A DNA stretch of 64,000 nucleotides, taken from the NCBI RefSeq assembly GCF_002737755.1, contig NZ_PEGH01000006.1, positions 1 through 64,000 on the forward strand. Reading direction: 5' to 3'. A model generated the notes under the pieces. It was not told the DNA's origin. It searched no databases and saw nothing but the letters and a program-made list of their open reading frames with translations. This DNA comes from Caulobacter sp. BP25. GTDB taxonomy: Bacteria > Pseudomonadota > Alphaproteobacteria > Caulobacterales > Caulobacteraceae. Shown in pieces: positions 1 to 64,000 of this stretch; the first letter of the stretch is position 1; the number at the start of each line of letters is the position of its first letter. The position numbers were made by a program, and so were the translations under genes.

Positions 1-1715
<1,715 letters not shown>

Positions 1716-1817
1716 TTCTTCAGTCAAACCCATGCAACAGCATGGCTCTACTTCAGACACTGATGTCTTCTTCACAATCTCCGGTCCCGCAAGGGACTGG
1801 ATGATATCCTTTTCGCT

Positions 1818-1935
1818 GACCTGGTGGCTTTGCCGGGGGTTCCCCACCCGATCCCATTCCGAACTCGGTCGTTAAGTCCCCCTGGGCCAATGGTACTTCG
1901 TCTCAAGGCGCGGGAGAGTAGGTCGCCGCCAGGTC
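1818..1935 (+). rRNA. 5S ribosomal RNA
   Basis: The sequence begins GACCTGGTGGCT and ends GTCGCCGCCAGGTC, so the two termini pair to form helix I. The conserved CCCATTCCGAACTCGG loop and the GGTACTTCGTC arm are present. The length of about 118 nt fits alphaproteobacterial 5S. It follows the 23S gene by about 100 bp, in the normal order for an rRNA operon. The spacer at 1716-1817 shows no gene. Confidence 0.95.
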
Positions 1936-1998
1936 CGCCAAAAGGATATCTCGATTAAGTCCGCAAACCCTGCACACAATCTCACAATAACACCCTGA

Positions 1999-2075
<77 letters not shown>

Positions 2076-2108
2076 AGGGTTCCCAGGTTATGGGGCCGAA
2101 AATTCCAC

Positions 2109-2135
2109 CCCGTCCGATTGAGGGCGGGTTTTTTT
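2109..2135 (+). terminator. Rho-independent terminator of the rRNA/tRNA operon
   Basis: A 7-bp stem (CCCGTCC at 2109-2115 with GGGCGGG at 2122-2128, one G-T pair) has a 6-nt loop and is followed directly by seven Ts (2129-2135). It lies 33 bp after the tRNA. Confidence 0.85.
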
Positions 2136-2332
2136 ATATCCTTGCGTGCAATTTAGAGTGGCGCCGGCGCCACGCTCGCTGTGCGATCCGCGAATTTTTC
2201 TGGCCGATGCCGCCTTCCGGTCGATTTTCTCCGCTCAAAGCCCATAGCGCGTGGCGCGGTTTTGCGTCATGACTTCCGTTGGAAGGACGCGGGCCGACTA
2301 TCAGCCCGTCGATTGAGGTGTTTGAGGATAAT

Positions 2333-2863
2333 ATGGCGAACGGTGTCGTTAAGTGGTTCAACCCGGCCAAGGGCTTTGGCTTCATTCAGCCCGAGGACGG
2401 CGGCCAGGACGTGTTCGTCCATATCGCCGCGGTTGAACGCTCGGGTCTGTCGGGCCTGAACGAAGGTGATCAAGTCGCATACGAACTGGAAGAGGACCGT
2501 CGCTCGGGCAAGACCTCGGCCGGTCAACTGCGCGTCACGGGCCACGGCCCGGCTCCGGCCGGTGGCGGCGCTGGCGGTCGTGGCGCTCCGCGCCCGGCGC
2601 GCGGCGGCTTCGACAGCGCTCCCCGCAACAACTTCTCGAGCGGCACCGGCGAAGCTGGCACCGGCGTCGTGAAGTGGTTCAACACGACCAAGGGCTTTGG
2701 CTTCATCCAGCCCGACAACGGCGGCGGCGATGTGTTCGTGCACATCTCGGCTGTCGAGCGCGCCGGTCTGCGTGGCCTGAACGAAGGCCAGCAAGTCGGT
2801 TACGAGCTTGAACAGGACCGCCGCTCGGGCAAGACCTCGGCCGGCAACCTGCGCATCCTCTAA
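2333..2863 (+). CDS. Double cold-shock-domain protein (CspC/CspD type)
   Basis: This 176-residue protein has two complete cold-shock domains joined by a Gly/Ala/Arg-rich linker. Domain 1 spans about residues 1-68 and domain 2 about 108-176. Each carries the RNA-binding motifs KGFGFIQP and DVFVH, and each ends in the same RRSGKTSAG segment, which shows an internal duplication. CSD proteins bind single-stranded nucleic acid and act as RNA chaperones. Caulobacter is known to have two-domain Csp proteins (CspC, CspD); which one this is cannot be decided here. The ATG at 2333 was chosen because GAGG lies at 2324-2327 and the cold-shock domain begins MANGVVKWF. The frame is open further upstream, but that part does not look coding. 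Confidence 0.93.
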
Positions 2864-2873
2864 GCGCGAATCG

Positions 2874-2901
2874 AAAAGGCCGCCTGGACGGGCGGCCTTT
2901 T
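2874..2901 (+). terminator. Terminator of the cold-shock gene
   Basis: A perfect 11-bp inverted repeat (AAAAGGCCGCC with GGCGGCCTTTT, 6-nt loop) starts 11 bp after the stop codon. Its T-rich right arm acts as the U tract. The flanking As allow some function in both directions. Confidence 0.85.
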
Positions 2902-2914
2902 CAGAGACTTTCGA

Positions 2915-2950
2915 GGGCCCCGCTCGACGTTGACGCGTCGATCGGGGCCC
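2915..2950. terminator. Second hairpin between csp and maeB
   Basis: GGGCCCCG (2915-2922) pairs with CGGGGCCC (2943-2950) around a 20-nt loop and is followed by TTTG. It may terminate the convergent maeB transcript or back up the csp terminator. The U tract is weak. Confidence 0.5.
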
Positions 2951-2964
2951 TTTGTCGTTTGGGG

Positions 2965-2992
2965 CTAGCCCCTAGCCCCTAGCCCCAAACCC

Positions 2993-2999
<7 letters not shown>
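2965..2999. repeat. Five-unit 7-bp tandem repeat overlapping the maeB stop
   Basis: CTAGCCC occurs three times in a row (2965, 2972, 2979), followed by a degenerate CAAACCC (2986) and CTAGCCG (2993). The last unit contains the maeB stop codon, read as CTA at 2993-2995 on the plus strand. Every 7-bp unit on the minus strand offers a TAG, and the frame shifts by one base per unit. Confidence 0.85.
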
Positions 3000-5281
<2,282 letters not shown>

Positions 5282-5598
5282 CGGTCTTCCTCTAGAAGCT
5301 CTGCGCGTGTTCGCGCGGCCCGTCTCAAGCGCGGGCCGTTCACCCGTCTAGCTACCGGGGATGGCCGGCTTTTCCAACCCTGTGCGACCGGGGAATGGTT
5401 TCATTTGTGATAGCGGTAACATTCAGCTGCTCGCGTGAGGGGCTCTCATAAGTAATAAATCTATTATATAATGCCCACGCTTCGGGCGCCGCGCGCTGTG
5501 TTCCTTGGCGGTTCGGCGATCGCGCTCTGCGGACGCGCCAGAGCGCTGGACACGACAGCGAGGGCGGTCGAGCATCGACCCGATCGGAGTGCGGACGA
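5282..5598. promoter_or_regulatory. Divergent control region between maeB and uraH, with AT-rich motif
   Basis: This 317-bp gap contains no credible gene. It is GC-rich apart from an AT-rich block at 5444-5475 (CTCATAAGTAATAAATC, then TATTATATAATG). That block is the only low-GC island here and lies about 125 bp before uraH. TAATA-N4-TATTA forms a dyad within it. The CATAAGT start recurs at 15297 and 23583, upstream of other genes of the same pathway, so it may be a shared operator or promoter element. Confidence 0.5.
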
Positions 5599-5946
5599 AT
5601 GAGCGGACTGACGACACACATCCTGGACCAGGCGGCTGGCAAGCCGGCGGCCGGCGTCGCCGTGCGGGTCTCGCGCCGCGAGGGCGAGGCCTTGTCGCCC
5701 ATCACCGAAGTCATTACCGACGCCGACGGCCGGGCGCGGCTGATCGTGGGCGAGGACCTCAAGGTCGGCGGCTATCGCCTGGCTTTCTCGATCGGAGAGC
5801 ACTTCAAGGCTTCGGGCCTGCCGATCACCGATCCGCCGTTCCTGGACGTGGTGGTGATCGACTTTTCCGTCTCGAACACCGAGCAGCACTGGCATGTGCC
5901 GCTGCTGGTTTCCCCTTACGGCTATTCCACCTACCGGGGCAGCTGA
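5599..5946 (+). CDS. uraH: 5-hydroxyisourate hydrolase
   Basis: The 115-residue protein is a transthyretin-like enzyme that opens 5-hydroxyisourate to OHCU in urate breakdown. The N-terminal LTTHILDQAAGKPAAGV motif supplies the family His. HWHVPLLVSPYGYSTYRGS at the C-terminus is the diagnostic ending (YRGS), and the conserved Arg lies in ADGRARL. The length is full for the family. The TGA stop overlaps the xdhA ATG by one base (TGATG), so translation is coupled. It is the first gene of a plus-strand operon uraH-xdhA-xdhB-xdhC-guaD and works with PuuD and UraD, encoded on the opposite strand 11-13 kb away. Confidence 0.95.
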   Translation: MSGLTTHILDQAAGKPAAGVAVRVSRREGEALSPITEVITDADGRARLIVGEDLKVGGYRLAFSIGEHFKASGLPITDPPFLDVVVIDFSVSNTEQHWHVPLLVSPYGYSTYRGS

Positions 5947-7388
5947 TGGGCCAGGTGATCCGTTTCCTGCTGGATGGCGCGGTGCAGGAGGTGCGTGGGG
6001 CCAATCCCACCACCACGCTGCTGGAGCACTTGCGCGGCACGCTGCGCCGCACCGGGACCAAGGAGGGCTGCGCCGAGGGCGACTGCGGCTCGTGCACCGT
6101 GCTGGTCGGCGAGGCGGAGGGCGAGACCGTGACCTGGCGGGCGGTGAATTCCTGCATCCAGTTCCTGCCGATGCTGCACGGCAAGGCGCTGATGACGGTG
6201 GAGAGTCTGGCGAAGGATGATGCGCTGCATCCGGTGCAGCAGGCCATGGTCGACAAGCACGGCTCGCAATGCGGCTTCTGCACGCCGGGCATCGTCATGT
6301 CGCTCTATGGTCGCGCGGTCGGAGCCAAGGGCGCGGACGCGCCGGTTGGCGAGGTGCTGGCCGGGAACCTGTGCCGCTGCACCGGCTACGGGCCGATCAT
6401 TGAGGTCGCCAAGAGTGTGACGGCCGAGGCCACGCCGACGGTCGATCTGTCGGCCCTGCGCGACGAGACCATGCTGGAACTCAGCTTCCAGGACGAGATC
6501 CATGGCGTGACCCGGACCTGGCTGTCGCCGCGAACGGTCGATGAGCTGGCGGACGCCTACCTCAAGCATCCCGACGCGACGATCGTGGCCGGGGCGACTG
6601 ATGTTGGCCTCTGGGTCACCAAGCAGCGCCGTCCGCTGCCGACCTTGATCAGCGTCTCCGAGGTCGCTGAGCTGAAGGCGATCGAAGAAACCTCCGACGC
6701 CCTGCGGATCGGCGCGGGCGTCCGCTATGTTGACGCTATCGAGGCGGTGGCTCGCCTCTATCCGGACCTTGGCGCGATGATGCGGCGGCTGGGTTCGACC
6801 CAGGTGCGCAACAGCGGCACGATCGGCGGCAACATCGCCAACGGCTCGCCGATCGGTGACATGCCGCCGGCGCTGATCGCGGCGGGCGCGACCCTGGTCC
6901 TGCGGCGCGGGGCCGAGCGGCGTGAACTGCCGCTGGAGGCCTTCTTCCTGGAGTATGGCAAGCAAGACCGACGGCCCGGGGAGTTCGTCGAGGCCGTGAT
7001 CGTTCCGAAGCTGACCGAGGAGCGGATCTTTAAGGTCTTCAAGCTGTCCAAGCGCTTCGATCAGGATATCTCGGCCGTCTGCGGGGCGTTCTCGATCGTG
7101 GTCGAGAGCGACGTCGTGGCGGACGCGCGCGTTGCGTTCGGCGGCATGGCCGGGACGCCCAAGCGCGCTCCGGCCTGCGAGGCGGCCTTGATCAGGAAGC
7201 CTTGGAGTGAGGCCACGATCGAGACCGCGATGGCCGCGCTGGACAGCGACTACGCGCCGATGAGCGACATGCGCGCGTCGGCGACCTATCGCGCCCTGGC
7301 CGCGCGCAACATGCTGCGCAAGGTGTTCCTGGAGAGCGTCGCGCCGCATGTCGAAACCCGCGTCATGCCGGAGAGCGCCCATGGCTGA
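5946..7388 (+). CDS. xdhA: Xanthine dehydrogenase small subunit (2Fe-2S and FAD domains)
   Basis: This 480-residue subunit carries electrons from the molybdenum site to FAD and NAD. The first cluster is held by Cys42, Cys47, Cys50 and Cys70 (CAEGDCGSC). The second uses Cys109, Cys112, Cys143 and Cys145 (CGFCTPG and CRCTGYGP). From about residue 190 the FAD-binding domain shows AGATDVGLWVTK and the QVRNSGTIGGNIANGSPIGD loop, followed by the CO-dehydrogenase flavoprotein C-terminal domain. The start overlaps the uraH stop. The frame is open upstream to about 5505, but that extension overlaps uraH and lacks family similarity. The end overlaps xdhB by 8 bases. Confidence 0.96.
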   Translation: MGQVIRFLLDGAVQEVRGANPTTTLLEHLRGTLRRTGTKEGCAEGDCGSCTVLVGEAEGETVTWRAVNSCIQFLPMLHGKALMTVESLAKDDALHPVQQAMVDKHGSQCGFCTPGIVMSLYGRAVGAKGADAPVGEVLAGNLCRCTGYGPIIEVAKSVTAEATPTVDLSALRDETMLELSFQDEIHGVTRTWLSPRTVDELADAYLKHPDATIVAGATDVGLWVTKQRRPLPTLISVSEVAELKAIEETSDALRIGAGVRYVDAIEAVARLYPDLGAMMRRLGSTQVRNSGTIGGNIANGSPIGDMPPALIAAGATLVLRRGAERRELPLEAFFLEYGKQDRRPGEFVEAVIVPKLTEERIFKVFKLSKRFDQDISAVCGAFSIVVESDVVADARVAFGGMAGTPKRAPACEAALIRKPWSEATIETAMAALDSDYAPMSDMRASATYRALAARNMLRKVFLESVAPHVETRVMPESAHG

Positions 7389-9732
7389 CTCCGGCGTCGC
7401 CCCTCCGATCACCGCGCCCCGTGGCGTGAATGCGGCGCTGCCGCACGACAGCGCCGCGCGCCACGTGGCGGGCTCTGCGGTCTATATCGACGACCTGCCC
7501 GAGCCGCCGGGTCTGCTGCATGTGCACCTGGGCATGAGCGCGCGGGCCCACGCCCGGATCGTCAAGCTGGACCTGTCGGCCGTGCGCGCCTCGCCCGGCG
7601 TCGTGCTTGTGCTGAGCGCCCAGGATATTCCCGGCGAGAACGACGTCAGCCCGGTCATCCATGACGACCGGCTGTTCGCGGCCAGTGAAGCTTTAGGCGG
7701 AGAGGTCGTCCATGTCGGCCAGAGCTTGTTCGCTGTGGCCGCCACCTCGATCGCTGCTGCGCGCGCCGCCGCCGCCAAGGCCGTCGTCGCGTACGAGGAC
7801 CTGCCGGCCGCCATCGACATCGCCGCCGCCCGGGTCATGGACTTTAAGATCGAGGCTAGCCAGCGCATGGCGAGGGGCGATGCGCGCGAGGCGTTGGACG
7901 CCTCGCCGGGCCGCCTGCAAGGCCGCTTTGCGATGGGCGGCCAGGATCACTTCTATCTGGAGGGCCAGGTCGCCCTGGCCACGCCGCGCGAGGGCGGCGA
8001 TGTCCATGTCTGGTCCTCGACCCAACATCCCAGCGAGGTCCAGCACCTGATCGCTCGCGTGCTGGGTAAGCCCGACCATGCCGTCACCGTCGAGGTCCGG
8101 CGCATGGGCGGGGGCTTTGGCGGCAAGGAGACGCAAGCCTCGTTGTTCGCCGCCGCTGCCGCCTTGGTCGCGGTCAAGACCGGCCGCCCGGCCAAGTGCC
8201 GTCCCGACCGCGACGAGGACATGGTCATGACCGGAAAGCGGCATGACTTCGAAGTCGCCTACGATGTCGGCTTCGACGACGACGGACGGCTGACGGGTCT
8301 TTCGCTGGAGCTGGCCTCGCGCTGCGGGGCGACCACCGACCTGTCGCCGGCGATCAACGACCGGGCGATGTTCCACGTCGACAATACCTACTACCTGCCG
8401 GCCGTCGCGATCCTGTCGCACCGCTTCCGCACCCACACGGTTTCCAACACCGCCTTCCGGGGTTTTGGCGGGCCGCAGGGGATGCTGGCGATCGAGCGCA
8501 TCATGGACGCCGTGGCGGCCGAGGTCGGCCTCGACCCGCTGGAGGTGCGCCGCCGCAACCTCTATGGCGGCGAGGGTCGCGACCTCACGCCCTACCACCA
8601 GGTCGTGGAGGACAATGTCGCGCCCCAACTGATCGACGAGCTGGCCGCGTCCTGCGACTACGACGCCCGTCGGCGCGAGATCGAGGCGTTCAATCAGGCG
8701 AGCCCCGTGCTCAAGAAGGGCATCGCCCTGACGCCGGTGAAGTTCGGCATCTCGTTCACGACCACCCACCTGAACCAGGCCGGGGCGCTGCTGCACCTCT
8801 ATGCCGACGGCTCGATCATGCTGAACCACGGCGGGACCGAGATGGGGCAGGGGCTGAACACCAAGGTCGCCCAGATCGTCGCCCAGGCCTTCCAGGTCGA
8901 TGTCTCGCGGGTGAAGATCACCTCGACCGTCACCGATAAGGTGCCCAATACTTCGGCCACGGCCGCCTCGTCGGGCGCGGACCTGAACGGCATGGCGGCG
9001 CTGAACGCGGCCGAGACGATCAAGGCGCGGCTGGTCGAGTTCGCCGCCGCCAAGTGGGGCGTCGCGCCGGACGCGGTCGCGTTCACGTCTGACGGCGTGC
9101 GGGTGGGCGGCCAGACCCTGGCGTTCGAGGCCTTCATCCGCCAGGCCTATCTGGCGCGGATCTCGCTGTCGGCCACCGGCTTCTACGCCACGCCCAAGAT
9201 CCACTACGACCGCGCCACCCATACGGGCCGGCCGTTCTACTACTTCGCCTATGGCGCGGCCTGTAGCGAAGTACTGATCGACACCCTGACCGGCGAGATG
9301 AAGGTCACGCGCGCCGACATCCTGCACGACGTCGGCAAGTCGCTGAACCCGGCCATTGACCTTGGCCAGATCGAGGGCGGCTTCGTCCAGGGCATGGGCT
9401 GGCTGACCACCGAGGAGCTGGTCTACGACGGGGAGGGCCGCCTGCGCACCCACGCGCCCTCGACCTACAAGATCCCGACCTGCGGCGACCGGCCGGCGCA
9501 TCTGGACGTGCGCCTGTGGAAGGCCGGCCGCAATGTCGAGGCGACCGTGCATCGCTCCAAGGCCGTCGGCGAGCCGCCGTTCATGCTGGCGATCTCGGTG
9601 CATTCGGCGATCAATCACGCGGTGGCCAGTGTGGGGGAGTATCGCGTGTTCCCGGAGCTGAACGCGCCGGCGACGCCCGAGGCGATCCTGATGGCGTGCG
9701 AGGATGTGCGGAGGCGGGCGCGCGATGTGTAG
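7381..9732 (+). CDS. xdhB: Xanthine dehydrogenase molybdopterin subunit
   Basis: The 783-residue catalytic subunit oxidises hypoxanthine and xanthine to urate at a molybdenum cofactor. Moco-binding loops are visible as RRMGGGFGGKE near residue 240 and NTAFRGFGGPQGM near 360. The catalytic glutamate lies in VGEPPFMLAIS near residue 735. The ATG at 7381 gives the usual short N-terminus and an 8-base overlap with xdhA. An ATG at 7348 would overlap xdhA by 41 bases. The stop codon's last base is the first base of a palindromic repeat that fills the gap to xdhC. Confidence 0.96.
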   Translation: MADSGVAPPITAPRGVNAALPHDSAARHVAGSAVYIDDLPEPPGLLHVHLGMSARAHARIVKLDLSAVRASPGVVLVLSAQDIPGENDVSPVIHDDRLFAASEALGGEVVHVGQSLFAVAATSIAAARAAAAKAVVAYEDLPAAIDIAAARVMDFKIEASQRMARGDAREALDASPGRLQGRFAMGGQDHFYLEGQVALATPREGGDVHVWSSTQHPSEVQHLIARVLGKPDHAVTVEVRRMGGGFGGKETQASLFAAAAALVAVKTGRPAKCRPDRDEDMVMTGKRHDFEVAYDVGFDDDGRLTGLSLELASRCGATTDLSPAINDRAMFHVDNTYYLPAVAILSHRFRTHTVSNTAFRGFGGPQGMLAIERIMDAVAAEVGLDPLEVRRRNLYGGEGRDLTPYHQVVEDNVAPQLIDELAASCDYDARRREIEAFNQASPVLKKGIALTPVKFGISFTTTHLNQAGALLHLYADGSIMLNHGGTEMGQGLNTKVAQIVAQAFQVDVSRVKITSTVTDKVPNTSATAASSGADLNGMAALNAAETIKARLVEFAAAKWGVAPDAVAFTSDGVRVGGQTLAFEAFIRQAYLARISLSATGFYATPKIHYDRATHTGRPFYYFAYGAACSEVLIDTLTGEMKVTRADILHDVGKSLNPAIDLGQIEGGFVQGMGWLTTEELVYDGEGRLRTHAPSTYKIPTCGDRPAHLDVRLWKAGRNVEATVHRSKAVGEPPFMLAISVHSAINHAVASVGEYRVFPELNAPATPEAILMACEDVRRRARDV

Positions 9733-9852
9733 CGCCCCCTCCGTCCGCTTCGCGTCCACCTCCCCCGTTGCACGGGAGAGGATGATGTCTTCCTCACCCG
9801 CGACGCGGGGGAGGTGGCGCGGCGCGAATACGCGCCGTGACGGAGGGGGCGC
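9732..9852. repeat. Palindromic repeat (class A) filling the xdhB-xdhC gap
   Basis: A perfect 14-bp inverted repeat bounds the element: GCGCCCCCTCCGTC at 9732-9745 and GACGGAGGGGGCGC at 9839-9852. Inside are CCTCCCCCG and CGCGGGGGAGG arms. It runs from the last base of the xdhB stop to the base before the xdhC ATG. Related elements lie at 12157-12270, 20741-20864 and 60806-60896. The right arm supplies the GGAGGGGG in front of xdhC. Confidence 0.85.
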
Positions 9853-10863
9853 ATGAGCAGGAATTGGGCCCGAGCCGCGCTCGCCCGTCTCGACGCCCAT
9901 GACGAGGCCGCGCTGGTCACCGTCCTCGCCACCGAGGGTTCGGCGCCGCGCGAGGCCGGGACCAAGATGGTGGTCTGGCGCGAGGGCCAGGCTGGCACGA
10001 TCGGCGGCGGCAATCTGGAGTACCGCGTGGCCGACCAGGCGCGGCGGATGCTGGACGGCGGCCAGGCGCACTTCGCGATCCAGGACTATCCGCTGGGACC
10101 GCTGCTGGCCCAGTGCTGCGGCGGCCGGGTGCGCATGTTGCTCGAGCGCCTGAACGACAACAGTCGCGACTGGCTGACCGAGGCGGCTCGGCGCATGGAC
10201 GCCGCCCAGCCGTTCGAGGTCCGCACGCGCTTTGATCCCGGCGCCTTGGGCAAGACCATAGCGCCGATCCTCGCCACCGACGGCGACGCGCCCGCCGTCA
10301 CCCTCGGCGGCGCGCCGGCCAGCGCGCGCGGAGCCCGGCCCGAGTTGGGCGACGAGTTGGTCGAGCGCGCCGACGCTCCGCGTCCGCCGCTGCTGCTGTT
10401 CGGTGCCGGTCATGTGGGGCAGGCGATCGCCCGGGCCTTCCAGCCGCTGCCGTTCCGCCTCTCCTGGTACGACAGCCGGCCCGAGACGGCCGAGATCCCC
10501 GGCGTCACCGTGCTGGAGCCGGCCGAGATGGCCGCCAAGGCCATGGGCGCGGCGCCCGACGCCTATGGTCTCGTGCTCACCCACGACCACGCCCTGGACT
10601 ACGCCCTGGTCTCGGCGGGCCTGGCGGGCGGGGGTTTTGGCTACTTCGGCGTCATCGGCTCCAAGACCAAGCGCGCGCGGTTCATGAGCCGACTGCGCGA
10701 CGATGGTTTCTCGCAAGCCGTGCTGACGCGCCTGACCTGTCCGATCGGCCTGCCGGGCCTGAAGAGTAAGGCGCCGGAGGTGATCGCTGTGTCGGTGGCC
10801 GCCGACCTCCTGATGCGCCAGGAAGCCGCGCGCGTGCGCAACGACGAGAGTTCGAAGACGTGA
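9853..10863 (+). CDS. xdhC: Xanthine dehydrogenase accessory protein XdhC
   Basis: This 336-residue protein belongs to the XdhC/CoxI family, which binds molybdenum cofactor, promotes its sulfuration and inserts it into xanthine dehydrogenase. The N-terminal half shows LATEGSAPREAGTKM and the GTIGGGNLE motif. The C-terminal half is a Rossmann domain starting LLLFGAGHVGQAIARAF, followed by LVLTHDHALDYAL and GYFGVIGSKTKRARF. The ATG at 9853 is preceded by GGAGGGGGCGC, which belongs to the repeat before it. The stop overlaps the guaD start as GTGA. XdhC is not part of the final enzyme. Confidence 0.95.
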   Translation: MSRNWARAALARLDAHDEAALVTVLATEGSAPREAGTKMVVWREGQAGTIGGGNLEYRVADQARRMLDGGQAHFAIQDYPLGPLLAQCCGGRVRMLLERLNDNSRDWLTEAARRMDAAQPFEVRTRFDPGALGKTIAPILATDGDAPAVTLGGAPASARGARPELGDELVERADAPRPPLLLFGAGHVGQAIARAFQPLPFRLSWYDSRPETAEIPGVTVLEPAEMAAKAMGAAPDAYGLVLTHDHALDYALVSAGLAGGGFGYFGVIGSKTKRARFMSRLRDDGFSQAVLTRLTCPIGLPGLKSKAPEVIAVSVAADLLMRQEAARVRNDESSKT

Positions 10864-12152
10864 AAGCCTATCGAGGGGCGATCCTCCACCTGCTGGACGA
10901 CCCGACCAAGACCTCGCACGCGGAGGCGGTCGCCTTCCACGAAGACGGCCTGCTGCTGGTCGAGGACGGCCGCGTGGCCGCCTGCGGCGACTATGCCGAG
11001 CTTTCCGCGCGCCTGGGCGACACGCCGGTCGAGGACCTGACCGGCCATCTGATCACGCCGGGCTTTGTCGATACTCACATCCACTTTCCGCAGGTCGATG
11101 TGATCGCCGCCCACGGCGCGCAACTGCTGGACTGGCTGGAGCAGCACACCTTCCCGGCCGAGGCGGCCTTCGCTGATCCTGAGCACGCGGCCCAGACCGC
11201 GACCTTTTTCCTGGATGAGTTGCTGCGCAACGGCACGACCACGGCGCTGGTGTTCGGCTCGGTGCACAAGGTCTCGGTCGAGGCCCTGTTCGCCGAGGCT
11301 TATGAGCGCGACATGCGCCTGATCGCCGGCAAGTCGCTGATGGACCGCAACGCGCCCGAGGGCCTGACCGACACGGTCGAGAGTAGCCGCGCCGACATGG
11401 AGGCCCTGATCGCCGACTGGCACGGCAAGGGCCGGCTTGGCTATGCGGTCACCCCACGCTTCGCGATCAGTTGCAGCGACGAACAGCTGGCCATGGCCGG
11501 TGAGGTGCTGGCGGCCCATCCCGGCGTCTGGATGCAGACCCACCTGTCGGAAAACGCCCACGAGATCGAGGAGACGGCGCGGCTGTTCCCCGCCGCCAAG
11601 GACTATCTCGACGTCTATGACCGCTTTGGCCTGCTGCGAGAGCGCTCGGTCTTCGCCCACTGCGTCCATCTGCAAGGCGAGGCCTTCCAGCGGATGGCGG
11701 CGAAGGGCGGGGCGGTAGCGTTCTGTCCGACCTCGAACCTGTTCCTGGGCTCGGGTCTCTTCCCGCTGAAGGGCGCCTGCGCGCACGGTGTGAAGGTCGG
11801 CATGGGGACGGATGTTGGCGCCGGCACGACCTTCTCGATCCTCCACACCCTGGGCGAGGCCTACAAGGTCGGCCAACTGCGCAGCGACGCGCTGGACCCG
11901 TTCCATGCGCTGTACTTGGGCACGCTGGGTGGCGCGCGGGCGCTGGATCTGGACGACAAGATCGGCAACCTCGCGCAGGGCAAGGAGGCCGATTTTCTGG
12001 TGCTGGATATGGCGGCGACGCCGTTGATTGAGCGTCGGCTGAAGTCGGCGAAGACGCTGGCGGACAAGGTGTTCGCGCTGACGGTGCTGGGGGACGACCG
12101 GGCGGTCGCGCGGACCTATCTGGCGGGTGTGGAGCGGTGGCGGCGGGAGTGA
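10860..12152 (+). CDS. guaD: Guanine deaminase
   Basis: The 430-residue amidohydrolase converts guanine to xanthine and feeds XdhAB. Metal ligands are the HxH pair His73/His75 in PGFVDTHIHFPQ. Further family motifs are MQTHLSENAHEI, FAHCVHL, CPTSNLFLGSGLFPL and the aspartate in GMGTDVGAGTTFS. The start is GTG at 10860, overlapping the xdhC TGA. It is the last gene of the plus-strand operon. After its stop come two strong palindromes that probably also end transcription. Confidence 0.95.
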   Translation: MKAYRGAILHLLDDPTKTSHAEAVAFHEDGLLLVEDGRVAACGDYAELSARLGDTPVEDLTGHLITPGFVDTHIHFPQVDVIAAHGAQLLDWLEQHTFPAEAAFADPEHAAQTATFFLDELLRNGTTTALVFGSVHKVSVEALFAEAYERDMRLIAGKSLMDRNAPEGLTDTVESSRADMEALIADWHGKGRLGYAVTPRFAISCSDEQLAMAGEVLAAHPGVWMQTHLSENAHEIEETARLFPAAKDYLDVYDRFGLLRERSVFAHCVHLQGEAFQRMAAKGGAVAFCPTSNLFLGSGLFPLKGACAHGVKVGMGTDVGAGTTFSILHTLGEAYKVGQLRSDALDPFHALYLGTLGGARALDLDDKIGNLAQGKEADFLVLDMAATPLIERRLKSAKTLADKVFALTVLGDDRAVARTYLAGVERWRRE

Positions 12153-12156
12153 AGAT

Positions 12157-12270
12157 GCTCCCCCGTGATACGGGGGAGCTGTCGCGGAGCGACGGAGGGG
12201 GCAAGCTGGAAATCGGCCGCGTTGGCCCCCTCCGGCCCTCTGGGCCACCTCCCCCGCATCGCGGGGGAGG
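12157..12270. repeat. Pair of palindromic repeats (class A) between guaD and the nucleoside hydrolase gene
   Basis: Hairpin 1 is GCTCCCCCG (12157-12165) with CGGGGGAGC (12171-12179). It is followed by GACGGAGGGGGC. A mirror copy follows: GGCCCCCTCCGG, then CCTCCCCCGC (12248-12257) with GCGGGGGAGG (12261-12270). The element sits between convergent genes, where the hairpins can act as bidirectional terminators. The arms match the repeat at 9732-9852. Confidence 0.8.
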
Positions 12271-12281
12271 AACTAACAGTC

Positions 12282-13253
12282 TTACCCGTGCTTGGCCGTC
12301 ATCGTCTCGGCGTACAGCTTCAACAGCCGCTCGCCCTCGACCGCCACGGTCACCGCCTGGATCGGCTGATCATCCCACGCCGACGGGCCAAACAGCTCGC
12401 CCTCGACCTTCTGGCAGGTCTGGCCCAGCGCGATGCCTTCGGTGACCACGCGCACAGAGCCGCGACGAACCTCGAACAGCGTCTGGTCGATCACGAAGGC
12501 CACGGCGGCGGCGTCGTGGACGCAGCAGCCGACGATGCCGTCGCGGCCGCCGTAGAAGGCCGCATAGGGCTTGGATATCGCGTTGAGGAAGCCGCCGGCG
12601 TCGCCGCCGCTGGCCGCCAGGGCCTCCATGTAGTCGGGCGACATCACGACCTGGGTCGTCACGTCCAGGCTGACGGCGGTCAGGGGCCAGGGGGCGGTGA
12701 AGACCTGATCGGCGGCCTCCGGATCGTTCCAGATGTTGGCCTCGGCGACGGGCGTGACATTGCCCGGCTTGCCGGCCACGCCGAACGCGCCGCCCATGAT
12801 CACCACGGACTTGAGTAGGGTGGCGACCTCGGGATCGGCCTGCAGCGCCAAGGCCAGGTTGGTCAGCGGACCGACCGCGCACAGCACGACCTCGCCGGGA
12901 TATTGGCGGGCCAGGTCGATGATCGCCTGGTGGGCCGGCTTGGCTTCGGGCTGTTCCGGCACGAGCCCTTCGAGCTCCACGTCGCCCAGACCGTTCTCCC
13001 CGTGGACAAAGGTCGGCGAGGGGTTGCGCGGGCGGACCAGCGGCTTGTCGGTCCCCTTGTAGATCGGCGCGGCCAGGCCAAAGCGGCGCTTCAGATAGAG
13101 GGCGTTGCGGGTAGTGGTGTCGATGTCGGCGTTGCCGAAGATGGTCGTCACCGCGATCAGGTCGAGGGCGGGGCTCGCCTCGATGAACAGCAGCGCCATC
13201 GCGTCGTCGATGCCGGGATCGGTGTCGAAGATGATCTTGGTCGGGGTCGTCAT
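12282..13253 (-). CDS. Inosine-uridine preferring nucleoside hydrolase family protein
   Basis: The 323-residue protein is an IUNH-fold N-ribohydrolase that cleaves nucleosides to base and ribose, which would deliver purine bases to the pathway around it. The family calcium-binding motif DTDPGIDD occupies residues 10-17. CAVGPLTNLALAL and VVIMGGAF are further conserved blocks, and the C-terminal catalytic region holds VHDAAAV (family DP/DA motif). The length is normal. It starts 9 bp after the HpxZ-like gene on the same strand, so it is probably the last gene of the operon starting at 15284. Substrate specificity cannot be read from sequence. Confidence 0.9.
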   Translation of the reverse strand: MTTPTKIIFDTDPGIDDAMALLFIEASPALDLIAVTTIFGNADIDTTTRNALYLKRRFGLAAPIYKGTDKPLVRPRNPSPTFVHGENGLGDVELEGLVPEQPEAKPAHQAIIDLARQYPGEVVLCAVGPLTNLALALQADPEVATLLKSVVIMGGAFGVAGKPGNVTPVAEANIWNDPEAADQVFTAPWPLTAVSLDVTTQVVMSPDYMEALAASGGDAGGFLNAISKPYAAFYGGRDGIVGCCVHDAAAVAFVIDQTLFEVRRGSVRVVTEGIALGQTCQKVEGELFGPSAWDDQPIQAVTVAVEGERLLKLYAETMTAKHG

Positions 13254-13262
13254 CTGGGAGCT

Positions 13263-13679
13263 CTAGCGCTTTTCGGTCGGGGAGGCGAGCCGTTGATCGG
13301 CGCTCTCCTGCATCAGGGAGACGTGGGCCGAGGCGACCTTCCAGCCGTCCTCGACGCGGATCCAGGTCTGGCTCTGCCGGCCGAGGCGGCCGGTGTCGTC
13401 GCGCTGGAACAGGACGTTGGCGATCGCGAAGTCCGCCCCGAAGGTGGTGATCTCGGTCCGCAGCCGTGTGCGGGGCGGCGAGCCGCCGGCGCGGCCGACG
13501 CGGAAGGCGGCGATCTCGTCGAAGCTCCACAGGTTCTCGGCCACGCCCAGGCGCACCGTGTGGGGCGAGTTCCAGAACGCGCCGTCCAAGGCGACCACGT
13601 TGTTGGTCATCAGCGCCGTCTCATAGGCGTCGACCAGGGTCGTCACCTCGGCCAGGACGGCGGGGTCGTTGATGATCAT
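13263..13679 (-). CDS. HpxZ/AtzH-like protein (DUF3225, NTF2 fold)
   Basis: This 138-residue protein resembles the DUF3225/AtzH-like family, whose member HpxZ accompanies the oxalurate amidase in Klebsiella hpx clusters. The pattern FWNSPHTVRLGVAENL, FRVGR and QSQTWIRVEDGWKVASAHVS is characteristic of this small cone-shaped fold. Its start overlaps the stop of the upstream amidase as ATGA, so the two are translationally coupled. It probably aids the amidase or a step next to it rather than acting alone. The exact role is not known. Confidence 0.8.
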   Translation of the reverse strand: MIINDPAVLAEVTTLVDAYETALMTNNVVALDGAFWNSPHTVRLGVAENLWSFDEIAAFRVGRAGGSPPRTRLRTEITTFGADFAIANVLFQRDDTGRLGRQSQTWIRVEDGWKVASAHVSLMQESADQRLASPTEKR

Positions 13680-15069
13680 GCGAAGGCTTTCGGCGGATGG
13701 GCGGCGACGACGCCGGCGCGCTGCAGCCGAAGCGCTGCGGCGAAGGCTAGGTCCTCGCGCCAGGGCGGGGCAATGATCTGGACGCCGATCGGCAACTGGC
13801 CCGTACGGTTCACCGGCGCGGCCACGACCGGCAGGCCGATATAGCTGATCGGCTGGGTGAAGGCGCCGAGGTTCTTGCGGACGGAGACCGGAACCCCGTC
13901 CATCTCCATGGTCGCCTGGCCGATCGGCGGGGCGGGGCAGACCGAGGCCGGCGCCAGCAGCACGTCGTATCGCTGAAAGACCTCGGCGACCTGGTCGCGG
14001 AAGATCGTGCGATAGCGCCGCGCGGCCTCGGCCACGCCTTCAGGCAGTAGGGCGCCGGCTAGCAGGCGGTCGCGGACGGCCGGGTCGTAGTCCATGGCGC
14101 GAGCGGCTAGGTTGTCCTGGTGCAGTTCGCCGCCCTCGAAGGCGGTCAGGCAGAAGGCGGCGGCGCGGGCGGCCTGGGCGCCGTCCAGCGTCACCCCCGT
14201 ATCGGCTGACAGCGCCTTGGCCACTTGATCCAAGGCCGAAAGCACCTCGGGGAACGCGCCTTGCCGGAACCAGCCGCCCAGGACGCCGACACGCAGGGGC
14301 TGCTCGGCCAGAGCGTCGAGACGGTTCGACAGCAGCTCGGCCTGGCGCACGCAGATTGCGTCCCCCTCGGGATCGGGACCTTGCAGCACGTCATAGGCCA
14401 GGGCCAGCTCCTCGACCGTCCGGGCGAAGGGGCCGACATGGTCCAGGCTCTCGACAAACGGGAAGACGCCCTGGCGCGACAGGCGACCGTAGGTGGGCTT
14501 CAGGCCAAACACCCCGCACAGGCTGGCCGGGATGCGGATCGAGCCGTTGGTGTCCGAACCCAGGGTCAGCGGGACCAGCCCAGCCGCCACGACCGCCGCC
14601 GATCCGCCCGACGAGCCGCCGGCGATCCGCGTCGGATCGTGGGGGTTGCGCACCGGGCCGTCGTGGGCGTTCTCGGTCACGAAGCCATAGGCGAACTCGT
14701 CCATGTTCAGCGCGCCCACCAGGATGGCGCCGGCGGCGGTCAGGCGCTGGACCAGGGTCGCGTCGCGCGAGGGGGGGCGGCCTCGCGGCGGATCTTGGAG
14801 CCGGCGAGGGTGGGCAGGCCGTCGATATCGAACAGGTTCTTCACAGCGAACGGAACGCCGGCCAGGGGACCAAGCGGCTGGCCGGCGGCGCGAGCCGCAT
14901 CCACCGCGTCCGCCGCCGCCAGGGCGCGCTCGGCGGTCACGGTGGTGAAGGCGTTAATGCCGCCATCCCGCTGGGCGATCCGCGACAGAGCGGCTTCGGT
15001 GACGGCGCGAGCGGTGGTGCGTCCGGCCCGGACGTCCTCGACGATCTGGATAGCGCTGGCGAAGCTCAC
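13676..15069 (-). pseudogene. AtzE/HpxY-like amidase, interrupted by a 1-bp frameshift
   Basis: Together the two frames encode an amidase-signature enzyme of about 465 residues, similar to the HpxY/AtzE group that acts on oxalurate-type amides. Frame 1 (15069 to about 14771) holds the start, a GTG overlapping the DUF4089 stop, and catalytic Lys77 in GVPFAVKNLF. Frame 2 (about 14777 to 13676) resumes at ATLVQRLTAAGAILVGALNMDEFAYGF and holds the nucleophile region GGSSGGSAA and LGSDTNGSIRIPAS. The break lies in seven Gs at 14771-14777. One more base in this run restores the family reading PPSRDATLVQRL. It is either a real lesion or a homopolymer sequencing error; all other parts look intact. 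Confidence 0.85.
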
Positions 15070-15284
15070 GGCTGGAACGGCTCCGACGCCTGGCCGGCGG
15101 CTTCACCCATGGCGTCGACGAACAGCCTCGTCTGGGCTTGGAGCAGGGCGACATTGTCGATGACGTTCGGGAGGACTTCGGGCGGTGGCGTCAGGCCGTG
15201 CTCGGCCGCCCGCGCCGCCGTCCAGGGCGCGAGCTCGGCCTCGGACAGGTTCAGAAAGGCTTGTGTCTCCGCGTCGAGCGCCAT
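15066..15284 (-). CDS. AtzG/HpxX-like small protein (DUF4089)
   Basis: This 72-residue protein fits the AtzG-like/DUF4089 family, a small partner that forms a complex with AtzE-type amidases, much as GatC does with GatA. The core reads PEVLPNVIDNVALLQAQTRLF. The ATG at 15284 gives the usual family length. Its TGA overlaps the amidase GTG. It is the first gene of the minus-strand set DUF4089-amidase-HpxZ-nucleoside hydrolase. The AT-rich CATAAGT motif lies 13-40 bp before the start codon. Confidence 0.8.
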   Translation of the reverse strand: MALDAETQAFLNLSEAELAPWTAARAAEHGLTPPPEVLPNVIDNVALLQAQTRLFVDAMGEAAGQASEPFQP

Positions 15285-15510
15285 CCGGCCAAAGCTCCAT
15301 AAGTAAGAAAAAACTTCATACAACGAGGGTCGGCGGACGCGCCAGTCCTGGCGGCGCGACGGTCCGCGATCGCCCAAGCCTGCGCCAGTTTCGCCCGCGC
15401 GTCGCCCGTCACAAAGGCAGGGCGGCGCCATCTTGCCCGTCCGAGCCTTCCAGACCTTGGGATATGCCGCCGGCCGGCTTCAGATGCGCATGTAATAGAA
15501 GGCTTACTTG
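15285..15510. promoter_or_regulatory. Divergent control region with AT-rich CATAAGT motif
   Basis: This 226-bp gap separates the minus-strand amidase operon from the plus-strand formamidase-like gene. At 15296-15321 it holds CTCCATAAGTAAG followed by AAAAAACTTCATAC, with an AAGT-N8-ACTT dyad. The motif resembles those at 5444 and 23581. Close to the formamidase start, CTTACTTGATG (15503-15513) echoes the CTTACTTGA at 23600-23608. Confidence 0.5.
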
Positions 15511-16473
15511 ATGGCGCATCACCGACTGGCCTCGGCCCCCGACACGATCCGCTTTGGCATGTTCGACGCGGCGTTCGATCCCGTGCTGACGGTGGCGTCC
15601 GGCGACAGCGTCACCTTCGAGTGCGTCTCGGGCGGTGTCGAGGTCATGCCGCCCGCCGGTTCGCCCTACGCCATTCCGCCCGCCTTGCAGGCGATCCACG
15701 ACAGCAAGCCCGAGCGGATCGGCCCTCACATTCTCACGGGTCCCGTCGCCATCGCCGGCGCCGAGCCTGGCGACATGCTGGAGGTCCGGATCGAGGCGAT
15801 CGAGCCGAACAACGACTGGGGCTACTGCGCCGTGCGACCGCTGGCGGGCACGCTCCCGGAGGACTTCCCCGAGCGCTATGTCAGCCACATCGCCGTCGAC
15901 CGCGCGCGCGGCGTCTGCAAGCCCGAATGGGGGCCGGAGCTGCCGCTGGCGCCGTTCTTCGGGACCATGGGTGTCGCGCCGCCCGCGCGCTACGGCCGCC
16001 TTTCCAGCCGCGAGCCGCGCGAGCACGGCGGCAACATGGACAACAAGGAGCTGGTCGCCGGCTCGACCCTCTATCTGCCGGTCTGGGTTCCGGGCGCGAA
16101 CTTCTCGGTCGGCGACGGCCACGGTCGCCAGGGCGACGGCGAGGTCTGCGTCAACGCGCTGGAGATGGGGCTGACAGGGACCTTCACCTTCGTCCTGCAC
16201 AAGAAGGCCACTGGGGCCGCCGACGTCGGCGCCTTCGCCTGGCCGCGCGCCGAGACGCCGACGCACTACATCCTGATGGGCTTCAACGAGGACCTGGACC
16301 TGGCCATGAAGCAGGCCTTGCGCCAGACCATCGACTTCATCACCGCACGTTCGGCCCTGACCCGCGTCCAGGCCTATCAGTTCTGCTCGCTGGCCGTGGA
16401 TTTCCGCGTGACTCAGACCGTCAATGGAGAGAAGGGCGTGCATGCGCTGCTGAAGAAGGGGCTGCTATTCTGA
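15511..16473 (+). CDS. Acetamidase/formamidase family protein
   Basis: The 320-residue protein belongs to the FmdA_AmdA family, amidases that release ammonia from small amides. The conserved blocks are SGDSVTFECVSGG, LTGPVAIAGAEPGDMLEV, the glycine-rich HGGNMDNKELVAGSTLYLPV, and GDGHGRQGDGEVC. The family is known for formamide and acetamide. Placed next to the HpxX/Y/Z-like genes and with no HpxW-like oxamate hydrolase in the window, it might act on oxamate or a similar late product; that is inference. The ATG at 15511 was chosen over the TTG three bases earlier. It shares an upstream region with the divergent amidase operon. Confidence 0.88.
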   Translation: MAHHRLASAPDTIRFGMFDAAFDPVLTVASGDSVTFECVSGGVEVMPPAGSPYAIPPALQAIHDSKPERIGPHILTGPVAIAGAEPGDMLEVRIEAIEPNNDWGYCAVRPLAGTLPEDFPERYVSHIAVDRARGVCKPEWGPELPLAPFFGTMGVAPPARYGRLSSREPREHGGNMDNKELVAGSTLYLPVWVPGANFSVGDGHGRQGDGEVCVNALEMGLTGTFTFVLHKKATGAADVGAFAWPRAETPTHYILMGFNEDLDLAMKQALRQTIDFITARSALTRVQAYQFCSLAVDFRVTQTVNGEKGVHALLKKGLLF

Positions 16474-16500
16474 GGCGCAATGAACGCTGCCGCAACCTCT

Positions 16501-16514
16501 CGTAAGCGTTTACG
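16501..16514. promoter_or_regulatory. 14-bp palindrome upstream of the YceI lipoprotein gene
   Basis: CGTAAGCGTTTACG (CGTAA-N4-TTACG) is a palindrome with a 4-bp centre, lying 43 bp before the yceI-like start codon. It has the form of an operator; the binding protein is unknown. Confidence 0.4.
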
Positions 16515-16556
16515 TTGACCTGTGACGCGCGGAGTCGCGCCTTGGGAGGCCAACGT

Positions 16557-17273
16557 ATGAGAACGATCCTGCCCGCTGTAGCCCTGCTTGCCTTGGCGGC
16601 CTGTTCACCGTCTTCCGACGACAAGAAGGCCGCCGAGCCGCCGCTAGTTTCCGCGCCGCCGGCGCCGACCGTTCTCAAGCCGCCCAAGGCGAATATCCCG
16701 GCCGGCGACTATGTGCTCGACAAGTCCCACGCCAGCCTCGTGTTCAAGGTCAGCCATCTGGGCTTCTCAAGCTATACAGCGGCGTTCGCGCGCTTCGACG
16801 CCAAGCTGCGGTTTGACCAGAACAATCCCGTCGCCAGCGCGGTTGAGGCGACGATTGATCCCAAGTCGCTGACGCTGCCGTCGCCGCCGCCCGGCTTCCT
16901 CGCCGACCTGATCGGGCCGCAGTGGCTGAACACCAGCGCCTATCCCTCGATCACCTTCCGCTCGACCAGGATCGAAGTCACCGGGCCAGACACCGGCAAG
17001 GTCACCGGCGACCTGACCCTGCACGGCGTCACCAAGCCCGTCACCTTGGACGTGACCTATAACGGCGGCTACCAGGGCCACCCGATGGACCCGAACGCCC
17101 GCGTCGGCTTCTCGGCCAAGGGCGTCTTCAAGCGCTCGGACTTCGGGATCGCCTTCGGCGTTCCCGCGCCAGGCACGACCATGGGTGTCGGCGACGAGGT
17201 CGAGGTGCAGATCGAGGCCGAATTCAGCGGCCCGCCCCTGGTCAATGCGCCGCCGGCGCCGACCGCTGGATAA
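16557..17273 (+). CDS. YceI-family lipoprotein
   Basis: This 238-residue protein has an N-terminal lipoprotein signal (MRTILPAVALLALAAC, lipobox LAAC with Cys16). A proline-rich linker leads to a YceI lipocalin-like barrel from about residue 45. YceI proteins bind isoprenoid-type lipids in the periplasm. The barrel is seen from GDYVLDKSHASLVFKVSHLG, DLTLHGVTKPVTLDVTY and FSAKGVFKRSDFGI. The ATG at 16557 follows GGGAGG at the right distance. The stop (TAA, 17271-17273) directly abuts the stop of the convergent tetR-type gene. A link to the purine genes is not evident. Confidence 0.9.
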   Translation: MRTILPAVALLALAACSPSSDDKKAAEPPLVSAPPAPTVLKPPKANIPAGDYVLDKSHASLVFKVSHLGFSSYTAAFARFDAKLRFDQNNPVASAVEATIDPKSLTLPSPPPGFLADLIGPQWLNTSAYPSITFRSTRIEVTGPDTGKVTGDLTLHGVTKPVTLDVTYNGGYQGHPMDPNARVGFSAKGVFKRSDFGIAFGVPAPGTTMGVGDEVEVQIEAEFSGPPLVNAPPAPTAG

Positions 17274-17954
17274 CTAGCGCGCGCCGCGCGTCAGATAGCC
17301 TTCGAGGAGGGCCAGGGCGTGATCCAGCCGCGCCTTGCGCCACTCGGGCGCGCTCATGTCGGTGTCCAGCGTCGCCGATAGCGAGTAGCCGTTGGCCAGG
17401 TGGAAACGGCTCATGGCCGCGATGGTGACGTAGATCTGCACTGGGTCGAGATCGGGCCCGAACACGCTCTGCTCCTGGCCGCTCTTGATCAGCCGCTCGA
17501 TCGTGCGGCGCAGGGGGAAGGCGGTCTCGGTCACGACGCGCGACTGGGCGGCGAACTTGCCGTGCTGCAGGTTCTCGTTCCTTAGCAGGCCCTCGAAGCG
17601 CGGGTTCTTCTCAAAGTAGTCGAAGGTGAAGCGCTGCAGCTCGAGGAAGCCTTCCAGCGGCTTGTCGAAGTCGATCTTCAGCTCGGCTTCGCGGGCCCGC
17701 AGGTCCATGTAGGCGCTTTCGAGGACGGCCATGTACAGGCCCTTCTTGTCCCCGAAGTAGTGGTACAGCATCCGGATGTTGCACTTGGCGGCCTTGACGA
17801 TCTTCTCGATCCGGGCCCCCGCGAAACCCGCCTGGGCGAACTCCTTCAGGGCCGCAGCGAGGATCGCCTTGCGCGTCCGCTCGGCGTTGCGCTTGCGCGG
17901 AGCGGTCTCGCTCTCGGCCTTCGGATTGGCGTCCAGAACGGCGGCGTCGGTCAC
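17274..17954 (-). CDS. TetR/AcrR-family regulator, candidate purine pathway regulator
   Basis: The 226-residue protein has an N-terminal TetR helix-turn-helix (RKAILAAALKEFAQAGF, then IEKIVKAAKCNIRMLYHYFGDKKGLY). A C-terminal ligand domain contains FTFDYFEKNPRFEGLLRNENL. The GTG at 17954 overlaps the puuD stop as GTGA, so the gene is the last member of the ureide operon. A TTG at 17981 is possible but would overlap puuD by 31 bases. Position at the end of the catabolic operon suggests it senses a purine intermediate and controls the pathway, perhaps through the CATAAGT motifs; that link is inference. Confidence 0.88.
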   Translation of the reverse strand: MTDAAVLDANPKAESETAPRKRNAERTRKAILAAALKEFAQAGFAGARIEKIVKAAKCNIRMLYHYFGDKKGLYMAVLESAYMDLRAREAELKIDFDKPLEGFLELQRFTFDYFEKNPRFEGLLRNENLQHGKFAAQSRVVTETAFPLRRTIERLIKSGQEQSVFGPDLDPVQIYVTIAAMSRFHLANGYSLSATLDTDMSAPEWRKARLDHALALLEGYLTRGAR

Positions 17955-19138
17955 GGGGTCTTGGCTCCCTGCTTGATCCAAGCGCCCAGCTGGGCCCGCT
18001 CCTCATCGGTCATGCCGGTCTCGTTGCCAAGGGGCATGCCGGTCGAGAGCACCGCGCGTTCGTTGATTTTCGCCGCATAGGTCTTGATGTGCTCAGGCGT
18101 GTCGAAGATCGCGCCTAAAGGCGGGGCGGAGAAGCTCTCATGGGTCGGGGTCGCGCTGTGGCACATGACGCAGTGCTTCTGGATGATTCCCTGGGCGGTC
18201 GCGAAAGGGACCTCGCCGCTGATTTCCACCTTGTCCTTGGGCTTCATCGAGGCGATCGCCGTCGCCGCGAAGATCAGCATCGCGCCGACGAACAGCAATT
18301 CGTGCCGAATCTTCCCGAAGTGGCGCTGGATGAAGAAATAGCGGATCGCGATCGCGCCGGCGCTGATCAGGGCCAGCAGCAGCCAGGCCTTCGGGTGTCC
18401 CGAGACGGCCGGGTAGTGATTGCTGATCATGATGAAGATGACCGGCAGGGTCATGTGGGTGTTGTGGACCGAGCGCTGCTTGCCCATCGCGCCCAGGCGC
18501 GGGTCGACGTCTCGGCCCGCCAGCATGTCGGCGACGATCTTGCGCTGGTTGGGGATGATGACCAGGAACACGTTCCCGACCATGCAGGTGCCGATGATCG
18601 CGCCCACGTGGATGAAGGCGCCGCGATCGGAGAACAGTTGGGTCAGCGCCCAGGTCGCGAAGGTCAGGATCGAAAACCATACCACGCCGAACAGCTTGCC
18701 GGACTTGCCTAGCGGCGAGCGACACAGGGCCTCATAGGTCGCAAGGCCACCGACGATGAAGGCCAGGCCCACGCCGATCGCCTGGGCTTGGCTGAAGGCG
18801 TGCTTGGCCGGGTCAATCAGATAGACGCCCGCTTGCCAGTAGTAGAGCACGATCAGCAGCGCAAAGCCCGACAGCCAGGTGGTGTAGGCCTCCCACTTGA
18901 ACCAGTGCAGGTGCTCGGGCATGTGCGCCGGGGCGTTCAGGTATTTCTGCGAGTGATAGAAGCCGCCGCCGTGCACGGCCCACAGCTCGCCCTTCACGCC
19001 GTCCTTGGGCGGATTGGGATCGCGAAGATTGTTATCCAGCCAGACAAAGTAGAAGGACGCGCCGATCCAGGCCACGCCCGCGATCACGTGCAGCCAGCGC
19101 AGAGCCATGCCGGCCCAACCGGCGAAATCGTAGTCCAT
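17951..19138 (-). CDS. puuD: Urate hydroxylase PuuD (membrane urate oxidase with cytochrome c domain)
   Basis: The 395-residue protein is the integral-membrane urate hydroxylase that makes 5-hydroxyisourate from urate and passes electrons to the respiratory chain, unlike soluble urate oxidase. Residues 1 to about 300 form the membrane domain (several hydrophobic helices; HVIAGVAWIGASFYFVWLD near the N-terminus). The C-terminal 95 residues form a cytochrome c domain with the heme motif CVMCH and a distal Met candidate in STGMPLGNE. Its ATG overlaps the uraD stop (TGATG). It stands between uraD and the tetR-type gene. Confidence 0.95.
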   Translation of the reverse strand: MDYDFAGWAGMALRWLHVIAGVAWIGASFYFVWLDNNLRDPNPPKDGVKGELWAVHGGGFYHSQKYLNAPAHMPEHLHWFKWEAYTTWLSGFALLIVLYYWQAGVYLIDPAKHAFSQAQAIGVGLAFIVGGLATYEALCRSPLGKSGKLFGVVWFSILTFATWALTQLFSDRGAFIHVGAIIGTCMVGNVFLVIIPNQRKIVADMLAGRDVDPRLGAMGKQRSVHNTHMTLPVIFIMISNHYPAVSGHPKAWLLLALISAGAIAIRYFFIQRHFGKIRHELLFVGAMLIFAATAIASMKPKDKVEISGEVPFATAQGIIQKHCVMCHSATPTHESFSAPPLGAIFDTPEHIKTYAAKINERAVLSTGMPLGNETGMTDEERAQLGAWIKQGAKTP

Positions 19139-19662
19139 CAGGTCGTCACCGAGTCGAGCAGTCGAAGCTTGGAGATCAGGCCGATCTGTTGAATGGCCTC
19201 GACGATCTCGGTGGCTTCGTCGTTGGAAAGCCGCGCGTGCATGGCCGCCAGGATCGAGGCCTTGTCGTTCAGGCGCACGCAGATGATGAACGGGAAGCCG
19301 AAGCGCTCCCGATAGGCGGCGTTCAAGTCATGGAAGCGTGCGAACTCCTCGGGCGTCAGCCGGTCGAGACCCGCGCTGGCCTGCTCGGCGTTGCTCTCGG
19401 CGGTCAGTTGCTTGGCGATCGCGGCCTTGCTGGCGAGTTCGGGGTGGGCGCGGATCAGGGCGAGCTTGTCGGCGGTGGTCGAAGCGTCGAGCACGGCCAT
19501 CATCGCCGTGTGCATCGCTTCGACGCTGGCGAAGGGGCGTTCGTCCCAGGCGCGCTCGACGACCCAGGGCGAGAGCTCGAAGGCGAACCCCAGGGCGGTG
19601 GTGAAGCCGGTCTGGTTCATGCTGTTGAGCAGCTTCAGCGACAGGGGAGGGGCCGAACTCAC
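19138..19662 (-). CDS. uraD: 2-oxo-4-hydroxy-4-carboxy-5-ureidoimidazoline (OHCU) decarboxylase
   Basis: The 174-residue protein decarboxylates OHCU to S-allantoin, the step after UraH. The family signatures are SPWVVERAWDERPF near the start, LIRAHPELASKAA with the catalytic His, LTPEEFARFHDLNAAYRERFGFPFIICVR, and a C-terminal helical bundle. The GTG at 19662 was chosen because GGAGGTGA stands 5-12 bases upstream. An ATG 51 bases further up lies in the palindromic repeat and lacks such a site. Its TGA overlaps the puuD ATG. Confidence 0.93.
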   Translation of the reverse strand: MSSAPPLSLKLLNSMNQTGFTTALGFAFELSPWVVERAWDERPFASVEAMHTAMMAVLDASTTADKLALIRAHPELASKAAIAKQLTAESNAEQASAGLDRLTPEEFARFHDLNAAYRERFGFPFIICVRLNDKASILAAMHARLSNDEATEIVEAIQQIGLISKLRLLDSVTT

Positions 19663-19681
19663 GCGTTCACCTCCATAAACC

Positions 19682-19796
19682 CCGTCATCCCGCGCTTTGT
19701 GCGCGGGACCCATCTGTCCGACGCAGGTGGGGAGATGATTTCGCTCTCACGCGAAAGCTGAACCATGGGTCCCGCAAACAAGTCGCGGGATGACGG
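19682..19796. repeat. Palindromic repeat (class B, GTCATCCCG type) between puuE and uraD
   Basis: The outer arms are CCGTCATCCCGCG (19682-19694) and CGCGGGATGACGG (19784-19796), a perfect 13-bp inverted repeat. An inner pair GCGGGACCCAT and ATGGGTCCCGC nests within it. The element sits inside the ureide operon and could make a large hairpin in the mRNA. A related element lies at 22114-22211. Confidence 0.85.
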
Positions 19797-19813
19797 AGAA
19801 TAGCTGGAAGCGT

Positions 19814-20734
19814 TCATTTGGCGCTCCCTTGATACGGATGCTCGGTGATCCAGTGCCGCGCGATGTCGATGCGTCGCGCCACCCAGACGCGGTCGTGGTT
19901 GGTCACATGCTCCAGGAACCGCCGCAGGGCGCCGATGCGGCCGGGCTTGCCGACGACGCGGCAGTGCAGGCCCACGCTCATCATCTTCGGCGCGGTCTCG
20001 CCCTCTAGATACAGCGCGTCAAAGGCGTCGCGCAGGTAGGTGAAGAACTGCTCGCCGGTGTTGAAGCCTTGGGCGGCCGTGAAGCGCATGTCGTTGGCTT
20101 CCAGCGTGTAGGGCACGATCAGCTGGGCCCGGCCGTGCTGGTCGTCCCAGTAGGGCAGGTCGTCGGCGTAGCTGTCGGCGTCGTAGACAAAGCCGCCTTC
20201 CTGGGCGACCAGGCGGGCGGTGCTCGGGCTGGTGCGGCCCTGGTACCAGCCCAGGGGGCGCTCGCCGGTCAGGCGCTTCTGAATCTCGATGGCCTGCTGG
20301 ATGTGCTCCAGCTCCTGGTCGGGTGTGAAGTGCTGGTAGTCGATCCAGCGATAGCCGTGGCTGGCGATCTCCCAGCCCGATTTCATCATAGCCTCGACGG
20401 CGTCCGGATGGCGTTCCATGGCCTGCGCGACGCCGAACACGGTCAGCGGCAGGCCGAATTCCTCGAACAGGCGACGGATGCGCCAGAAGCCGGCGCGCGA
20501 GCCGTATTCGTAGAGGCTCTCCATCGACATGTGCCGCATGCCCTGGATGGGCTGGGCGCCAACCATCTCCGACAGGAAGAACTCGGAGACCGGATCGCCG
20601 TGCAGGATCGAGCGCTCGGCGCCTTCCTCGTAGTTGAGCACGAACTGCACGGCGACGCGCGCGCCGCTGGGCCAGCGCGGATGCGGCGGGTGCTCGCCGT
20701 AACCGATGAGGTCGCGGGGGTAGGACTGGGTCAT
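19814..20734 (-). CDS. puuE: Allantoinase PuuE (polysaccharide-deacetylase fold)
   Basis: The 306-residue protein is the cofactor-type allantoinase of the PuuE family, which hydrolyses allantoin to allantoate and is unrelated to AllB. The start YPRDLIGYGEHPPHPRWPSGARVAVQFVLNYEEG is diagnostic. The deacetylase-like core follows with FWRIRRLFEEFGLPLTVFGVAQAMERHP and SHGYRWIDYQ. The ATG at 20734 is preceded by GAGGGGGCAGAAGGC, and the GAGGGGG comes from the adjoining palindromic repeat. It sits in operon order M20 hydrolase, aminotransferase, puuE, uraD, puuD, tetR. Confidence 0.93.
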   Translation of the reverse strand: MTQSYPRDLIGYGEHPPHPRWPSGARVAVQFVLNYEEGAERSILHGDPVSEFFLSEMVGAQPIQGMRHMSMESLYEYGSRAGFWRIRRLFEEFGLPLTVFGVAQAMERHPDAVEAMMKSGWEIASHGYRWIDYQHFTPDQELEHIQQAIEIQKRLTGERPLGWYQGRTSPSTARLVAQEGGFVYDADSYADDLPYWDDQHGRAQLIVPYTLEANDMRFTAAQGFNTGEQFFTYLRDAFDALYLEGETAPKMMSVGLHCRVVGKPGRIGALRRFLEHVTNHDRVWVARRIDIARHWITEHPYQGSAK

Positions 20735-20740
20735 GCCTTC

Positions 20741-20864
20741 TGCCCCCTCTGGGGGCGGACGACCGCGCGCAGCGCGGTCAGGTGGGGGCGCGTAGGGGGA
20801 TTTCGCTCTGACTTGCCCCCTCCGCGCTTCGCGCTCCTCCCCCGGAGGGGGAAGAAGACGGTGA
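20741..20864. repeat. Palindromic repeat (class A) between the aminotransferase gene and puuE
   Basis: The element contains GCCCCCTCTGGGGGC, an ACCGCGCGCAGCGCGGT hairpin, and CCCCCTCCGCGCTTCGCG leading to CTCCCCCGGAGGGGGA. It has the same CCCCCTCC and GGAGGGGG arms as the elements at 9732 and 12157. It fills most of the 142-bp gap inside the operon and provides purine-rich sequence just before the puuE start. Confidence 0.75.
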
Positions 20865-20876
20865 TCGCCAACCCGC

Positions 20877-22100
20877 TCATCCGTACACCTTCGCCGCCGC
20901 GTCGACGCCCGCGCCGGCTGGGGCGCTGAAGCCCTCCCAGCGCAGCACCGCCTCGAAGGCCGCCAGGGTCTGCAGCACCGCGTGCTTGCGGGCGTTCACG
21001 CCCATGGTCCCGATCCGCCAGATCTTGCCGGTCAAGGGACCGAAGGCCGAACCGATCTCGATCTCGAAGTCGGTGCGCATCCGCGCCTTGACCCGGTCGT
21101 AGTCGACGCCGTCTGGGACCCAGATTCCGGTGACGTTGGTCATCTTGTGGGCCCTGTCGCCGTAGATCGACAGGCCCATCGCTTCCAAGCCCGCGGTCAT
21201 CGCGCCGCCAGCCTTGGCATGGCGCTCGAAGCGCGCCGGCAGCCCTTCCTCCAGCACCAGCCTGGCGCATTCGCGGGCCGCGAACAGCATCGGGGCGCAT
21301 TCGGTGTGGTGGTTCAGGCGTTTCTCGGACCAGTAGTCCATGATCATCGCCAGGTCGAAGTAGTTCGAGGCGATGCGGCGGCCATTCCCGGCCACGCCGC
21401 CGGTTCCGACAAGACCCTTCTCGACATGACGGCGCGAGAAGATGTGCTCGGCGGCCTGGTCGCTGATCGTGATCGGAGCCGAGCCCGAGGGGCCGCCCAG
21501 GCACTTTTGCAGGCCGGCGGTGACGATGTCGGCGCCCCAGGCGTCGACCGGGACGTCCATGCCCGACAGGGTGGCGGTGGCGTCGACATACATCAGCGCC
21601 CCATGCGCGCGGCAGATCGCGCCGATCTCGGCGAGCGGCTGGGCCATGGTGGTCGAGGTGTCGCCGTGCACGCAGGCCACCAGGCGCGGCTTCACCCGCT
21701 TGACGGCGTCCTCGACCGCCTGCGGATCGACCACGGTTCCCCAGGGGGCCTCGACGAAGGTGACCTTGGCGTCGCAGCGCTCGGCGATCTCGGCCAGCAG
21801 CAGGCCAAAGCGTCCGGCATTGACCACCACGACGTCGTCGCCTGGCTGAAGGGTTGAGACCAATGCGGCCTCAATGCCGGCGCGCGAGGTGCCGTCGATT
21901 GTGAAGGTCCAGCGGTTCTTCGTCTGGAAGACGCCACGATACAGCGCCATGACCTCGTTCATGTAGCCGGTGAACTCGGGGTCGAACTGGCCCAAGAGCT
22001 GCACCGACATGGCCCGCAGCACGCGCGGGTGCACGTTGATCGGGCCTGGCCCCATCAGCAGGCGGGCGGGGTGGTCGAGTTCTTGAAAAGTGTCGGTCAT
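20877..22100 (-). CDS. Class V aminotransferase, probable ureidoglycine-glyoxylate aminotransferase (PucG/HpxJ-like)
   Basis: The 407-residue protein is a fold-type I PLP enzyme of the alanine-glyoxylate/PucG group. The motifs are LLMGPGPINVHPRVLRAM, FTIDGTSRAGIEAAL, the cofactor-binding Asp173 in MYVDATAT, and Schiff-base Lys199 in TAGLQKCLGGPSGSAP. In the uric acid routes of Bacillus and Klebsiella this family moves the amino group of ureidoglycine to glyoxylate, giving oxalurate and glycine. Its place directly after an allantoate amidohydrolase and in a locus with HpxX/Y/Z-like genes supports that role over serine-glyoxylate exchange. The ATG lies 4 bp after the upstream gene's stop. Confidence 0.88.
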   Translation of the reverse strand: MTDTFQELDHPARLLMGPGPINVHPRVLRAMSVQLLGQFDPEFTGYMNEVMALYRGVFQTKNRWTFTIDGTSRAGIEAALVSTLQPGDDVVVVNAGRFGLLLAEIAERCDAKVTFVEAPWGTVVDPQAVEDAVKRVKPRLVACVHGDTSTTMAQPLAEIGAICRAHGALMYVDATATLSGMDVPVDAWGADIVTAGLQKCLGGPSGSAPITISDQAAEHIFSRRHVEKGLVGTGGVAGNGRRIASNYFDLAMIMDYWSEKRLNHHTECAPMLFAARECARLVLEEGLPARFERHAKAGGAMTAGLEAMGLSIYGDRAHKMTNVTGIWVPDGVDYDRVKARMRTDFEIEIGSAFGPLTGKIWRIGTMGVNARKHAVLQTLAAFEAVLRWEGFSAPAGAGVDAAAKVYG

Positions 22101-22104
22101 GATC

Positions 22105-23454
22105 TCAGGCGCCTGTCATCCCGGACGTCCCGAAGGGGCGATCCGGGACCGCCGGATGCGCCGGCGATTGTTGAGGTCCCGGCTCTTCGCTGCGCTGCGG
22201 CCGGGATGACAAGGAAAGGGAAAGTTTCTCCACGAACCCCAACATGGCGCGGGCCGCCAAGGCGCAGTCGGCCTCGGTGACGGCCTCGGCCGGGTTGTGG
22301 CTGATCCCGCCTTCGCAGCGGATGAACAGCATGGCGGTGGGGCAAAGCGCGGCCATCACCATGGCGTCGTGACCCGCGCCTGAGGGCAGGCGGCGGGCGG
22401 GCAGGCCAAGATCGGCCAGAGCTTGTTCCAAAAGGTCCGTAAGGCCGGGATCGCAGGGGCTTTCGGCCAGCGCCTGCGCCATGCGGATTTCGGCGGTGAG
22501 GTCGCGCGCGGCGGCGATGGCGTGAATCTCGACGCAGATGGCGTCGACGGCCGCGTCGCGCGTCGCCGAGGTTTCGGCCCGGATGTCCATCGAGAACTCG
22601 ACCGCGCCCGGAATGACGTTGAAAGCGCCGGGCAGGGCGGTGATCCGGCCGACCGTGCCGACCAGCCCGCCGGTCCCCGCGCGGCAGATCCGCTCCAGCG
22701 CCAGCACGCACTCGGCGGCGGCGGGGCCCGGGTCCTTGCGCAGACCCATGGGCGTCGTCCCCGCGTGGCCGGCGGTCCCGATGATCTTGACCATGATCCG
22801 CTTCTGGGCGGCGATGGCGGTGACGACGCCCAGGGCCAGGCCCTCGGCCTCCAGCACGGGGCCTTGCTCGATATGGGCTTCGAGGAAGGCCAGGACGTCC
22901 TTGGGACTGCGGGCGGCGCCCGCGATCCCGACGGGATCGCCGCCGAACGCCGCCAGGGCCTGCGCCACCGAAACGCCGTCGGCGTCGCGCATCTCCAGGG
23001 CGCTGGCGTCCAGCGTGCCGGCGATCGCGCGGCTGCAGCTCATCGAGGCGGGAAAGCGCGAGCCTTCCTCGTCGCCGAACGCGACGACCTCGACAGCGAA
23101 GGGCAGGCGACGGCCCGCGCGATGCAGCGCCTCGACCAGGTCGATCCCCAGCATGATCCCGAGCGGTCCGTCATAGCGTCCGCCGTTGCGCACGCTGTCG
23201 ATGTGCGAGCCAATGATCAGCGCCTTGGCGCCCGGCGCCTCGCCCTCATAGCGGCCGATCAGGTTGGCGGCGGCGTCGCGGCGGACGCTCATGCCAGCCT
23301 CGGTCATCCAGCCTTCCAGCACCGATAGGGCGGCGGCGTGGGCCGGCGTGAGGAACCGGCGCGTCAGCTGACCGTCGATCTCGCTGCACGGCGGCAGCCC
23401 TAGCACGTCGCAGCGCGCCTTGGCTCGCGTCCCGATGTCGAAACCGTCCGTCAC
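22105..23454 (-). CDS. Allantoate amidohydrolase-type M20 hydrolase with a repeat-encoded C-terminal tail
   Basis: The 449-residue protein is an M20-family Zn hydrolase of the allantoate amidohydrolase/hydantoinase-carbamoylase group, expected to turn allantoate into ureidoglycine, CO2 and ammonia. Metal and substrate motifs are IIGSHIDSVRNGGRYDGPLG, VVAFGDEEGSRF, EAHIEQGPVLE and GTAGHAGTTPM. The start is GTG at 23454. The conserved fold ends near MLGFVEKL, and the last 35 or so codons are read through a palindromic repeat (22114-22211), giving a Ser/Pro/Arg-rich tail. It is the first gene of the ureide operon; the CATAAGT motif lies about 130 bp upstream. Confidence 0.9.
   Translation of the reverse strand: MTDGFDIGTRAKARCDVLGLPPCSEIDGQLTRRFLTPAHAAALSVLEGWMTEAGMSVRRDAAANLIGRYEGEAPGAKALIIGSHIDSVRNGGRYDGPLGIMLGIDLVEALHRAGRRLPFAVEVVAFGDEEGSRFPASMSCSRAIAGTLDASALEMRDADGVSVAQALAAFGGDPVGIAGAARSPKDVLAFLEAHIEQGPVLEAEGLALGVVTAIAAQKRIMVKIIGTAGHAGTTPMGLRKDPGPAAAECVLALERICRAGTGGLVGTVGRITALPGAFNVIPGAVEFSMDIRAETSATRDAAVDAICVEIHAIAAARDLTAEIRMAQALAESPCDPGLTDLLEQALADLGLPARRLPSGAGHDAMVMAALCPTAMLFIRCEGGISHNPAEAVTEADCALAARAMLGFVEKLSLSLSSRPQRSEEPGPQQSPAHPAVPDRPFGTSGMTGA
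22114..22211. repeat. Palindromic repeat (class B) inside the 3' coding end of the M20 hydrolase
   Basis: TGTCATCCCGG (22114-22124) mirrors CCGGGATGACA (22201-22211), with inner arms GTCCCGAAGGGGCGATCCGGGAC and GGTCCCGG. Its GTCATCCCGG end type matches the element at 19682-19796. It is entirely translated, in frame, as the tail of the M20 hydrolase. Confidence 0.85.
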
Positions 23455-23580
23455 ATCCGCTCCACGCTCTGGGTCGTCTCACCCTAGCAGGCTGAGCGAC
23501 CCTGTCCCCTCTCGCGCGCCGTCCAGATCGAGAACCGACCCAGGCGCCCGCGCAAGCGCCACGCCGCTGGGCGGGCGCCT

Positions 23581-23609
23581 GCTCATAAGTCATAATTCAC
23601 TTACTTGAG
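23581..23609. promoter_or_regulatory. AT-rich CATAAGT motif upstream of the ureide operon
   Basis: GCTCATAAGTCATAATTC followed by ACTTACTTGAG contains AAGT-N8-ACTT. It is the counterpart of the motifs at 5444-5475 and 15296-15321. It lies about 130 bp before the M20 hydrolase GTG. The rest of the gap at 23455-23626 shows no gene. Confidence 0.5.
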
Positions 23610-23626
23610 AAAGGGGAGGCCGTGGT

Positions 23627-24034
23627 TCAGCGTGAGGCGATCCACCGCGCCGCCGCGAAGCCCGCGCTGGCCGAGACGGTGGTGATGAAAGTACCCCAGG
23701 CCATGTCGACCACCGTGATGGTCGTCGACCAGGTCTTTAGCGTCGCCTGGTTGGTCAGGTCGTAGGTGGCGTAGGCGACGAGTCCGAACACCGCCGCGTG
23801 GACTAGCAGCCGCCGCCAGCCGCCTTCGCGCAGGGCCGGCAGCACGGCCAGCACGACGATGCCCGCCACGTAGAGTAGGTAGAAGATCACCGCCGGCGGC
23901 ATGGACGGCTTCTCGGCCAGCAGTTCTCCGATGCGCGGCTGATACAGGCGGGGGCTCATCTGGGTCAGCCAGATGATGTCCAGAACCAGCATGGCCAGGG
24001 CGGTTCCGAGGTAGGCGGCGGCGACCTGGATCAT
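23627..24034 (-). CDS. DUF2177-like integral membrane protein
   Basis: This 135-residue protein has about four hydrophobic helices (AAAYLGTALAMLVLDIIWL, VIFYLLYVAGIVVLAVLPAL, LLVHAAVFGLVAYATYDLT and a C-terminal segment). The LDIIWL and YDLTNQATLKTW motifs match the DUF2177 family, of unknown biochemical function. Its ATG overlaps the stop of the CFA-type methyltransferase as ATGA. In many bacteria DUF2177 genes sit with cyclopropane fatty acid synthase genes, so a membrane lipid role is plausible. Confidence 0.8.
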   Translation of the reverse strand: MIQVAAAYLGTALAMLVLDIIWLTQMSPRLYQPRIGELLAEKPSMPPAVIFYLLYVAGIVVLAVLPALREGGWRRLLVHAAVFGLVAYATYDLTNQATLKTWSTTITVVDMAWGTFITTVSASAGFAAARWIASR

Positions 24035-25074
24035 TGTCCCGTTTCCTTTGCGACCGGACGCATCCGGTAGTGGCTGACGCCCCATTCCTCGCCGCCGCGA
24101 TGGCCGAACAGGCCGGCTGTGGCGAGGAAGAACAGCCGCCACCGCCGCCGCCAGACGGTGGCGTGAGAGCCGTAGACCGAGGTCAGGACCGGGTCGATTG
24201 TCTCGCGGCGGGCGTCGAAGTTCTCCAGCCACTGGCGCGCCGTGCGGGCGTAGTGCTCGCCGCTCCAGCGCCAGTCGGTCTCGACCGTGAACAGGTCCGG
24301 GAACTGGCGGGGCAGGTCGTGGCTGGGCATCACCCCGCCGCTGAAGAAGTACTGGGCGATCCAGTCGGCGGGATCGTCGACCTCGAAGCGGTAGGGCGTG
24401 TTCTTGTGCGTGAACACATGCAGGAACAGCAGGCCGTCGGGCTTGAGCCAGTCGCGCACCCGGGTCAGCAGGGCGCGCCAGTTTGACATGTGCTCGAACA
24501 TCTCGACCGAGACCACGCGGTCGAAGCGCTGTTCGGTCTGGAAATCGTTCATGTCGGCGGTGACGACCGTCAGGTTGTCCAGACCCCGCGCCGCCGCCCG
24601 CGCCTCGATGAAGGCGCGCTGCGGGGCCGAGTTCGAGACCGAGGTGATCTGGGCCTTGGGATAACGCGCGGCCATCCACAACGACAGCGAGCCCCAACCA
24701 CAGCCCAGCTCCAGGATGGCCTGGCCATCGCGCAGGTCGGCGTGTTCGGCGGTCTCGCGCAGGGCGGCGGCCTCGCCCTCGGCCAGGGTGGTCGCGCCGG
24801 GGGGATAGAGGCCGCTGGAATATTTCAGGTTCGGGCCCAGCACCGCCTCGAAGAAGGGGGCAGGCAGTTCGTAGTGCTGGGCATTGGCCGCGTCGGTATG
24901 GGTCGCGATCGGCCGCGCCTCCATCTCGCGCGCGAAGGCGGCCGAGGCGCCGGGCGGGGCCTTGCCCAGGCGGCGGCGAGCGTCGCCCACGAGAAAGTCG
25001 ATCGCCGCGCGAGAGACCGCGTCCGGCATGGGCGCGTCCTCGAACGCGTGGATCGCCGCCTTCATCAAGCTCAT
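24031..25074 (-). CDS. Cyclopropane-fatty-acid synthase-like SAM methyltransferase
   Basis: The 347-residue protein resembles CFA synthases and related lipid methyltransferases. The substrate region holds HYELPAPFFEAVLGPNLKYSSGLYP near residue 70. The SAM-binding motif is ILELGCGWGSLSLWMA. VSVEMFEHMSNWRALL and LLFLHVFTHK follow. The family adds a methylene from SAM to unsaturated phospholipid chains. This shorter type, paired with a DUF2177 protein, may modify lipids differently from classical Cfa. The ATG at 25074 follows GGGAGA. It is probably co-transcribed with the downstream overlapping membrane gene. Confidence 0.85.
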   Translation of the reverse strand: MSLMKAAIHAFEDAPMPDAVSRAAIDFLVGDARRRLGKAPPGASAAFAREMEARPIATHTDAANAQHYELPAPFFEAVLGPNLKYSSGLYPPGATTLAEGEAAALRETAEHADLRDGQAILELGCGWGSLSLWMAARYPKAQITSVSNSAPQRAFIEARAAARGLDNLTVVTADMNDFQTEQRFDRVVSVEMFEHMSNWRALLTRVRDWLKPDGLLFLHVFTHKNTPYRFEVDDPADWIAQYFFSGGVMPSHDLPRQFPDLFTVETDWRWSGEHYARTARQWLENFDARRETIDPVLTSVYGSHATVWRRRWRLFFLATAGLFGHRGGEEWGVSHYRMRPVAKETGQ

Positions 25075-25211
25075 GGGCCGTTCTCCCTCGCTAGCCTTCA
25101 CAGCTACGGAGAAAGAACGCCAGCGGATGGGTCGTGGCGATGAATGTGGGAGGGGAGGAGAGCGCTTTGGCTCTGCTCTGGCGGAACGCTCAGCGCTCCG
25201 CCAGGAACGAG

Positions 25212-25253
25212 CGCCCCTTCCGGCCCGACGAGCGTGTCGGGGCGGAAGGGGCG
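25212..25253. terminator. Strong inverted repeat after the TonB receptor gene
   Basis: Two 18-bp arms (25212-25229 and 25236-25253, starting CGCCCCTTCCG and ending CGGAAGGGGCG) pair with a single mismatch around a 6-nt loop. A second hairpin, CTGGCGGA with TCCGCCAG, lies at 25178-25204. Their position just after the receptor stop suggests termination, though no long U tract follows on the minus strand. Confidence 0.6.
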
Positions 25254-25259
25254 TTTAGG

Positions 25260-28200
25260 TCAGTAGACGAAACGGACGCCGGCGAAGATCGAGCGGCCGA
25301 CAGCGGCGTAGCGCGTGACGACCGGGTCGTTCTCGTAGGCCCAGCGGTTCTCGGTCTGGTCGGTCAGGTTCAGGGCTTCCAGCGTGAAGGTGATGTTCTT
25401 GCTCAGCTTGTAGGTGGCCGAGCCATCGAGGTTGAAGGTCTTGCTGCTGCCCAGGAAGTCATTGACCAGCGGCGAGTCGCAGAAGCCCGGCTCGCAGGTG
25501 CCTGCGGCGATCGGATAGGTCGTGCGATAGCCCTTGCGATAGGACGACGACAGGCGAGCCGAGAACTTGTCGACCTCGTAGTAGATCGTGAAGTTCGCCG
25601 CGTTCGGCGACGCGCCCGTGAACGGACCCTTTGCCGTGACCGCCGCCGCGCCCGTCCGCGAGTTGGCCGGAGTCACGATGTAGTTCAACTCCGATTCCAA
25701 GTGCGTGGCGTTGAACTGCACGCCCAGGTTCTTGAAGTACCAGGGCAGGAACGTCAGGTTCTGCTGGTAGTTGAACTCGATCCCGCGGATGTAGCCGCCC
25801 GGCGCATTGCCGAACTGACGGATATCGAAGGTGTTATCGGCGTCGATATAGGCGATCGAGTTGACGTTGGTCTGGGCGGCGCGAAGCGCGGCGATCGCGT
25901 CGGCGTCCATGATCGAGCTGAGCGGCCCGTTGTTGATCAGGGTCTGCGGGAAGTTTTTGATGTCCTTGTCGAAGACCGCGATCGAAATCAGAGCCCCCGA
26001 GGTGAAGTACCACTCGAAGCTCAGATCGTAGTTGGTGGCCCGGAACGGGTCCAGCTTCGGATTGCCGACGGTCAAGGAGCCGCCGACGGTCGCGCCAGCC
26101 GTGCTCGGAACGCTGATGGCGGTGACGCTCGGGGCCAGGTTGCCCAGCAACGGACGCGCCATCACCTTGGCCGCGCCAAAGCGGAGGAACATGTTGTCCG
26201 CCACCTCGTAGACGGCGTTCAAGGACGGCAGAACGTCCTTGTAGTTGTTCTCGCCCGAGATCGGGCGCGAGCTGTTGGTCAGACCGTCCGACTGGACATC
26301 GGTGATGGCGTAGCGCGTGCCGATGTTGCCCCGCAGTTCACGCCCGAACAGCTCGGTGTTGTAGTCGAACTGGACGTAGGCGCCGGTGTCCTTTTCATCG
26401 ACGGAGTAGCGGTTGGCGGCGCTGGCCAGATACGACAGACGCCAGTCGCCCCACTTGTTGATGCAGTTACAGTCGAAGTTGAACAGCGACACCATCTTGT
26501 TCAGGTCGGGAACCAGGAACGCGGTGGTGGCGCCGTCCGGAACGCTCAGGCCGGTGCCCCAATTGATGACCTTGCTCACGGCGGCCACGTTCGTGCCGGC
26601 TTCCTTGAGGCTGGGGTTCAGGGTTTCACCGGTGAGGCGGCGGTACTCGGAGGTTGAGAAGCCGTACTTGCGCTGGCTGAAGCCGAACTTCACGTCCAGG
26701 CTGTCGTCGACCGAGTACTTGAAGTCGAAGCGCAGGGTCTCGTAGTCGTTGTTGGTCAGACGCTGGAAGTGGCGCAGCGCCGAATAGCCCTTCACGAAGT
26801 CCCAGGCGGAGGCCTGGGTCGCGTCGAAGCCCAGGTTCAGCAGGGGCATGTCACCGCCGCCGCGAGCATCGTAGGTCAGATAGTCATTGCCCGTGACGCC
26901 CTGGCCCGAGTCCAGGCGGATGAAGTCGGCGAGCAGGCCCTGGGTTTTGTTCTTCGACGAGGACTTGCCGTAGACGGCCGTCATCGAGAAGTTGTCGTTG
27001 AACTCGTGGTCCAGCTTCAACGAGGCCTGGCGGAAATAGGTCGTGAAGTACGCGGCGTCGGCGGCCGAACGCAGGTCCACATTGCCAAGCTTCAGATAGT
27101 CGGCGTTGGCGCCGCTTGAGGACAGGGCCGCGTCGATCAGGCGGACAGAGGGGCGGCCGATGAATTGGTCGACCATCGACGCCCCGTAGGGGCTGGCCAC
27201 GTAACCCACCGAGTTCGGGTTGTTGTAGTAGTCGTACGGGTCGAGGTTATTGGGGTTGTAGCTGTTGGTCATCCCCGACACGAGCGCGCCGCCGTTCAGC
27301 GCCTGACCGCAGTCGATGGCGTCGCGCACTTCGGTCGCCGTCTGCGCCGTACAAGAGGCGTAGAGCCCGCGCTTGGTCGCCGTCGCCGTGCCGCTGTTCA
27401 GGGCGTACAGATTGGCGTTGGTGTTGTTGCGGTTGAGGCCGACGGTCTGGACCTGATAGTTGACCGAATCCTGCTGCAGCTCGGAGTAGACCCAGTCCAT
27501 CGACACGGTCGTTCGATTGGTCGGGCGCCACTGGACGGCGCCGGTGAGACCGATGCGCTCTTGCGTCAGGTCCTGCTGGTTCAGAGTGGCCAGGGCGGGG
27601 ATGCGGGTCAGCGCGCCCGGAGCCGTGACTGTACCCGTGTTGGTCAGGCTGGTGGCGTTGGTGGTCGCGCTGCTCGGGTTGTTGACCAGGTTGTAGGCCG
27701 TCGTGTTCGAGCCGGTCAGCATCGAACAGATCGCCGAATTGGTGATGTTGATCCCCGGGATCACCCCGCTATTGCAGGCGGTGCCGGTCGGCGTCGCGAA
27801 ACCCTGGCGACGCGGCGAGGTGGCCGTGGAGTTGCTGGCCAGGAAGGTAGACTGCCGATAGGTGTAGTCGAACGAACCAGCCTGGCGCTGGTAGCTGTCG
27901 ATGATCTGGTTGCGCTTGTTGTAGGCCAGCGAGAACAGGGCGCCGAAATCGCCCCACTTGGTCTCCCAACGGTCCGAGACCAGGGCGGCGACGCGCGGCG
28001 AATGGGTGCCGCCGTTCTCGTAGTAGGCGTCCGACAAGGACAGGGCCAGGCGGCGACCGCTGAAGTTCAGCGGCTTGCCGGTTTCCAGATCCACTGTGGC
28101 GCCCAGAGAGCCTTCGTCGGTTTCGGCCGAGGCGGTCTTTTGGACCTTCAGAGCGCTGAACAGCTCCGAGGCGAAGGTGTTGAAGTCAAAGCCCCGCGAG

Positions 28201-28649
28201 CGGTTGGCCGCGTCGCCGGCGATCGACGGACCCGCCGTCGACAGGGCTTCCAGGCCGTTCAGGCGCACGCGGGTGAAGTCCGAGCCCAGGCCGCGAACGG
28301 TGATGGTGCGGCCTTCGCCGTTTTCACGGTCGACCGACACGCCGGGCAGGCGCTGCAGCGACTCCGCGAGGTTGGCGTCTGGGAAGTCGGCGATGTCCTC
28401 GGCGTTGATCGCGTCGATCATCGTGTTCGAGTTGCGCTTGAGGTTCAGCGCGCTCTGCAAGGCGGCGCGGTAGCCGGTGACGACGATGGCCTCGACTTCT
28501 TCAGGCTCGGACGCCGCCGGGGGCGTTGCGGCCTGCTGCGCCACGGCGGCGCTAGGCGTGAGGGCGAGCGCGGCGGCGACGCTAAGAGCGCCCAGCGACG
28601 CCTGGGTCAGCAGCGCGCGGACGCGAGTTTGCTTGGCATGATCTTGCAC
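25260..28649 (-). CDS. TonB-dependent receptor (large, Caulobacter type)
   Basis: The 1129-residue outer-membrane receptor has a signal peptide in residues 1 to about 37 (ALSVAAALALTPSAAVAQQ). A candidate TonB box EEVEAIVVTGYRAALQSAL follows, then a plug domain with IADFPDANLAESLQRLPGVSVDRENGEGRTITVRGLGSDFTRVRLNG, and a long barrel ending in an aromatic residue (FAGVRFVY). Such receptors import sugars, siderophores or other large solutes. The GTG at 28649 is preceded by GGGAGGAAAC and was chosen for that reason. A palindrome of LacI-operator form stands upstream at 28728, which points to a carbohydrate ligand; nearness to purine genes allows a purine ligand too. Confidence 0.92.
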   Translation of the reverse strand: MQDHAKQTRVRALLTQASLGALSVAAALALTPSAAVAQQAATPPAASEPEEVEAIVVTGYRAALQSALNLKRNSNTMIDAINAEDIADFPDANLAESLQRLPGVSVDRENGEGRTITVRGLGSDFTRVRLNGLEALSTAGPSIAGDAANRSRGFDFNTFASELFSALKVQKTASAETDEGSLGATVDLETGKPLNFSGRRLALSLSDAYYENGGTHSPRVAALVSDRWETKWGDFGALFSLAYNKRNQIIDSYQRQAGSFDYTYRQSTFLASNSTATSPRRQGFATPTGTACNSGVIPGINITNSAICSMLTGSNTTAYNLVNNPSSATTNATSLTNTGTVTAPGALTRIPALATLNQQDLTQERIGLTGAVQWRPTNRTTVSMDWVYSELQQDSVNYQVQTVGLNRNNTNANLYALNSGTATATKRGLYASCTAQTATEVRDAIDCGQALNGGALVSGMTNSYNPNNLDPYDYYNNPNSVGYVASPYGASMVDQFIGRPSVRLIDAALSSSGANADYLKLGNVDLRSAADAAYFTTYFRQASLKLDHEFNDNFSMTAVYGKSSSKNKTQGLLADFIRLDSGQGVTGNDYLTYDARGGGDMPLLNLGFDATQASAWDFVKGYSALRHFQRLTNNDYETLRFDFKYSVDDSLDVKFGFSQRKYGFSTSEYRRLTGETLNPSLKEAGTNVAAVSKVINWGTGLSVPDGATTAFLVPDLNKMVSLFNFDCNCINKWGDWRLSYLASAANRYSVDEKDTGAYVQFDYNTELFGRELRGNIGTRYAITDVQSDGLTNSSRPISGENNYKDVLPSLNAVYEVADNMFLRFGAAKVMARPLLGNLAPSVTAISVPSTAGATVGGSLTVGNPKLDPFRATNYDLSFEWYFTSGALISIAVFDKDIKNFPQTLINNGPLSSIMDADAIAALRAAQTNVNSIAYIDADNTFDIRQFGNAPGGYIRGIEFNYQQNLTFLPWYFKNLGVQFNATHLESELNYIVTPANSRTGAAAVTAKGPFTGASPNAANFTIYYEVDKFSARLSSSYRKGYRTTYPIAAGTCEPGFCDSPLVNDFLGSSKTFNLDGSATYKLSKNITFTLEALNLTDQTENRWAYENDPVVTRYAAVGRSIFAGVRFVY

Positions 28650-28951
28650 GGTTTCCTCCCAAAGGCTTGGCAGGGTTCCGGCTCTCATTGGAGCTTGGCC
28701 GGTCCCTATTCGCGGATAGGGGTAATGGACACCGGTGTCATTCGCAAGAGAAACCGGTATCAATTGCAACGAGTGGCAAGCCATTGAGACCTCGGCGCCA
28801 CATTGATGGCGCGGGGCGCCGCAAGATCGTCTCGGTTAGGGGCTGTGAGGGGGGCAGCAGCCGGCGCCCGCCCGACGTCAAAGCGCCAGGCGGCCTTTCC
28901 GGTTTGAAGGCGTTCGGCGCTTGAGGGCCTGGCGCCGGCGGGCTCTTCAGG
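28650..28951. promoter_or_regulatory. Upstream region of the TonB receptor gene with LacI-type palindromes
   Basis: This 302-bp gap has no credible gene. GACACCGGTGTC (28728-28739) is a perfect 12-bp palindrome, and AAACCGGTATC (28752-28762) is a partial second copy 12 bp further on. Central CGG/CCG palindromes of this form are typical of LacI-family operators in proteobacteria. The region also separates the receptor from trmFO, which ends at 28952. Confidence 0.5.
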
Positions 28952-30364
28952 TCAGGCGTCGCGCCAGGCGTCGAGGTCCTTGAGCGCGCGCAGGCTCATC
29001 AGCCGCTTCTTGGCGCGGCCGCGTTCCTTCAGCGGGATCTTCTTGCCGTCCTCATCGACCTTGGGTGCTTCCAAGGGCGGGAGCAGGCCGTAGTTGATGT
29101 TCATCGGCTGGAAGCTGCCGGGGCCATTGCCTGCCTCCAGGTGACCGCCGGTGATGTGCTCGACGAGCGCGCCCAGGGCGGTGGTCGGCGGCGGGGCGTC
29201 GATCGGCGCGCCCCTGCGGTCGGCGGCGGCGAAGCGGCCGGTCAAGAGGCCCATGGCCGCGCTCTCGACATAGCCCTCAACGCCCGTGACCTGGCCCGCG
29301 AAGCGCAGGCGCGGCATGGCCTTCATCCGCAGCGACTTGTCCAGAAGCTTGGGCGAGTTGATGAAGGTGTTGCGGTGCAGGCCGCCCAGGCGCGCGAACT
29401 GGGCGTTCTCCAGGCCCGGGATCATGCGGAAAGTCTCGGCCTGGACGCCGTGCTTCAGCTTGGTCTGGAAGCCGACCATGTTCCACAGCGTGCCGAGAGC
29501 GTTGTCCTGACGCAGCTGCACGATGGCGTAGGCCTTGACCAGAGGATCGCGCGGGTTGGTCAGGCCGACGGGCTTCATCGGACCATGGCGCAGGGTCTCG
29601 CGGCCGCGCTCGGCCATCACCTCGATCGGCAGGCAGCCGTCGAAATAGGGGACGTTCTCCCACTCCTTGAACTCGGACTTGGGGCCGGCCAGCAGGGCGT
29701 CGATGAAGGCCTCGTATTGGTCCTTGTTCATCGGGCAGTTGATGTAGGCGGCCGCGTCGCCGCCCGGGCCTTCCTTGTCGTAGCGCGACTGGCGCCAGGC
29801 CTTGTCCATGTCGATCGAGTCGAAGTGGATGATCGGCGCGATGGCGTCGAAGAAGCTGAGCTGGCCTTCGCCGGTCAGGTCCAGGATCGCCTGGGCCAGG
29901 GCGGGCGAGGTTAGGGGGCCCGTGGCGACAATCACATTGTCCCATTCCACAGGCGGCAGACCGGCGATCTCCTCGCGGACGATCGTCACCAGCGGATGCT
30001 GCGACAGGCGCTTGGTGACCTCACCTGAGAAGCCGTCGCGATCGACGGCCAGGGCGCCGCCGGCTGGCACCTGGTGCTGGTCGGCGCAGGCCATGATCAG
30101 GCTGCCTAGCTTGCGCATTTCGGCGTGCAGCAGGCCCACAGCGTTGAACTGCCAATCGTCCGAGCGGAAAGAGTTGGAACACACCATCTCGGCCAGGCCG
30201 TCGGTCTGGTGCGCATCGGTGATGACTTTGCCGCTGGCGTCGTCTTTGCGCATCTCGTGCAGGATCACCGGCACGCCGCTTTGGGCGATCTGCCAGGCGG
30301 CTTCTGAGCCGGCCAGGCCTCCGCCGATGACGTGGATGGGCTGATAGGTCGCATTCGTGGTCAT
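28952..30364 (-). CDS. trmFO: tRNA (uracil-54-C5)-methyltransferase, folate/FAD dependent
   Basis: The 470-residue protein makes ribothymidine-54 in tRNA using methylene-tetrahydrofolate and FAD. The FAD-binding motif is [15 protein letters not shown] at residues 10-24. The two cysteines known in the family are Cys62 in [11 protein letters not shown] and the one in [14 protein letters not shown]. Further conserved text includes [18 protein letters not shown] and [11 protein letters not shown]. The length is normal. The ATG at 30364 was chosen because the conserved fold begins directly after it; the frame is open for 88 codons more upstream but without similarity. The neighbours are unrelated. 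Confidence 0.95.
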
Positions 30365-30463
30365 GCCGCGCCCTATACCCCCGGCTGTCGCTCGGCGAAA
30401 CCTCGTGTAGGCTCTGGTTTGGCGATGCGCGATCCGCGTGTCGGGGAACCCTGGGGAGGGGCT

Positions 30464-31402
30464 ATGGCGAGATTTGTGGTGGGCGAGGCGGCGACGTCGG
30501 GCTTTGGCGTCGTCGTACGGCATCCCCTGGCGGTCGTCGGATGGGCTCTGGCCTTTGTCATTGGCCTGATAATCCCGGCGCTGGTCGGGCTGTTCTGGCT
30601 GGGTCCCCAGTTTGCGCGCCTGATCCAACTGGCCCTGACCCAGACGGCCGGCGCGACGGATCCGGGCATGTTCGATGACTTCATGCAGGCGCAGTCCAGC
30701 GTGACCACCCTGAACTTGCTGTACTGGCTATGGTCCTCCTTCGTGCGCGCGGTTCTCTGCGCGGCGGTGTTTCGCGCCGTGCTGATGCCCGAGGCTTCGG
30801 CCTGGGCCTTTCTGCGGATCGGCGGGCGCGAGCTTTGGCTGACCTTGCTGTTCGTCGTCGAGCAGGTGCTGGCGATGATCGTCGTTTTTATCATTGGTCT
30901 GCTGATCATCATCCTGACGGCCATCGTCGCGGTCGGCGCCGGGGATCAGGGGCAGACGGCGGCGATCGCCGTGGCGGCTTCGACCTCGGCTATCGCGGCG
31001 GGCGTGCTGATCTGGGTGGCGTTGCGCCTGTCCCTGGCCGCGCCGATGACCTTCGCCGACGCCCAGTTCCGTCTGTTCGAGTCCTGGACCCTGACGCGGG
31101 GCCAGGGCTGGCGCCTGCTGGGCATGGCGGCTCTGGTCGTGATCTTCATCCTGCTGATGGAGATCCTGGTTCTGGCGGCGGCGTTCGGCGCCATCGTGGC
31201 GGCCGGAGGCTCGCTGGAGGCGATCCAGGGATCTGGCGCTCTGGAGGCCTTCATCACCCGGCCGCCGATCGCGATTCTGCGCGACCTCTGGCCCTGGCTG
31301 CTGGGATTGGGCGCGCTGTCGGCCGTGTTCAGCGCGGTGCTGCAGACGGTGTTCTGGGCGCCATGGGCCGCAGCCTACAAGGCCTTGACCGCTGAGGCCT
31401 AG
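30464..31402 (+). CDS. Polytopic membrane protein, paralog 1 of 4
   Basis: This 312-residue protein has about six hydrophobic segments and no signal for a known enzyme. Motifs shared with the next three genes are an N-terminal [22 protein letters not shown], a mid-protein [15 protein letters not shown], the [14 protein letters not shown] loop followed by [10 protein letters not shown], and a C-terminal [16 protein letters not shown]. The ATG at 30464 follows GGGGAGGGG. It is the first gene of a four-gene same-strand array. The function is unknown; the shared loop between helices is the likely functional site. Confidence 0.85.
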
Positions 31403-31479
31403 CAGCGCATCGCCTGGGACTTGGATTGTCCAGAGCGCGGCGACTCGCGAGTGCGGAACCGAAGGAGAAGATTGATCGG

Positions 31480-32235
31480 ATGGCGGACCGTTCGGCCAGG
31501 GTGGAAGGCGTGCTGATGGCTGGGTTTTCCGGCCTGCGCACCTCACTGGCGGCCTGCTGGGCGGCCCTGTTGGCGGCTGCGGCGCTGACGGTCGCGGCGG
31601 ACTTCCTGCCGGCTGTCGCGGGGCTGCTGGCGGGACTGATCGCGGTGGTTGTCGCGCAAGGGGCTCTGTTTCGCCATGCCTTCGGCCGGAACTCCGGCTT
31701 CAAGGGTCTGTGGTGGGGACGCGACGAGTGGCGGCTGCTGGGCGCGCATCTGATGATGCTGGGCCTGTTCCTGCTGATCGGCTCGATCCTGCTGGTGGTG
31801 GTCGCCGCCATCGCGCTGGGCGTCGCCCGCGTCAGCGCTCCGCAACTGGACGCCGGCACGGTGGAGGCCTGGCGCGAGGCGTTCGCCAGCGCCGGTCCGG
31901 CGGGCTGGGTCGCGGGACTCGCGCCGCTGGCGGCCCTGGCGATCCTGGTCTGGCTGGGCCTGCGCCTGTCATTCGCCGCGCCTGCCACGGTCGCCGAGTC
32001 CGGCGTGCGGGTGCTGAGCGCCTTTCCGCTGACCAAGGGCAAGGTCCCCATGCTCTTTGTCGCCGCCGGGGCGTTCGCCGCGCCGGTCGTCGTGGCCGCC
32101 ATGCTCGGCGTTTCGCCGTCCTCGCGGCTGGGAGCGGCGGTGCTGGCGGGTCTCACCTATCTATTCCTCGCGCCGGCCTGGTCTGGCGCGCTGGCTCATC
32201 TCTACCGCCAAAGCGCGGTCACGCAGGACGCCTAG
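31480..32235 (+). CDS. Polytopic membrane protein, paralog 2 of 4 (short form)
   Basis: This 251-residue membrane protein is the shortest and most diverged member of the array. It retains GFSGLRTSLAACWAA near the N-terminus, GLWWGRDEWRLLGAHL in place of the LRLG-E block, and RLSFAAPATVAES followed by LTKGKVPMLF. It lacks part of the segment between helices 1 and 2. AAGGAG lies at 31462-31467, a little far from the ATG. The TAG stop is directly followed by the ATG of paralog 3 (TAGATG), which points to one transcript. The function is unknown. Confidence 0.83.
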   Translation: MADRSARVEGVLMAGFSGLRTSLAACWAALLAAAALTVAADFLPAVAGLLAGLIAVVVAQGALFRHAFGRNSGFKGLWWGRDEWRLLGAHLMMLGLFLLIGSILLVVVAAIALGVARVSAPQLDAGTVEAWREAFASAGPAGWVAGLAPLAALAILVWLGLRLSFAAPATVAESGVRVLSAFPLTKGKVPMLFVAAGAFAAPVVVAAMLGVSPSSRLGAAVLAGLTYLFLAPAWSGALAHLYRQSAVTQDA

Positions 32236-33120
32236 ATGTCTGTTCGCCCCACCGACGCGGCTCTCGAGGGTCTTCGCACCATGCGGCGCAAGCCGCTGAC
32301 GGTGCTGGCCTGGGCGGCGTTCTCGCTGGTCATGCTGCCGATCCTGGGCTTGATCGCCAAGATCGTGCTGGGCGAGGAAGGCCGCGCGGCCCTGGCGGGC
32401 CGGGTGGGCTCGGCCGATCCGCGCGAGCTGCTGGACCTGGTCACTCATCTGGGCGGCACCATGTTGCTGCTGGTGGCCCTGGCCCTGGTGCTGGGCGCGG
32501 TGCTGCAGGCGGCGATCATCCGTTCGGTGATCCAGCCCGATAACGACCGCCTGGCCTATCTGCGGCTGGGCCGGGAAGAGGTGCAGCTGCTGATCGTCTC
32601 GCTGATCACCTGGGCGGCCGCCCTGGGCGTGACCGTGATCCCCTCGGGTGCGGTGGTTCTGGGCGCGGCCTTGCTGTCGGGCGCAGCGGCCGGCTGGTTC
32701 GCCACCCTGGGCGCGCTCGCGGTGATCGGCCTGTCCATGTGGGTCGCCGTGCGTCTCTCGCTGCTGGGCCCGCACGCCTTCTCGCACCACCACATCGACG
32801 TCCGCGCCGCCTGGATCCAGACCCACGGTCAGTTCTTCCGGCTGCTGGCGATGTTCGCCATGACCATCGTGCTGAGCGCCATCGTCTCGATCATCGGCAC
32901 GATCGTCTCGGGCGTGCTCGGCAACCTGATGAGCGGCGGCATCGACCCCATCGACGGCGGGGTGGTCTCAGGCCATCCAGGCCTGATCCTGACCCTGCTG
33001 GCCAACATGCTCTTGGCGCCGATCTTCCTGACCCTGCAGACCGTGATCCTGGCCTCGGCGCCCGCCAAGGCCTTCGCCCATCTGAACCAGGACGAGATCG
33101 ACGCGGGTCTGCACGACTAA
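32236..33120 (+). CDS. Polytopic membrane protein, paralog 3 of 4
   Basis: This 294-residue membrane protein shows the array pattern clearly. DAALEGLRTMRRKPLTVLAWAA is at the N-terminus and LAYLRLGREEVQLL near residue 110. VAVRLSLLGPHAFSHH, followed by THGQFFRLLA, lies near 180, and LQTVILASAPAKAFAHL is at the C-terminus. The His-rich HAFSHHHID loop is unlike the other copies. It starts on the base after the paralog 2 stop. An acidic C-terminal tail (NQDEIDAGLHD) is predicted to be cytoplasmic. No known family was recognised. Confidence 0.85.
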   Translation: MSVRPTDAALEGLRTMRRKPLTVLAWAAFSLVMLPILGLIAKIVLGEEGRAALAGRVGSADPRELLDLVTHLGGTMLLLVALALVLGAVLQAAIIRSVIQPDNDRLAYLRLGREEVQLLIVSLITWAAALGVTVIPSGAVVLGAALLSGAAAGWFATLGALAVIGLSMWVAVRLSLLGPHAFSHHHIDVRAAWIQTHGQFFRLLAMFAMTIVLSAIVSIIGTIVSGVLGNLMSGGIDPIDGGVVSGHPGLILTLLANMLLAPIFLTLQTVILASAPAKAFAHLNQDEIDAGLHD

Positions 33121-33205
33121 TCGGTCGAAAAGTCGCAAGCGGACTCTGTCGAAGCGCCGCGAACCTTGTTAGGGCTAGGGCCTGTCCGCAAAGCAAGAGT
33201 AAGAC

Positions 33206-34114
33206 ATGTCCAGGTTCTCGGCTTCCGACGCCGCCTTCTCCGGTTTTCGACTGGTGCGGGAGAACTTGAAGACCATCGCCATCTGGGCGGCGGTCATGAC
33301 CGTGCTGTCGATCATCTCCAACGTGCTGGCGATCCAGTTCTTCGGGCCCAAGCTTGAGGCCCTGATGTCCTACGTCTCCGACAACAGCAATCCCGATCCG
33401 GAGGAGTTCTTCCGCCGCGCCGCCGACCTGACGCCGCTGATGCTGTGGTCGCTGCCCTACAGCCTGATCGTCAACGGCGTGATCTTCGCGGCGCTCAATC
33501 GCCTGGTGCTGCGGCCGCAGGACAGCGGCTTGGCCTATCTGCGCCTGGGCAAGCAGGAGCTGCGTCAAGCGGCGGTCTGGGTGCTGACCAGCCTGATCCT
33601 GATGGGCGTGCTGTTCGTCGGCTCGCTGATCTCGGGGTTCCTGGGCGCCCTGGGCGGCCCCACCGGCGCTTTCCTGGCGCTGCTGGGCCTGGTCGGTTCG
33701 GTCTGTGCGATGATCTATCTGGCCGTGCGACTGTCCTTCGCACCCGCGGTCACCTTCGAGACCGACAAGGTGACGATCTTCAAGTCGCTGCCGGAGACCA
33801 AGGGCATCTTCTGGCGTCTGCTGGGCGCCTATCTGCTGGCGGCGGTGATGAGCATCATCGTCGTGCTGCTGATCTGGACCATCGTCTCGGCCGTTGGTCT
33901 CATCGCATCCGGAGATCTGGCGGCGACGGGCAAGATGCTGCGGGCCGACACCAGCTCCTTGCAGACCTATTTCACCCCGGCGGGCATCGTGCAGGCGCTG
34001 TTCTCGGGCCTGATCTCGATCCTGACCACGCTGATCGTGTTCGCCCCCGCGCCGACCATTTATCGCGAGCTGAAAGGCGGTTCGGCGGATCCGGCGCCCG
34101 GCGGCGGCTGGTAG
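33206..34114 (+). CDS. Polytopic membrane protein, paralog 4 of 4
   Basis: This 302-residue membrane protein begins FSASDAAFSGFRLVRENLKTIAIWAA. It carries LAYLRLGKQELRQAAV, YLAVRLSFAPAVTFETD with TKGIFWRLLGAYLL, and a C-terminal LIVFAPAPTIYREL. Its similarity to paralog 3 is the easiest to see, with the same spacing of all four blocks. The gap of 85 bp to paralog 3 could hold its own promoter or simply be an operon spacer. A Gly/Pro-rich tail ends the protein. The function is unknown. Confidence 0.85.
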   Translation: MSRFSASDAAFSGFRLVRENLKTIAIWAAVMTVLSIISNVLAIQFFGPKLEALMSYVSDNSNPDPEEFFRRAADLTPLMLWSLPYSLIVNGVIFAALNRLVLRPQDSGLAYLRLGKQELRQAAVWVLTSLILMGVLFVGSLISGFLGALGGPTGAFLALLGLVGSVCAMIYLAVRLSFAPAVTFETDKVTIFKSLPETKGIFWRLLGAYLLAAVMSIIVVLLIWTIVSAVGLIASGDLAATGKMLRADTSSLQTYFTPAGIVQALFSGLISILTTLIVFAPAPTIYRELKGGSADPAPGGGW

Positions 34115-34144
34115 TGGACGCGGCAGGCGCACAAAGCCAGCCTT

Positions 34145-34240
34145 CCTCGCCCTTGTGGCGAGGACCCATCGTTCCGGAACTTCGTTGCGGACGGAATGAG
34201 CGCGGCTAGGCCGCGTTCAACGATCGTACGCCATGCAGGC
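34145..34240. repeat. Palindromic element after the membrane paralog array
   Basis: CCTCGCC (34145-34151) pairs with GGCGAGG (34157-34163). Further on, CGCGGCTAGGCCGCG forms a second hairpin, and CATCGTT mirrors AACGATC. The GAGGACCCATC text resembles the GGGACCCATC of the element at 19682. It lies between convergent genes and may terminate transcription on both sides. Confidence 0.5.
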
Positions 34241-34306
34241 TGACGCCTGGGCCCTAGGCACAAGGCCTAGGGAGGCGGAGATTTTCCGGGACGCATAGCG
34301 AAGGGC

Positions 34307-37212
<2,906 letters not shown>

Positions 37213-37530
37213 GTTTTCCGGAACGTTGGGCCGCCCGATTGGTGGCGGCGCAGCGGCTATATGTAGGGCTCGGACCGCGAATTAACACAAGAACAAGATG
37301 CGAACAAATCTCCCGCGCGCGAGGCGAAGCTTCTGCTGACAGCGGATGTCAGCATGGTGGCCACTGGGCGCCCATTTTCGAGACCCGGCATGGTGCGGCG
37401 AAGAGAGGGCTAGGTCGCGCCTAGCCGTTTGCATTTCCTAAACCTTGTTTGGAAGCGGGTTCTTCAAGGACCGGTGCTTTACGGCTCCATCTTGGGTCGA
37501 GTTGAGGCCCGCCGGAGAGGGACTGGAGCC
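37213..37530. promoter_or_regulatory. uvrA upstream region with LexA (SOS) box at 37291-37305
   Basis: GAAC-AAGATGC-GAAC (37291-37305) is an exact match to the inverse of the Caulobacter LexA operator GTTC-N7-GTTC. It lies 79 bp before the uvrA ATG on the minus strand, in promoter position. The rest of this 318-bp gap, shared with the plus-strand mini-protein gene at 37531, has no credible gene. Confidence 0.8.
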
Positions 37531-37692
37531 ATGGCCAAGAAAGAGGCCGCGAGCGCCAATCAGGGGGCTAGCTACCACGCGTTCAACGCCCTCCGCCCGC
37601 CCAAGCCGCGCTCGGTGGTCATCGATGGACTGGTGTTCATCAGCGGCGTCGGGGCGCTCGTTTGGGTCCTGTGCAGCATGGCGCCGAACTAG
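37531..37692 (+). CDS. Mini membrane protein, twin 1
   Basis: This 53-residue protein has a basic N-terminal half (MAKKEAASANQGASYHAFNA) and one membrane-spanning segment. The block KPRSVVIDGLVFISGVGALV, continuing to WVLCSMAP, is almost identical to that of the gene at 37997. The ATG follows GGAG at 37525-37528. Conservation between the two copies in this high-GC region is confined to the reading frame and shows it is a real gene. No family was recognised. The topology is probably N-in with a very short C-terminal tail. Confidence 0.75.
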   Translation: MAKKEAASANQGASYHAFNALRPPKPRSVVIDGLVFISGVGALVWVLCSMAPN

Positions 37693-37996
37693 AGGCTCTC
37701 TTGAGGCCGGGGCGGCCGCGACACCAGGTCGCGGGCAGGTGGCGGGGTGTCGTCAGGCCGCGACGCCGGAACCGCTGACACGGTTTACCACTCATATTTT
37801 CCCAATAGAATCATTGATCTAAGCGTTCTCCGCTCGCCGGTCGGCGGCAGGTGAGCCGCCTCCGAGGAGAACGGCGTTAGCCCATCCCGGGGGCGTTCGC
37901 TTTTGCTCAACCGTCTTTCGAAGCCCCCTGTTCAGCGTGATTTCTGAAAACGTTTGCGATCGGGCCTGGGGCTCGAGGCAGCCGGAACCCATCGTC
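37693..37996. other. 304-bp gap between the twin mini-protein genes, with a nested hairpin
   Basis: No gene is seen. CGTTCTCC (37824-37831) mirrors GGAGAACG (37866-37873). Between them GGCGGC (37843-37848) pairs with GCCGCC (37855-37860). The structure could be a terminator for twin 1 or a structured RNA element; no U tract follows. Confidence 0.4.
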
Positions 37997-38146
37997 ATGT
38001 CGCAGGACTCCTCCAAGCAGGACGCCAAGCGCGAGGCCTTCAGAGCCCTGAACACCAGCAAGCCGCGCTCGGTGGTCATCGACGGCCTGGTGTTCATCGG
38101 CGGCGTCGGGTCCCTGCTCTGGGTCCTGCGCAACATGGCGCCTTAG
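37997..38146 (+). CDS. Mini membrane protein, twin 2
   Basis: This 49-residue protein has a charged N-terminal half (MSQDSSKQDAKREAFRALNT) and the same C-terminal block as twin 1: KPRSVVIDGLVFIGGVGSLL continuing to WVLRNMAP. About 24 of 29 residues agree in this block, while the N-terminal parts differ. The membrane segment carries a GxxG-like GGVGS pattern that could serve helix packing. No strong ribosome site is seen before the ATG at 37997. The function is unknown. Confidence 0.75.
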   Translation: MSQDSSKQDAKREAFRALNTSKPRSVVIDGLVFIGGVGSLLWVLRNMAP

Positions 38147-38220
38147 GCAGGCGCCGGCTTCGCTTGTCTAACGCCGGTCGCGGACGTACTAACCTCGCTT
38201 CCCATCCGATGGAGGCTCCC

Positions 38221-38322
38221 ATGATCAGCAAGACGGAAGACCGCTTCGTCCTTTCCGTTTCCCTGACCTTGGGGTCGCATGTCCTTCGTCACTCTGGATT
38301 CTGTTTCCGCCGCCACGCCTGA
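38221..38322 (+). CDS. Candidate 33-codon leader ORF overlapping the ABC-F gene
   Basis: This short frame encodes MISKTEDRFVLSVSLTLGSH and ends FCFRRHA. It starts at an ATG with a strong site (GGAGG, 38212-38216) and runs through the ABC-F start at 38279 in another frame, ending 41 bases inside that gene. The ABC-F start itself has only a weak GGGG before it. The arrangement fits a leader peptide that couples or controls ABC-F translation, but it may also be chance in GC-rich DNA. Confidence 0.35.
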   Translation: MISKTEDRFVLSVSLTLGSHVLRHSGFCFRRHA

Positions 38323-39865
38323 CGGCCGGCTTCTCTTCGAAAACCTGGACCTGTCCATCGGGGCCGAGCGCATCGGTCTGGTGGGGCGCAACGGCGCGGG
38401 CAAGTCGACCTTGCTGGCGTTGATCGCGGGTGTGCGACCGCCGCACGCCGGCGTCGTATCGCGCTCGGGCCCCATCGCGATGCTGGACCAGACGCCGGAC
38501 CTTGCGCCGGGCGCGCGGCTTGTCGACCTGCTGGACGTCGGCGAGGCCTGGGACCGGCTGGGGCGCATCGAGCGCGGCGAAGGCGACGAGACCGATCTCT
38601 CCGAGGCGGACTGGGACCTGCCCGGCCGACTGGAGCAGGCCTTGGCCGAGGTCGGCCTGCACAACCTGGAGCCGGAGCGCCCGGCGACGGCGCTTTCGGG
38701 CGGGCAGACGACCCGCGCCGGTCTCGCGCGCCTGATGATCGCGCGGCCGGACGTGCTGCTGGTGGACGAGCCGACCAACAATCTCGACGCCGAGGCGCGC
38801 GAGCTCGTGGTCCGGCTGCTGGCGCGCTGGCGTGGCGGGGCGTTGGTGGTCAGCCACGACAGGTCCCTGCTGCGTGGCATGGACCGGATCGTCGACCTCT
38901 CGTCCCTGGGGGCGCGGTCCTATGGCGGCGGTTACGACCTCTATGCCGAGCGCAAGGCGATCGAGGCCGACGCCGCTCAGCGCGATCTGGACCACGCCGC
39001 GCGCGAGGTTCGCCGCGTGGCCCGCGAGGCTCAGGTCGCGCGCGAGCGCAAGGATCGCCGCGACGCCGCCGGCCGCCGCTTCGCTGCGCGCGGCGGAACC
39101 CCGAGAATCCTACTGGGCATGATGGCCGAGCGCGCGGAGACTAGCGGGGCCAAGGCGGGCAAGCTGGCGGGTAAGCTGGCCGCTCAGGCCGAGGGCGCCC
39201 AGGCCGCCGCCGAGGCGCGCGTGGAGCGGGCCCGTGTGATGGGTCTCGACCTGCCGTCCAGCGGTCTGCCGGAGGGACGCACGGTCTTGGCGTTCGAGGC
39301 GGTCGGCTTGGCCTGGCCGGGCGGTCCTCCCGTGTTCGACAATCTGTCGTTCCTGATCACCGGGCCTGAGCGGCTGGCGGTTGCAGGGGCGAATGGCGCT
39401 GGCAAGACGACCTTGATCCGCCTGACGACCGGAGCGTTGACGCCAACGGCGGGTAAGATTCGCCTCGAGGTTCCTTTCGCCTTGCTTGACCAGCGCGCGG
39501 CCTTGCTCGACGACAGGCAGACGATCCTCGAGAATTTCCGCCGCCTAAACCCTGGGGCCAGTGTCAATGACGCCTATGCGGCCCTGGCGCGCTTTCTGTT
39601 CCGCAACGCCGCCGCCCTGCAGGTGGCTGGAACGCTCAGCGGAGGAGAACGCCTACGCGCCGCCCTGGCCTGCGTGCTGTGCGCGGCCACGCCGCCGCAA
39701 ATGCTGATCCTGGACGAGCCGACCAACCACCTGGATCTCGACTCCGTCCGCGCGGTCGAGGCGGCGCTGGCCGGCTATGACGGGGCGCTGCTGGTGGTTA
39801 GCCACGACGAGGATTTCCTGGCGGCGATCGGCGTCGAGCGAAGGATCACGTTGAAAAGGTCGTGA
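38279..39865 (+). CDS. ABC-F family ATPase (duplicated ABC cassettes, no membrane domain)
   Basis: The 528-residue protein has two ABC cassettes and no transmembrane helices, as in translation-factor/ribosome-protection ABC-F proteins. Cassette 1 has Walker A GRNGAGKST, signature LSGGQTTRAGLARL and Walker B LLVDEPTNNLD. Cassette 2 has GANGAGKTT, LSGGERLRAALACV and LILDEPTNHLD. Between them lies a charged helical linker (about residues 225-320) rich in Arg and Ala, the region that reaches the ribosomal P/E site in the family. The subfamily cannot be fixed by eye, so housekeeping and antibiotic-protection roles both remain open. A candidate leader ORF overlaps the start. Confidence 0.9.
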   Translation: MSFVTLDSVSAATPDGRLLFENLDLSIGAERIGLVGRNGAGKSTLLALIAGVRPPHAGVVSRSGPIAMLDQTPDLAPGARLVDLLDVGEAWDRLGRIERGEGDETDLSEADWDLPGRLEQALAEVGLHNLEPERPATALSGGQTTRAGLARLMIARPDVLLVDEPTNNLDAEARELVVRLLARWRGGALVVSHDRSLLRGMDRIVDLSSLGARSYGGGYDLYAERKAIEADAAQRDLDHAAREVRRVAREAQVARERKDRRDAAGRRFAARGGTPRILLGMMAERAETSGAKAGKLAGKLAAQAEGAQAAAEARVERARVMGLDLPSSGLPEGRTVLAFEAVGLAWPGGPPVFDNLSFLITGPERLAVAGANGAGKTTLIRLTTGALTPTAGKIRLEVPFALLDQRAALLDDRQTILENFRRLNPGASVNDAYAALARFLFRNAAALQVAGTLSGGERLRAALACVLCAATPPQMLILDEPTNHLDLDSVRAVEAALAGYDGALLVVSHDEDFLAAIGVERRITLKRS

Positions 39866-39972
39866 CGCGCCGCCTGGATTTCGCCGCCTCCATGCGACCG
39901 CGACGATTGGACATGATCCGATGGCGCGCCCGCGACGAAGACGAAAAGCCTTAAGCCGCCTATAGAGCCCGG

Positions 39973-40608
39973 ATGACCGTCGAGGCCTTCATCCGGGCGA
40001 ACCTCCCCATCGAGCCCGTCCCGGGCGTTCCGGAGATTTGCCTGCATCGGGCGGGGCCGCGCAGCGGGCTGATGCGTCTGGCGGACGCCGATCCGGACTT
40101 CGGCTCGCCCTACTGGGCGCGCTGCTGGGGCGGGGGCCTGGCGCTGGCGCGGCATGTGCTGGATCGTCCGGAGAGCGTTGCTGGCCGGCGCGTGCTCGAT
40201 CTCGGCGCGGGCTCGGGCCTCGTGGCGATCGCGGCGATGAAGGCGGGGGCGGCGCGCGGCGTGGCCGTCGATGTCGACCCCTCTGCCGTCGCCGCCACGC
40301 GCCTCAATGCCGAGGTCAATGCGGTGATCGTGGAGGCTCGACTGGGGGACCTGACCCAAGGCGCGCCGCCCACCGATATCGACCTGATGCTGGTGGGGGA
40401 TCTCTTCTACGACGTCGCGCTGGCTCAGCAGGTCTTGCCGTTCCTAGAGCGCTGCGTGGCGGCCGGCGTCGCGGTTTTGATCGGCGATCCGTGGCGGGCG
40501 CATCTGCCGGGCGAGCAGCTGAGTGTCGTCGCCACATACCCGGTCGCCGATTTCGGCGATCCCGGCGGCGTGCTGCGCGACGCCGCCGTGTTTTCGCTTC
40601 TGGCCTAG
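39973..40608 (+). CDS. Class I SAM methyltransferase, ETF-beta/PrmA-like protein lysine methyltransferase
   Basis: The 211-residue protein has the SAM motif VLDLGAGSGLVAIAA near residue 75. It also has GVAVDVDPSAVAATRLNAEVN and the post-II motif LMLVGDLFYDVALAQQVLPFL, followed by VLIGDPWRAHLP. The GDLFYD and IGDP motifs are typical of the ETFB lysine methyltransferase group, which modifies electron transfer flavoprotein beta, close to ribosomal protein L11 methyltransferase. The substrate is inferred from family resemblance only. Its TAG stop overlaps the convergent flbY stop within the palindrome GGCCTAGGCC. Confidence 0.8.
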   Translation: MTVEAFIRANLPIEPVPGVPEICLHRAGPRSGLMRLADADPDFGSPYWARCWGGGLALARHVLDRPESVAGRRVLDLGAGSGLVAIAAMKAGAARGVAVDVDPSAVAATRLNAEVNAVIVEARLGDLTQGAPPTDIDLMLVGDLFYDVALAQQVLPFLERCVAAGVAVLIGDPWRAHLPGEQLSVVATYPVADFGDPGGVLRDAAVFSLLA

Positions 40609-41054
40609 GCCCTACGGTTCAGGGTGATCGCCGCGCCCAGGGCCGGGCGGTCGTTGACCATGCCGCCGGCGCCATAGGTGGTGGCCGGCGCGCTGCGTTG
40701 GTTGGCGATCTCTTCGGCCACCGCGCGAACCAGGCCCTCGGTCACGGTGCGGGCGGCGTCGACCGCGCGGGCCTGGCGAGCGAGGACCGCGTCGAAGGCC
40801 TCGGTCGCGCGCTTGAGGCGCTGGCGCAGCTCGAGCCCAGCCGCCTCGATCAGGGCGATATTGGCGCGCACCCGCATCGACTCGTGGCGATAGACGTTAG
40901 CCAGCTTGGCGGTCTCTTCGACATACTGGGCCGCCTCATGCGGGCGGCGGTTCTCGAAGGCCTGGGCTTCCTTGGCGATCAGGTCGGTCAGGCGTTCGGT
41001 CAGCAGGATCAGCTGATTGACGCGATCGTCGGCGTCGATGGCGGCGATGGCCAT
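40605..41054 (-). CDS. flbY: FlbY/FlgN-like flagellar protein
   Basis: The 149-residue protein is mostly helical and charged (LTERLTDLIAKEAQAFENRRP, EETAKLANVYRHESMRVRANI), as in FlgN-type export chaperones. It is the third gene of flgI-flgJ-flbY; the Caulobacter flgI region is reported to include flbY. The ATG at 41054 lies 5 bp after the flgJ-like stop, and its ribosome site AAGGAG is inside the end of that gene, so translation is coupled. A role in flagellar hook-filament or basal body assembly is likely. The chaperone assignment is inference. Confidence 0.75.
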   Translation of the reverse strand: MAIAAIDADDRVNQLILLTERLTDLIAKEAQAFENRRPHEAAQYVEETAKLANVYRHESMRVRANIALIEAAGLELRQRLKRATEAFDAVLARQARAVDAARTVTEGLVRAVAEEIANQRSAPATTYGAGGMVNDRPALGAAITLNRRA

Positions 41055-41059
41055 GGGGG

Positions 41060-41392
41060 TTACTCCTTAAGACCCTGCAGTTTCAGCATTTCGCGTTCGA
41101 CGGTGGGGGCCAGGCCGATGCCGCCGGCCTTGGCCACTTGCTTGGCCATCGCTTCGGCCATCACCGACTTGAACATCTCCTCGCCCTGACCGCCGCCAAA
41201 CGGTTCGGAGGTTTTCACGCCCTCGAACATCTGCTGCATCATCACCGACAGGAACGAGGCCTCGAAGTTCTGGGCCGTCTCTTTGATTTTGCCGCGCTTG
41301 GCGAGTTCGGCGGTCGAGGCGGCCGTCGCCTTGGCGGAGGCGGAGAGCGTGGCGACGTCGGGGGTGACGGAGGACAGGGAGAAGGCGCTCAT
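41060..41392 (-). CDS. FlgJ-like rod-binding protein (N-terminal domain only)
   Basis: This 110-residue protein carries the rod-binding domain of Flg[57 protein letters not shown]. It lacks the C-terminal muramidase domain of enteric FlgJ, which is the usual state in alphaproteobacteria, where a separate lytic enzyme opens the wall. It helps rod assembly in the periplasm. The ATG at 41392 overlaps the flgI TGA (TGATG), giving a tight flgI-flgJ-flbY operon. Confidence 0.88.
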
Positions 41393-42516
41393 CACATCAC
41401 CTCGATGTCGGCTTGCAGGGCGCCGGCGGCCTTCACGGCCTGCAGGATCGAGATCATGTCGCGCGGCGTCACGCCCAAGGCGTTCAGGCCGCCGACCAGG
41501 CTCTTCAGCGAGGGCGAGCCGCCCAGGGTGATCAGCTTCTTGCCCTTTTCCTCTTCGACGCTGACCGCCGACTGAGGCACGACCGTGGTCTGGCCTTGGC
41601 TGAACGGGGCCGGCTGGCTGACCGCCGGAGTTTCCTGGACGGTGATCGTCAGGTTGCCCTGGGCGATCGCCACCTGGCTGATGCGGACGTCGTCGCCCAT
41701 GACGATGACGCCGGCCACTTCGTCTATGACCACCTTGGCCGGGAAGTCGGGCTCGACCTCCAGGTTCTCGATGTTGGTCATGAAGGTGATCATGTCCATG
41801 CCGGGCGGGGCGCGGACGGCGACGATGGTGGGGTTCTGCGCCTGGGCGCAGCCCGGGAACTTCTTGTTGACGGCGTCGGCGATGCGGCGGGCGGTCGTGA
41901 AGTCCGGATTGCGCAGGGTCATGCGCAGGATGTCCATGTTGACCATCTGGAAGCCGGTTTCGCGCTCGATGATGCCACCCGAGGCGATACGGCCGGCGGT
42001 CGGCACGCCTTTGGTGACCGAGCTGCCCGAGGCGCCGCCCGCCGAGACCGAGCCGGTCTGCACCGTGCCTTGGGCGACCGCGTAGGTCTGGCCGTCCGCG
42101 CCTTGTAGGCTGGTGACCAGCAGGGTGCCGCCCAGCAGGCTCTTGGCGTCGCCGAGCGCCGAGACGGTCACGTCCAGCTTCGAGCCGGCGGCCGAGAAGG
42201 GCGGCAGGCTGGCGGTCACCATGACCGTGGCCGTGTTCTTGGTGTTCAGGGTCGCGTCGCGGACGTTGACGCCCTGGCGCTCCAGCATCGCTTCCAGGCT
42301 CTGCTTGGTCATCGGCGCGTTGCGCAGGGAGTCGCCCGTGCCGTTCAGGCCGACGACGACGCCGTAGCCGACAAGCTGGTTCTCGCGCACGCCCTCGAAG
42401 GCGACGATGTCCTTGATGCGCGACTTGGCGAAGGCCGGGCTCGCCACAAGGGCGGATGCGGCGACCAGAGCGGTCAGGCCTGAGCGAAGAACGGTGCGAA
42501 AAAATGAACGCGGCAT
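41392..42516 (-). CDS. flgI: Flagellar P-ring protein FlgI
   Basis: The 374-residue protein forms the P ring of the basal body in the periplasm. A signal peptide is seen in the first 28 residues ([19 protein letters not shown]). Family motifs are [62 protein letters not shown] and the C-terminal [28 protein letters not shown]. The length is normal. The ATG at 42516 gives the signal peptide at the start. A sigma-54-type promoter lies at about 42556-42571, and the gene is divergent from fliX. Confidence 0.96.
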
Positions 42517-42555
42517 GGCAGTCCCGTTGCGGGGAGGTGTCCCCGCGCCGCCCCA

Positions 42556-42571
42556 TGCCAGAACCGGGCCA
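42556..42571 (-). promoter_or_regulatory. Candidate sigma-54 promoter of flgI
   Basis: On the minus strand the sequence reads TGGCCCGGTTCTGGCA, with the invariant GG-N10-GC spacing of sigma-54 promoters (TGGCAC-N5-TTGC consensus). It would start transcription about 30 bp before the flgI ATG. Late flagellar genes of Caulobacter are known to use sigma-54 and FlbD. Confidence 0.6.
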
Positions 42572-42631
42572 GTTTCAAGCTCTTGTGACTCAAGGGATTC
42601 TCGGCGCGGGGGCGGGCTGGGCGGCGCCTCG

Positions 42632-42665
42632 CGGCAGATTCTGCCCGGCATTAACCATACTTCAA
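42632..42665. promoter_or_regulatory. Candidate FlbD (ftr) site and CtrA box between flgI and fliX
   Basis: CGGCAGATTCTGCCCGG (42632-42648) is a near-palindrome of the ftr type bound by FlbD, about 80 bp upstream of the flgI promoter. Next to it TTAA-CCATACT-TCAA (42651-42665) is one mismatch from the CtrA box TTAA-N7-TTAA and lies 70 bp before fliX. The arrangement fits FlbD activating flgI while overlapping the CtrA-driven fliX promoter. Confidence 0.5.
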
Positions 42666-42735
42666 GCGCGCAAACCGACTATGATTGTGCGACGAGACAA
42701 GTGACTCGCGTGTCTGAGCTTTTGGAGCTTGTCGG

Positions 42736-43170
42736 ATGAAGGTTTCCAGCACGGGGGGCGTGGGAGCGACGGGGCCGTCGCGGGCCAAGTCCTCTGGCGG
42801 CGCTTCGAGCTTCTCCCTGCCATCGGTGAACGCCGCCAGCGGCGCGGCCAGCACAGCCTCGGTCGGCGGCCTGTCGGGCGTTGGCTCGGTCGATGCGCTG
42901 CTGGCCCTGCAGGCTGCCGGCGCGCTCGGCGATCCCCTTGAACGCAAGAAGCGCGCGGTGCGCCGCGCCGACCACATCCTCGACATCCTGGGTGAGGTGC
43001 GGATCGCTCTGATCGACGGCGACATTCCGCAGGCGACCCTGGCCAATCTGCAGCGCGCGATCCGCGAGCAGCGGGACCAGACCGATGATCCGCGCCTTGA
43101 AGGCGTTCTCAACGAGATCGAGACCCGGGCCGCTGTCGAGCTTGCCAAGCTGCAAGTCAGGGGCGGCTGA
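42736..43170 (+). CDS. fliX: Flagellar assembly regulator FliX
   Basis: The 144-residue protein is FliX, the Caulobacter-lineage trans-acting factor that couples class II basal-body assembly to FlbD activity at sigma-54 promoters. The N-terminal third is low-complexity (Ser/Gly/Ala rich). The conserved part begins near VDALLALQAAGALGDPLERKKRAVRRAD and continues with ILDILGEVRIALIDGDIP. The gene is divergent from flgI, the order known in Caulobacter crescentus. The ATG at 42736 has GGAG 9 bases upstream. It is a strong lineage marker for the window. Confidence 0.93.
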   Translation: MKVSSTGGVGATGPSRAKSSGGASSFSLPSVNAASGAASTASVGGLSGVGSVDALLALQAAGALGDPLERKKRAVRRADHILDILGEVRIALIDGDIPQATLANLQRAIREQRDQTDDPRLEGVLNEIETRAAVELAKLQVRGG

Positions 43171-43373
43171 GATGGAGAGGACCGGACGCGCGAATGATCA
43201 CCGGTCCCGCGGCGCTTGGCGTTCTCGCGCGTTTTACACCTGTCCATGCCGCCGTTCCGGGCGATCCCATGAAGGTCTTTTCGCTCTTCATGCGAGGTTC
43301 ATTGAACGCGGCTCACCTTTTGGTATAAGCACCCGGCCTTTGAGGGCTGAGTTCATTGGGGCGTGAGGCGTTA

Positions 43374-43802
43374 ATGCAGACGGCCACTGTTCTAGTTGAG
43401 AAGTCCGATTACCGTCCTTCCGAGGACGAACCGTTCATGAATGACCGGCAGCTTGAGTATTTCAAGAACAAGCTGCTGGCCTGGAAGGAAGAGATCCTCC
43501 GCGAATCTCGCGAGACGGTGACTCATCTCCAGAAAGAGACCGAGAACCATGCCGATCTCGCCGATCGCGCATCCTCGGAAACTGACCGAGCCCTTGAGCT
43601 CCGCACCCGTGACCGCCAACGAAAGCTGATTTCCAAGATCGACCAGGCCCTGCGCCGAGTCGAAGACGGCTCGTACGGCTACTGCGAGGAGACGGGCGAG
43701 CCGATCGGCCTAGCCCGACTGGAAGCTCGTCCGACGGCGACCATGAGCGTGGAAGCCCAGGAGCGTCACGAGCGCCGCGAACGCGTCCACCGCGACGACT
43801 GA
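43374..43802 (+). CDS. dksA: DksA-type RNA polymerase-binding transcription factor, single-cysteine form
   Basis: The 142-residue protein is DksA, which enters the RNA polymerase secondary channel and acts with ppGpp. A coiled-coil region (KLLAWKEEILRESRETVTHL, then ADLADRASSETDRALELRTRDRQRKL) carries the tip acidic residues DLADRAS. The C-terminal zinc-finger region YGYCEETGEPIGLARLEARP is followed by TATMSVEAQE. It keeps only one of the four zinc cysteines, the others being Thr, Ser and Ala; the Rhodobacter DksA also has a single cysteine and is functional. The ATG at 43374 follows GAGG. A TTG 18 bases earlier is less likely. Confidence 0.93.
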   Translation: MQTATVLVEKSDYRPSEDEPFMNDRQLEYFKNKLLAWKEEILRESRETVTHLQKETENHADLADRASSETDRALELRTRDRQRKLISKIDQALRRVEDGSYGYCEETGEPIGLARLEARPTATMSVEAQERHERRERVHRDD

Positions 43803-43831
43803 GCGTCCGCTTCGGCGACGATTGTGTTTCG

Positions 43832-43866
43832 AGCGGCCCCAGGGGGAAACCCCGGGGCCGCTTTTG
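43832..43866 (+). terminator. Terminator of dksA
   Basis: AGCGGCCCC (43832-43840) pairs with GGGGCCGCT (43854-43862), and the inner GGGG/CCCC pair extends the stem. TTT follows directly. It lies 29 bp after the stop codon. Confidence 0.85.
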
Positions 43867-43874
43867 CCTGCCGC

Positions 43875-45089
43875 CTAGTTGGCGACGGGAGCGCTGGTCT
43901 GGAGCTTGGCCGTCAGGTCTTCTCGAAAGCGTTCAAGCGACACGGGGCCGACGGAGCTGGGCAGGGCGGTCTCCTGGCGTGTCACGTCGCCGCTCAGCCG
44001 GCGCAGCGCCTCCGGCGATTGGGTTCGGTAGTAGACGCGTACGGTTCGCCGACCCGCCTCGTCCACCAGGCTCATCAGCACGAGCGCGCCGCCTGGAGGC
44101 GTATCCCCGGTGGCGTAGCCGGGCGCATCCAGAGGAACCCCCAGCGCGGCCGCGAGAGCGGTGACATTGGTGTCGTGTCCGACCAGGACATCCACGCGAG
44201 GACCGTTCTCCAGAGTTTCCAACACCCGGCGTCCCAGCGGTCCGGCCTGTCGCGCGGTCATGTATGGAGGGCGCGTGAACACGTCGAACAGCGCCGCGTG
44301 CAGCGCGCCGAGGCGCTTCAGGGCGGCGGGGTCGATCCCCCGCCAGCTCGACGGGGCCGGGGACAGGCCTTCGACATATTGGAGCAGAAGGACTTGCGCC
44401 GTGCCGGAGGCGTCGCGGATCGGACCGCTGAGGTCGACGCCCCGCCCGTCGGCGGAGGCCTTGAGGCCGGAGGTGGACGCTGGCTGGCAGCCCTGGGGCG
44501 CACCGCAGCCCAGCACGCGGTCCAGCTCGTCGAGCTGCGGCTTGAGGCGGTCCGCCAGCCGGTCGACGCCGCCGGTATAGGCTTCGATGGAGGCGATCGC
44601 GGCGGCGGGATCGAAGGGCGCGACGCCCGCTCGCAGGGGTTCGAACAGCGGATCGATGTCACCCGCCGCGCGGTGGCCCACGACAAGGCCGCAGCCCGGC
44701 GCGAGGCCCTGGGCGAAGGCCTCGCCGCTGGCGATCGTGCGCTGGGCGGTGTTGGTCCAGATCGTGACCTGGCCCGGCATGGGGCAGCCGCGCGTCGGCA
44801 GCACGCCGAGCTTTGCGAACCAGGATCTGTCCGAGCGACCCAGCCTTTCCATGGCCCGCGCGCCGCGTGGGGTCAGGTGTTCGGCCGGCGCCGGCCAGGT
44901 CGGCCAGGGATCGCGCGTGAGCGTCCCTTCCGGCGCTTCGCCGACGATCGGGGCGCGGACGCCGTGGCGCATGACCACGACGACGTGTTCCACGCGTGGC
45001 GCGCGGGCCTCGCAGACGCCCGCCCAGCCCAGGACGGCGCAGGCGAGCAGGGAGAGCGCTAGGCGGTGCGACGTTCGCGGGCTGGACAT
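43875..45089 (-). CDS. Secreted histidine-type acid phosphatase (AppA/phytase-like)
   Basis: The 404-residue protein has a signal peptide (LALSLLACAVLGWAGVCEA). The branch-2 histidine phosphatase catalytic motif is RHGVRAP near residue 45, and the proton-donor HD lies in VLVGHDTNVTALAAALG. ERLGRSDRSWFAKLGVLP and VTIWTNTAQRTIASGEAFAQGL are further family blocks. Such periplasmic enzymes release phosphate from phytate, glucose-1-phosphate or other esters. The ATG at 45089 is preceded by GAGGAAAC. It follows the TonB receptor gene on the same strand by 96 bp, and the receptor may bring its substrate across the outer membrane. Confidence 0.9.
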   Translation of the reverse strand: MSSPRTSHRLALSLLACAVLGWAGVCEARAPRVEHVVVVMRHGVRAPIVGEAPEGTLTRDPWPTWPAPAEHLTPRGARAMERLGRSDRSWFAKLGVLPTRGCPMPGQVTIWTNTAQRTIASGEAFAQGLAPGCGLVVGHRAAGDIDPLFEPLRAGVAPFDPAAAIASIEAYTGGVDRLADRLKPQLDELDRVLGCGAPQGCQPASTSGLKASADGRGVDLSGPIRDASGTAQVLLLQYVEGLSPAPSSWRGIDPAALKRLGALHAALFDVFTRPPYMTARQAGPLGRRVLETLENGPRVDVLVGHDTNVTALAAALGVPLDAPGYATGDTPPGGALVLMSLVDEAGRRTVRVYYRTQSPEALRRLSGDVTRQETALPSSVGPVSLERFREDLTAKLQTSAPVAN

Positions 45090-45185
45090 GGCCGTTTCCT
45101 CAAAGGGGGCCCCGAAACGCAACGATGCGCTCCCCGGGCTGGGGGAGCGCATCGCCGCTTCCAAGAGCGCGGGGATGAAAGCGCT

Positions 45186-47990
45186 CTAGAAGCTCTTCTT
45201 CAGCGTCAGCAGCGTGGTTCGACCCGAGTCGACGACGTCCGACAGGGCCAGGCTGTTTTTGCCGATGTGCGACCAGTAGCTGTAGTTCTTCAGCAGGTTG
45301 GCGACCGAGAGGTCGACCTTGAAACCGTTGCCGAAGGCATAGCCCATGTGCAGGTCGACGCTGCGCATCGGTCGAACCCACAGGTTGTCCCACTCGCCGG
45401 GCTGGTCGAGCACGTCGTAGCCGGACACGTAGGCGCCCGAGTAGTGGTAGATCACGTCGAAGCTGAAGCCGCCCTTCTGGTAGAAGAGCTGGGCGTCGGC
45501 CAGCCAGTCCGGAGCGTTCTGGATGCGGTTGTCGACGCCGTCGCCCAGGTCCACGCTGGTCCACTGACGGGTGACGTTGATTCCCGCGCCCAGGCCGCTC
45601 AGCAGGCCCGGCAGGTCCGAGAACTTCTGGCGCAGCTGCAGCTCCAGGCCATAGACGTCGCCGTCGCCGCCGTTGGTGGGCTGGCTGACCGTGGTCCTGC
45701 CCACGGCGAAGGTGTCGGTGTTCACCGAGCTTGAGCCATTGTCGTACATGTAGTCCGACAGGTGCTTGTAGAAGCCGCCCAGCATGGCGTAGCCGCCCTT
45801 GCTGCTGCTCCACTCGCCCGACAGGTCGAGATTGATCGCCTTGATCGGCTTCAGGTCCGGATTGCCGCGGCTGATCGAGACGTTGCCGTCGTCGCTGACC
45901 GCGCGACGCTCGCCGCCCGCCAGCTGGATGAAGGCCGGACGGGTGTAGGACGTCCAGACCGAGCCGCGATAGACGGCCGCGTCGCTGGGGCGCCAGGTGA
46001 CGAACACGCTGGGCAGCACTTCGTTGTACTCGGTGCTGCTCGTGGCCCAGGCGCCCGTCTGTTGGCCGGCGCTGGTGGTCGGGATCGCCCAGTAGAGGTT
46101 GTCGATCTTGGTGTGTTCGTAGCGCAGGCCGGGCGTGACCTCGACGTCGCCGAACTGGTAGTCGGCCATCGCATAGATCGAAGCGACCGCCTCATCACCC
46201 TTCTGGGTGTTGCAGTTCCAGTTGTTGATCTCGTTCGAGCCGCAGGTGTCGAACGATGCGGCGGTCTTGTACTTGTAGAAGTACTCGAGCAGCTTGTCCT
46301 GGTCCACCTTCGGCGCGCGCCAATCGTATTCGCCCGGGAACACGTCTTCGTAGTAGCTGGTGGCGATGCCCAGGCTGTCCCAGGTCAGGCCGCCCTGACC
46401 GATCAGGTTGGCGAAGTGGTCATTGGTCCAGTCGCGGTTCGTCACGCGGCGATGGCTGTCGACATACTTGCCGCCCAGCTTGACCCACTGCAGCGCGCGG
46501 CCCTCGAAGACCCGCTTGGCGTCGAACTTGAAGCCGTACTTCTGCTGGCCGCTGTACTGCTCGGTCAGCTGGCCGGCGCGACGCGCCAGCAGCGCTGTGT
46601 TGGCGTTGTTGAGGTCGTCGTAGATCGTGCTGGTGAACAGCGGGCGCGGCAGGTTGTTGGAATAGCCCATCGACAGGCCGCCGAGGGTGCGGTTGGAGCC
46701 GCTGTTGAACCTGTCGCTCTGATTGATCCGCACCGAAGCCTCGATGTGGTTCGGACGGTCGTTATCGCCCTCGCTGTAGAAGACCTGAGGCGAAAGGGTC
46801 CAGGCGCCCAGCGTCTTGTCGAAGCCGGCTTGCAGGGTTCCAAGGTCGGCCTCTTCCGGGTTGGTCTCGTACCAGACGCGCGTCGAGACCTGGTCGACGC
46901 TGAGCGCGTAGCGCCCGCTGCCGGCGACGGTTTCCTTGTAGCTCTTGCTGGTGCTGACGAACTGGGTGAGCGTGGAGTTCTGCTGGGTCTTGGCGCGGGC
47001 GTAGGAGCCGCGCAGATAGACATCCAGCGTCTCGTCAGGCCGCCAGTTGAGCGTGAAATTGCCACCCCAGCGCTCGGTGAAGCCGTTCGAAACGCCGACA
47101 TTTATGCCAGTCTGGGTGATATTCTGCTCGGGATCTAGGCCCGGATAGCTTTGGCCAGCCGCGTTGCGGACCAGATAGCTCCAGCCGCCGTCGTTCTGGG
47201 CGGCCATGACGCCAGCCATCTCGCTGTTGGCGAAGTTGCGCTTGTCGTAGAAGGCGCTGGCGTAGACGCCAAAGCTCTGGTCCGGGCCGAACTTCTTGGC
47301 CAGTTCGCCCGACAGGCCGCCGCCCAGGCCCTTGTCGCCATAGTCGCGGGCGCGGCTCTCGATGCGGCCCGAAGCCGTGATCGAGCCGGAGAAGTCGCCG
47401 CGATAGTCGAACGCCGACGGCGTGCGGAAGTCGACCGTGCCCCCGATCGCGTCGCCGTCCATGTCGGCGGTCGAGGTCTTGTTCAACACGATGGTGTGCA
47501 GGCCAGACGGCGGCAGCAGGCTCAGCTTGACCTGGCGGCTGTAGGGCATGCCCTGGGCCACCGTCACGCCGTTGATCATGTTGACGTTGAACTCGGCGTT
47601 CAGGCCGCGGATCGACACGAACATGCCTTCACCGCGCGAGGCGCCGTCGATGCCGCCAAAGAACGACGAGCCGGTGTTCATCACGTTGACGCTGGGCATC
47701 ATGCCCAGCGCTTCGGCGACGTTGTGGACGGCGGTGTGTTCCAGGTCTTCCGCCGACAGCACGGCGATCGCATTGGCCGCGCGCATCTGCGTCTTGGCCG
47801 CGTCGTTGCGCTTGGCGACGATCACCAGGGAGTCGATCGTATCGGACGGCTCGGCCGACGGCGGGGCCGTCTCGGCGTGCGCGCCGCTCGCCCAAGCCAG
47901 GCCGAACACCCCCGCCAGAAGGGCGGCCTTGATCGACTTGCCCGTTTGTCCGCGCGGACGCTTGGCGCCTTCGCCGTTCCACTCTTTCAT
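45186..47990 (-). CDS. TonB-dependent receptor next to phosphatase genes
   Basis: The 934-residue receptor has a signal peptide in residues 1-38 (IKAALLAGVFGLAWASGAHA). A short linker leads to a plug domain with SAEDLEHTAVHNVAEALGMMPSVNV and VSIRGLNAEFNVNMINGV, then a beta barrel ending in TLLTLKKSF, whose last residue is Phe as in most outer-membrane proteins. The ATG at 47990 follows GGGTGTGATC. The flanking phosphatase, DeoR regulator and secreted EEP hydrolase suggest the ligand is an organic phosphate or its product. That is inference; the sequence does not give the ligand. Confidence 0.92.
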   Translation of the reverse strand: MKEWNGEGAKRPRGQTGKSIKAALLAGVFGLAWASGAHAETAPPSAEPSDTIDSLVIVAKRNDAAKTQMRAANAIAVLSAEDLEHTAVHNVAEALGMMPSVNVMNTGSSFFGGIDGASRGEGMFVSIRGLNAEFNVNMINGVTVAQGMPYSRQVKLSLLPPSGLHTIVLNKTSTADMDGDAIGGTVDFRTPSAFDYRGDFSGSITASGRIESRARDYGDKGLGGGLSGELAKKFGPDQSFGVYASAFYDKRNFANSEMAGVMAAQNDGGWSYLVRNAAGQSYPGLDPEQNITQTGINVGVSNGFTERWGGNFTLNWRPDETLDVYLRGSYARAKTQQNSTLTQFVSTSKSYKETVAGSGRYALSVDQVSTRVWYETNPEEADLGTLQAGFDKTLGAWTLSPQVFYSEGDNDRPNHIEASVRINQSDRFNSGSNRTLGGLSMGYSNNLPRPLFTSTIYDDLNNANTALLARRAGQLTEQYSGQQKYGFKFDAKRVFEGRALQWVKLGGKYVDSHRRVTNRDWTNDHFANLIGQGGLTWDSLGIATSYYEDVFPGEYDWRAPKVDQDKLLEYFYKYKTAASFDTCGSNEINNWNCNTQKGDEAVASIYAMADYQFGDVEVTPGLRYEHTKIDNLYWAIPTTSAGQQTGAWATSSTEYNEVLPSVFVTWRPSDAAVYRGSVWTSYTRPAFIQLAGGERRAVSDDGNVSISRGNPDLKPIKAINLDLSGEWSSSKGGYAMLGGFYKHLSDYMYDNGSSSVNTDTFAVGRTTVSQPTNGGDGDVYGLELQLRQKFSDLPGLLSGLGAGINVTRQWTSVDLGDGVDNRIQNAPDWLADAQLFYQKGGFSFDVIYHYSGAYVSGYDVLDQPGEWDNLWVRPMRSVDLHMGYAFGNGFKVDLSVANLLKNYSYWSHIGKNSLALSDVVDSGRTTLLTLKKSF

Positions 47991-48054
47991 GATCACACCC
48001 CTGACTTGGTTCGCTGTTCGCGACGGCGGGCTCATACGTGCGGGTTGAGACAGG

Positions 48055-48095
48055 GGTGTGACATTATGGCGCAATTTGTCGCATTGCCACACGAC
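48055..48095. promoter_or_regulatory. Imperfect dyad upstream of the TonB receptor and deoR-type genes
   Basis: Between the divergent receptor and regulator genes, GTGTG and CACAC bracket TGGCGCAAT and GCATTGCCA, an imperfect inverted repeat with GACA/TGTC half-sites inside. It is a reasonable operator candidate for the DeoR-type protein encoded next door. The gap at 47991-48167 has no gene. Confidence 0.35.
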
Positions 48096-48167
48096 CAGCT
48101 CGACAAAAGCACATCAAGCCATCAGAATTCCCACAATTATCGAGATGAGCAGCGGAGGGGAGCAGCC

Positions 48168-48929
48168 ATGCTCAGACGCCAGGACCGTCAGCGCGAGATC
48201 CTTCACAAGCTCAAACCCGGCGAAAGCCTCGTCATTGCGCGCCTGGCCCAGGAGCTGGAGGTCTCCGAGGAGACGATCCGGCGCGAACTGCGCGTGCTCG
48301 AGGCCCGTGGCGAGGTGGTCTGGACCCACGGCGTCGTCCAGCTGGCGGCGGTTTCCAGCGAAGGTCCGCACGATCGGCGCATGCAGGAGAATCTGGCGGA
48401 GAAGACCCGTATCGCCGCCGCCGCCGCGCCGTTTGTCCGCGACGGCGACACGCTGTTCATCGACGCCGGCACGACCGCCTGCTACGTGGCCCGGGCCTTG
48501 GCTGGCGTGCGCCGCGAACTGAAGGTGATCACCAATTCGCTGGTGGTGGCCCAGACCCTGGGCGGGCGAGACGGCAACAGCCTGTTCCTCGCCGGGGGCG
48601 AGCTGGACTATGACTACAAGGCGTTCTCGGACCATGTGGCCCAGGACTATGTCTCCCAGTTCACCCCGCATCTGGCCATTCTGACGGTGGGCGGCGTCCA
48701 TCCCGATCACGGCCTGACCGACCGTCACGCCCGGGAGGCGGCGATGAGCCGGATCGTCTATGAGCGCGCCGACCGGGTTCTGCTGGCCGCCGACCACACC
48801 AAGTTTGGCCGTCTGGGCCTGATCCGTACGGCCTCGCCCGAGGAGGTCGACATCCTCGTGACCGACAAGCCGCTGGAAGAGTCTTTCGTCCAGGCCTTCC
48901 GTCGCGCCACCGTCGTCATCGCGCCCTAG
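48168..48929 (+). CDS. DeoR/GlpR-family transcriptional regulator
   Basis: The 253-residue protein has an N-terminal DeoR helix-turn-helix (RQREILHKLKPGESLVIARL, then LEVSEETIRRELRVLEARGEV). The DeoR C-terminal sensor domain holds FIDAGTTACYVARAL, ITNSLVVAQ, LFLAGGELDY, and LTVGGVHPDHGLTD. DeoR sensors normally bind phosphorylated sugars or polyols. The gene is divergent from the TonB receptor and 11 bp upstream of the EEP hydrolase gene, so it probably controls this phosphoester locus. GGAGGGGAG precedes the ATG. Confidence 0.9.
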   Translation: MLRRQDRQREILHKLKPGESLVIARLAQELEVSEETIRRELRVLEARGEVVWTHGVVQLAAVSSEGPHDRRMQENLAEKTRIAAAAAPFVRDGDTLFIDAGTTACYVARALAGVRRELKVITNSLVVAQTLGGRDGNSLFLAGGELDYDYKAFSDHVAQDYVSQFTPHLAILTVGGVHPDHGLTDRHAREAAMSRIVYERADRVLLAADHTKFGRLGLIRTASPEEVDILVTDKPLEESFVQAFRRATVVIAP

Positions 48930-48940
48930 ACGTCGCGGCG

Positions 48941-49816
48941 ATGACCCAGAGCCTCATGAAGCTGACCCTGGCCGCGACGATCGCGATCGCCGCCATTTCG
49001 CCTATCGCCGTTCGGGCCGAAGAGCCGTCGCTGCGAGTGATGAGCTACAATATCCGTTACGACAATCCCGACGACCGGCCCGATTGGCGCGCGCGGCGCG
49101 GGCCGATGGCGCGGCAGGTCGCCTTCTTCGCGCCCGACATTCTCGGCTTGCAGGAAGCGCTGATGCCGATGGTCGAGGATCTGTCGCGCGCCTTGCCGGG
49201 CTACGCCCACTATGGCGTGGGCCGCGATGACGGGGCGGCGAAGGGCGAGGCGACGACGGTGTTCTATCGCGCCGACCGGTTCGAGCGGGTGCTGGCGCAG
49301 ACGCGTTGGTGCTCTCCCACGCCCGAGCGGCCGGGCAAGGCCTATGACGCGGCGCTGCCGCGCACCTATACTCGGTTGGTGCTGAGGGATCGCGCGAGCG
49401 GCCTGCTATGGGACGTGCGCAACGCGCATCTCGACCATGTCGGCGCGGAGTCGCGCCGGCTTTGCGCGCGGCAGATCCTGGACCAGGCCGCCTGGCCGGA
49501 CTCGCGCCTGATCGTGCTGGGCGACTTCAACAGCGCGCCCGGCGACCCGCCCCACGCCGTGCTGGCGGGCAAGGACTCGCCGCTTCGCGACGCCCGCGAG
49601 GCCAGCCCGATCGTCTTTGGCCCGGCGGGCACCTTCAACGACTTCTCGCCCGGCGCGCCGCCGACGGGGCCGATCGACTACGTGTTCGTCGATCGCAAGC
49701 TGAAGATCTCGCGGTTCGCCACCCTGACTGACACCGACAATGGCCTGGCGATCTCGGATCACTTCCCGATCATCGTCGAGATCGTTCCGCCCCCGCGCGG
49801 CAAGACGGCGCGGTAG
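48941..49816 (+). CDS. Secreted endonuclease/exonuclease/phosphatase (EEP) family hydrolase
   Basis: The 291-residue protein has a signal peptide (LMKLTLAATIAIAAISPIAVRA). The EEP catalytic set follows: Asn in VMSYNIRYD, Glu in ILGLQEA, the HLDHVG His, the GDFNSAP Asp-x-Asn pair and the terminal SDHFPI. These metal-dependent enzymes cleave phosphodiesters or phosphomonoesters in nucleic acids, inositol phosphates or lipids. Export and the neighbouring phosphatase and TonB receptor point to nutrient scavenging. It is 11 bp after the deoR-type gene, so the two are probably one transcript. Confidence 0.9.
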   Translation: MTQSLMKLTLAATIAIAAISPIAVRAEEPSLRVMSYNIRYDNPDDRPDWRARRGPMARQVAFFAPDILGLQEALMPMVEDLSRALPGYAHYGVGRDDGAAKGEATTVFYRADRFERVLAQTRWCSPTPERPGKAYDAALPRTYTRLVLRDRASGLLWDVRNAHLDHVGAESRRLCARQILDQAAWPDSRLIVLGDFNSAPGDPPHAVLAGKDSPLRDAREASPIVFGPAGTFNDFSPGAPPTGPIDYVFVDRKLKISRFATLTDTDNGLAISDHFPIIVEIVPPPRGKTAR

Positions 49817-49825
49817 GCGCGGCCT

Positions 49826-50437
49826 TCACCACAGCGTCTTGGCCGCGCGTTCCGGCCACGTCTGGTCATAGGCCTCGCCGCCGACCTCTCCGGCGGTGAC
49901 GGCCGCCAGCATCGCGCCGGCCGAGGGCAGGGTCTTTGGATCGACATGGCTCTCGGCCTTCCAGAGGCCCGAACGCACGATGGCGCGTGCGCATTGGAAA
50001 TAGGCCTCCTCGATCGTGATCACCGTCACGGTGCGAGGCGGCTTGCCGTCGACGGCGAAGCTTTCGAGCAAGGCCGGATCGGCGCTCAGCTTGGCGCGGC
50101 CGTTGACACGGAAGGTCGTGCCCGAGCCGGGGATCAGGAACAGCAGGGCTACGCGCGGATCACGGACGATGTTGCGCAGGGTGTCGATGCGGTTGTTGCC
50201 GCGCCGGTCCGGCAGCATCAGGGTCTTCGGGTCGGCGATGCGGACAAAGCCGGGCTGGTCGCCGCGCGGGCTGCAGTCCAGGCCCTCGGGGCCGACGGTG
50301 GCGAGGGCGACGAACGGCGAGGCCTGGATCAGCGCGGCGTAGTGCGGGGTGATGTGGTCGCTGACCTTGACGAGCGAGGCCGGGACGGGCGCGGGCTGAT
50401 ACAGCGCCTCCAGCGCTTCGATCGTGGTGATATCCAT
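49826..50437 (-). CDS. Pyridoxamine 5'-phosphate oxidase-like FMN-binding protein
   Basis: The 203-residue protein shows the split-barrel flavin fold: ASPFVALATVGPEGLDCSPRGD, VRIADPKTLMLPDRRGNNRIDTLRNI and VALLFLIPGSGTTFRVNGRA. These blocks match the subgroup of PNPOx-like proteins of about 200 residues often annotated as MSMEG_1061 family, with unknown substrates. The ATG at 50437 follows AGGAGG. It is convergent with the EEP hydrolase gene. No partner gene gives a hint to the substrate. Confidence 0.85.
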   Translation of the reverse strand: MDITTIEALEALYQPAPVPASLVKVSDHITPHYAALIQASPFVALATVGPEGLDCSPRGDQPGFVRIADPKTLMLPDRRGNNRIDTLRNIVRDPRVALLFLIPGSGTTFRVNGRAKLSADPALLESFAVDGKPPRTVTVITIEEAYFQCARAIVRSGLWKAESHVDPKTLPSAGAMLAAVTAGEVGGEAYDQTWPERAAKTLW

Positions 50438-50485
50438 CGCGCGGCCTCCTGGCTCGACCTTATGAGCGGCGGGGGCGGGCCGCAA

Positions 50486-50848
50486 TCAGCTGGCGAACGC
50501 GCGGGCGCAGGCTTCGGCCAGGTGGCGCGGCGAGATGGGCTTGTCGACGATGGGCTTGAAGTGGCCCCTCAGCTGGTCGGCGTTGCCGGTGACATAGACG
50601 ACCGGGATGTGGCCGAGCTGGTTCTGGATCGCTTCGACAGCCTCGACGCCCGTCCCGCCAACGATGCGATAGTCCGCGGTGATCAAGTCCGGAGGGTGAG
50701 CCACGGCCATCGCCAAGGCGTCGGCTGGACTATCGGCGATGTCGAAGCTGGTGAACCCTTGCTCGGCAAGAAGAGCCTCAACCTCGAAGGCCACGAGGAT
50801 TTCGTCCTCGATGATCAATACATGTCGGGCCTGTGTGTGCACGGTCAT
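50486..50848 (-). CDS. Single-domain response regulator
   Basis: This 120-residue protein is a CheY-like receiver domain without an output domain. The acidic pair is in VLIIEDEILVAFEVEALL. The phospho-acceptor Asp lies in PDLITADYRI, the Thr in VVYVTGNAD and the Lys in IVDKPIS. The FDIADSPADALAMA pattern is like receivers that follow HWE/HisKA_2 sensor kinases in alphaproteobacteria. It is probably one element of a phosphorelay or stress pathway; no kinase is encoded here. The region 50849-51029 holds no gene, only a GCGCGCGCTCGCGCGC hairpin. Confidence 0.9.
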   Translation of the reverse strand: MTVHTQARHVLIIEDEILVAFEVEALLAEQGFTSFDIADSPADALAMAVAHPPDLITADYRIVGGTGVEAVEAIQNQLGHIPVVYVTGNADQLRGHFKPIVDKPISPRHLAEACARAFAS

Positions 50849-51029
50849 TGCCGCTGCTTTCTATCGAGTCCCAAGACATATCAATGACGGCGCGCGCTCG
50901 CGCGCCAGTCGCGTTTTCGTGATCGCTTATATCGTAGGGGTTGAGTGACATCCAGCCCGAGGCTGCGCGCGGGTGCAAACCGCGCTATGGAACGCCCAAC
51001 AGATAAGAACCGCAGGAGCGCCCTAGCCG

Positions 51030-51833
51030 ATGTCCCAGCCCTTGATCCTGACCGAGAAGCGCGGCCACGTCGCCATTCTCACCTTGAACCGCCCCGAGGC
51101 GATGAACGCGCTCGGCGCGCCGGGCGACGGCGATCAGGTGGCGGCCGCCTGCGAGGCGATCAATGATGACCAGGAGATCCGCTGCGTGATCCTGACGGGC
51201 GCGGGCAAGGCCTTCTCGGCCGGCGGCGACGTCAAGGCGATGAAGGCGCGCGAGGGCGCCTTCGCCGGCAATGGCGTGGCGGTGCGCGACGGCTACCGCA
51301 AGAACATCCACCGCATCGTGCGGGCGATCTATGGCCTGGAGGTCCCCTCGATCGCGGCCGTGAACGGCGCGGCGATCGGCTTGGGTTGCGACGTGGCCTG
51401 CATGACCGACATCCGCATCGCCGCCGACACGGCCAGGTTCGGCGTCACCTTCCTGAAGCTGGGCCTGATCCCCGGCGACGGCGGCGCCTGGCTGATGCCG
51501 CGCACGATCGGCATGAGCCGCGCGGCCGAGCTGCTCTTCACCGGCGATGTCATCGACGCGGGCAAGGCGGCCGAGTGGGGCCTGGTCAGCAAGGCCGTGC
51601 CGCACGCCGACCTGATGGGCGAGGCCCTCGCCCTGGCCGAACGGATCGCCCAGCAGCCGCCGCACGCCCTGCGCATGGCCAAGAGCCTGCTCAAGCACGG
51701 CCAGACCGCCAGCTACGACACGCTGATGGAGATGAGCGCCGCCGCCCAGGCCATCGCCCACCACACGCAGGACCACATGGAAGGCGTCGAGGCGATCCTC
51801 GAAAAGCGCGCTCCGGTCTTTAAGGGCGCTTGA
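51030..51833 (+). CDS. Enoyl-CoA hydratase/isomerase family protein
   Basis: The 267-residue protein has the crotonase fold. VAILTLNRPEAMNAL is near residue 15, the oxyanion hole GAGKAFSAGGDVKAM near 55-69, and AAVNGAAIGLGCDVACMTDIRIAADTARFGVTFLKLGLIPGDGG near 110-150. A catalytic glutamate is not at the classic position but one of the pair is replaced by the LGLIPGDGG region, as in several family members. The substrate is probably a short or medium acyl-CoA. The ATG at 51030 follows AGGAG. The next gene starts 2 bp after its stop. Confidence 0.9.
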   Translation: MSQPLILTEKRGHVAILTLNRPEAMNALGAPGDGDQVAAACEAINDDQEIRCVILTGAGKAFSAGGDVKAMKAREGAFAGNGVAVRDGYRKNIHRIVRAIYGLEVPSIAAVNGAAIGLGCDVACMTDIRIAADTARFGVTFLKLGLIPGDGGAWLMPRTIGMSRAAELLFTGDVIDAGKAAEWGLVSKAVPHADLMGEALALAERIAQQPPHALRMAKSLLKHGQTASYDTLMEMSAAAQAIAHHTQDHMEGVEAILEKRAPVFKGA

Positions 51834-51835
51834 GC

Positions 51836-52432
51836 ATGGGCAAGGAAGCAAGCGGGGTCTGGGGGCAACTCTCCGAGGGCGAGAGCGAGGGAAAGCTGCT
51901 GTGGGAGCCGCCGAAGCTGATCTTCCGCGGCGCCTATCGCGGGATCTATCAGGGCCACGCCCTGAAGAACGTTCGGACCGAGGGCGATGACCTGGTGCTC
52001 AGCGACGGCACCCGCTTCACGCTGGAGCCGGGCCAAGCCGACAAATGGGTCCACGCGATCCTCAACCCGCCCTCGCGCCTAGACAAGCTGGGCGTGAAGC
52101 CGGGCATGACGGTCGTGATCGACGGTGTCGAGGACGAGGCGTTCGTCGAGGAGCTCAGCACGCGCGTGGAGCCGGTCGAGGCCGAGGAGGGGATCGACAT
52201 CCTGTTCCTGGCCGCCGAGGACCTGGCCGACCTCGACCGCATGGACGACTGGAAGGGCGCCTTGGCCGACAAGGGCGCGATCTGGGTGGTCTCGCGCAAG
52301 GGCAAGGGCGCGCCGTTGAAGGACACCGACATCCTGGGCGCCGCGCGCGGCATGGGCTTTTCGGACACCAAGGTCTGCGGCTTCTCAACGACCCACACCG
52401 CGCTGCGGTTCGTGAAGCGCAAAGGCGGCTAG
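51836..52432 (+). CDS. Hypothetical protein, DUF3052-like C-terminal half
   Basis: This 198-residue soluble protein has no signal peptide or membrane segment. The N-terminal half (EGKLLWEPPKLIFRGAYRGI and SDGTRFTLEPGQADKWVHAI) is a beta-rich region. The C-terminal half (DKLGVKPGMTVVIDGVED, DILFLAAEDLADL, GAIWVVSRKGKG) resembles the DUF3052 family, whose role is unknown. It starts 2 bp after the enoyl-CoA hydratase stop (TGAGCATG) and is surely co-transcribed with it. Some relation to that enzyme's pathway is possible. Confidence 0.75.
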   Translation: MGKEASGVWGQLSEGESEGKLLWEPPKLIFRGAYRGIYQGHALKNVRTEGDDLVLSDGTRFTLEPGQADKWVHAILNPPSRLDKLGVKPGMTVVIDGVEDEAFVEELSTRVEPVEAEEGIDILFLAAEDLADLDRMDDWKGALADKGAIWVVSRKGKGAPLKDTDILGAARGMGFSDTKVCGFSTTHTALRFVKRKGG

Positions 52433-52483
52433 GAGCGCGGGCTTGGCTTGCGTTCCGACGCCCACACCGCATCTCAGGGGCAA

Positions 52484-52684
52484 TTACTTTCGACCAGTCA
52501 CCACCCAGCAGTTGCTCGCGTCGCCCGAGGTTCCGTTGGCATAGGTCTCGGCGTCGTAGGTGAAGTCGCCAACTTCCTCGGCCGTGATAGCCGCGGCCGG
52601 GAAGCCCTGATCGATTAGGACTTGTCGCGCCTGTTCGGCCTTGGGTGCCGTTTCGCAGACATAGATGACCATTTCTGCCAACAT
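52484..52684 (-). CDS. Small hypothetical protein (66 aa)
   Basis: The frame encodes a soluble 66-residue protein, beginning MLAEMVIYVCETAPKAEQAR and ending CWVVTGRK. The MVIYVCETAP...AEQARQVLIDQGF pattern suggests a small alpha/beta fold. A strong site AGGAGATTCCG precedes the ATG at 52684. It lies 14 bp after the lipoprotein gene and is the third gene of a probable operon 54023 to 52484. No family was recognised. Confidence 0.65.
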   Translation of the reverse strand: MLAEMVIYVCETAPKAEQARQVLIDQGFPAAAITAEEVGDFTYDAETYANGTSGDASNCWVVTGRK

Positions 52685-52698
52685 CGGAATCTCCTGAG

Positions 52699-53652
52699 TC
52701 AGAGGTTTGGAATCGCCGCGACCAGCCGACGGGTGGCCGCCTGTTTGTTGGCGATGGCTTTCCGGATTTCGGCCGCTGAGGTCTGGTTCTCCAAATTCTC
52801 TGGCACGGATCCCTTGGTCCTGGCGGCCGCGACCAGCGCTTTCAACTTATTGACGTCTACGACGCCGCCCGGCGCGACATAATCCAGAATTTTGTCGACG
52901 TTCGCACTCTGGGTTTCGGCGTCCTGGTGGCCTGCGTCCTGGGCTTGGCGCTGCTCCTCGGGCGTCAGCGCCGCGCTCAGAGCGTCTTGCGTTTTGTCGC
53001 GGAACAACCCCTGGTTCAAAACGGCGAGAGCCTCGGCCGCCTGGCCTGTCGCGAAGAACTGACGGCTGGTCAGGCCGCTGTTGGCGGTCTGTGGCGCGGT
53101 GGCCAGGCTGGCGGTGTCCACCGACGCCAGGACCGACGGATAGACATAGACTTGTTCGCCTCCCGGCGTGGTCTGTGGGACCTCGGCCAGCGGGATGTAA
53201 GAGAACTCCTTGCGCTTGTAACCGAAGTTGAAGCTGTCGGGGATGTTGTCCGGCCCGACGCCGATCTTGAAGCCGATGTTCGTCGTTGTCCCGAAAAACA
53301 CCCGCTTCTTGCCTTCCACTTGGCCCTTCAGTTCGACCGGGCCATCCTTGACGTCTGGCGCGTCGGCGGCCTTCCCGGCCGCGGCGCCGGTGGCGTAGAG
53401 CTGGCGGACTTTCGGGCTCAGAAGGCCGCCGCCTGTCTCGATCGACGCCACGACCGGAGGAAGCGCTCCATTCGGCACCAGCGGAGCAAGGTAACCTTCG
53501 GTTCGGTCATAGCCGACGCTCGCGGTGGGCGGTTTGCCATCGACATTGATCCCCAGCGAGGCCGAGGTAACGAAGAGCACGCTCTTCTCGCTGGCGCAGG
53601 CGGACAGAAGGGATGCGACGGCCACGCCCGCCAGAATAGGAACTCGCTTCAT
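52699..53652 (-). CDS. Repeat-unit lipoprotein (two copies of a GYxRxE module)
   Basis: The 317-residue protein has a lipoprotein signal with lipobox LLSAC (Cys19). Unit 1 (about residues 28-95) reads SLGINVDGKPPTASVGYDRT, then PPVVASIETG and QLYATGAAA. Unit 2 (about 120-215) reads NIGFKIGVGPDN, FGYKRKEFSYIPL, PSVLASVDT and QFFATGQAA. The match shows an internal duplication. A charged helical C-terminal part follows (ALTPEEQRQAQDAGHQD). The start overlaps the stop of the upstream lipoprotein gene (ATGA). The function is unknown; outer-membrane or periplasmic location is likely. Confidence 0.8.
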   Translation of the reverse strand: MKRVPILAGVAVASLLSACASEKSVLFVTSASLGINVDGKPPTASVGYDRTEGYLAPLVPNGALPPVVASIETGGGLLSPKVRQLYATGAAAGKAADAPDVKDGPVELKGQVEGKKRVFFGTTTNIGFKIGVGPDNIPDSFNFGYKRKEFSYIPLAEVPQTTPGGEQVYVYPSVLASVDTASLATAPQTANSGLTSRQFFATGQAAEALAVLNQGLFRDKTQDALSAALTPEEQRQAQDAGHQDAETQSANVDKILDYVAPGGVVDVNKLKALVAAARTKGSVPENLENQTSAAEIRKAIANKQAATRRLVAAIPNL

Positions 53653-54023
53653 GGAACGCTTCCTTTTGGTTTTGCGGCCTCGGCGCAGACGGCTGAGGCT
53701 TTCAGATCGACGCAGGAATTGTCGGGCAGGGCCAGGAGGCGGTCATCGCGATAGCCAATGGTGAGGCCGCCGCCGTTGACGGGGTCGTGGCTAATGGCCA
53801 AGCCCAGGATAGTGACGCGAGTGGCCTGAACCGATTTCGTCGCGTCCTCGGCGACAACGATGTCCATCAGTCCCGTGCGATGCAGCCTGTTGTCGCGATC
53901 GACGTAACTGATCGAGAAGCAGCCGCTGATCGGGCTGACCAAGGTCAGCAGAGCCAAGCCCCGGCCAAATCGAAGCACGGCCTTGGCAAGGCGATGGTCG
54001 CGGCGCCGCGAGGCGTGGGCCAT
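53649..54023 (-). CDS. Small lipoprotein sharing the module of its neighbour
   Basis: This 124-residue protein has a long basic N-terminus (MAHASRRRDHRLAKAVLRFG) and then a hydrophobic segment ending in LVSPISGC, a likely lipobox. The mature part includes TILGLAISHDPVNGGGLTIG followed by YRDDRLLALPDNSC, which resembles the first half of the repeat unit in the next gene (LG-x-GY-R-P). The gene is the first of three on the minus strand, with overlap to the second. The function is unknown. Confidence 0.7.
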   Translation of the reverse strand: MAHASRRRDHRLAKAVLRFGRGLALLTLVSPISGCFSISYVDRDNRLHRTGLMDIVVAEDATKSVQATRVTILGLAISHDPVNGGGLTIGYRDDRLLALPDNSCVDLKASAVCAEAAKPKGSVP

Positions 54024-54099
54024 AGGCGTCTTCCCCCAACCACACGGGCCAAGACGCCGCCCAGAGAGATAGATTCTCCCTTGGCGGGTATGGTTAAGC

Positions 54100-55569
54100 T
54101 TATGCAGCTATGGCGTCAATCTTCGTCTTGCGTCCAAACGCCATCACCCCGTCGTCCACCTTGCCAAAGCGCAGGGTCATAAGGTCCAGCGCGTAGTTCT
54201 GATGCGCCTTCCACGGCGCCTTCGGGCCCTGCTTGGGGAACATGCCGATCGAGCGGGTCACATAGCCGGACGAGAAGTCCAGCCACGGCGCGATCGGCAT
54301 GTTGGGCTCATCGACGCGCGGGACGCAGAAGTCCGCATGCGTGCGGTCCAGATGCTTGAGCAGGCGGCAGACATATTCGCTGGTCAGGTCCGCCTTCAGC
54401 GTCCAGCTGGCGTTGGTGTAGCCGAACGCCGAGGCCAGGTTTGGCACGCCGCTGAACATCATGCCCTTGTAGCTGAACGCCTTGGACAGATCGGCGACCT
54501 TGCCGTCGACCACCACCTCCATGCCGCCTAGCAGCTGCAGTTGTAGGCCCGTAGCGGTGACGACCACGTCGGCCTTCAGGGTCTTGCCGGATTTCAGCAG
54601 GATGCCGTCTTCGGTGAAGGTCTCGATCTGGTCGGTGACGACCGAGCTCGTCCCGGCCTTGATCGAGTCGAAGAGGTCGGCGTCCGGCACCAGGCACAGG
54701 CGCTGGTCCCAGGGATTGTACTTGGGCGTGAAGTGGGTGGCGATGTCGTAGTCGGGACCCAAGTGGTCGCGGACCAGGTCCAGCAGCCGCGCCTTCATCT
54801 TCTCGGGCCGCTTGCGGGCCAGGTTGAAGAACAGCAGCTGCATAAGGACGTTCTTCCAGCGCGTGATGCCGTAGGCGGTCATGGCCGGCAGCTTGGTCCG
54901 CAGCCAGTTGGCGATCCCGTCCTCGGCCGGACGCGACACCACATAGGTCGGCGAGCGCTGCAGCATGACCACGTGCGCGGCGGTCTTGGCCATCTCGGGC
55001 ACCAGGGTGACGGCCGTCGCGCCGCTGCCGATCACCACGACCTGTTTGCCGGCGTAGTCGAGGTCCTCGGGCCAGTGCTGCGGATGGACGATGCGGCCCT
55101 TGAAGCGCTCGGTCCCGGCGAACTCCGGCGTATAGCCCGCCGAATAGCGGTAGTAGCCCGAGCACATGTAGAGGAAGCCGCACGAGAACGTGACGATCTG
55201 GCCGTCGTGCTCGGCCTCGACGGTCCAGGTGGCGGTCTGCGTCGACCAGCTGGCGCGCTTGACCTTGTGGTTGAAGCGGATGTGGCGATCGACATCGTGC
55301 TCGCGCGCGGTCTCGCGCACATAGGACAGGATTGACGGCCCGTCGGCGATCGCCTTGGCCTGCTTCCACGGCTTGAAGCTGTAGCCCAGGGTGTACATGT
55401 CGCTGTCGGAGCGGATGCCGGGATAGCGGAACAGGTCCCAGGTGCCGCCGATCGCCTCGCGCCCCTCCAGGATCGCGAAGGTCTTGCCGGGGCAGTGCTT
55501 GCGCAGGTGATAGGCCGCGCCGATGCCTGAGAGGCCGGCGCCGACGATCAGGACGTCCACGTGTTCCAT
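54100..55569 (-). CDS. Flavin-containing (Baeyer-Villiger type) monooxygenase
   Basis: The 489-residue protein has an N-terminal FAD motif DVLIVGAGLSGIGAAYHL and GGTWDLFRYPGIRSDSDMYT. The Baeyer-Villiger fingerprint is FKGRIVHPQHWP near residue 155, followed by the NADPH motif VVVIGSGATAVTLVPEMAKT. The C-terminal half holds TATGLQLQLLGGMEV. The group is EthA-like and oxidises ketones or sulfides. The ATG at 55569 was chosen because the FAD fold starts immediately; 53 upstream codons lack similarity and cover palindromic DNA. Confidence 0.9.
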   Translation of the reverse strand: MEHVDVLIVGAGLSGIGAAYHLRKHCPGKTFAILEGREAIGGTWDLFRYPGIRSDSDMYTLGYSFKPWKQAKAIADGPSILSYVRETAREHDVDRHIRFNHKVKRASWSTQTATWTVEAEHDGQIVTFSCGFLYMCSGYYRYSAGYTPEFAGTERFKGRIVHPQHWPEDLDYAGKQVVVIGSGATAVTLVPEMAKTAAHVVMLQRSPTYVVSRPAEDGIANWLRTKLPAMTAYGITRWKNVLMQLLFFNLARKRPEKMKARLLDLVRDHLGPDYDIATHFTPKYNPWDQRLCLVPDADLFDSIKAGTSSVVTDQIETFTEDGILLKSGKTLKADVVVTATGLQLQLLGGMEVVVDGKVADLSKAFSYKGMMFSGVPNLASAFGYTNASWTLKADLTSEYVCRLLKHLDRTHADFCVPRVDEPNMPIAPWLDFSSGYVTRSIGMFPKQGPKAPWKAHQNYALDLMTLRFGKVDDGVMAFGRKTKIDAIAA

Positions 55570-55621
55570 CAGATTTCCGCCCCGCTTCGACGCCCGACGG
55601 TTGATCCGGCGTGGCGATAGG

Positions 55622-55665
55622 TGAACATTGTTCAGGAACAAACGACCGTTTTGACCGAACGTCAA
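55622..55665. promoter_or_regulatory. Two palindromes upstream of the monooxygenase gene
   Basis: TGAACATTGTTCA (55622-55634) and TTGACCGAACGTCAA (55651-55665) are both symmetric and 16 bp apart, 53-96 bp before the monooxygenase ATG. They look like operators for a TetR- or AraC-type regulator not encoded in the window. The divergent EamA gene shares this 176-bp region. Confidence 0.45.
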
Positions 55666-55745
55666 CCGCGATAGCGCCCCAGCCTGGGGGCGCCAACGCG
55701 GGTTTCGATTGCGGACTGAGGCGGCCAAGGCTTAAGCGGTAACCC

Positions 55746-56639
55746 ATGTCTCTGCGCGACTTTGGCCTTCTGGTCCTGATCTGTCTGGCCTGGGCCGGCA
55801 GCAATATCGTCTCGAAGCTGGTCGTGGCGCACTGGGGCGTACCGCCGCTGTATTATGCGGCCGTGCGCTTTGCCTTGGTCGCGGTCATCACGCTGCCCTG
55901 GCTGCTGCCCGCGCCCAGGCCGACCTGGCGGATGGTGCTGGTGGGTTTGCTGATGGGCGGAGGCAATTTCGCGCTGCTGTTCATGGGCCTGACCACCGCC
56001 TCGCCCTCGGCGGCGGCGGTGGTGATCCAGCTGGGCGTGCCGTTCACCACCGTGCTGTCGGTGCTGATGCTGGGCGAGCGCATCCGCTGGCGGCGCGGCG
56101 CCGGCATCGCGCTCACCTTGCTCGGCGCGGTGGTTGTCATGTGGAGCCCGCATGGCATCGAGCTGTCGCCCGGCCTCTGGCTGATCGTCGCGGCGGCCTT
56201 CACCGGCTCGCTGGGCGCGGTGATGATGAAGCAGATCGAGGGCGTCAAACCGCTCCAGTTCCAGGCCTGGGTCGGCTTCTCCTCGCTGTGGCCTCTCGGG
56301 CTGATGAGCGCGCTCATGGAGCCGGGGCAGGTGGCCGCAGGCCTTCACGCCGGCTGGCCCTTTCTCGCGGCGGTGGTGTTTTCGGCTCTGGTGGTTTCGG
56401 TTCTGGCCCACACGGCCTATTACGGGCTGATCCAGCGCTATGAGGCCAATCTGATCGCGCCGCTGACCCTGATGACGCCGCTCTTCACGATCGGCATGGG
56501 CGTGGTGGTCACCAACGACCACTTCGATCTGCGGATGGGGATCGGGGCGGCCCTGGCGCTGCTGGGTGTTCTGATCATCGCGCTTCGGCGGAATCAGGTC
56601 ATGCCGCTGTTGATGTCGATCCGGAACCGCGTCCAATGA
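55746..56639 (+). CDS. EamA/DMT-family transporter
   Basis: The 297-residue protein has ten hydrophobic helices in two EamA repeats. The first repeat includes LLVLICLAWAGSNIVSKLVV and FMGLTTASPSAAAVVIQLGVPFTTVLSVLMLGERI. The second includes GLIQRYEANLIAPLTLMTPLFTIGMGVVV. Such inner-membrane exporters handle amino acids or other metabolites; the substrate is unknown. The stop overlaps the amidase gene start (ATGAG), so EamA, the amidase and the PaiB-like gene form one operon. Confidence 0.92.
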   Translation: MSLRDFGLLVLICLAWAGSNIVSKLVVAHWGVPPLYYAAVRFALVAVITLPWLLPAPRPTWRMVLVGLLMGGGNFALLFMGLTTASPSAAAVVIQLGVPFTTVLSVLMLGERIRWRRGAGIALTLLGAVVVMWSPHGIELSPGLWLIVAAAFTGSLGAVMMKQIEGVKPLQFQAWVGFSSLWPLGLMSALMEPGQVAAGLHAGWPFLAAVVFSALVVSVLAHTAYYGLIQRYEANLIAPLTLMTPLFTIGMGVVVTNDHFDLRMGIGAALALLGVLIIALRRNQVMPLLMSIRNRVQ

Positions 56640-57364
56640 GCCTGTCCTTTATCGAGGCCCCGTCGCCCAATTTCGACGCCCGCAAGGCCGTCCCCGACAC
56701 GGTGGTCCTGCACTACACCGGCATGGAAACCGGCGAGGGCGCGATCGAGCGGCTGCGCGATCCGCAGGCCAAGGTCAGCGCGCACTATTGCGTCGAGGAA
56801 GACGGCCGCATCTTCCGCCTAGTGCCCGAAGAGCGCCGGGCCTGGCACGCCGGCGCGGCCTTCTGGAAGGGCGTCAAGGACATCAACTCGGCCTCGATCG
56901 GCATCGAGATCGTCAATCCCGGCCACGAGTTTGGCTATCGCCCGTTCCCGGACGCCCAGGTCGCGGCGGTGATCAACCTGCTGGCCGACGTGCGCTCGCG
57001 CTGGATGATCCCCGACAGCCGCATCCTCGGCCACTCCGACGTCGCCCCCGCCCGCAAGGTCGATCCGGGCGAGCTCTTCCCGTGGAAGCGCCTGGCCGAG
57101 AGCGGCCATGGCCTGTGGGTCGAGCCGCCGCCGTCGCCCGGCGCCCCGCTGGGCCAGGGCGAGGAGGGGACCGGCGTCTTCGCGCTTCAAGCGGGGCTGA
57201 CGCGCCTGGGCTTCGACTGCGCCCCGACCGGCCAGTACGACGAATGGACCACGACCGTGGTCGCCGCCTTCCAGCGCCACTGGCTGCAGAGCCGCTTCGA
57301 CGGCATCGCCGACGGCGAGACCCGCTCGCGCCTGGTGGCCCTGTTGCGCGCGGCGGCGGACTGA
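56636..57364 (+). CDS. N-acetylmuramoyl-L-alanine amidase (AmiD-like) with peptidoglycan-binding domain
   Basis: The 242-residue protein has an Amidase_2 domain: zinc ligand His in TVVLHYTG, AHYCVEEDGRIFRLVPEERRAWHAG, SIGIEIVNPGH and the catalytic HSDVAPARKVDPGELFPW. A C-terminal PG_binding_1 domain (FALQAGLTRLGFDCAPTGQY, then VAAFQRHW) starts near residue 175. The family cleaves the amide link between MurNAc and peptide, usually on anhydro-muropeptides in recycling. No signal peptide is visible, so it may be cytoplasmic or poorly predicted. The TGA overlaps the next ATG. Confidence 0.93.
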   Translation: MSLSFIEAPSPNFDARKAVPDTVVLHYTGMETGEGAIERLRDPQAKVSAHYCVEEDGRIFRLVPEERRAWHAGAAFWKGVKDINSASIGIEIVNPGHEFGYRPFPDAQVAAVINLLADVRSRWMIPDSRILGHSDVAPARKVDPGELFPWKRLAESGHGLWVEPPPSPGAPLGQGEEGTGVFALQAGLTRLGFDCAPTGQYDEWTTTVVAAFQRHWLQSRFDGIADGETRSRLVALLRAAAD

Positions 57365-57966
57365 TGCATCCGGCGCCGGCTTTCCACGTCGAGGATCGCG
57401 CGGTCCTGCTCAACTTCTTGCGAGCGCATCCGTTCGTCACCATCGCCGCCAGCGTCGGCGGCCGGCCGATGGTCGCCCAGTCGCCGGTGGTCATCCGCGA
57501 GCTTTCCGGCGAGATCGCGCTCGACTTCCACCTGTCGCGCGGCAACGTCCTGACGCCGCACCTGACGCAAGGCTTCCGCGCGGTGGTGCTGGCGACCGGC
57601 CTCGACGCCTACATCAGCCCCGACTGGTACGAGAGCGCCGACCAGGTCCCGACCTGGAACTACCAGTCGCTCGAGGCCGAGGGCTCGGTCGCGCCGCTGA
57701 ACGAGGCCGAGCTGATCGCGCTGCTCGACGACCTGTCGGCGCAGGAAGAGGCGCGGCTTCTCCCCAAAAAGCCCTGGACCCGCGACAAGATGAAGGCCGG
57801 CAAGTTCGAGGCCCTGCTGCGCGGCATCATGGGCGGCCGGCTGTTCGTCGAGCGCCTGGAGGGGACCTTCAAGCTCTCGCAGAACAAGTCCGACGCCGAC
57901 CGCCTGGGCGCGGCGAAGGGGCTGGGCAAGCACCCGATCGCGGGGCTGATGCGAGATATCCCCTGA
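57364..57966 (+). CDS. PaiB-like FMN-binding protein
   Basis: The 200-residue protein belongs to the PaiB/FMN-binding negative transcriptional regulator family. FLRAHPFVTIAASVGGRPMVAQSPVV and LDFHLSRGNVLTPHLTQGFRAVVLATGLDAYISPDWYESADQVPTWNY are the defining blocks. PaiB represses sporulation and protease genes in Bacillus; elsewhere the family may be enzymatic. It is the third gene of the EamA-amidase-paiB set and ends just before a palindromic repeat. Confidence 0.9.
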   Translation: MHPAPAFHVEDRAVLLNFLRAHPFVTIAASVGGRPMVAQSPVVIRELSGEIALDFHLSRGNVLTPHLTQGFRAVVLATGLDAYISPDWYESADQVPTWNYQSLEAEGSVAPLNEAELIALLDDLSAQEEARLLPKKPWTRDKMKAGKFEALLRGIMGGRLFVERLEGTFKLSQNKSDADRLGAAKGLGKHPIAGLMRDIP

Positions 57967-57968
57967 AC

Positions 57969-58120
57969 CCGACTTCCCCGGCGAATGCCGGGGCCCAGAT
58001 CGAACCCACGGACCGCCGCGATTTTGACGCCGTCGATTGGCGCAAACACCTCAAACTCTCGGAATGAATCTGGGCCCCGGCATTGGCTTCGCCGCACTGA
58101 AGTGTCGCCGGGGAGGTCGG
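57969..58120. repeat. Palindromic repeat (class C, CCCCGGC type) upstream of rnpB
   Basis: The left arm 57969-58000 runs from CCGACTTCCCCGGCGAATG to GCCGGGGCCCAGAT. The right arm starts ATCTGGGCCCCGGCATT (58068-58084) and ends CGCCGGGGAGGTCGG (58106-58120). The arms match as an inverted repeat except that a 21-bp insertion (58085-58105) splits the right arm. The left arm alone folds as CCCCGGC-GAAT-GCCGGGG. Confidence 0.85.
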
Positions 58121-58127
58121 ATGAAAG

Positions 58128-58156
58128 TTGACCTCGCGGCCCCGCAAGGCCATTGA
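58128..58156 (+). promoter_or_regulatory. Candidate rnpB promoter
   Basis: TTGACC (58128-58133) as -35 and CATTGA (58151-58156) as -10, 17 bp apart, would start transcription near 58163, where the RNase P RNA begins. Confidence 0.4.
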
Positions 58157-58162
58157 ACCCCC

Positions 58163-58559
58163 GGACCAGATGGTCGGGCGGTCGCGTCGTCTTCGGACGC
58201 CGAGGAAAGTCCGGGCTCCACGGTGACAAGGCGGTGGGTAACGCCCACCGGGAGCGATCCCAGGGATAGCGCCACAGAAAGCAAACCTCCTCCCTACGGG
58301 GCGGGAAGGGTGAAAGGGTGGGGTAAGAGCCCACCGCGGACCTGGTGACAGGGACGGCATGGCAAGCCCCGCCTGGAGCAAGACCGAATAGGGACCCCGC
58401 GCCGACCTCGCGTCGGATAGGCCGTCACTGGCTGAGAGGGTCCGGGTAGGTCGCGAGAGCCGTCCAGCAATGGCCGGCCTAGAGGAATGATCGTCGCCGT
58501 CTCTTCAGTCTTCGGATTGGCGGGGCGGAACAGAACCCGGCTTACAGATCATCTGGTCC
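58163..58559 (+). ncRNA. rnpB: RNase P RNA (bacterial type A, alphaproteobacterial)
   Basis: This RNA is the catalytic subunit that removes 5' leaders of tRNA precursors. The 5' end GGACCAGATGGT pairs with the 3' end ATCATCTGGTCC. Universally conserved blocks are visible: GAGGAAAGTCCGGGCTCC near 58200, CAGGGATAGCGCCACAGAAA, GTAAGAGCCCACCG, TGGCAAGCCCCGCC and CGGAACAGAACCCGGCTTA near the 3' end. The length is about 397 nt. A hairpin with a T run follows at 58593-58620. Confidence 0.95.
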
Positions 58560-58592
58560 ATTTCACGGAGGCGGACAGCGCTTCCTCCGTCT

Positions 58593-58620
58593 CGCCGCGT
58601 GCGCGGCGTCTCGTTTTTCC
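58593..58620 (+). terminator. Terminator of rnpB
   Basis: GCCGC (58594-58598) pairs with GCGGC around GTGC, and TTTTT follows a few bases later. The remaining sequence to 58709 shows no gene and drops in GC content toward the NTPase gene. Confidence 0.6.
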
Positions 58621-58709
58621 CGCACGCAGGGTCGCAAGTCGAAGTGGATGCTGGTGCACTGTCATCGTGGTGATCGTAGTATTGTTCCGTAGTGCACGTT
58701 AACGCTACG

Positions 58710-60590
58710 CTATGGTCCGGTAGACTTGGGAGTCGACACCTTCGCAGGCAGCAAGGGGTCTATCTCCCGGGCGACGGCGGTTTTGAGACGATGCCGAGAC
58801 ATTGGGCCCAGATTCCGCGCAGCTGTCAGCAACCGTCGACGCAGCTTAGCAAGCCAGGGAAGTTCGAGGGTGCGGACGTCGGAGGCATCTCCCCTCTGAT
58901 ACCGCGCGCTTAAACCTTGTAGTACCGAGATTTGCGCGGCTGGCTCAAGCGTCAGTATAGTTTTCGCGAATTCCTCTGGCGCGATATAGTGAAGAAGCGG
59001 GACGTCCCAGAACGCTGCAGGTGTCGGTGAATTATTGATTGTGGTTTGCTGTGTGAACCGATCAGGCTCGGCTTTAAGTGTCTCATGTAGCTTCTCAGCG
59101 GCGACCGGAAGCATTTTCCGCCATGCTTTATTGATTGCACCATCGAGATAATTCGCCAGAGCTTTGAACTCGGGCGTTTCAACGTCGATATAGCCTAGGC
59201 CATCATATCCCGAGTCCGTTCTCAGGTGCTCAGGCCGGGCGATGGTCAGGTCGAACCTGTTATTCGCTGCGAGATCGTCGACGTAGGCTCGGCAGTCTTT
59301 TTGGACTTGGGCGAGGGGCCTGCCGTAGCCAATACGCGCTGCATTCAACATAATCCCGAATACATGCATGATGATCGGGGGGGTGACGAAAGCCCTTGCG
59401 ACGAACTCGGCTTCCAGAGCAGCCATTGATTGGGCATACTCTGCATCGGTGGATCGATAGCCATACCACGCGCGACGCCAAATCGGCTCTGCATCTGGCG
59501 AGATGAAGGGCGGCGCGCGATCCAAGCTAGATTGGACCTCAACTGGCTCAACATAGCCGCGTGTTAGCAACGCAACCACAAGATCGGGATCAAGGCCAGC
59601 GGGCCGAAGGTCGATGCCGGGATACCGGTCTTCACTAAGCTCCAAAGAAGATTTCGTTTCTTCCTTGCCACGGCGGAACAAGCGCGCCCACCGATTAGCC
59701 TTTAGGCTTTGAAGTTGCTCCTTGGGAAGTCGCCCCGTACGAACCTCTATAGAGAGAGCCACAATCGCCTGAAGCATGGCCTTCAGCTCATTGGTGTGAG
59801 CTAGGTCGCTGGGCCGGAGACCTTTAGCAACTCGCTCGAAATCCCACAGCGCCTGTTTTAAGACCCGCAAGTTATTGGCCTCAGACTGCGCGAAGACGTC
59901 GAGCACTTGCGCCTTGGACATCTCTAGAAATTTGGCTGCCCATGGGTGGGTCACGAGTTTGAGCAATTCGGGATAGGCCGCCTCGACGGAGGGCAATATC
60001 ACCAGGCTCTGACCGATCAGCTTTTCCTTGATCCTCTTAAAGTCTGGGTCTTCCTTCTCGATTTCCGTCTCGTTGGCCAGAATCACAACCTTCGCGTCTT
60101 CATGTTCCACGAAAGCATTGATGTAGCCCAATACGTTCGCAGGCTTCATGGCCGTCCGCTCGAGATCATCGAACACCAAAAGTCGGTCCTTGGCGTTCTT
60201 AGCAAAATCATTCAGATCGATCTCGGGCAGCCCCCCGTTTATCGAGCCGTCGTCTCTCCCGTCGCCGTCGAGATCAATCTTGAGCGCGCCTTTTAGGAAT
60301 GCACGTGCGAGCACGCCACCGAGCTTCGTGTACTTCGACGAAAGAGCAGGGTGCAATTGACGATAGATTTGATCGTCGATTTCGCTAGCCGAACTGACGC
60401 CGTAAAGGCTCACGTAAATGTGGGCGCGCTTCCGGTCGGCGAGATAGGTCTTCAGAAAATGGGTCTTGCCCGCTCCCCAGGGGCCGGTGAGGAGGACCGC
60501 ATAGTTCAGCGGCGCGGTGCTGGTGCAATATGCGTCTAGGAAGACCCGAACGGCTGCATTGGGATCAACCACTTCAACGGTAGCGCTCAT
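58710..60590 (-). CDS. KAP-like P-loop NTPase, probable acquired gene
   Basis: The 626-residue protein has Walker A LLTGPWGAGKTHFLKTYL (residues 36-43) and Walker B DRLLVFDDLERT (Asp141/Asp142). The surrounding pattern (AHIYVSLYGVSSASEIDDQI and VVILANETEIE) matches KAP-type P-loop NTPases. No membrane segments are evident; the C-terminal 400 residues are helical and match no family known to me. KAP-like NTPases often sit in phage-defence loci, so defence is possible but unproven. Base composition is clearly less GC-rich than neighbours, suggesting transfer. The ATG at 60590 was chosen; the frame is open 70 codons further upstream without similarity. No partner gene is adjacent. Confidence 0.85.
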   Translation of the reverse strand: MSATVEVVDPNAAVRVFLDAYCTSTAPLNYAVLLTGPWGAGKTHFLKTYLADRKRAHIYVSLYGVSSASEIDDQIYRQLHPALSSKYTKLGGVLARAFLKGALKIDLDGDGRDDGSINGGLPEIDLNDFAKNAKDRLLVFDDLERTAMKPANVLGYINAFVEHEDAKVVILANETEIEKEDPDFKRIKEKLIGQSLVILPSVEAAYPELLKLVTHPWAAKFLEMSKAQVLDVFAQSEANNLRVLKQALWDFERVAKGLRPSDLAHTNELKAMLQAIVALSIEVRTGRLPKEQLQSLKANRWARLFRRGKEETKSSLELSEDRYPGIDLRPAGLDPDLVVALLTRGYVEPVEVQSSLDRAPPFISPDAEPIWRRAWYGYRSTDAEYAQSMAALEAEFVARAFVTPPIIMHVFGIMLNAARIGYGRPLAQVQKDCRAYVDDLAANNRFDLTIARPEHLRTDSGYDGLGYIDVETPEFKALANYLDGAINKAWRKMLPVAAEKLHETLKAEPDRFTQQTTINNSPTPAAFWDVPLLHYIAPEEFAKTILTLEPAAQISVLQGLSARYQRGDASDVRTLELPWLAKLRRRLLTAARNLGPMSRHRLKTAVAREIDPLLPAKVSTPKSTGP

Positions 60591-60805
60591 GCACGACCCA
60601 TACCGCCTTCCCCGCTGTAGCACCACAACCCCCCTTCTGGCGGTCGGCGCGGTCCGCAAGGCGTTGTCGGAATTGCGGTGGCAGAGCATCAATTGGCTCG
60701 GCTTTGTCTGCGTCAGCCGATTACCGCCTAGTCGCTGCTCTCCCTCATCTTCCTCTTCGGCCTCGCCGTGAAGCGCCGGCTCCAGATCAGCTAGGCGCAA
60801 GTCCC

Positions 60806-60896
60806 GCTCGCCCCCTCAGTCGCGGAGTTTATCCTCGGGCGCGCGCTTCGCGCGACCCGGGGGCGACAGCTCCCCCGCATCGCTGGGGAGCATCTA
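60806..60896. repeat. Palindromic repeat (class A-like) upstream of mraZ
   Basis: CTCGCCCCCTCAGTCGCGGAG at its left end corresponds to the CCCCCTCCGTC arms elsewhere. CGGGCGCGCGCTTCGCGCGA and CTCCCCCGCATCGCTGGGGAG form hairpins, the last matching the CTCCCCCGCATCGCGGGGGAG core at 12250. Confidence 0.7.
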
Positions 60897-60951
60897 GTTT
60901 CCTTGCCTCGCTCCGCCTTCAACTGCCTCCGCGCGCCTCATTCACCGAGCG

Positions 60952-60966
60952 GTTCTGTGTATGTTC
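60952..60966. promoter_or_regulatory. LexA (SOS) box upstream of mraZ
   Basis: GTTC-TGTGTAT-GTTC is an exact match to the Caulobacter SOS operator GTTC-N7-GTTC. It lies 166 bp before the mraZ start. Confidence 0.6.
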
Positions 60967-61022
60967 TGTTGATTAACCGTCGCTCCCAGTGGAGCGACGG
61001 TGCGACACCTTTGAAATCTCGA

Positions 61023-61072
61023 TGAAACCCCATTCGGTGTCATTGTATCCCAATTCATCCCATGTTAACCCA
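61023..61072 (-). promoter_or_regulatory. MraZ-type operator: five 10-bp repeats
   Basis: On the minus strand five consecutive 10-bp units start TGGGT, TGGGA, TGGGA, TGACA (degenerate) and TGGGG, each followed by a 5-nt spacer. TGGG boxes with 5-nt spacers are the known MraZ-binding pattern in E. coli. The array ends 59 bp before the mraZ start, so autoregulation of the cluster is expected. Confidence 0.75.
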
Positions 61073-61131
61073 ATTGCGTCGGGGCGATGTGGCGGGTCGT
61101 CGACCGGCGTGGATCTGGCGGGGTTCGGCTC

Positions 61132-61599
61132 TTGTTTCTCTCGACCTTCGAGAAACAGCTCGACAGCAAGCGGCGCATCGTTGTGCCGCAGGAATTCCGC
61201 GCGGCCGTGTCCGGCCTGTTCGACGGCATTTTCTGCTTTCCCTCGATCGAGGCCGACTGCCTGGAGGCGGGCGGCAAGGCCCTGTTTGACCGCTATACGG
61301 GCGTGATCGAGGAGCTGCCGTTCGGCGATCCGATCCGCTCGGCGCTGGAGACCAGCGTGCTGGGCGGCATGGCCAAGCTGTCATTTGATACGGCTGGTCG
61401 CATTACCTTGCCCGACCATTTGTGCGAAATGTGCGGCCTCACGGATTGGGTTGCTGTCGTCGGTATGGGTGAGCGTTTTCAGATTTGGTCCCGCGAGGCT
61501 TTCCAAGCCCATCGCGCGGCGCAGCGCGACTTGGCGCGCGAAGGCCTGGCCGCCCTGCGCGCCCAGCAGCGGGCCGCCCGTCTGGGCGTCGTGTCGTGA
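61132..61599 (+). CDS. mraZ: Transcriptional regulator MraZ
   Basis: The 155-residue protein has two AbrB/SpoVT-like MraZ domains. The first reads [22 protein letters not shown] and the second [21 protein letters not shown]. MraZ forms ring oligomers and represses its own cluster. The start chosen is TTG at 61132, since family members begin MFLSTF; an ATG at 61087 would add 15 residues with no similarity. The stop overlaps the rsmH start as GTGA. It is the first gene of mraZ-rsmH-ftsL-ftsI. Confidence 0.9.
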
Positions 61600-62531
61600 G
61601 CGCCGCGCCGCACATCTCGGTTCTGCTCGATGAGGTGGTCGAGGCGCTGGGCGCCGGTCCCGGCGACGTCGTCGTGGACGGCACCTTCGGCGCGGGCGGC
61701 TACACCCGCGCGGTGCTGGCCACCGGCGCCGGCGTCATCGGCTTCGATCGCGACCCGACCGTCCAGCGCTTCACCGAAGGCCTGTCGGCCGACCGCTTCC
61801 GCCTGATCCAGGCCCGCTTCTCCGAGATGTTGGACGAGCTGGGTCCGGAGTCGGTTGATGGCGTGATGCTGGACCTGGGCGTTTCGTCCATGCAGCTGGA
61901 CCAGGCCGAACGCGGCTTTTCGTTCATGCGCGACGGGCCGCTGGACATGCGGATGGGCGACACGGGCCCGACCGCCGCCGATCTCGTGAACACCCTGGAT
62001 TACGTCGAGCTGGCCAAGATCCTCTATGTCTATGGCGAGGAGCACGCCTCGCGCCGCATCGCCAGTTTCATCCTGCGGCGTCGTGAAGAGAAGCCTTTCG
62101 AGCGCACCCTCGACCTGGCCGAGGTGATCGAGCGCGCCGTCGGCGGCCGCAAGGGCGCCAAGGTCCATCCGGCCACGCGGTCGTTCCAGGGGCTGCGGAT
62201 CGCGGTCAATGACGAGCTGGGCGAGCTGGAGGCGGGCCTGGCCGCCGCCGAGCGGGTGCTGAAGCCCGGCGGCCGCCTGGTGGTCGTGACCTTCCACTCG
62301 CTGGAAGACCGCATCGTCAAGGCGTTCCTGACCGAGCGCGCGGGGCGCACGCCCGGTGGTTCGCGTCATGCGCCGCCCGTCGCCGCCGCCGCCCAGCCCA
62401 GCTTTCAGCTGATCTCGAACAAGGCGATCGCGCCGGGCGAGGCCGAGCTGGCGGCTAATCCGCGCGCCCGTTCGTCCAAGCTGCGCGCGGCCGTACGTAC
62501 CGAGGCCCCCGTCTGGGAGGCCGCCCCATGA
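61596..62531 (+). CDS. rsmH: 16S rRNA (cytosine-1402-N4)-methyltransferase
   Basis: The 311-residue protein methylates N4 of C1402 in 16S rRNA using SAM. Family motifs are [74 protein letters not shown] and [13 protein letters not shown]. The GTG at 61596 gives the standard N-terminus and overlaps the mraZ TGA. The end overlaps the ftsL start (ATGA). The length is normal. Confidence 0.96.
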
Positions 62532-62962
62532 GCTTCATGGAGCTGTTCAATCGGCGGGTGCGAGGCTTCCGGGTCGTCGAGGTGCTGGGCCTGGGAATCC
62601 TTCTGGCCCTGGTCACGGGCGTCTATCTGGCCAAGACCTTCGCCGGCCGCGAGCGCCAGGAGATCGCCCGCATCCAGCAGGAGATCGACGAGGAGGCGGG
62701 CCGCAAGCGTCTGCTCGAGGCCGAGGTCGCTCACCTGGAGCAGCCGCGCCGCATCGAACAGCTGGCGCAGATGATGCAGCTGGCGCCGATCGCGGCTGAT
62801 CGCGAGATCACCGAAGACGCCCTGATCGACGTGGCCCGTGGCCGCGACCTGCCGCAGGCGCCGGTCACGGCCGCGCCGCCGGCGACAGACGCCATGGCCG
62901 CTGACGCGCCCGAGGCCTTGCCCGAGGATCCGCCGCCGCCGCCGACCGGGGGCGGGCGATGA
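62528..62962 (+). CDS. ftsL: Cell division protein FtsL
   Basis: The 144-residue protein is a bitopic division protein. It has a short cytoplasmic segment ([20 protein letters not shown]), one transmembrane helix ([18 protein letters not shown]), a periplasmic coiled coil ([20 protein letters not shown]) and a proline-rich end. FtsL joins FtsB and FtsQ to control FtsWI. The C-terminal 50 residues, rich in Ala and Pro, are longer than in E. coli FtsL. Both ends overlap the adjoining genes by 4 bases. Confidence 0.92.
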
Positions 62963-64000
62963 GCCTCTCCAACCTCGGACCCGGCGGCTTCCATTCTCCC
63001 GCCTGGCGGTGGCTTGTCGAGCGCGTCTGGCGTCTGGAGCATGCGTTCGAGCGTTCGCGAGCCGCGGCAAAGCCGCAGGACGACACCCGCATCCGCATCT
63101 TCCTGGTGATGGTGTTCTTCGGCATCTGCTTCGTCGGCGTCGGTCTGGGCGCGAGCTGGGCGGCGCTGTTCTCGAACGCCGGGCGTGGGAGCGCCTATGC
63201 GATGGGCGCCGAAGGCGCGCGGGGTGATCTGGTCGACCGCCACGGCAAGCTGCTGGCCGTCGATCTGGCCCACTACGCCCTCTATGTCGATCCGCGCGAG
63301 GTGTGGGACGCCAAGGAGACGCGCCGGGCTCTGGGCAAGGCTCTGCCGCAGGTTCCGGCCAAGCGGCTGGACAAGGTCGTGTTCGGCGATCACCGCACCT
63401 TCGTCGTCGGCGGCCTGACGCCGGATGAAAAGGACGCCGTCTTTAATCTCGGCCTGCCGGGGATCTCGTTCGAGGAGCAGGAGCGGCGGATGTATCCGCT
63501 GGGGCCGACGGCCGCGCATCTGGTCGGCTTCGTCGACAGCGGCGGCAAGGGCTTGGCCGGCGCCGAGCGCGCCCTGGATGATCCGATCCGCAAGGCCGTG
63601 GGCGGCGAGGGCGGTCCGGTCCAGATGTCGATCGACGTGCGCGTCCAGGCCGCGCTGGAGGACGAGCTGCGCAAGGCCGCCGCCGAGTTCACGCCCAAGG
63701 GCGCGGTGGGTCTGGTCACCAATGTCCACACCGGCGAGATCCTGGGCCTGGCCAGCCTGCCCGACTACGACGCCAACAAGGCCGGGCAAGCCACCGACGA
63801 CCAGCGCCTGAACCGCGCCGCCGCCTCGGTCTACGAGATGGGCTCGACCTTCAAGGCGTTTACGGTCGCGATCGGTCTGGACACCGGGGTGGCGACGCCC
63901 GCCTCGACCTTCGACGCGCGCGAGCCCTACAAGCTGGGCTATCGCACGATCCACGACTATCACGCGGCCAAGGCCATCCTGAACCTGGTCGAGGTTTTCC
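62959..64000 (+). CDS. ftsI: Peptidoglycan transpeptidase FtsI (PBP3), 5' part; runs off the window
   Basis: The visible 347 residues contain a cytoplasmic N-terminus, one membrane anchor (FLVMVFFGICFVGVGLGAS, about residues 50-68) and the PBP dimerisation domain (ARGDLVDRHGKLLAVDLAHY). The start of the transpeptidase domain follows, with the active-site motif STFK (serine codon at 63844). FtsI is the class B PBP that makes septal peptidoglycan with FtsW. The ATG overlaps the ftsL stop. The remainder, including SxN and KTG motifs, lies beyond 64000. Confidence 0.95.
   Translation, partial: MSLSNLGPGGFHSPAWRWLVERVWRLEHAFERSRAAAKPQDDTRIRIFLVMVFFGICFVGVGLGASWAALFSNAGRGSAYAMGAEGARGDLVDRHGKLLAVDLAHYALYVDPREVWDAKETRRALGKALPQVPAKRLDKVVFGDHRTFVVGGLTPDEKDAVFNLGLPGISFEEQERRMYPLGPTAAHLVGFVDSGGKGLAGAERALDDPIRKAVGGEGGPVQMSIDVRVQAALEDELRKAAAEFTPKGAVGLVTNVHTGEILGLASLPDYDANKAGQATDDQRLNRAAASVYEMGSTFKAFTVAIGLDTGVATPASTFDAREPYKLGYRTIHDYHAAKAILNLVEVF

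Follow-up and report, generated by a model that had tools for sequence, protein, structure and literature searches.

Genes A-D, which lie in tandem in the window (the whole 64-kb stretch of DNA that was analysed), form a real, old and conserved array of four paralogues within a known superfamily of membrane proteins, and they do so without an enzyme domain. By transitive profile evidence the four proteins are distant members of the GPDPase_memb/UPF0259 (YciC) superfamily. Homology, purifying selection and the conservation of the array come directly from the computation, as do a likely topology and a likely fold, the latter resembling that of CysZ and the CTL proteins. Both the four-paralogue array itself and the link of a large superfamily to this fold are new. 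The reading that we favor, with a probability of roughly 0.4 for it as a whole, is that the array consists of four ancient duplicates that would form membrane oligomers of CysZ/CTL type and bind anions or head groups, with B and C acting as a pair.

Four paralogous genes between trmFO and uvrA

As the preliminary description had proposed, four consecutive plus-strand genes fill exactly the interval 30464-34114, and a whole-genome search finds exactly four family members, A-D. The genes and their flanks are as follows:

trmFO: 28952-30364, minus strand; conserved flank, divergent from A
Gene A: 30464-31402, plus strand; six-helix membrane protein of 312 residues (open reading frame and alignment)
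Gene B: 31480-32235, plus strand; 251 residues, shortened and most diverged copy, with the R, G..E and RLS core retained
Gene C: 32236-33120, plus strand; 294 residues, ATG immediately after the stop codon of B
Gene D: 33206-34114, plus strand; 302 residues, structure modelled
uvrA: 34307-37281, minus strand; conserved flank, convergent with D

B and C are -4 to +9 bases apart wherever their spacing was checked, and the A-B and C-D spacings range from 57 to 802 bases. In most Caulobacter loci C and D are separated by an antisense glutathione S-transferase (GST) gene (e.g. L031:7955-8677); it is missing from the C-D gap of the window (33121-33205) and from several other loci, where a short spacer is left, and the best GST match in the window genome lies at a different locus with 44% identity. 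The flanking uvrA carries a one-base shift near 35878 that divides it into two overlapping frames, and the 993-residue uvrA open reading frame of a close relative aligns at 98% on both sides of the shift, which may reflect either faulty assembly or a genuine break.

The pairwise identity of B, C and D to A is 28-30%. When D is the sole query against the same genome, C (4.5e-20) and A (5.2e-17) are recovered but B is not. When one orthologue group is omitted, the profile of the other three still detects it, at 9.6e-39 for A, 3.8e-40 for C, 1.8e-51 for D and 5.7e-7 for B. No reversed or shuffled sequence reaches significance against these profiles. The paralogy that had been proposed for A-D is therefore real, with B as the distant member, detected most weakly and shortened in two loops. 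Residues invariant in all four proteins occur in the same order and are spread along the entire chain (D numbering: G13, W27-A28, R99, G115, E118, R175-L-S177, T198 and G200), comprising the end of TM2 (R99), an LxxG..E block (G115, E118), the RLS motif (R175-S177) and the T-x-G motif (T198, G200). The exact strings first read from the sequence are consensus-like in the alignment of A-D. Of the LAYLRLGxxEL block, LAYLRLG is literal in C and D and in no other copy; in the N-terminal region G13 and W27-A28 are present in all four copies, but the arginine of GxR is missing in A. Across the family R99, G115, E118 and R175 occur in at least 90% of members as well as in all four window copies, with R99, E118 and R175 retained in 96-98%, and G13 is found in 81%.

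Conservation and age of the array

In an ML tree of 113 copies the sequences fall into clades that correspond to their place in the array, with support of 100/100 for A and for B, 100/99 for C and 96/98 for core D, so that the Caulobacter copies make up four position-specific orthologue groups; the deeper joins of this tree are long-branched and unsure. Array order is stable over 15 Caulobacter genomes, and the nearest named matches to the array proteins are from Caulobacter. Ratios of dN/dS against two near relatives are 0.22-0.23 for A, 0.27-0.33 for B, 0.09-0.10 for C and 0.11-0.14 for D, values (0.09-0.33) that indicate purifying selection on all four genes and hence that all are maintained. 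The suggestion that the array is old yet kept together agrees with these data, with copies that are strongly diverged and grouped by position across Caulobacter genomes, a conserved locus, and selection acting on every copy.

The family is matched in 116 of 119 Caulobacteraceae genomes and in all of the 105 of good quality, with 1 to 8 copies per genome, and B and C are missing from some relatives. Nearly every Caulobacterales locus retrieved has its family members, one or several, at the trmFO-uvrA junction. Family f3 and several genera have a single copy only; in f3 trmFO is kept and the uvrA position is taken by a different gene. Class-wide, 51 of 190 sampled alphaproteobacterial genomes contain a match, a count that includes Caulobacterales members. 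Among 20 regions inspected outside Caulobacterales, five have a member adjoining uvrA, at a distance of 0.5 to 7 kb from trmFO, and in two others the member adjoins trmFO; the presence of family members at trmFO/uvrA beyond Caulobacterales argues that the location is ancestral and vertically inherited. The order uvrA-family gene-trmFO (L195, L196, L197, L201, L206) spans several alphaproteobacterial families and is unusually old. Relatives holding single scattered copies only would have spoken against the array as first described; most carry between 1 and 8 copies at that locus, although single or scattered copies also occur.

These distributions bear on whether the four proteins work together. 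It is plausible, at somewhat less than even odds, that each forms an independent homo-oligomer that has diverged in substrate or expression (subfunctionalisation), the genes having stayed adjacent only because a quiet locus was inherited vertically, with no joint complex formed. The variable sets of 1 to 8 copies, the sufficiency of a single copy in family f3 and several genera, the loose A-B and C-D spacing with an antisense GST gene that can separate C from D, and the second locus with an additional copy in some genera are all in keeping with such independence, whereas B and C, which are always adjacent, coupled and co-occurring, and the stable array order in the 15 Caulobacter genomes are less readily accommodated by it. 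Variation in the copy sets, including the absence of B and C from some relatives, likewise argues against one obligate four-part complex.

Relationship to the GPDPase_memb/YciC superfamily

Pfam and NCBIfam scans of A-D place no protein over any threshold, and NCBIfam and PHROG scans return no usable family. Single sub-threshold Pfam matches to Colicin_V, DUF4212 and DUF3671 were rejected as identities. The best PF10110 (GPDPase_memb) score in the window is that of C (14.7 bits, against a cut-off of 29.6), and weak PF10110 matches occur in 12 of 74 array members (best E 6.2e-5), the overlap between PF10110 and the array profile falling in the loop region before TM5 that carries R-L-S and T-x-G. 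The link is strengthened by another alphaproteobacterium (G276), in which two proteins match the array profile (2.4e-28 and 8e-22) and also PF10110 over its cut-off. Comparison of the family profile by hhalign with standalone PF10110-matching proteins gives 99.4% (5e-22), with UPF0259 (PF06790) 88% (E 3.2e-6; reversed control 0.1%), and with the membrane domains of GDPD-fused enzymes 46% (2e-4), reversed controls for these superfamily comparisons being at most 0.6%.

A-D score below the PF10110 gathering cut-off and are thus placed as superfamily relatives and not in PF10110 proper. They are homologous to GPDPase_memb by these linked searches but differ from it in standing in a tandem array and in having no GDPD (glycerophosphodiester phosphodiesterase) domain, their 251-312 residues corresponding to the membrane part alone. 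Likeness to UPF0259/YciC extends to a standalone membrane protein of about 250 residues, homologous by hhalign, although the PF06790 model itself has no match in the window genome at E 1e-3. The preliminary description had recognised no described system with this layout, and had regarded assignment to a characterised transporter family as the result that would count against it; profile searches assign none by sequence, but relatives do exist in the GPDPase_memb/YciC superfamily. This superfamily is widespread in bacteria. Literature searches on YciC or GPDPase_memb turned up no functional study, and those on the C. crescentus tags beside uvrA (CC_2590/CCNA_02673) turned up none that describes the adjacent genes.

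Predicted structure and comparison with CysZ and CTL proteins

The AlphaFold2 model of D, built with 12 sequences, is of moderate confidence, with a pLDDT of 73.7 and a pTM of 0.63; the model of B (pLDDT 51) is too poor for use, so that the fold of B is read from the alignment only. The closest structures to the D model are those of CysZ (Z 13.5, 12.5 and 11.6; best match 225 residues at 4.4 Å), human CTL1 (Z 13.2; 249 residues at 5.6 Å) and yeast PNS1 (Z 12.3), with alignments spanning 209-260 residues, and the next match, which is unrelated, has a Z of 6.7. Helical models often attain middling scores in structure comparisons, and it is the gap between these matches and the next, at 6.7, that makes the fold match credible. 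The array proteins are accordingly predicted from the model to share a CysZ/CTL-type fold; we know of no earlier description of a link between the GPDPase_memb/YciC superfamily and the CysZ-CTL fold group, and found none in the literature searched. Among solved structures, sequence searching gave only chance-level matches, to a designed bundle and to a subunit of a photosystem, and most Foldseek matches, such as those to ABC exporters and GPCRs, were set aside as long-helix matches (TM 0.25 or less).

In the model D is built of three helix units (unit 1: 6-19, 21-58, 76-102; unit 2: 108-112, 116-147, 151-186; unit 3: 194-197, 202-235, 258-291), each consisting of a short cytoplasmic helix followed by two membrane helices. 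Profile comparison of units 1 and 3 gives 54-69% (1e-4 to 4e-5) over their length (reversed, 5%), and the profile of unit 2 aligns roughly in register, which is not significant; a threefold repeat within the fold is therefore supported for units 1 and 3, and we infer it for unit 2. Net charge is positive at the N-terminus and in the loops TM2-3 and TM4-5, and negative in the other inter-helix loops. Under the positive-inside rule these loop charges place the N-terminus, the C-terminus and all conserved motifs in the cytoplasm, although the C-terminus, which is not net positive, counts against this predicted topology. The near-invariant residues R99, G115, E118 and R175 would consequently lie at cytoplasmic helix ends.

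CysZ crystallises as antiparallel dimers and as a hexamer and binds sulfate (PMC5967866), and the similarity between PNS1 and CysZ has been noted before (PMC13160678). The array resembles CysZ/EI24 (PF07264) in predicted fold over nearly the whole D model but differs from it in sequence, hhalign giving 0.5%, the same as the reversed control. The dual topology of CysZ also contrasts with the charge bias of the array proteins, which suggests one fixed orientation. Human CTL1 and yeast PNS1, the CTL/SLC44 matches to the predicted fold, differ from the array proteins in being eukaryotic and longer (362 and 422 modelled residues).

The resemblance raises the possibility that the array is a set of CysZ-like permeases for sulfate or phosphate-type anions that substitute for a CysZ missing from the genome. 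PF07264 has no match in the window genome, EI24/CysZ being found in 35 of the 76 sampled genomes of the class, and with the fold of the D model and the positively charged cytoplasmic loops this absence would be consistent with such a substitution. However, hhalign detects no homology to EI24; the GLR motif for sulfate is poorly conserved, the putatively equivalent residue (R15) being arginine in 40% of members and, in the family alignment, glycine in A and serine in B; and EI24 and a family member coexist in genomes such as G163 and G158. The unconserved GLR arginine and the co-residence of both families make a plain sulfate permease less likely. Furthermore, the transport role of CTL proteins is disputed, and in oocytes they showed neither choline nor ethanolamine transport (PMC13160678), which argues that the fold is no predictor of permease activity. 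Taken together, an anion permease array appears very unlikely.

A model for the function of the array

In the preferred reading A-D would be anciently duplicated six-helix inner-membrane proteins that represent the GPDPase_memb/YciC membrane domain without its enzyme. The conserved Arg and Glu residues that cluster where the membrane meets the cytoplasm may bind small anions or anionic head groups, and by analogy with CysZ (PMC5967866) the proteins may oligomerise in the membrane, so that the array would serve inner-membrane lipid or solute homeostasis. B and C, which are always coupled (-4 to +9 bases), would form an obligate co-translated pair, while A and D may be specialised partners or parallel homo-oligomers.

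Mixed oligomers and four separate homo-oligomers are the two most economical readings of the array, and we hold them to be close to equally likely. A specific form of the hetero-oligomeric membrane complex raised as possible in the preliminary description, an inner-membrane one with CysZ/CTL-like subunits, a B and C core and specialised A and D, seems rather unlikely; the sole positive pointer to a hetero-oligomer is the hint given by the tight coupling of B and C. To our knowledge the CysZ/CTL-like fold has so far been found only in homo-oligomers or monomers. Were the hetero-oligomer correct, the GPDPase_memb/YciC superfamily would join the CysZ-CTL fold group and the array would provide a multi-subunit version of the fold. 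The fold link and a conserved array in a genetically tractable genus together offer a direct route to testing the function of the superfamily; as at least one copy is present in every good Caulobacteraceae genome examined, a function found there would likely be general for the family.

Neighbouring genes and second-locus copies

Genes beside family members in relatives point to the envelope, though the GST, SPFH and CPBP neighbours are not decisive. In six genomes of one Caulobacteraceae genus (L226:117-5834, L219:5439-10999, L222, L223, L228, L230) the second-locus copy stands behind a conserved gene that, where scanned, is Band_7/SPFH, a neighbour that fits a role in membrane organisation; the large gene also beside it is TPR-like by weak matches only (L226). 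In family f4, genes for CPBP-type intramembrane proteases, identified only from motifs in their sequences, are interspersed with copies in the interval from uvrA to trmFO, and in G129 a CPBP-like gene lies beside family copies (loci L056:5541-8492, L062:5331-8228 and L233).

Such neighbours would fit a role as membrane chaperones or microdomain proteins that act with SPFH/Band_7 and CPBP-protease partners in the quality control of membrane proteins or lipids. No partner of this kind accompanies the main array of the window, however, and the associations are confined to few lineages and could be coincidental, which leaves this role quite improbable. In one of the six genomes (G131) the second-locus copy (L230:4725-5687) is divided by an in-frame stop into two pieces and is possibly a pseudogene.
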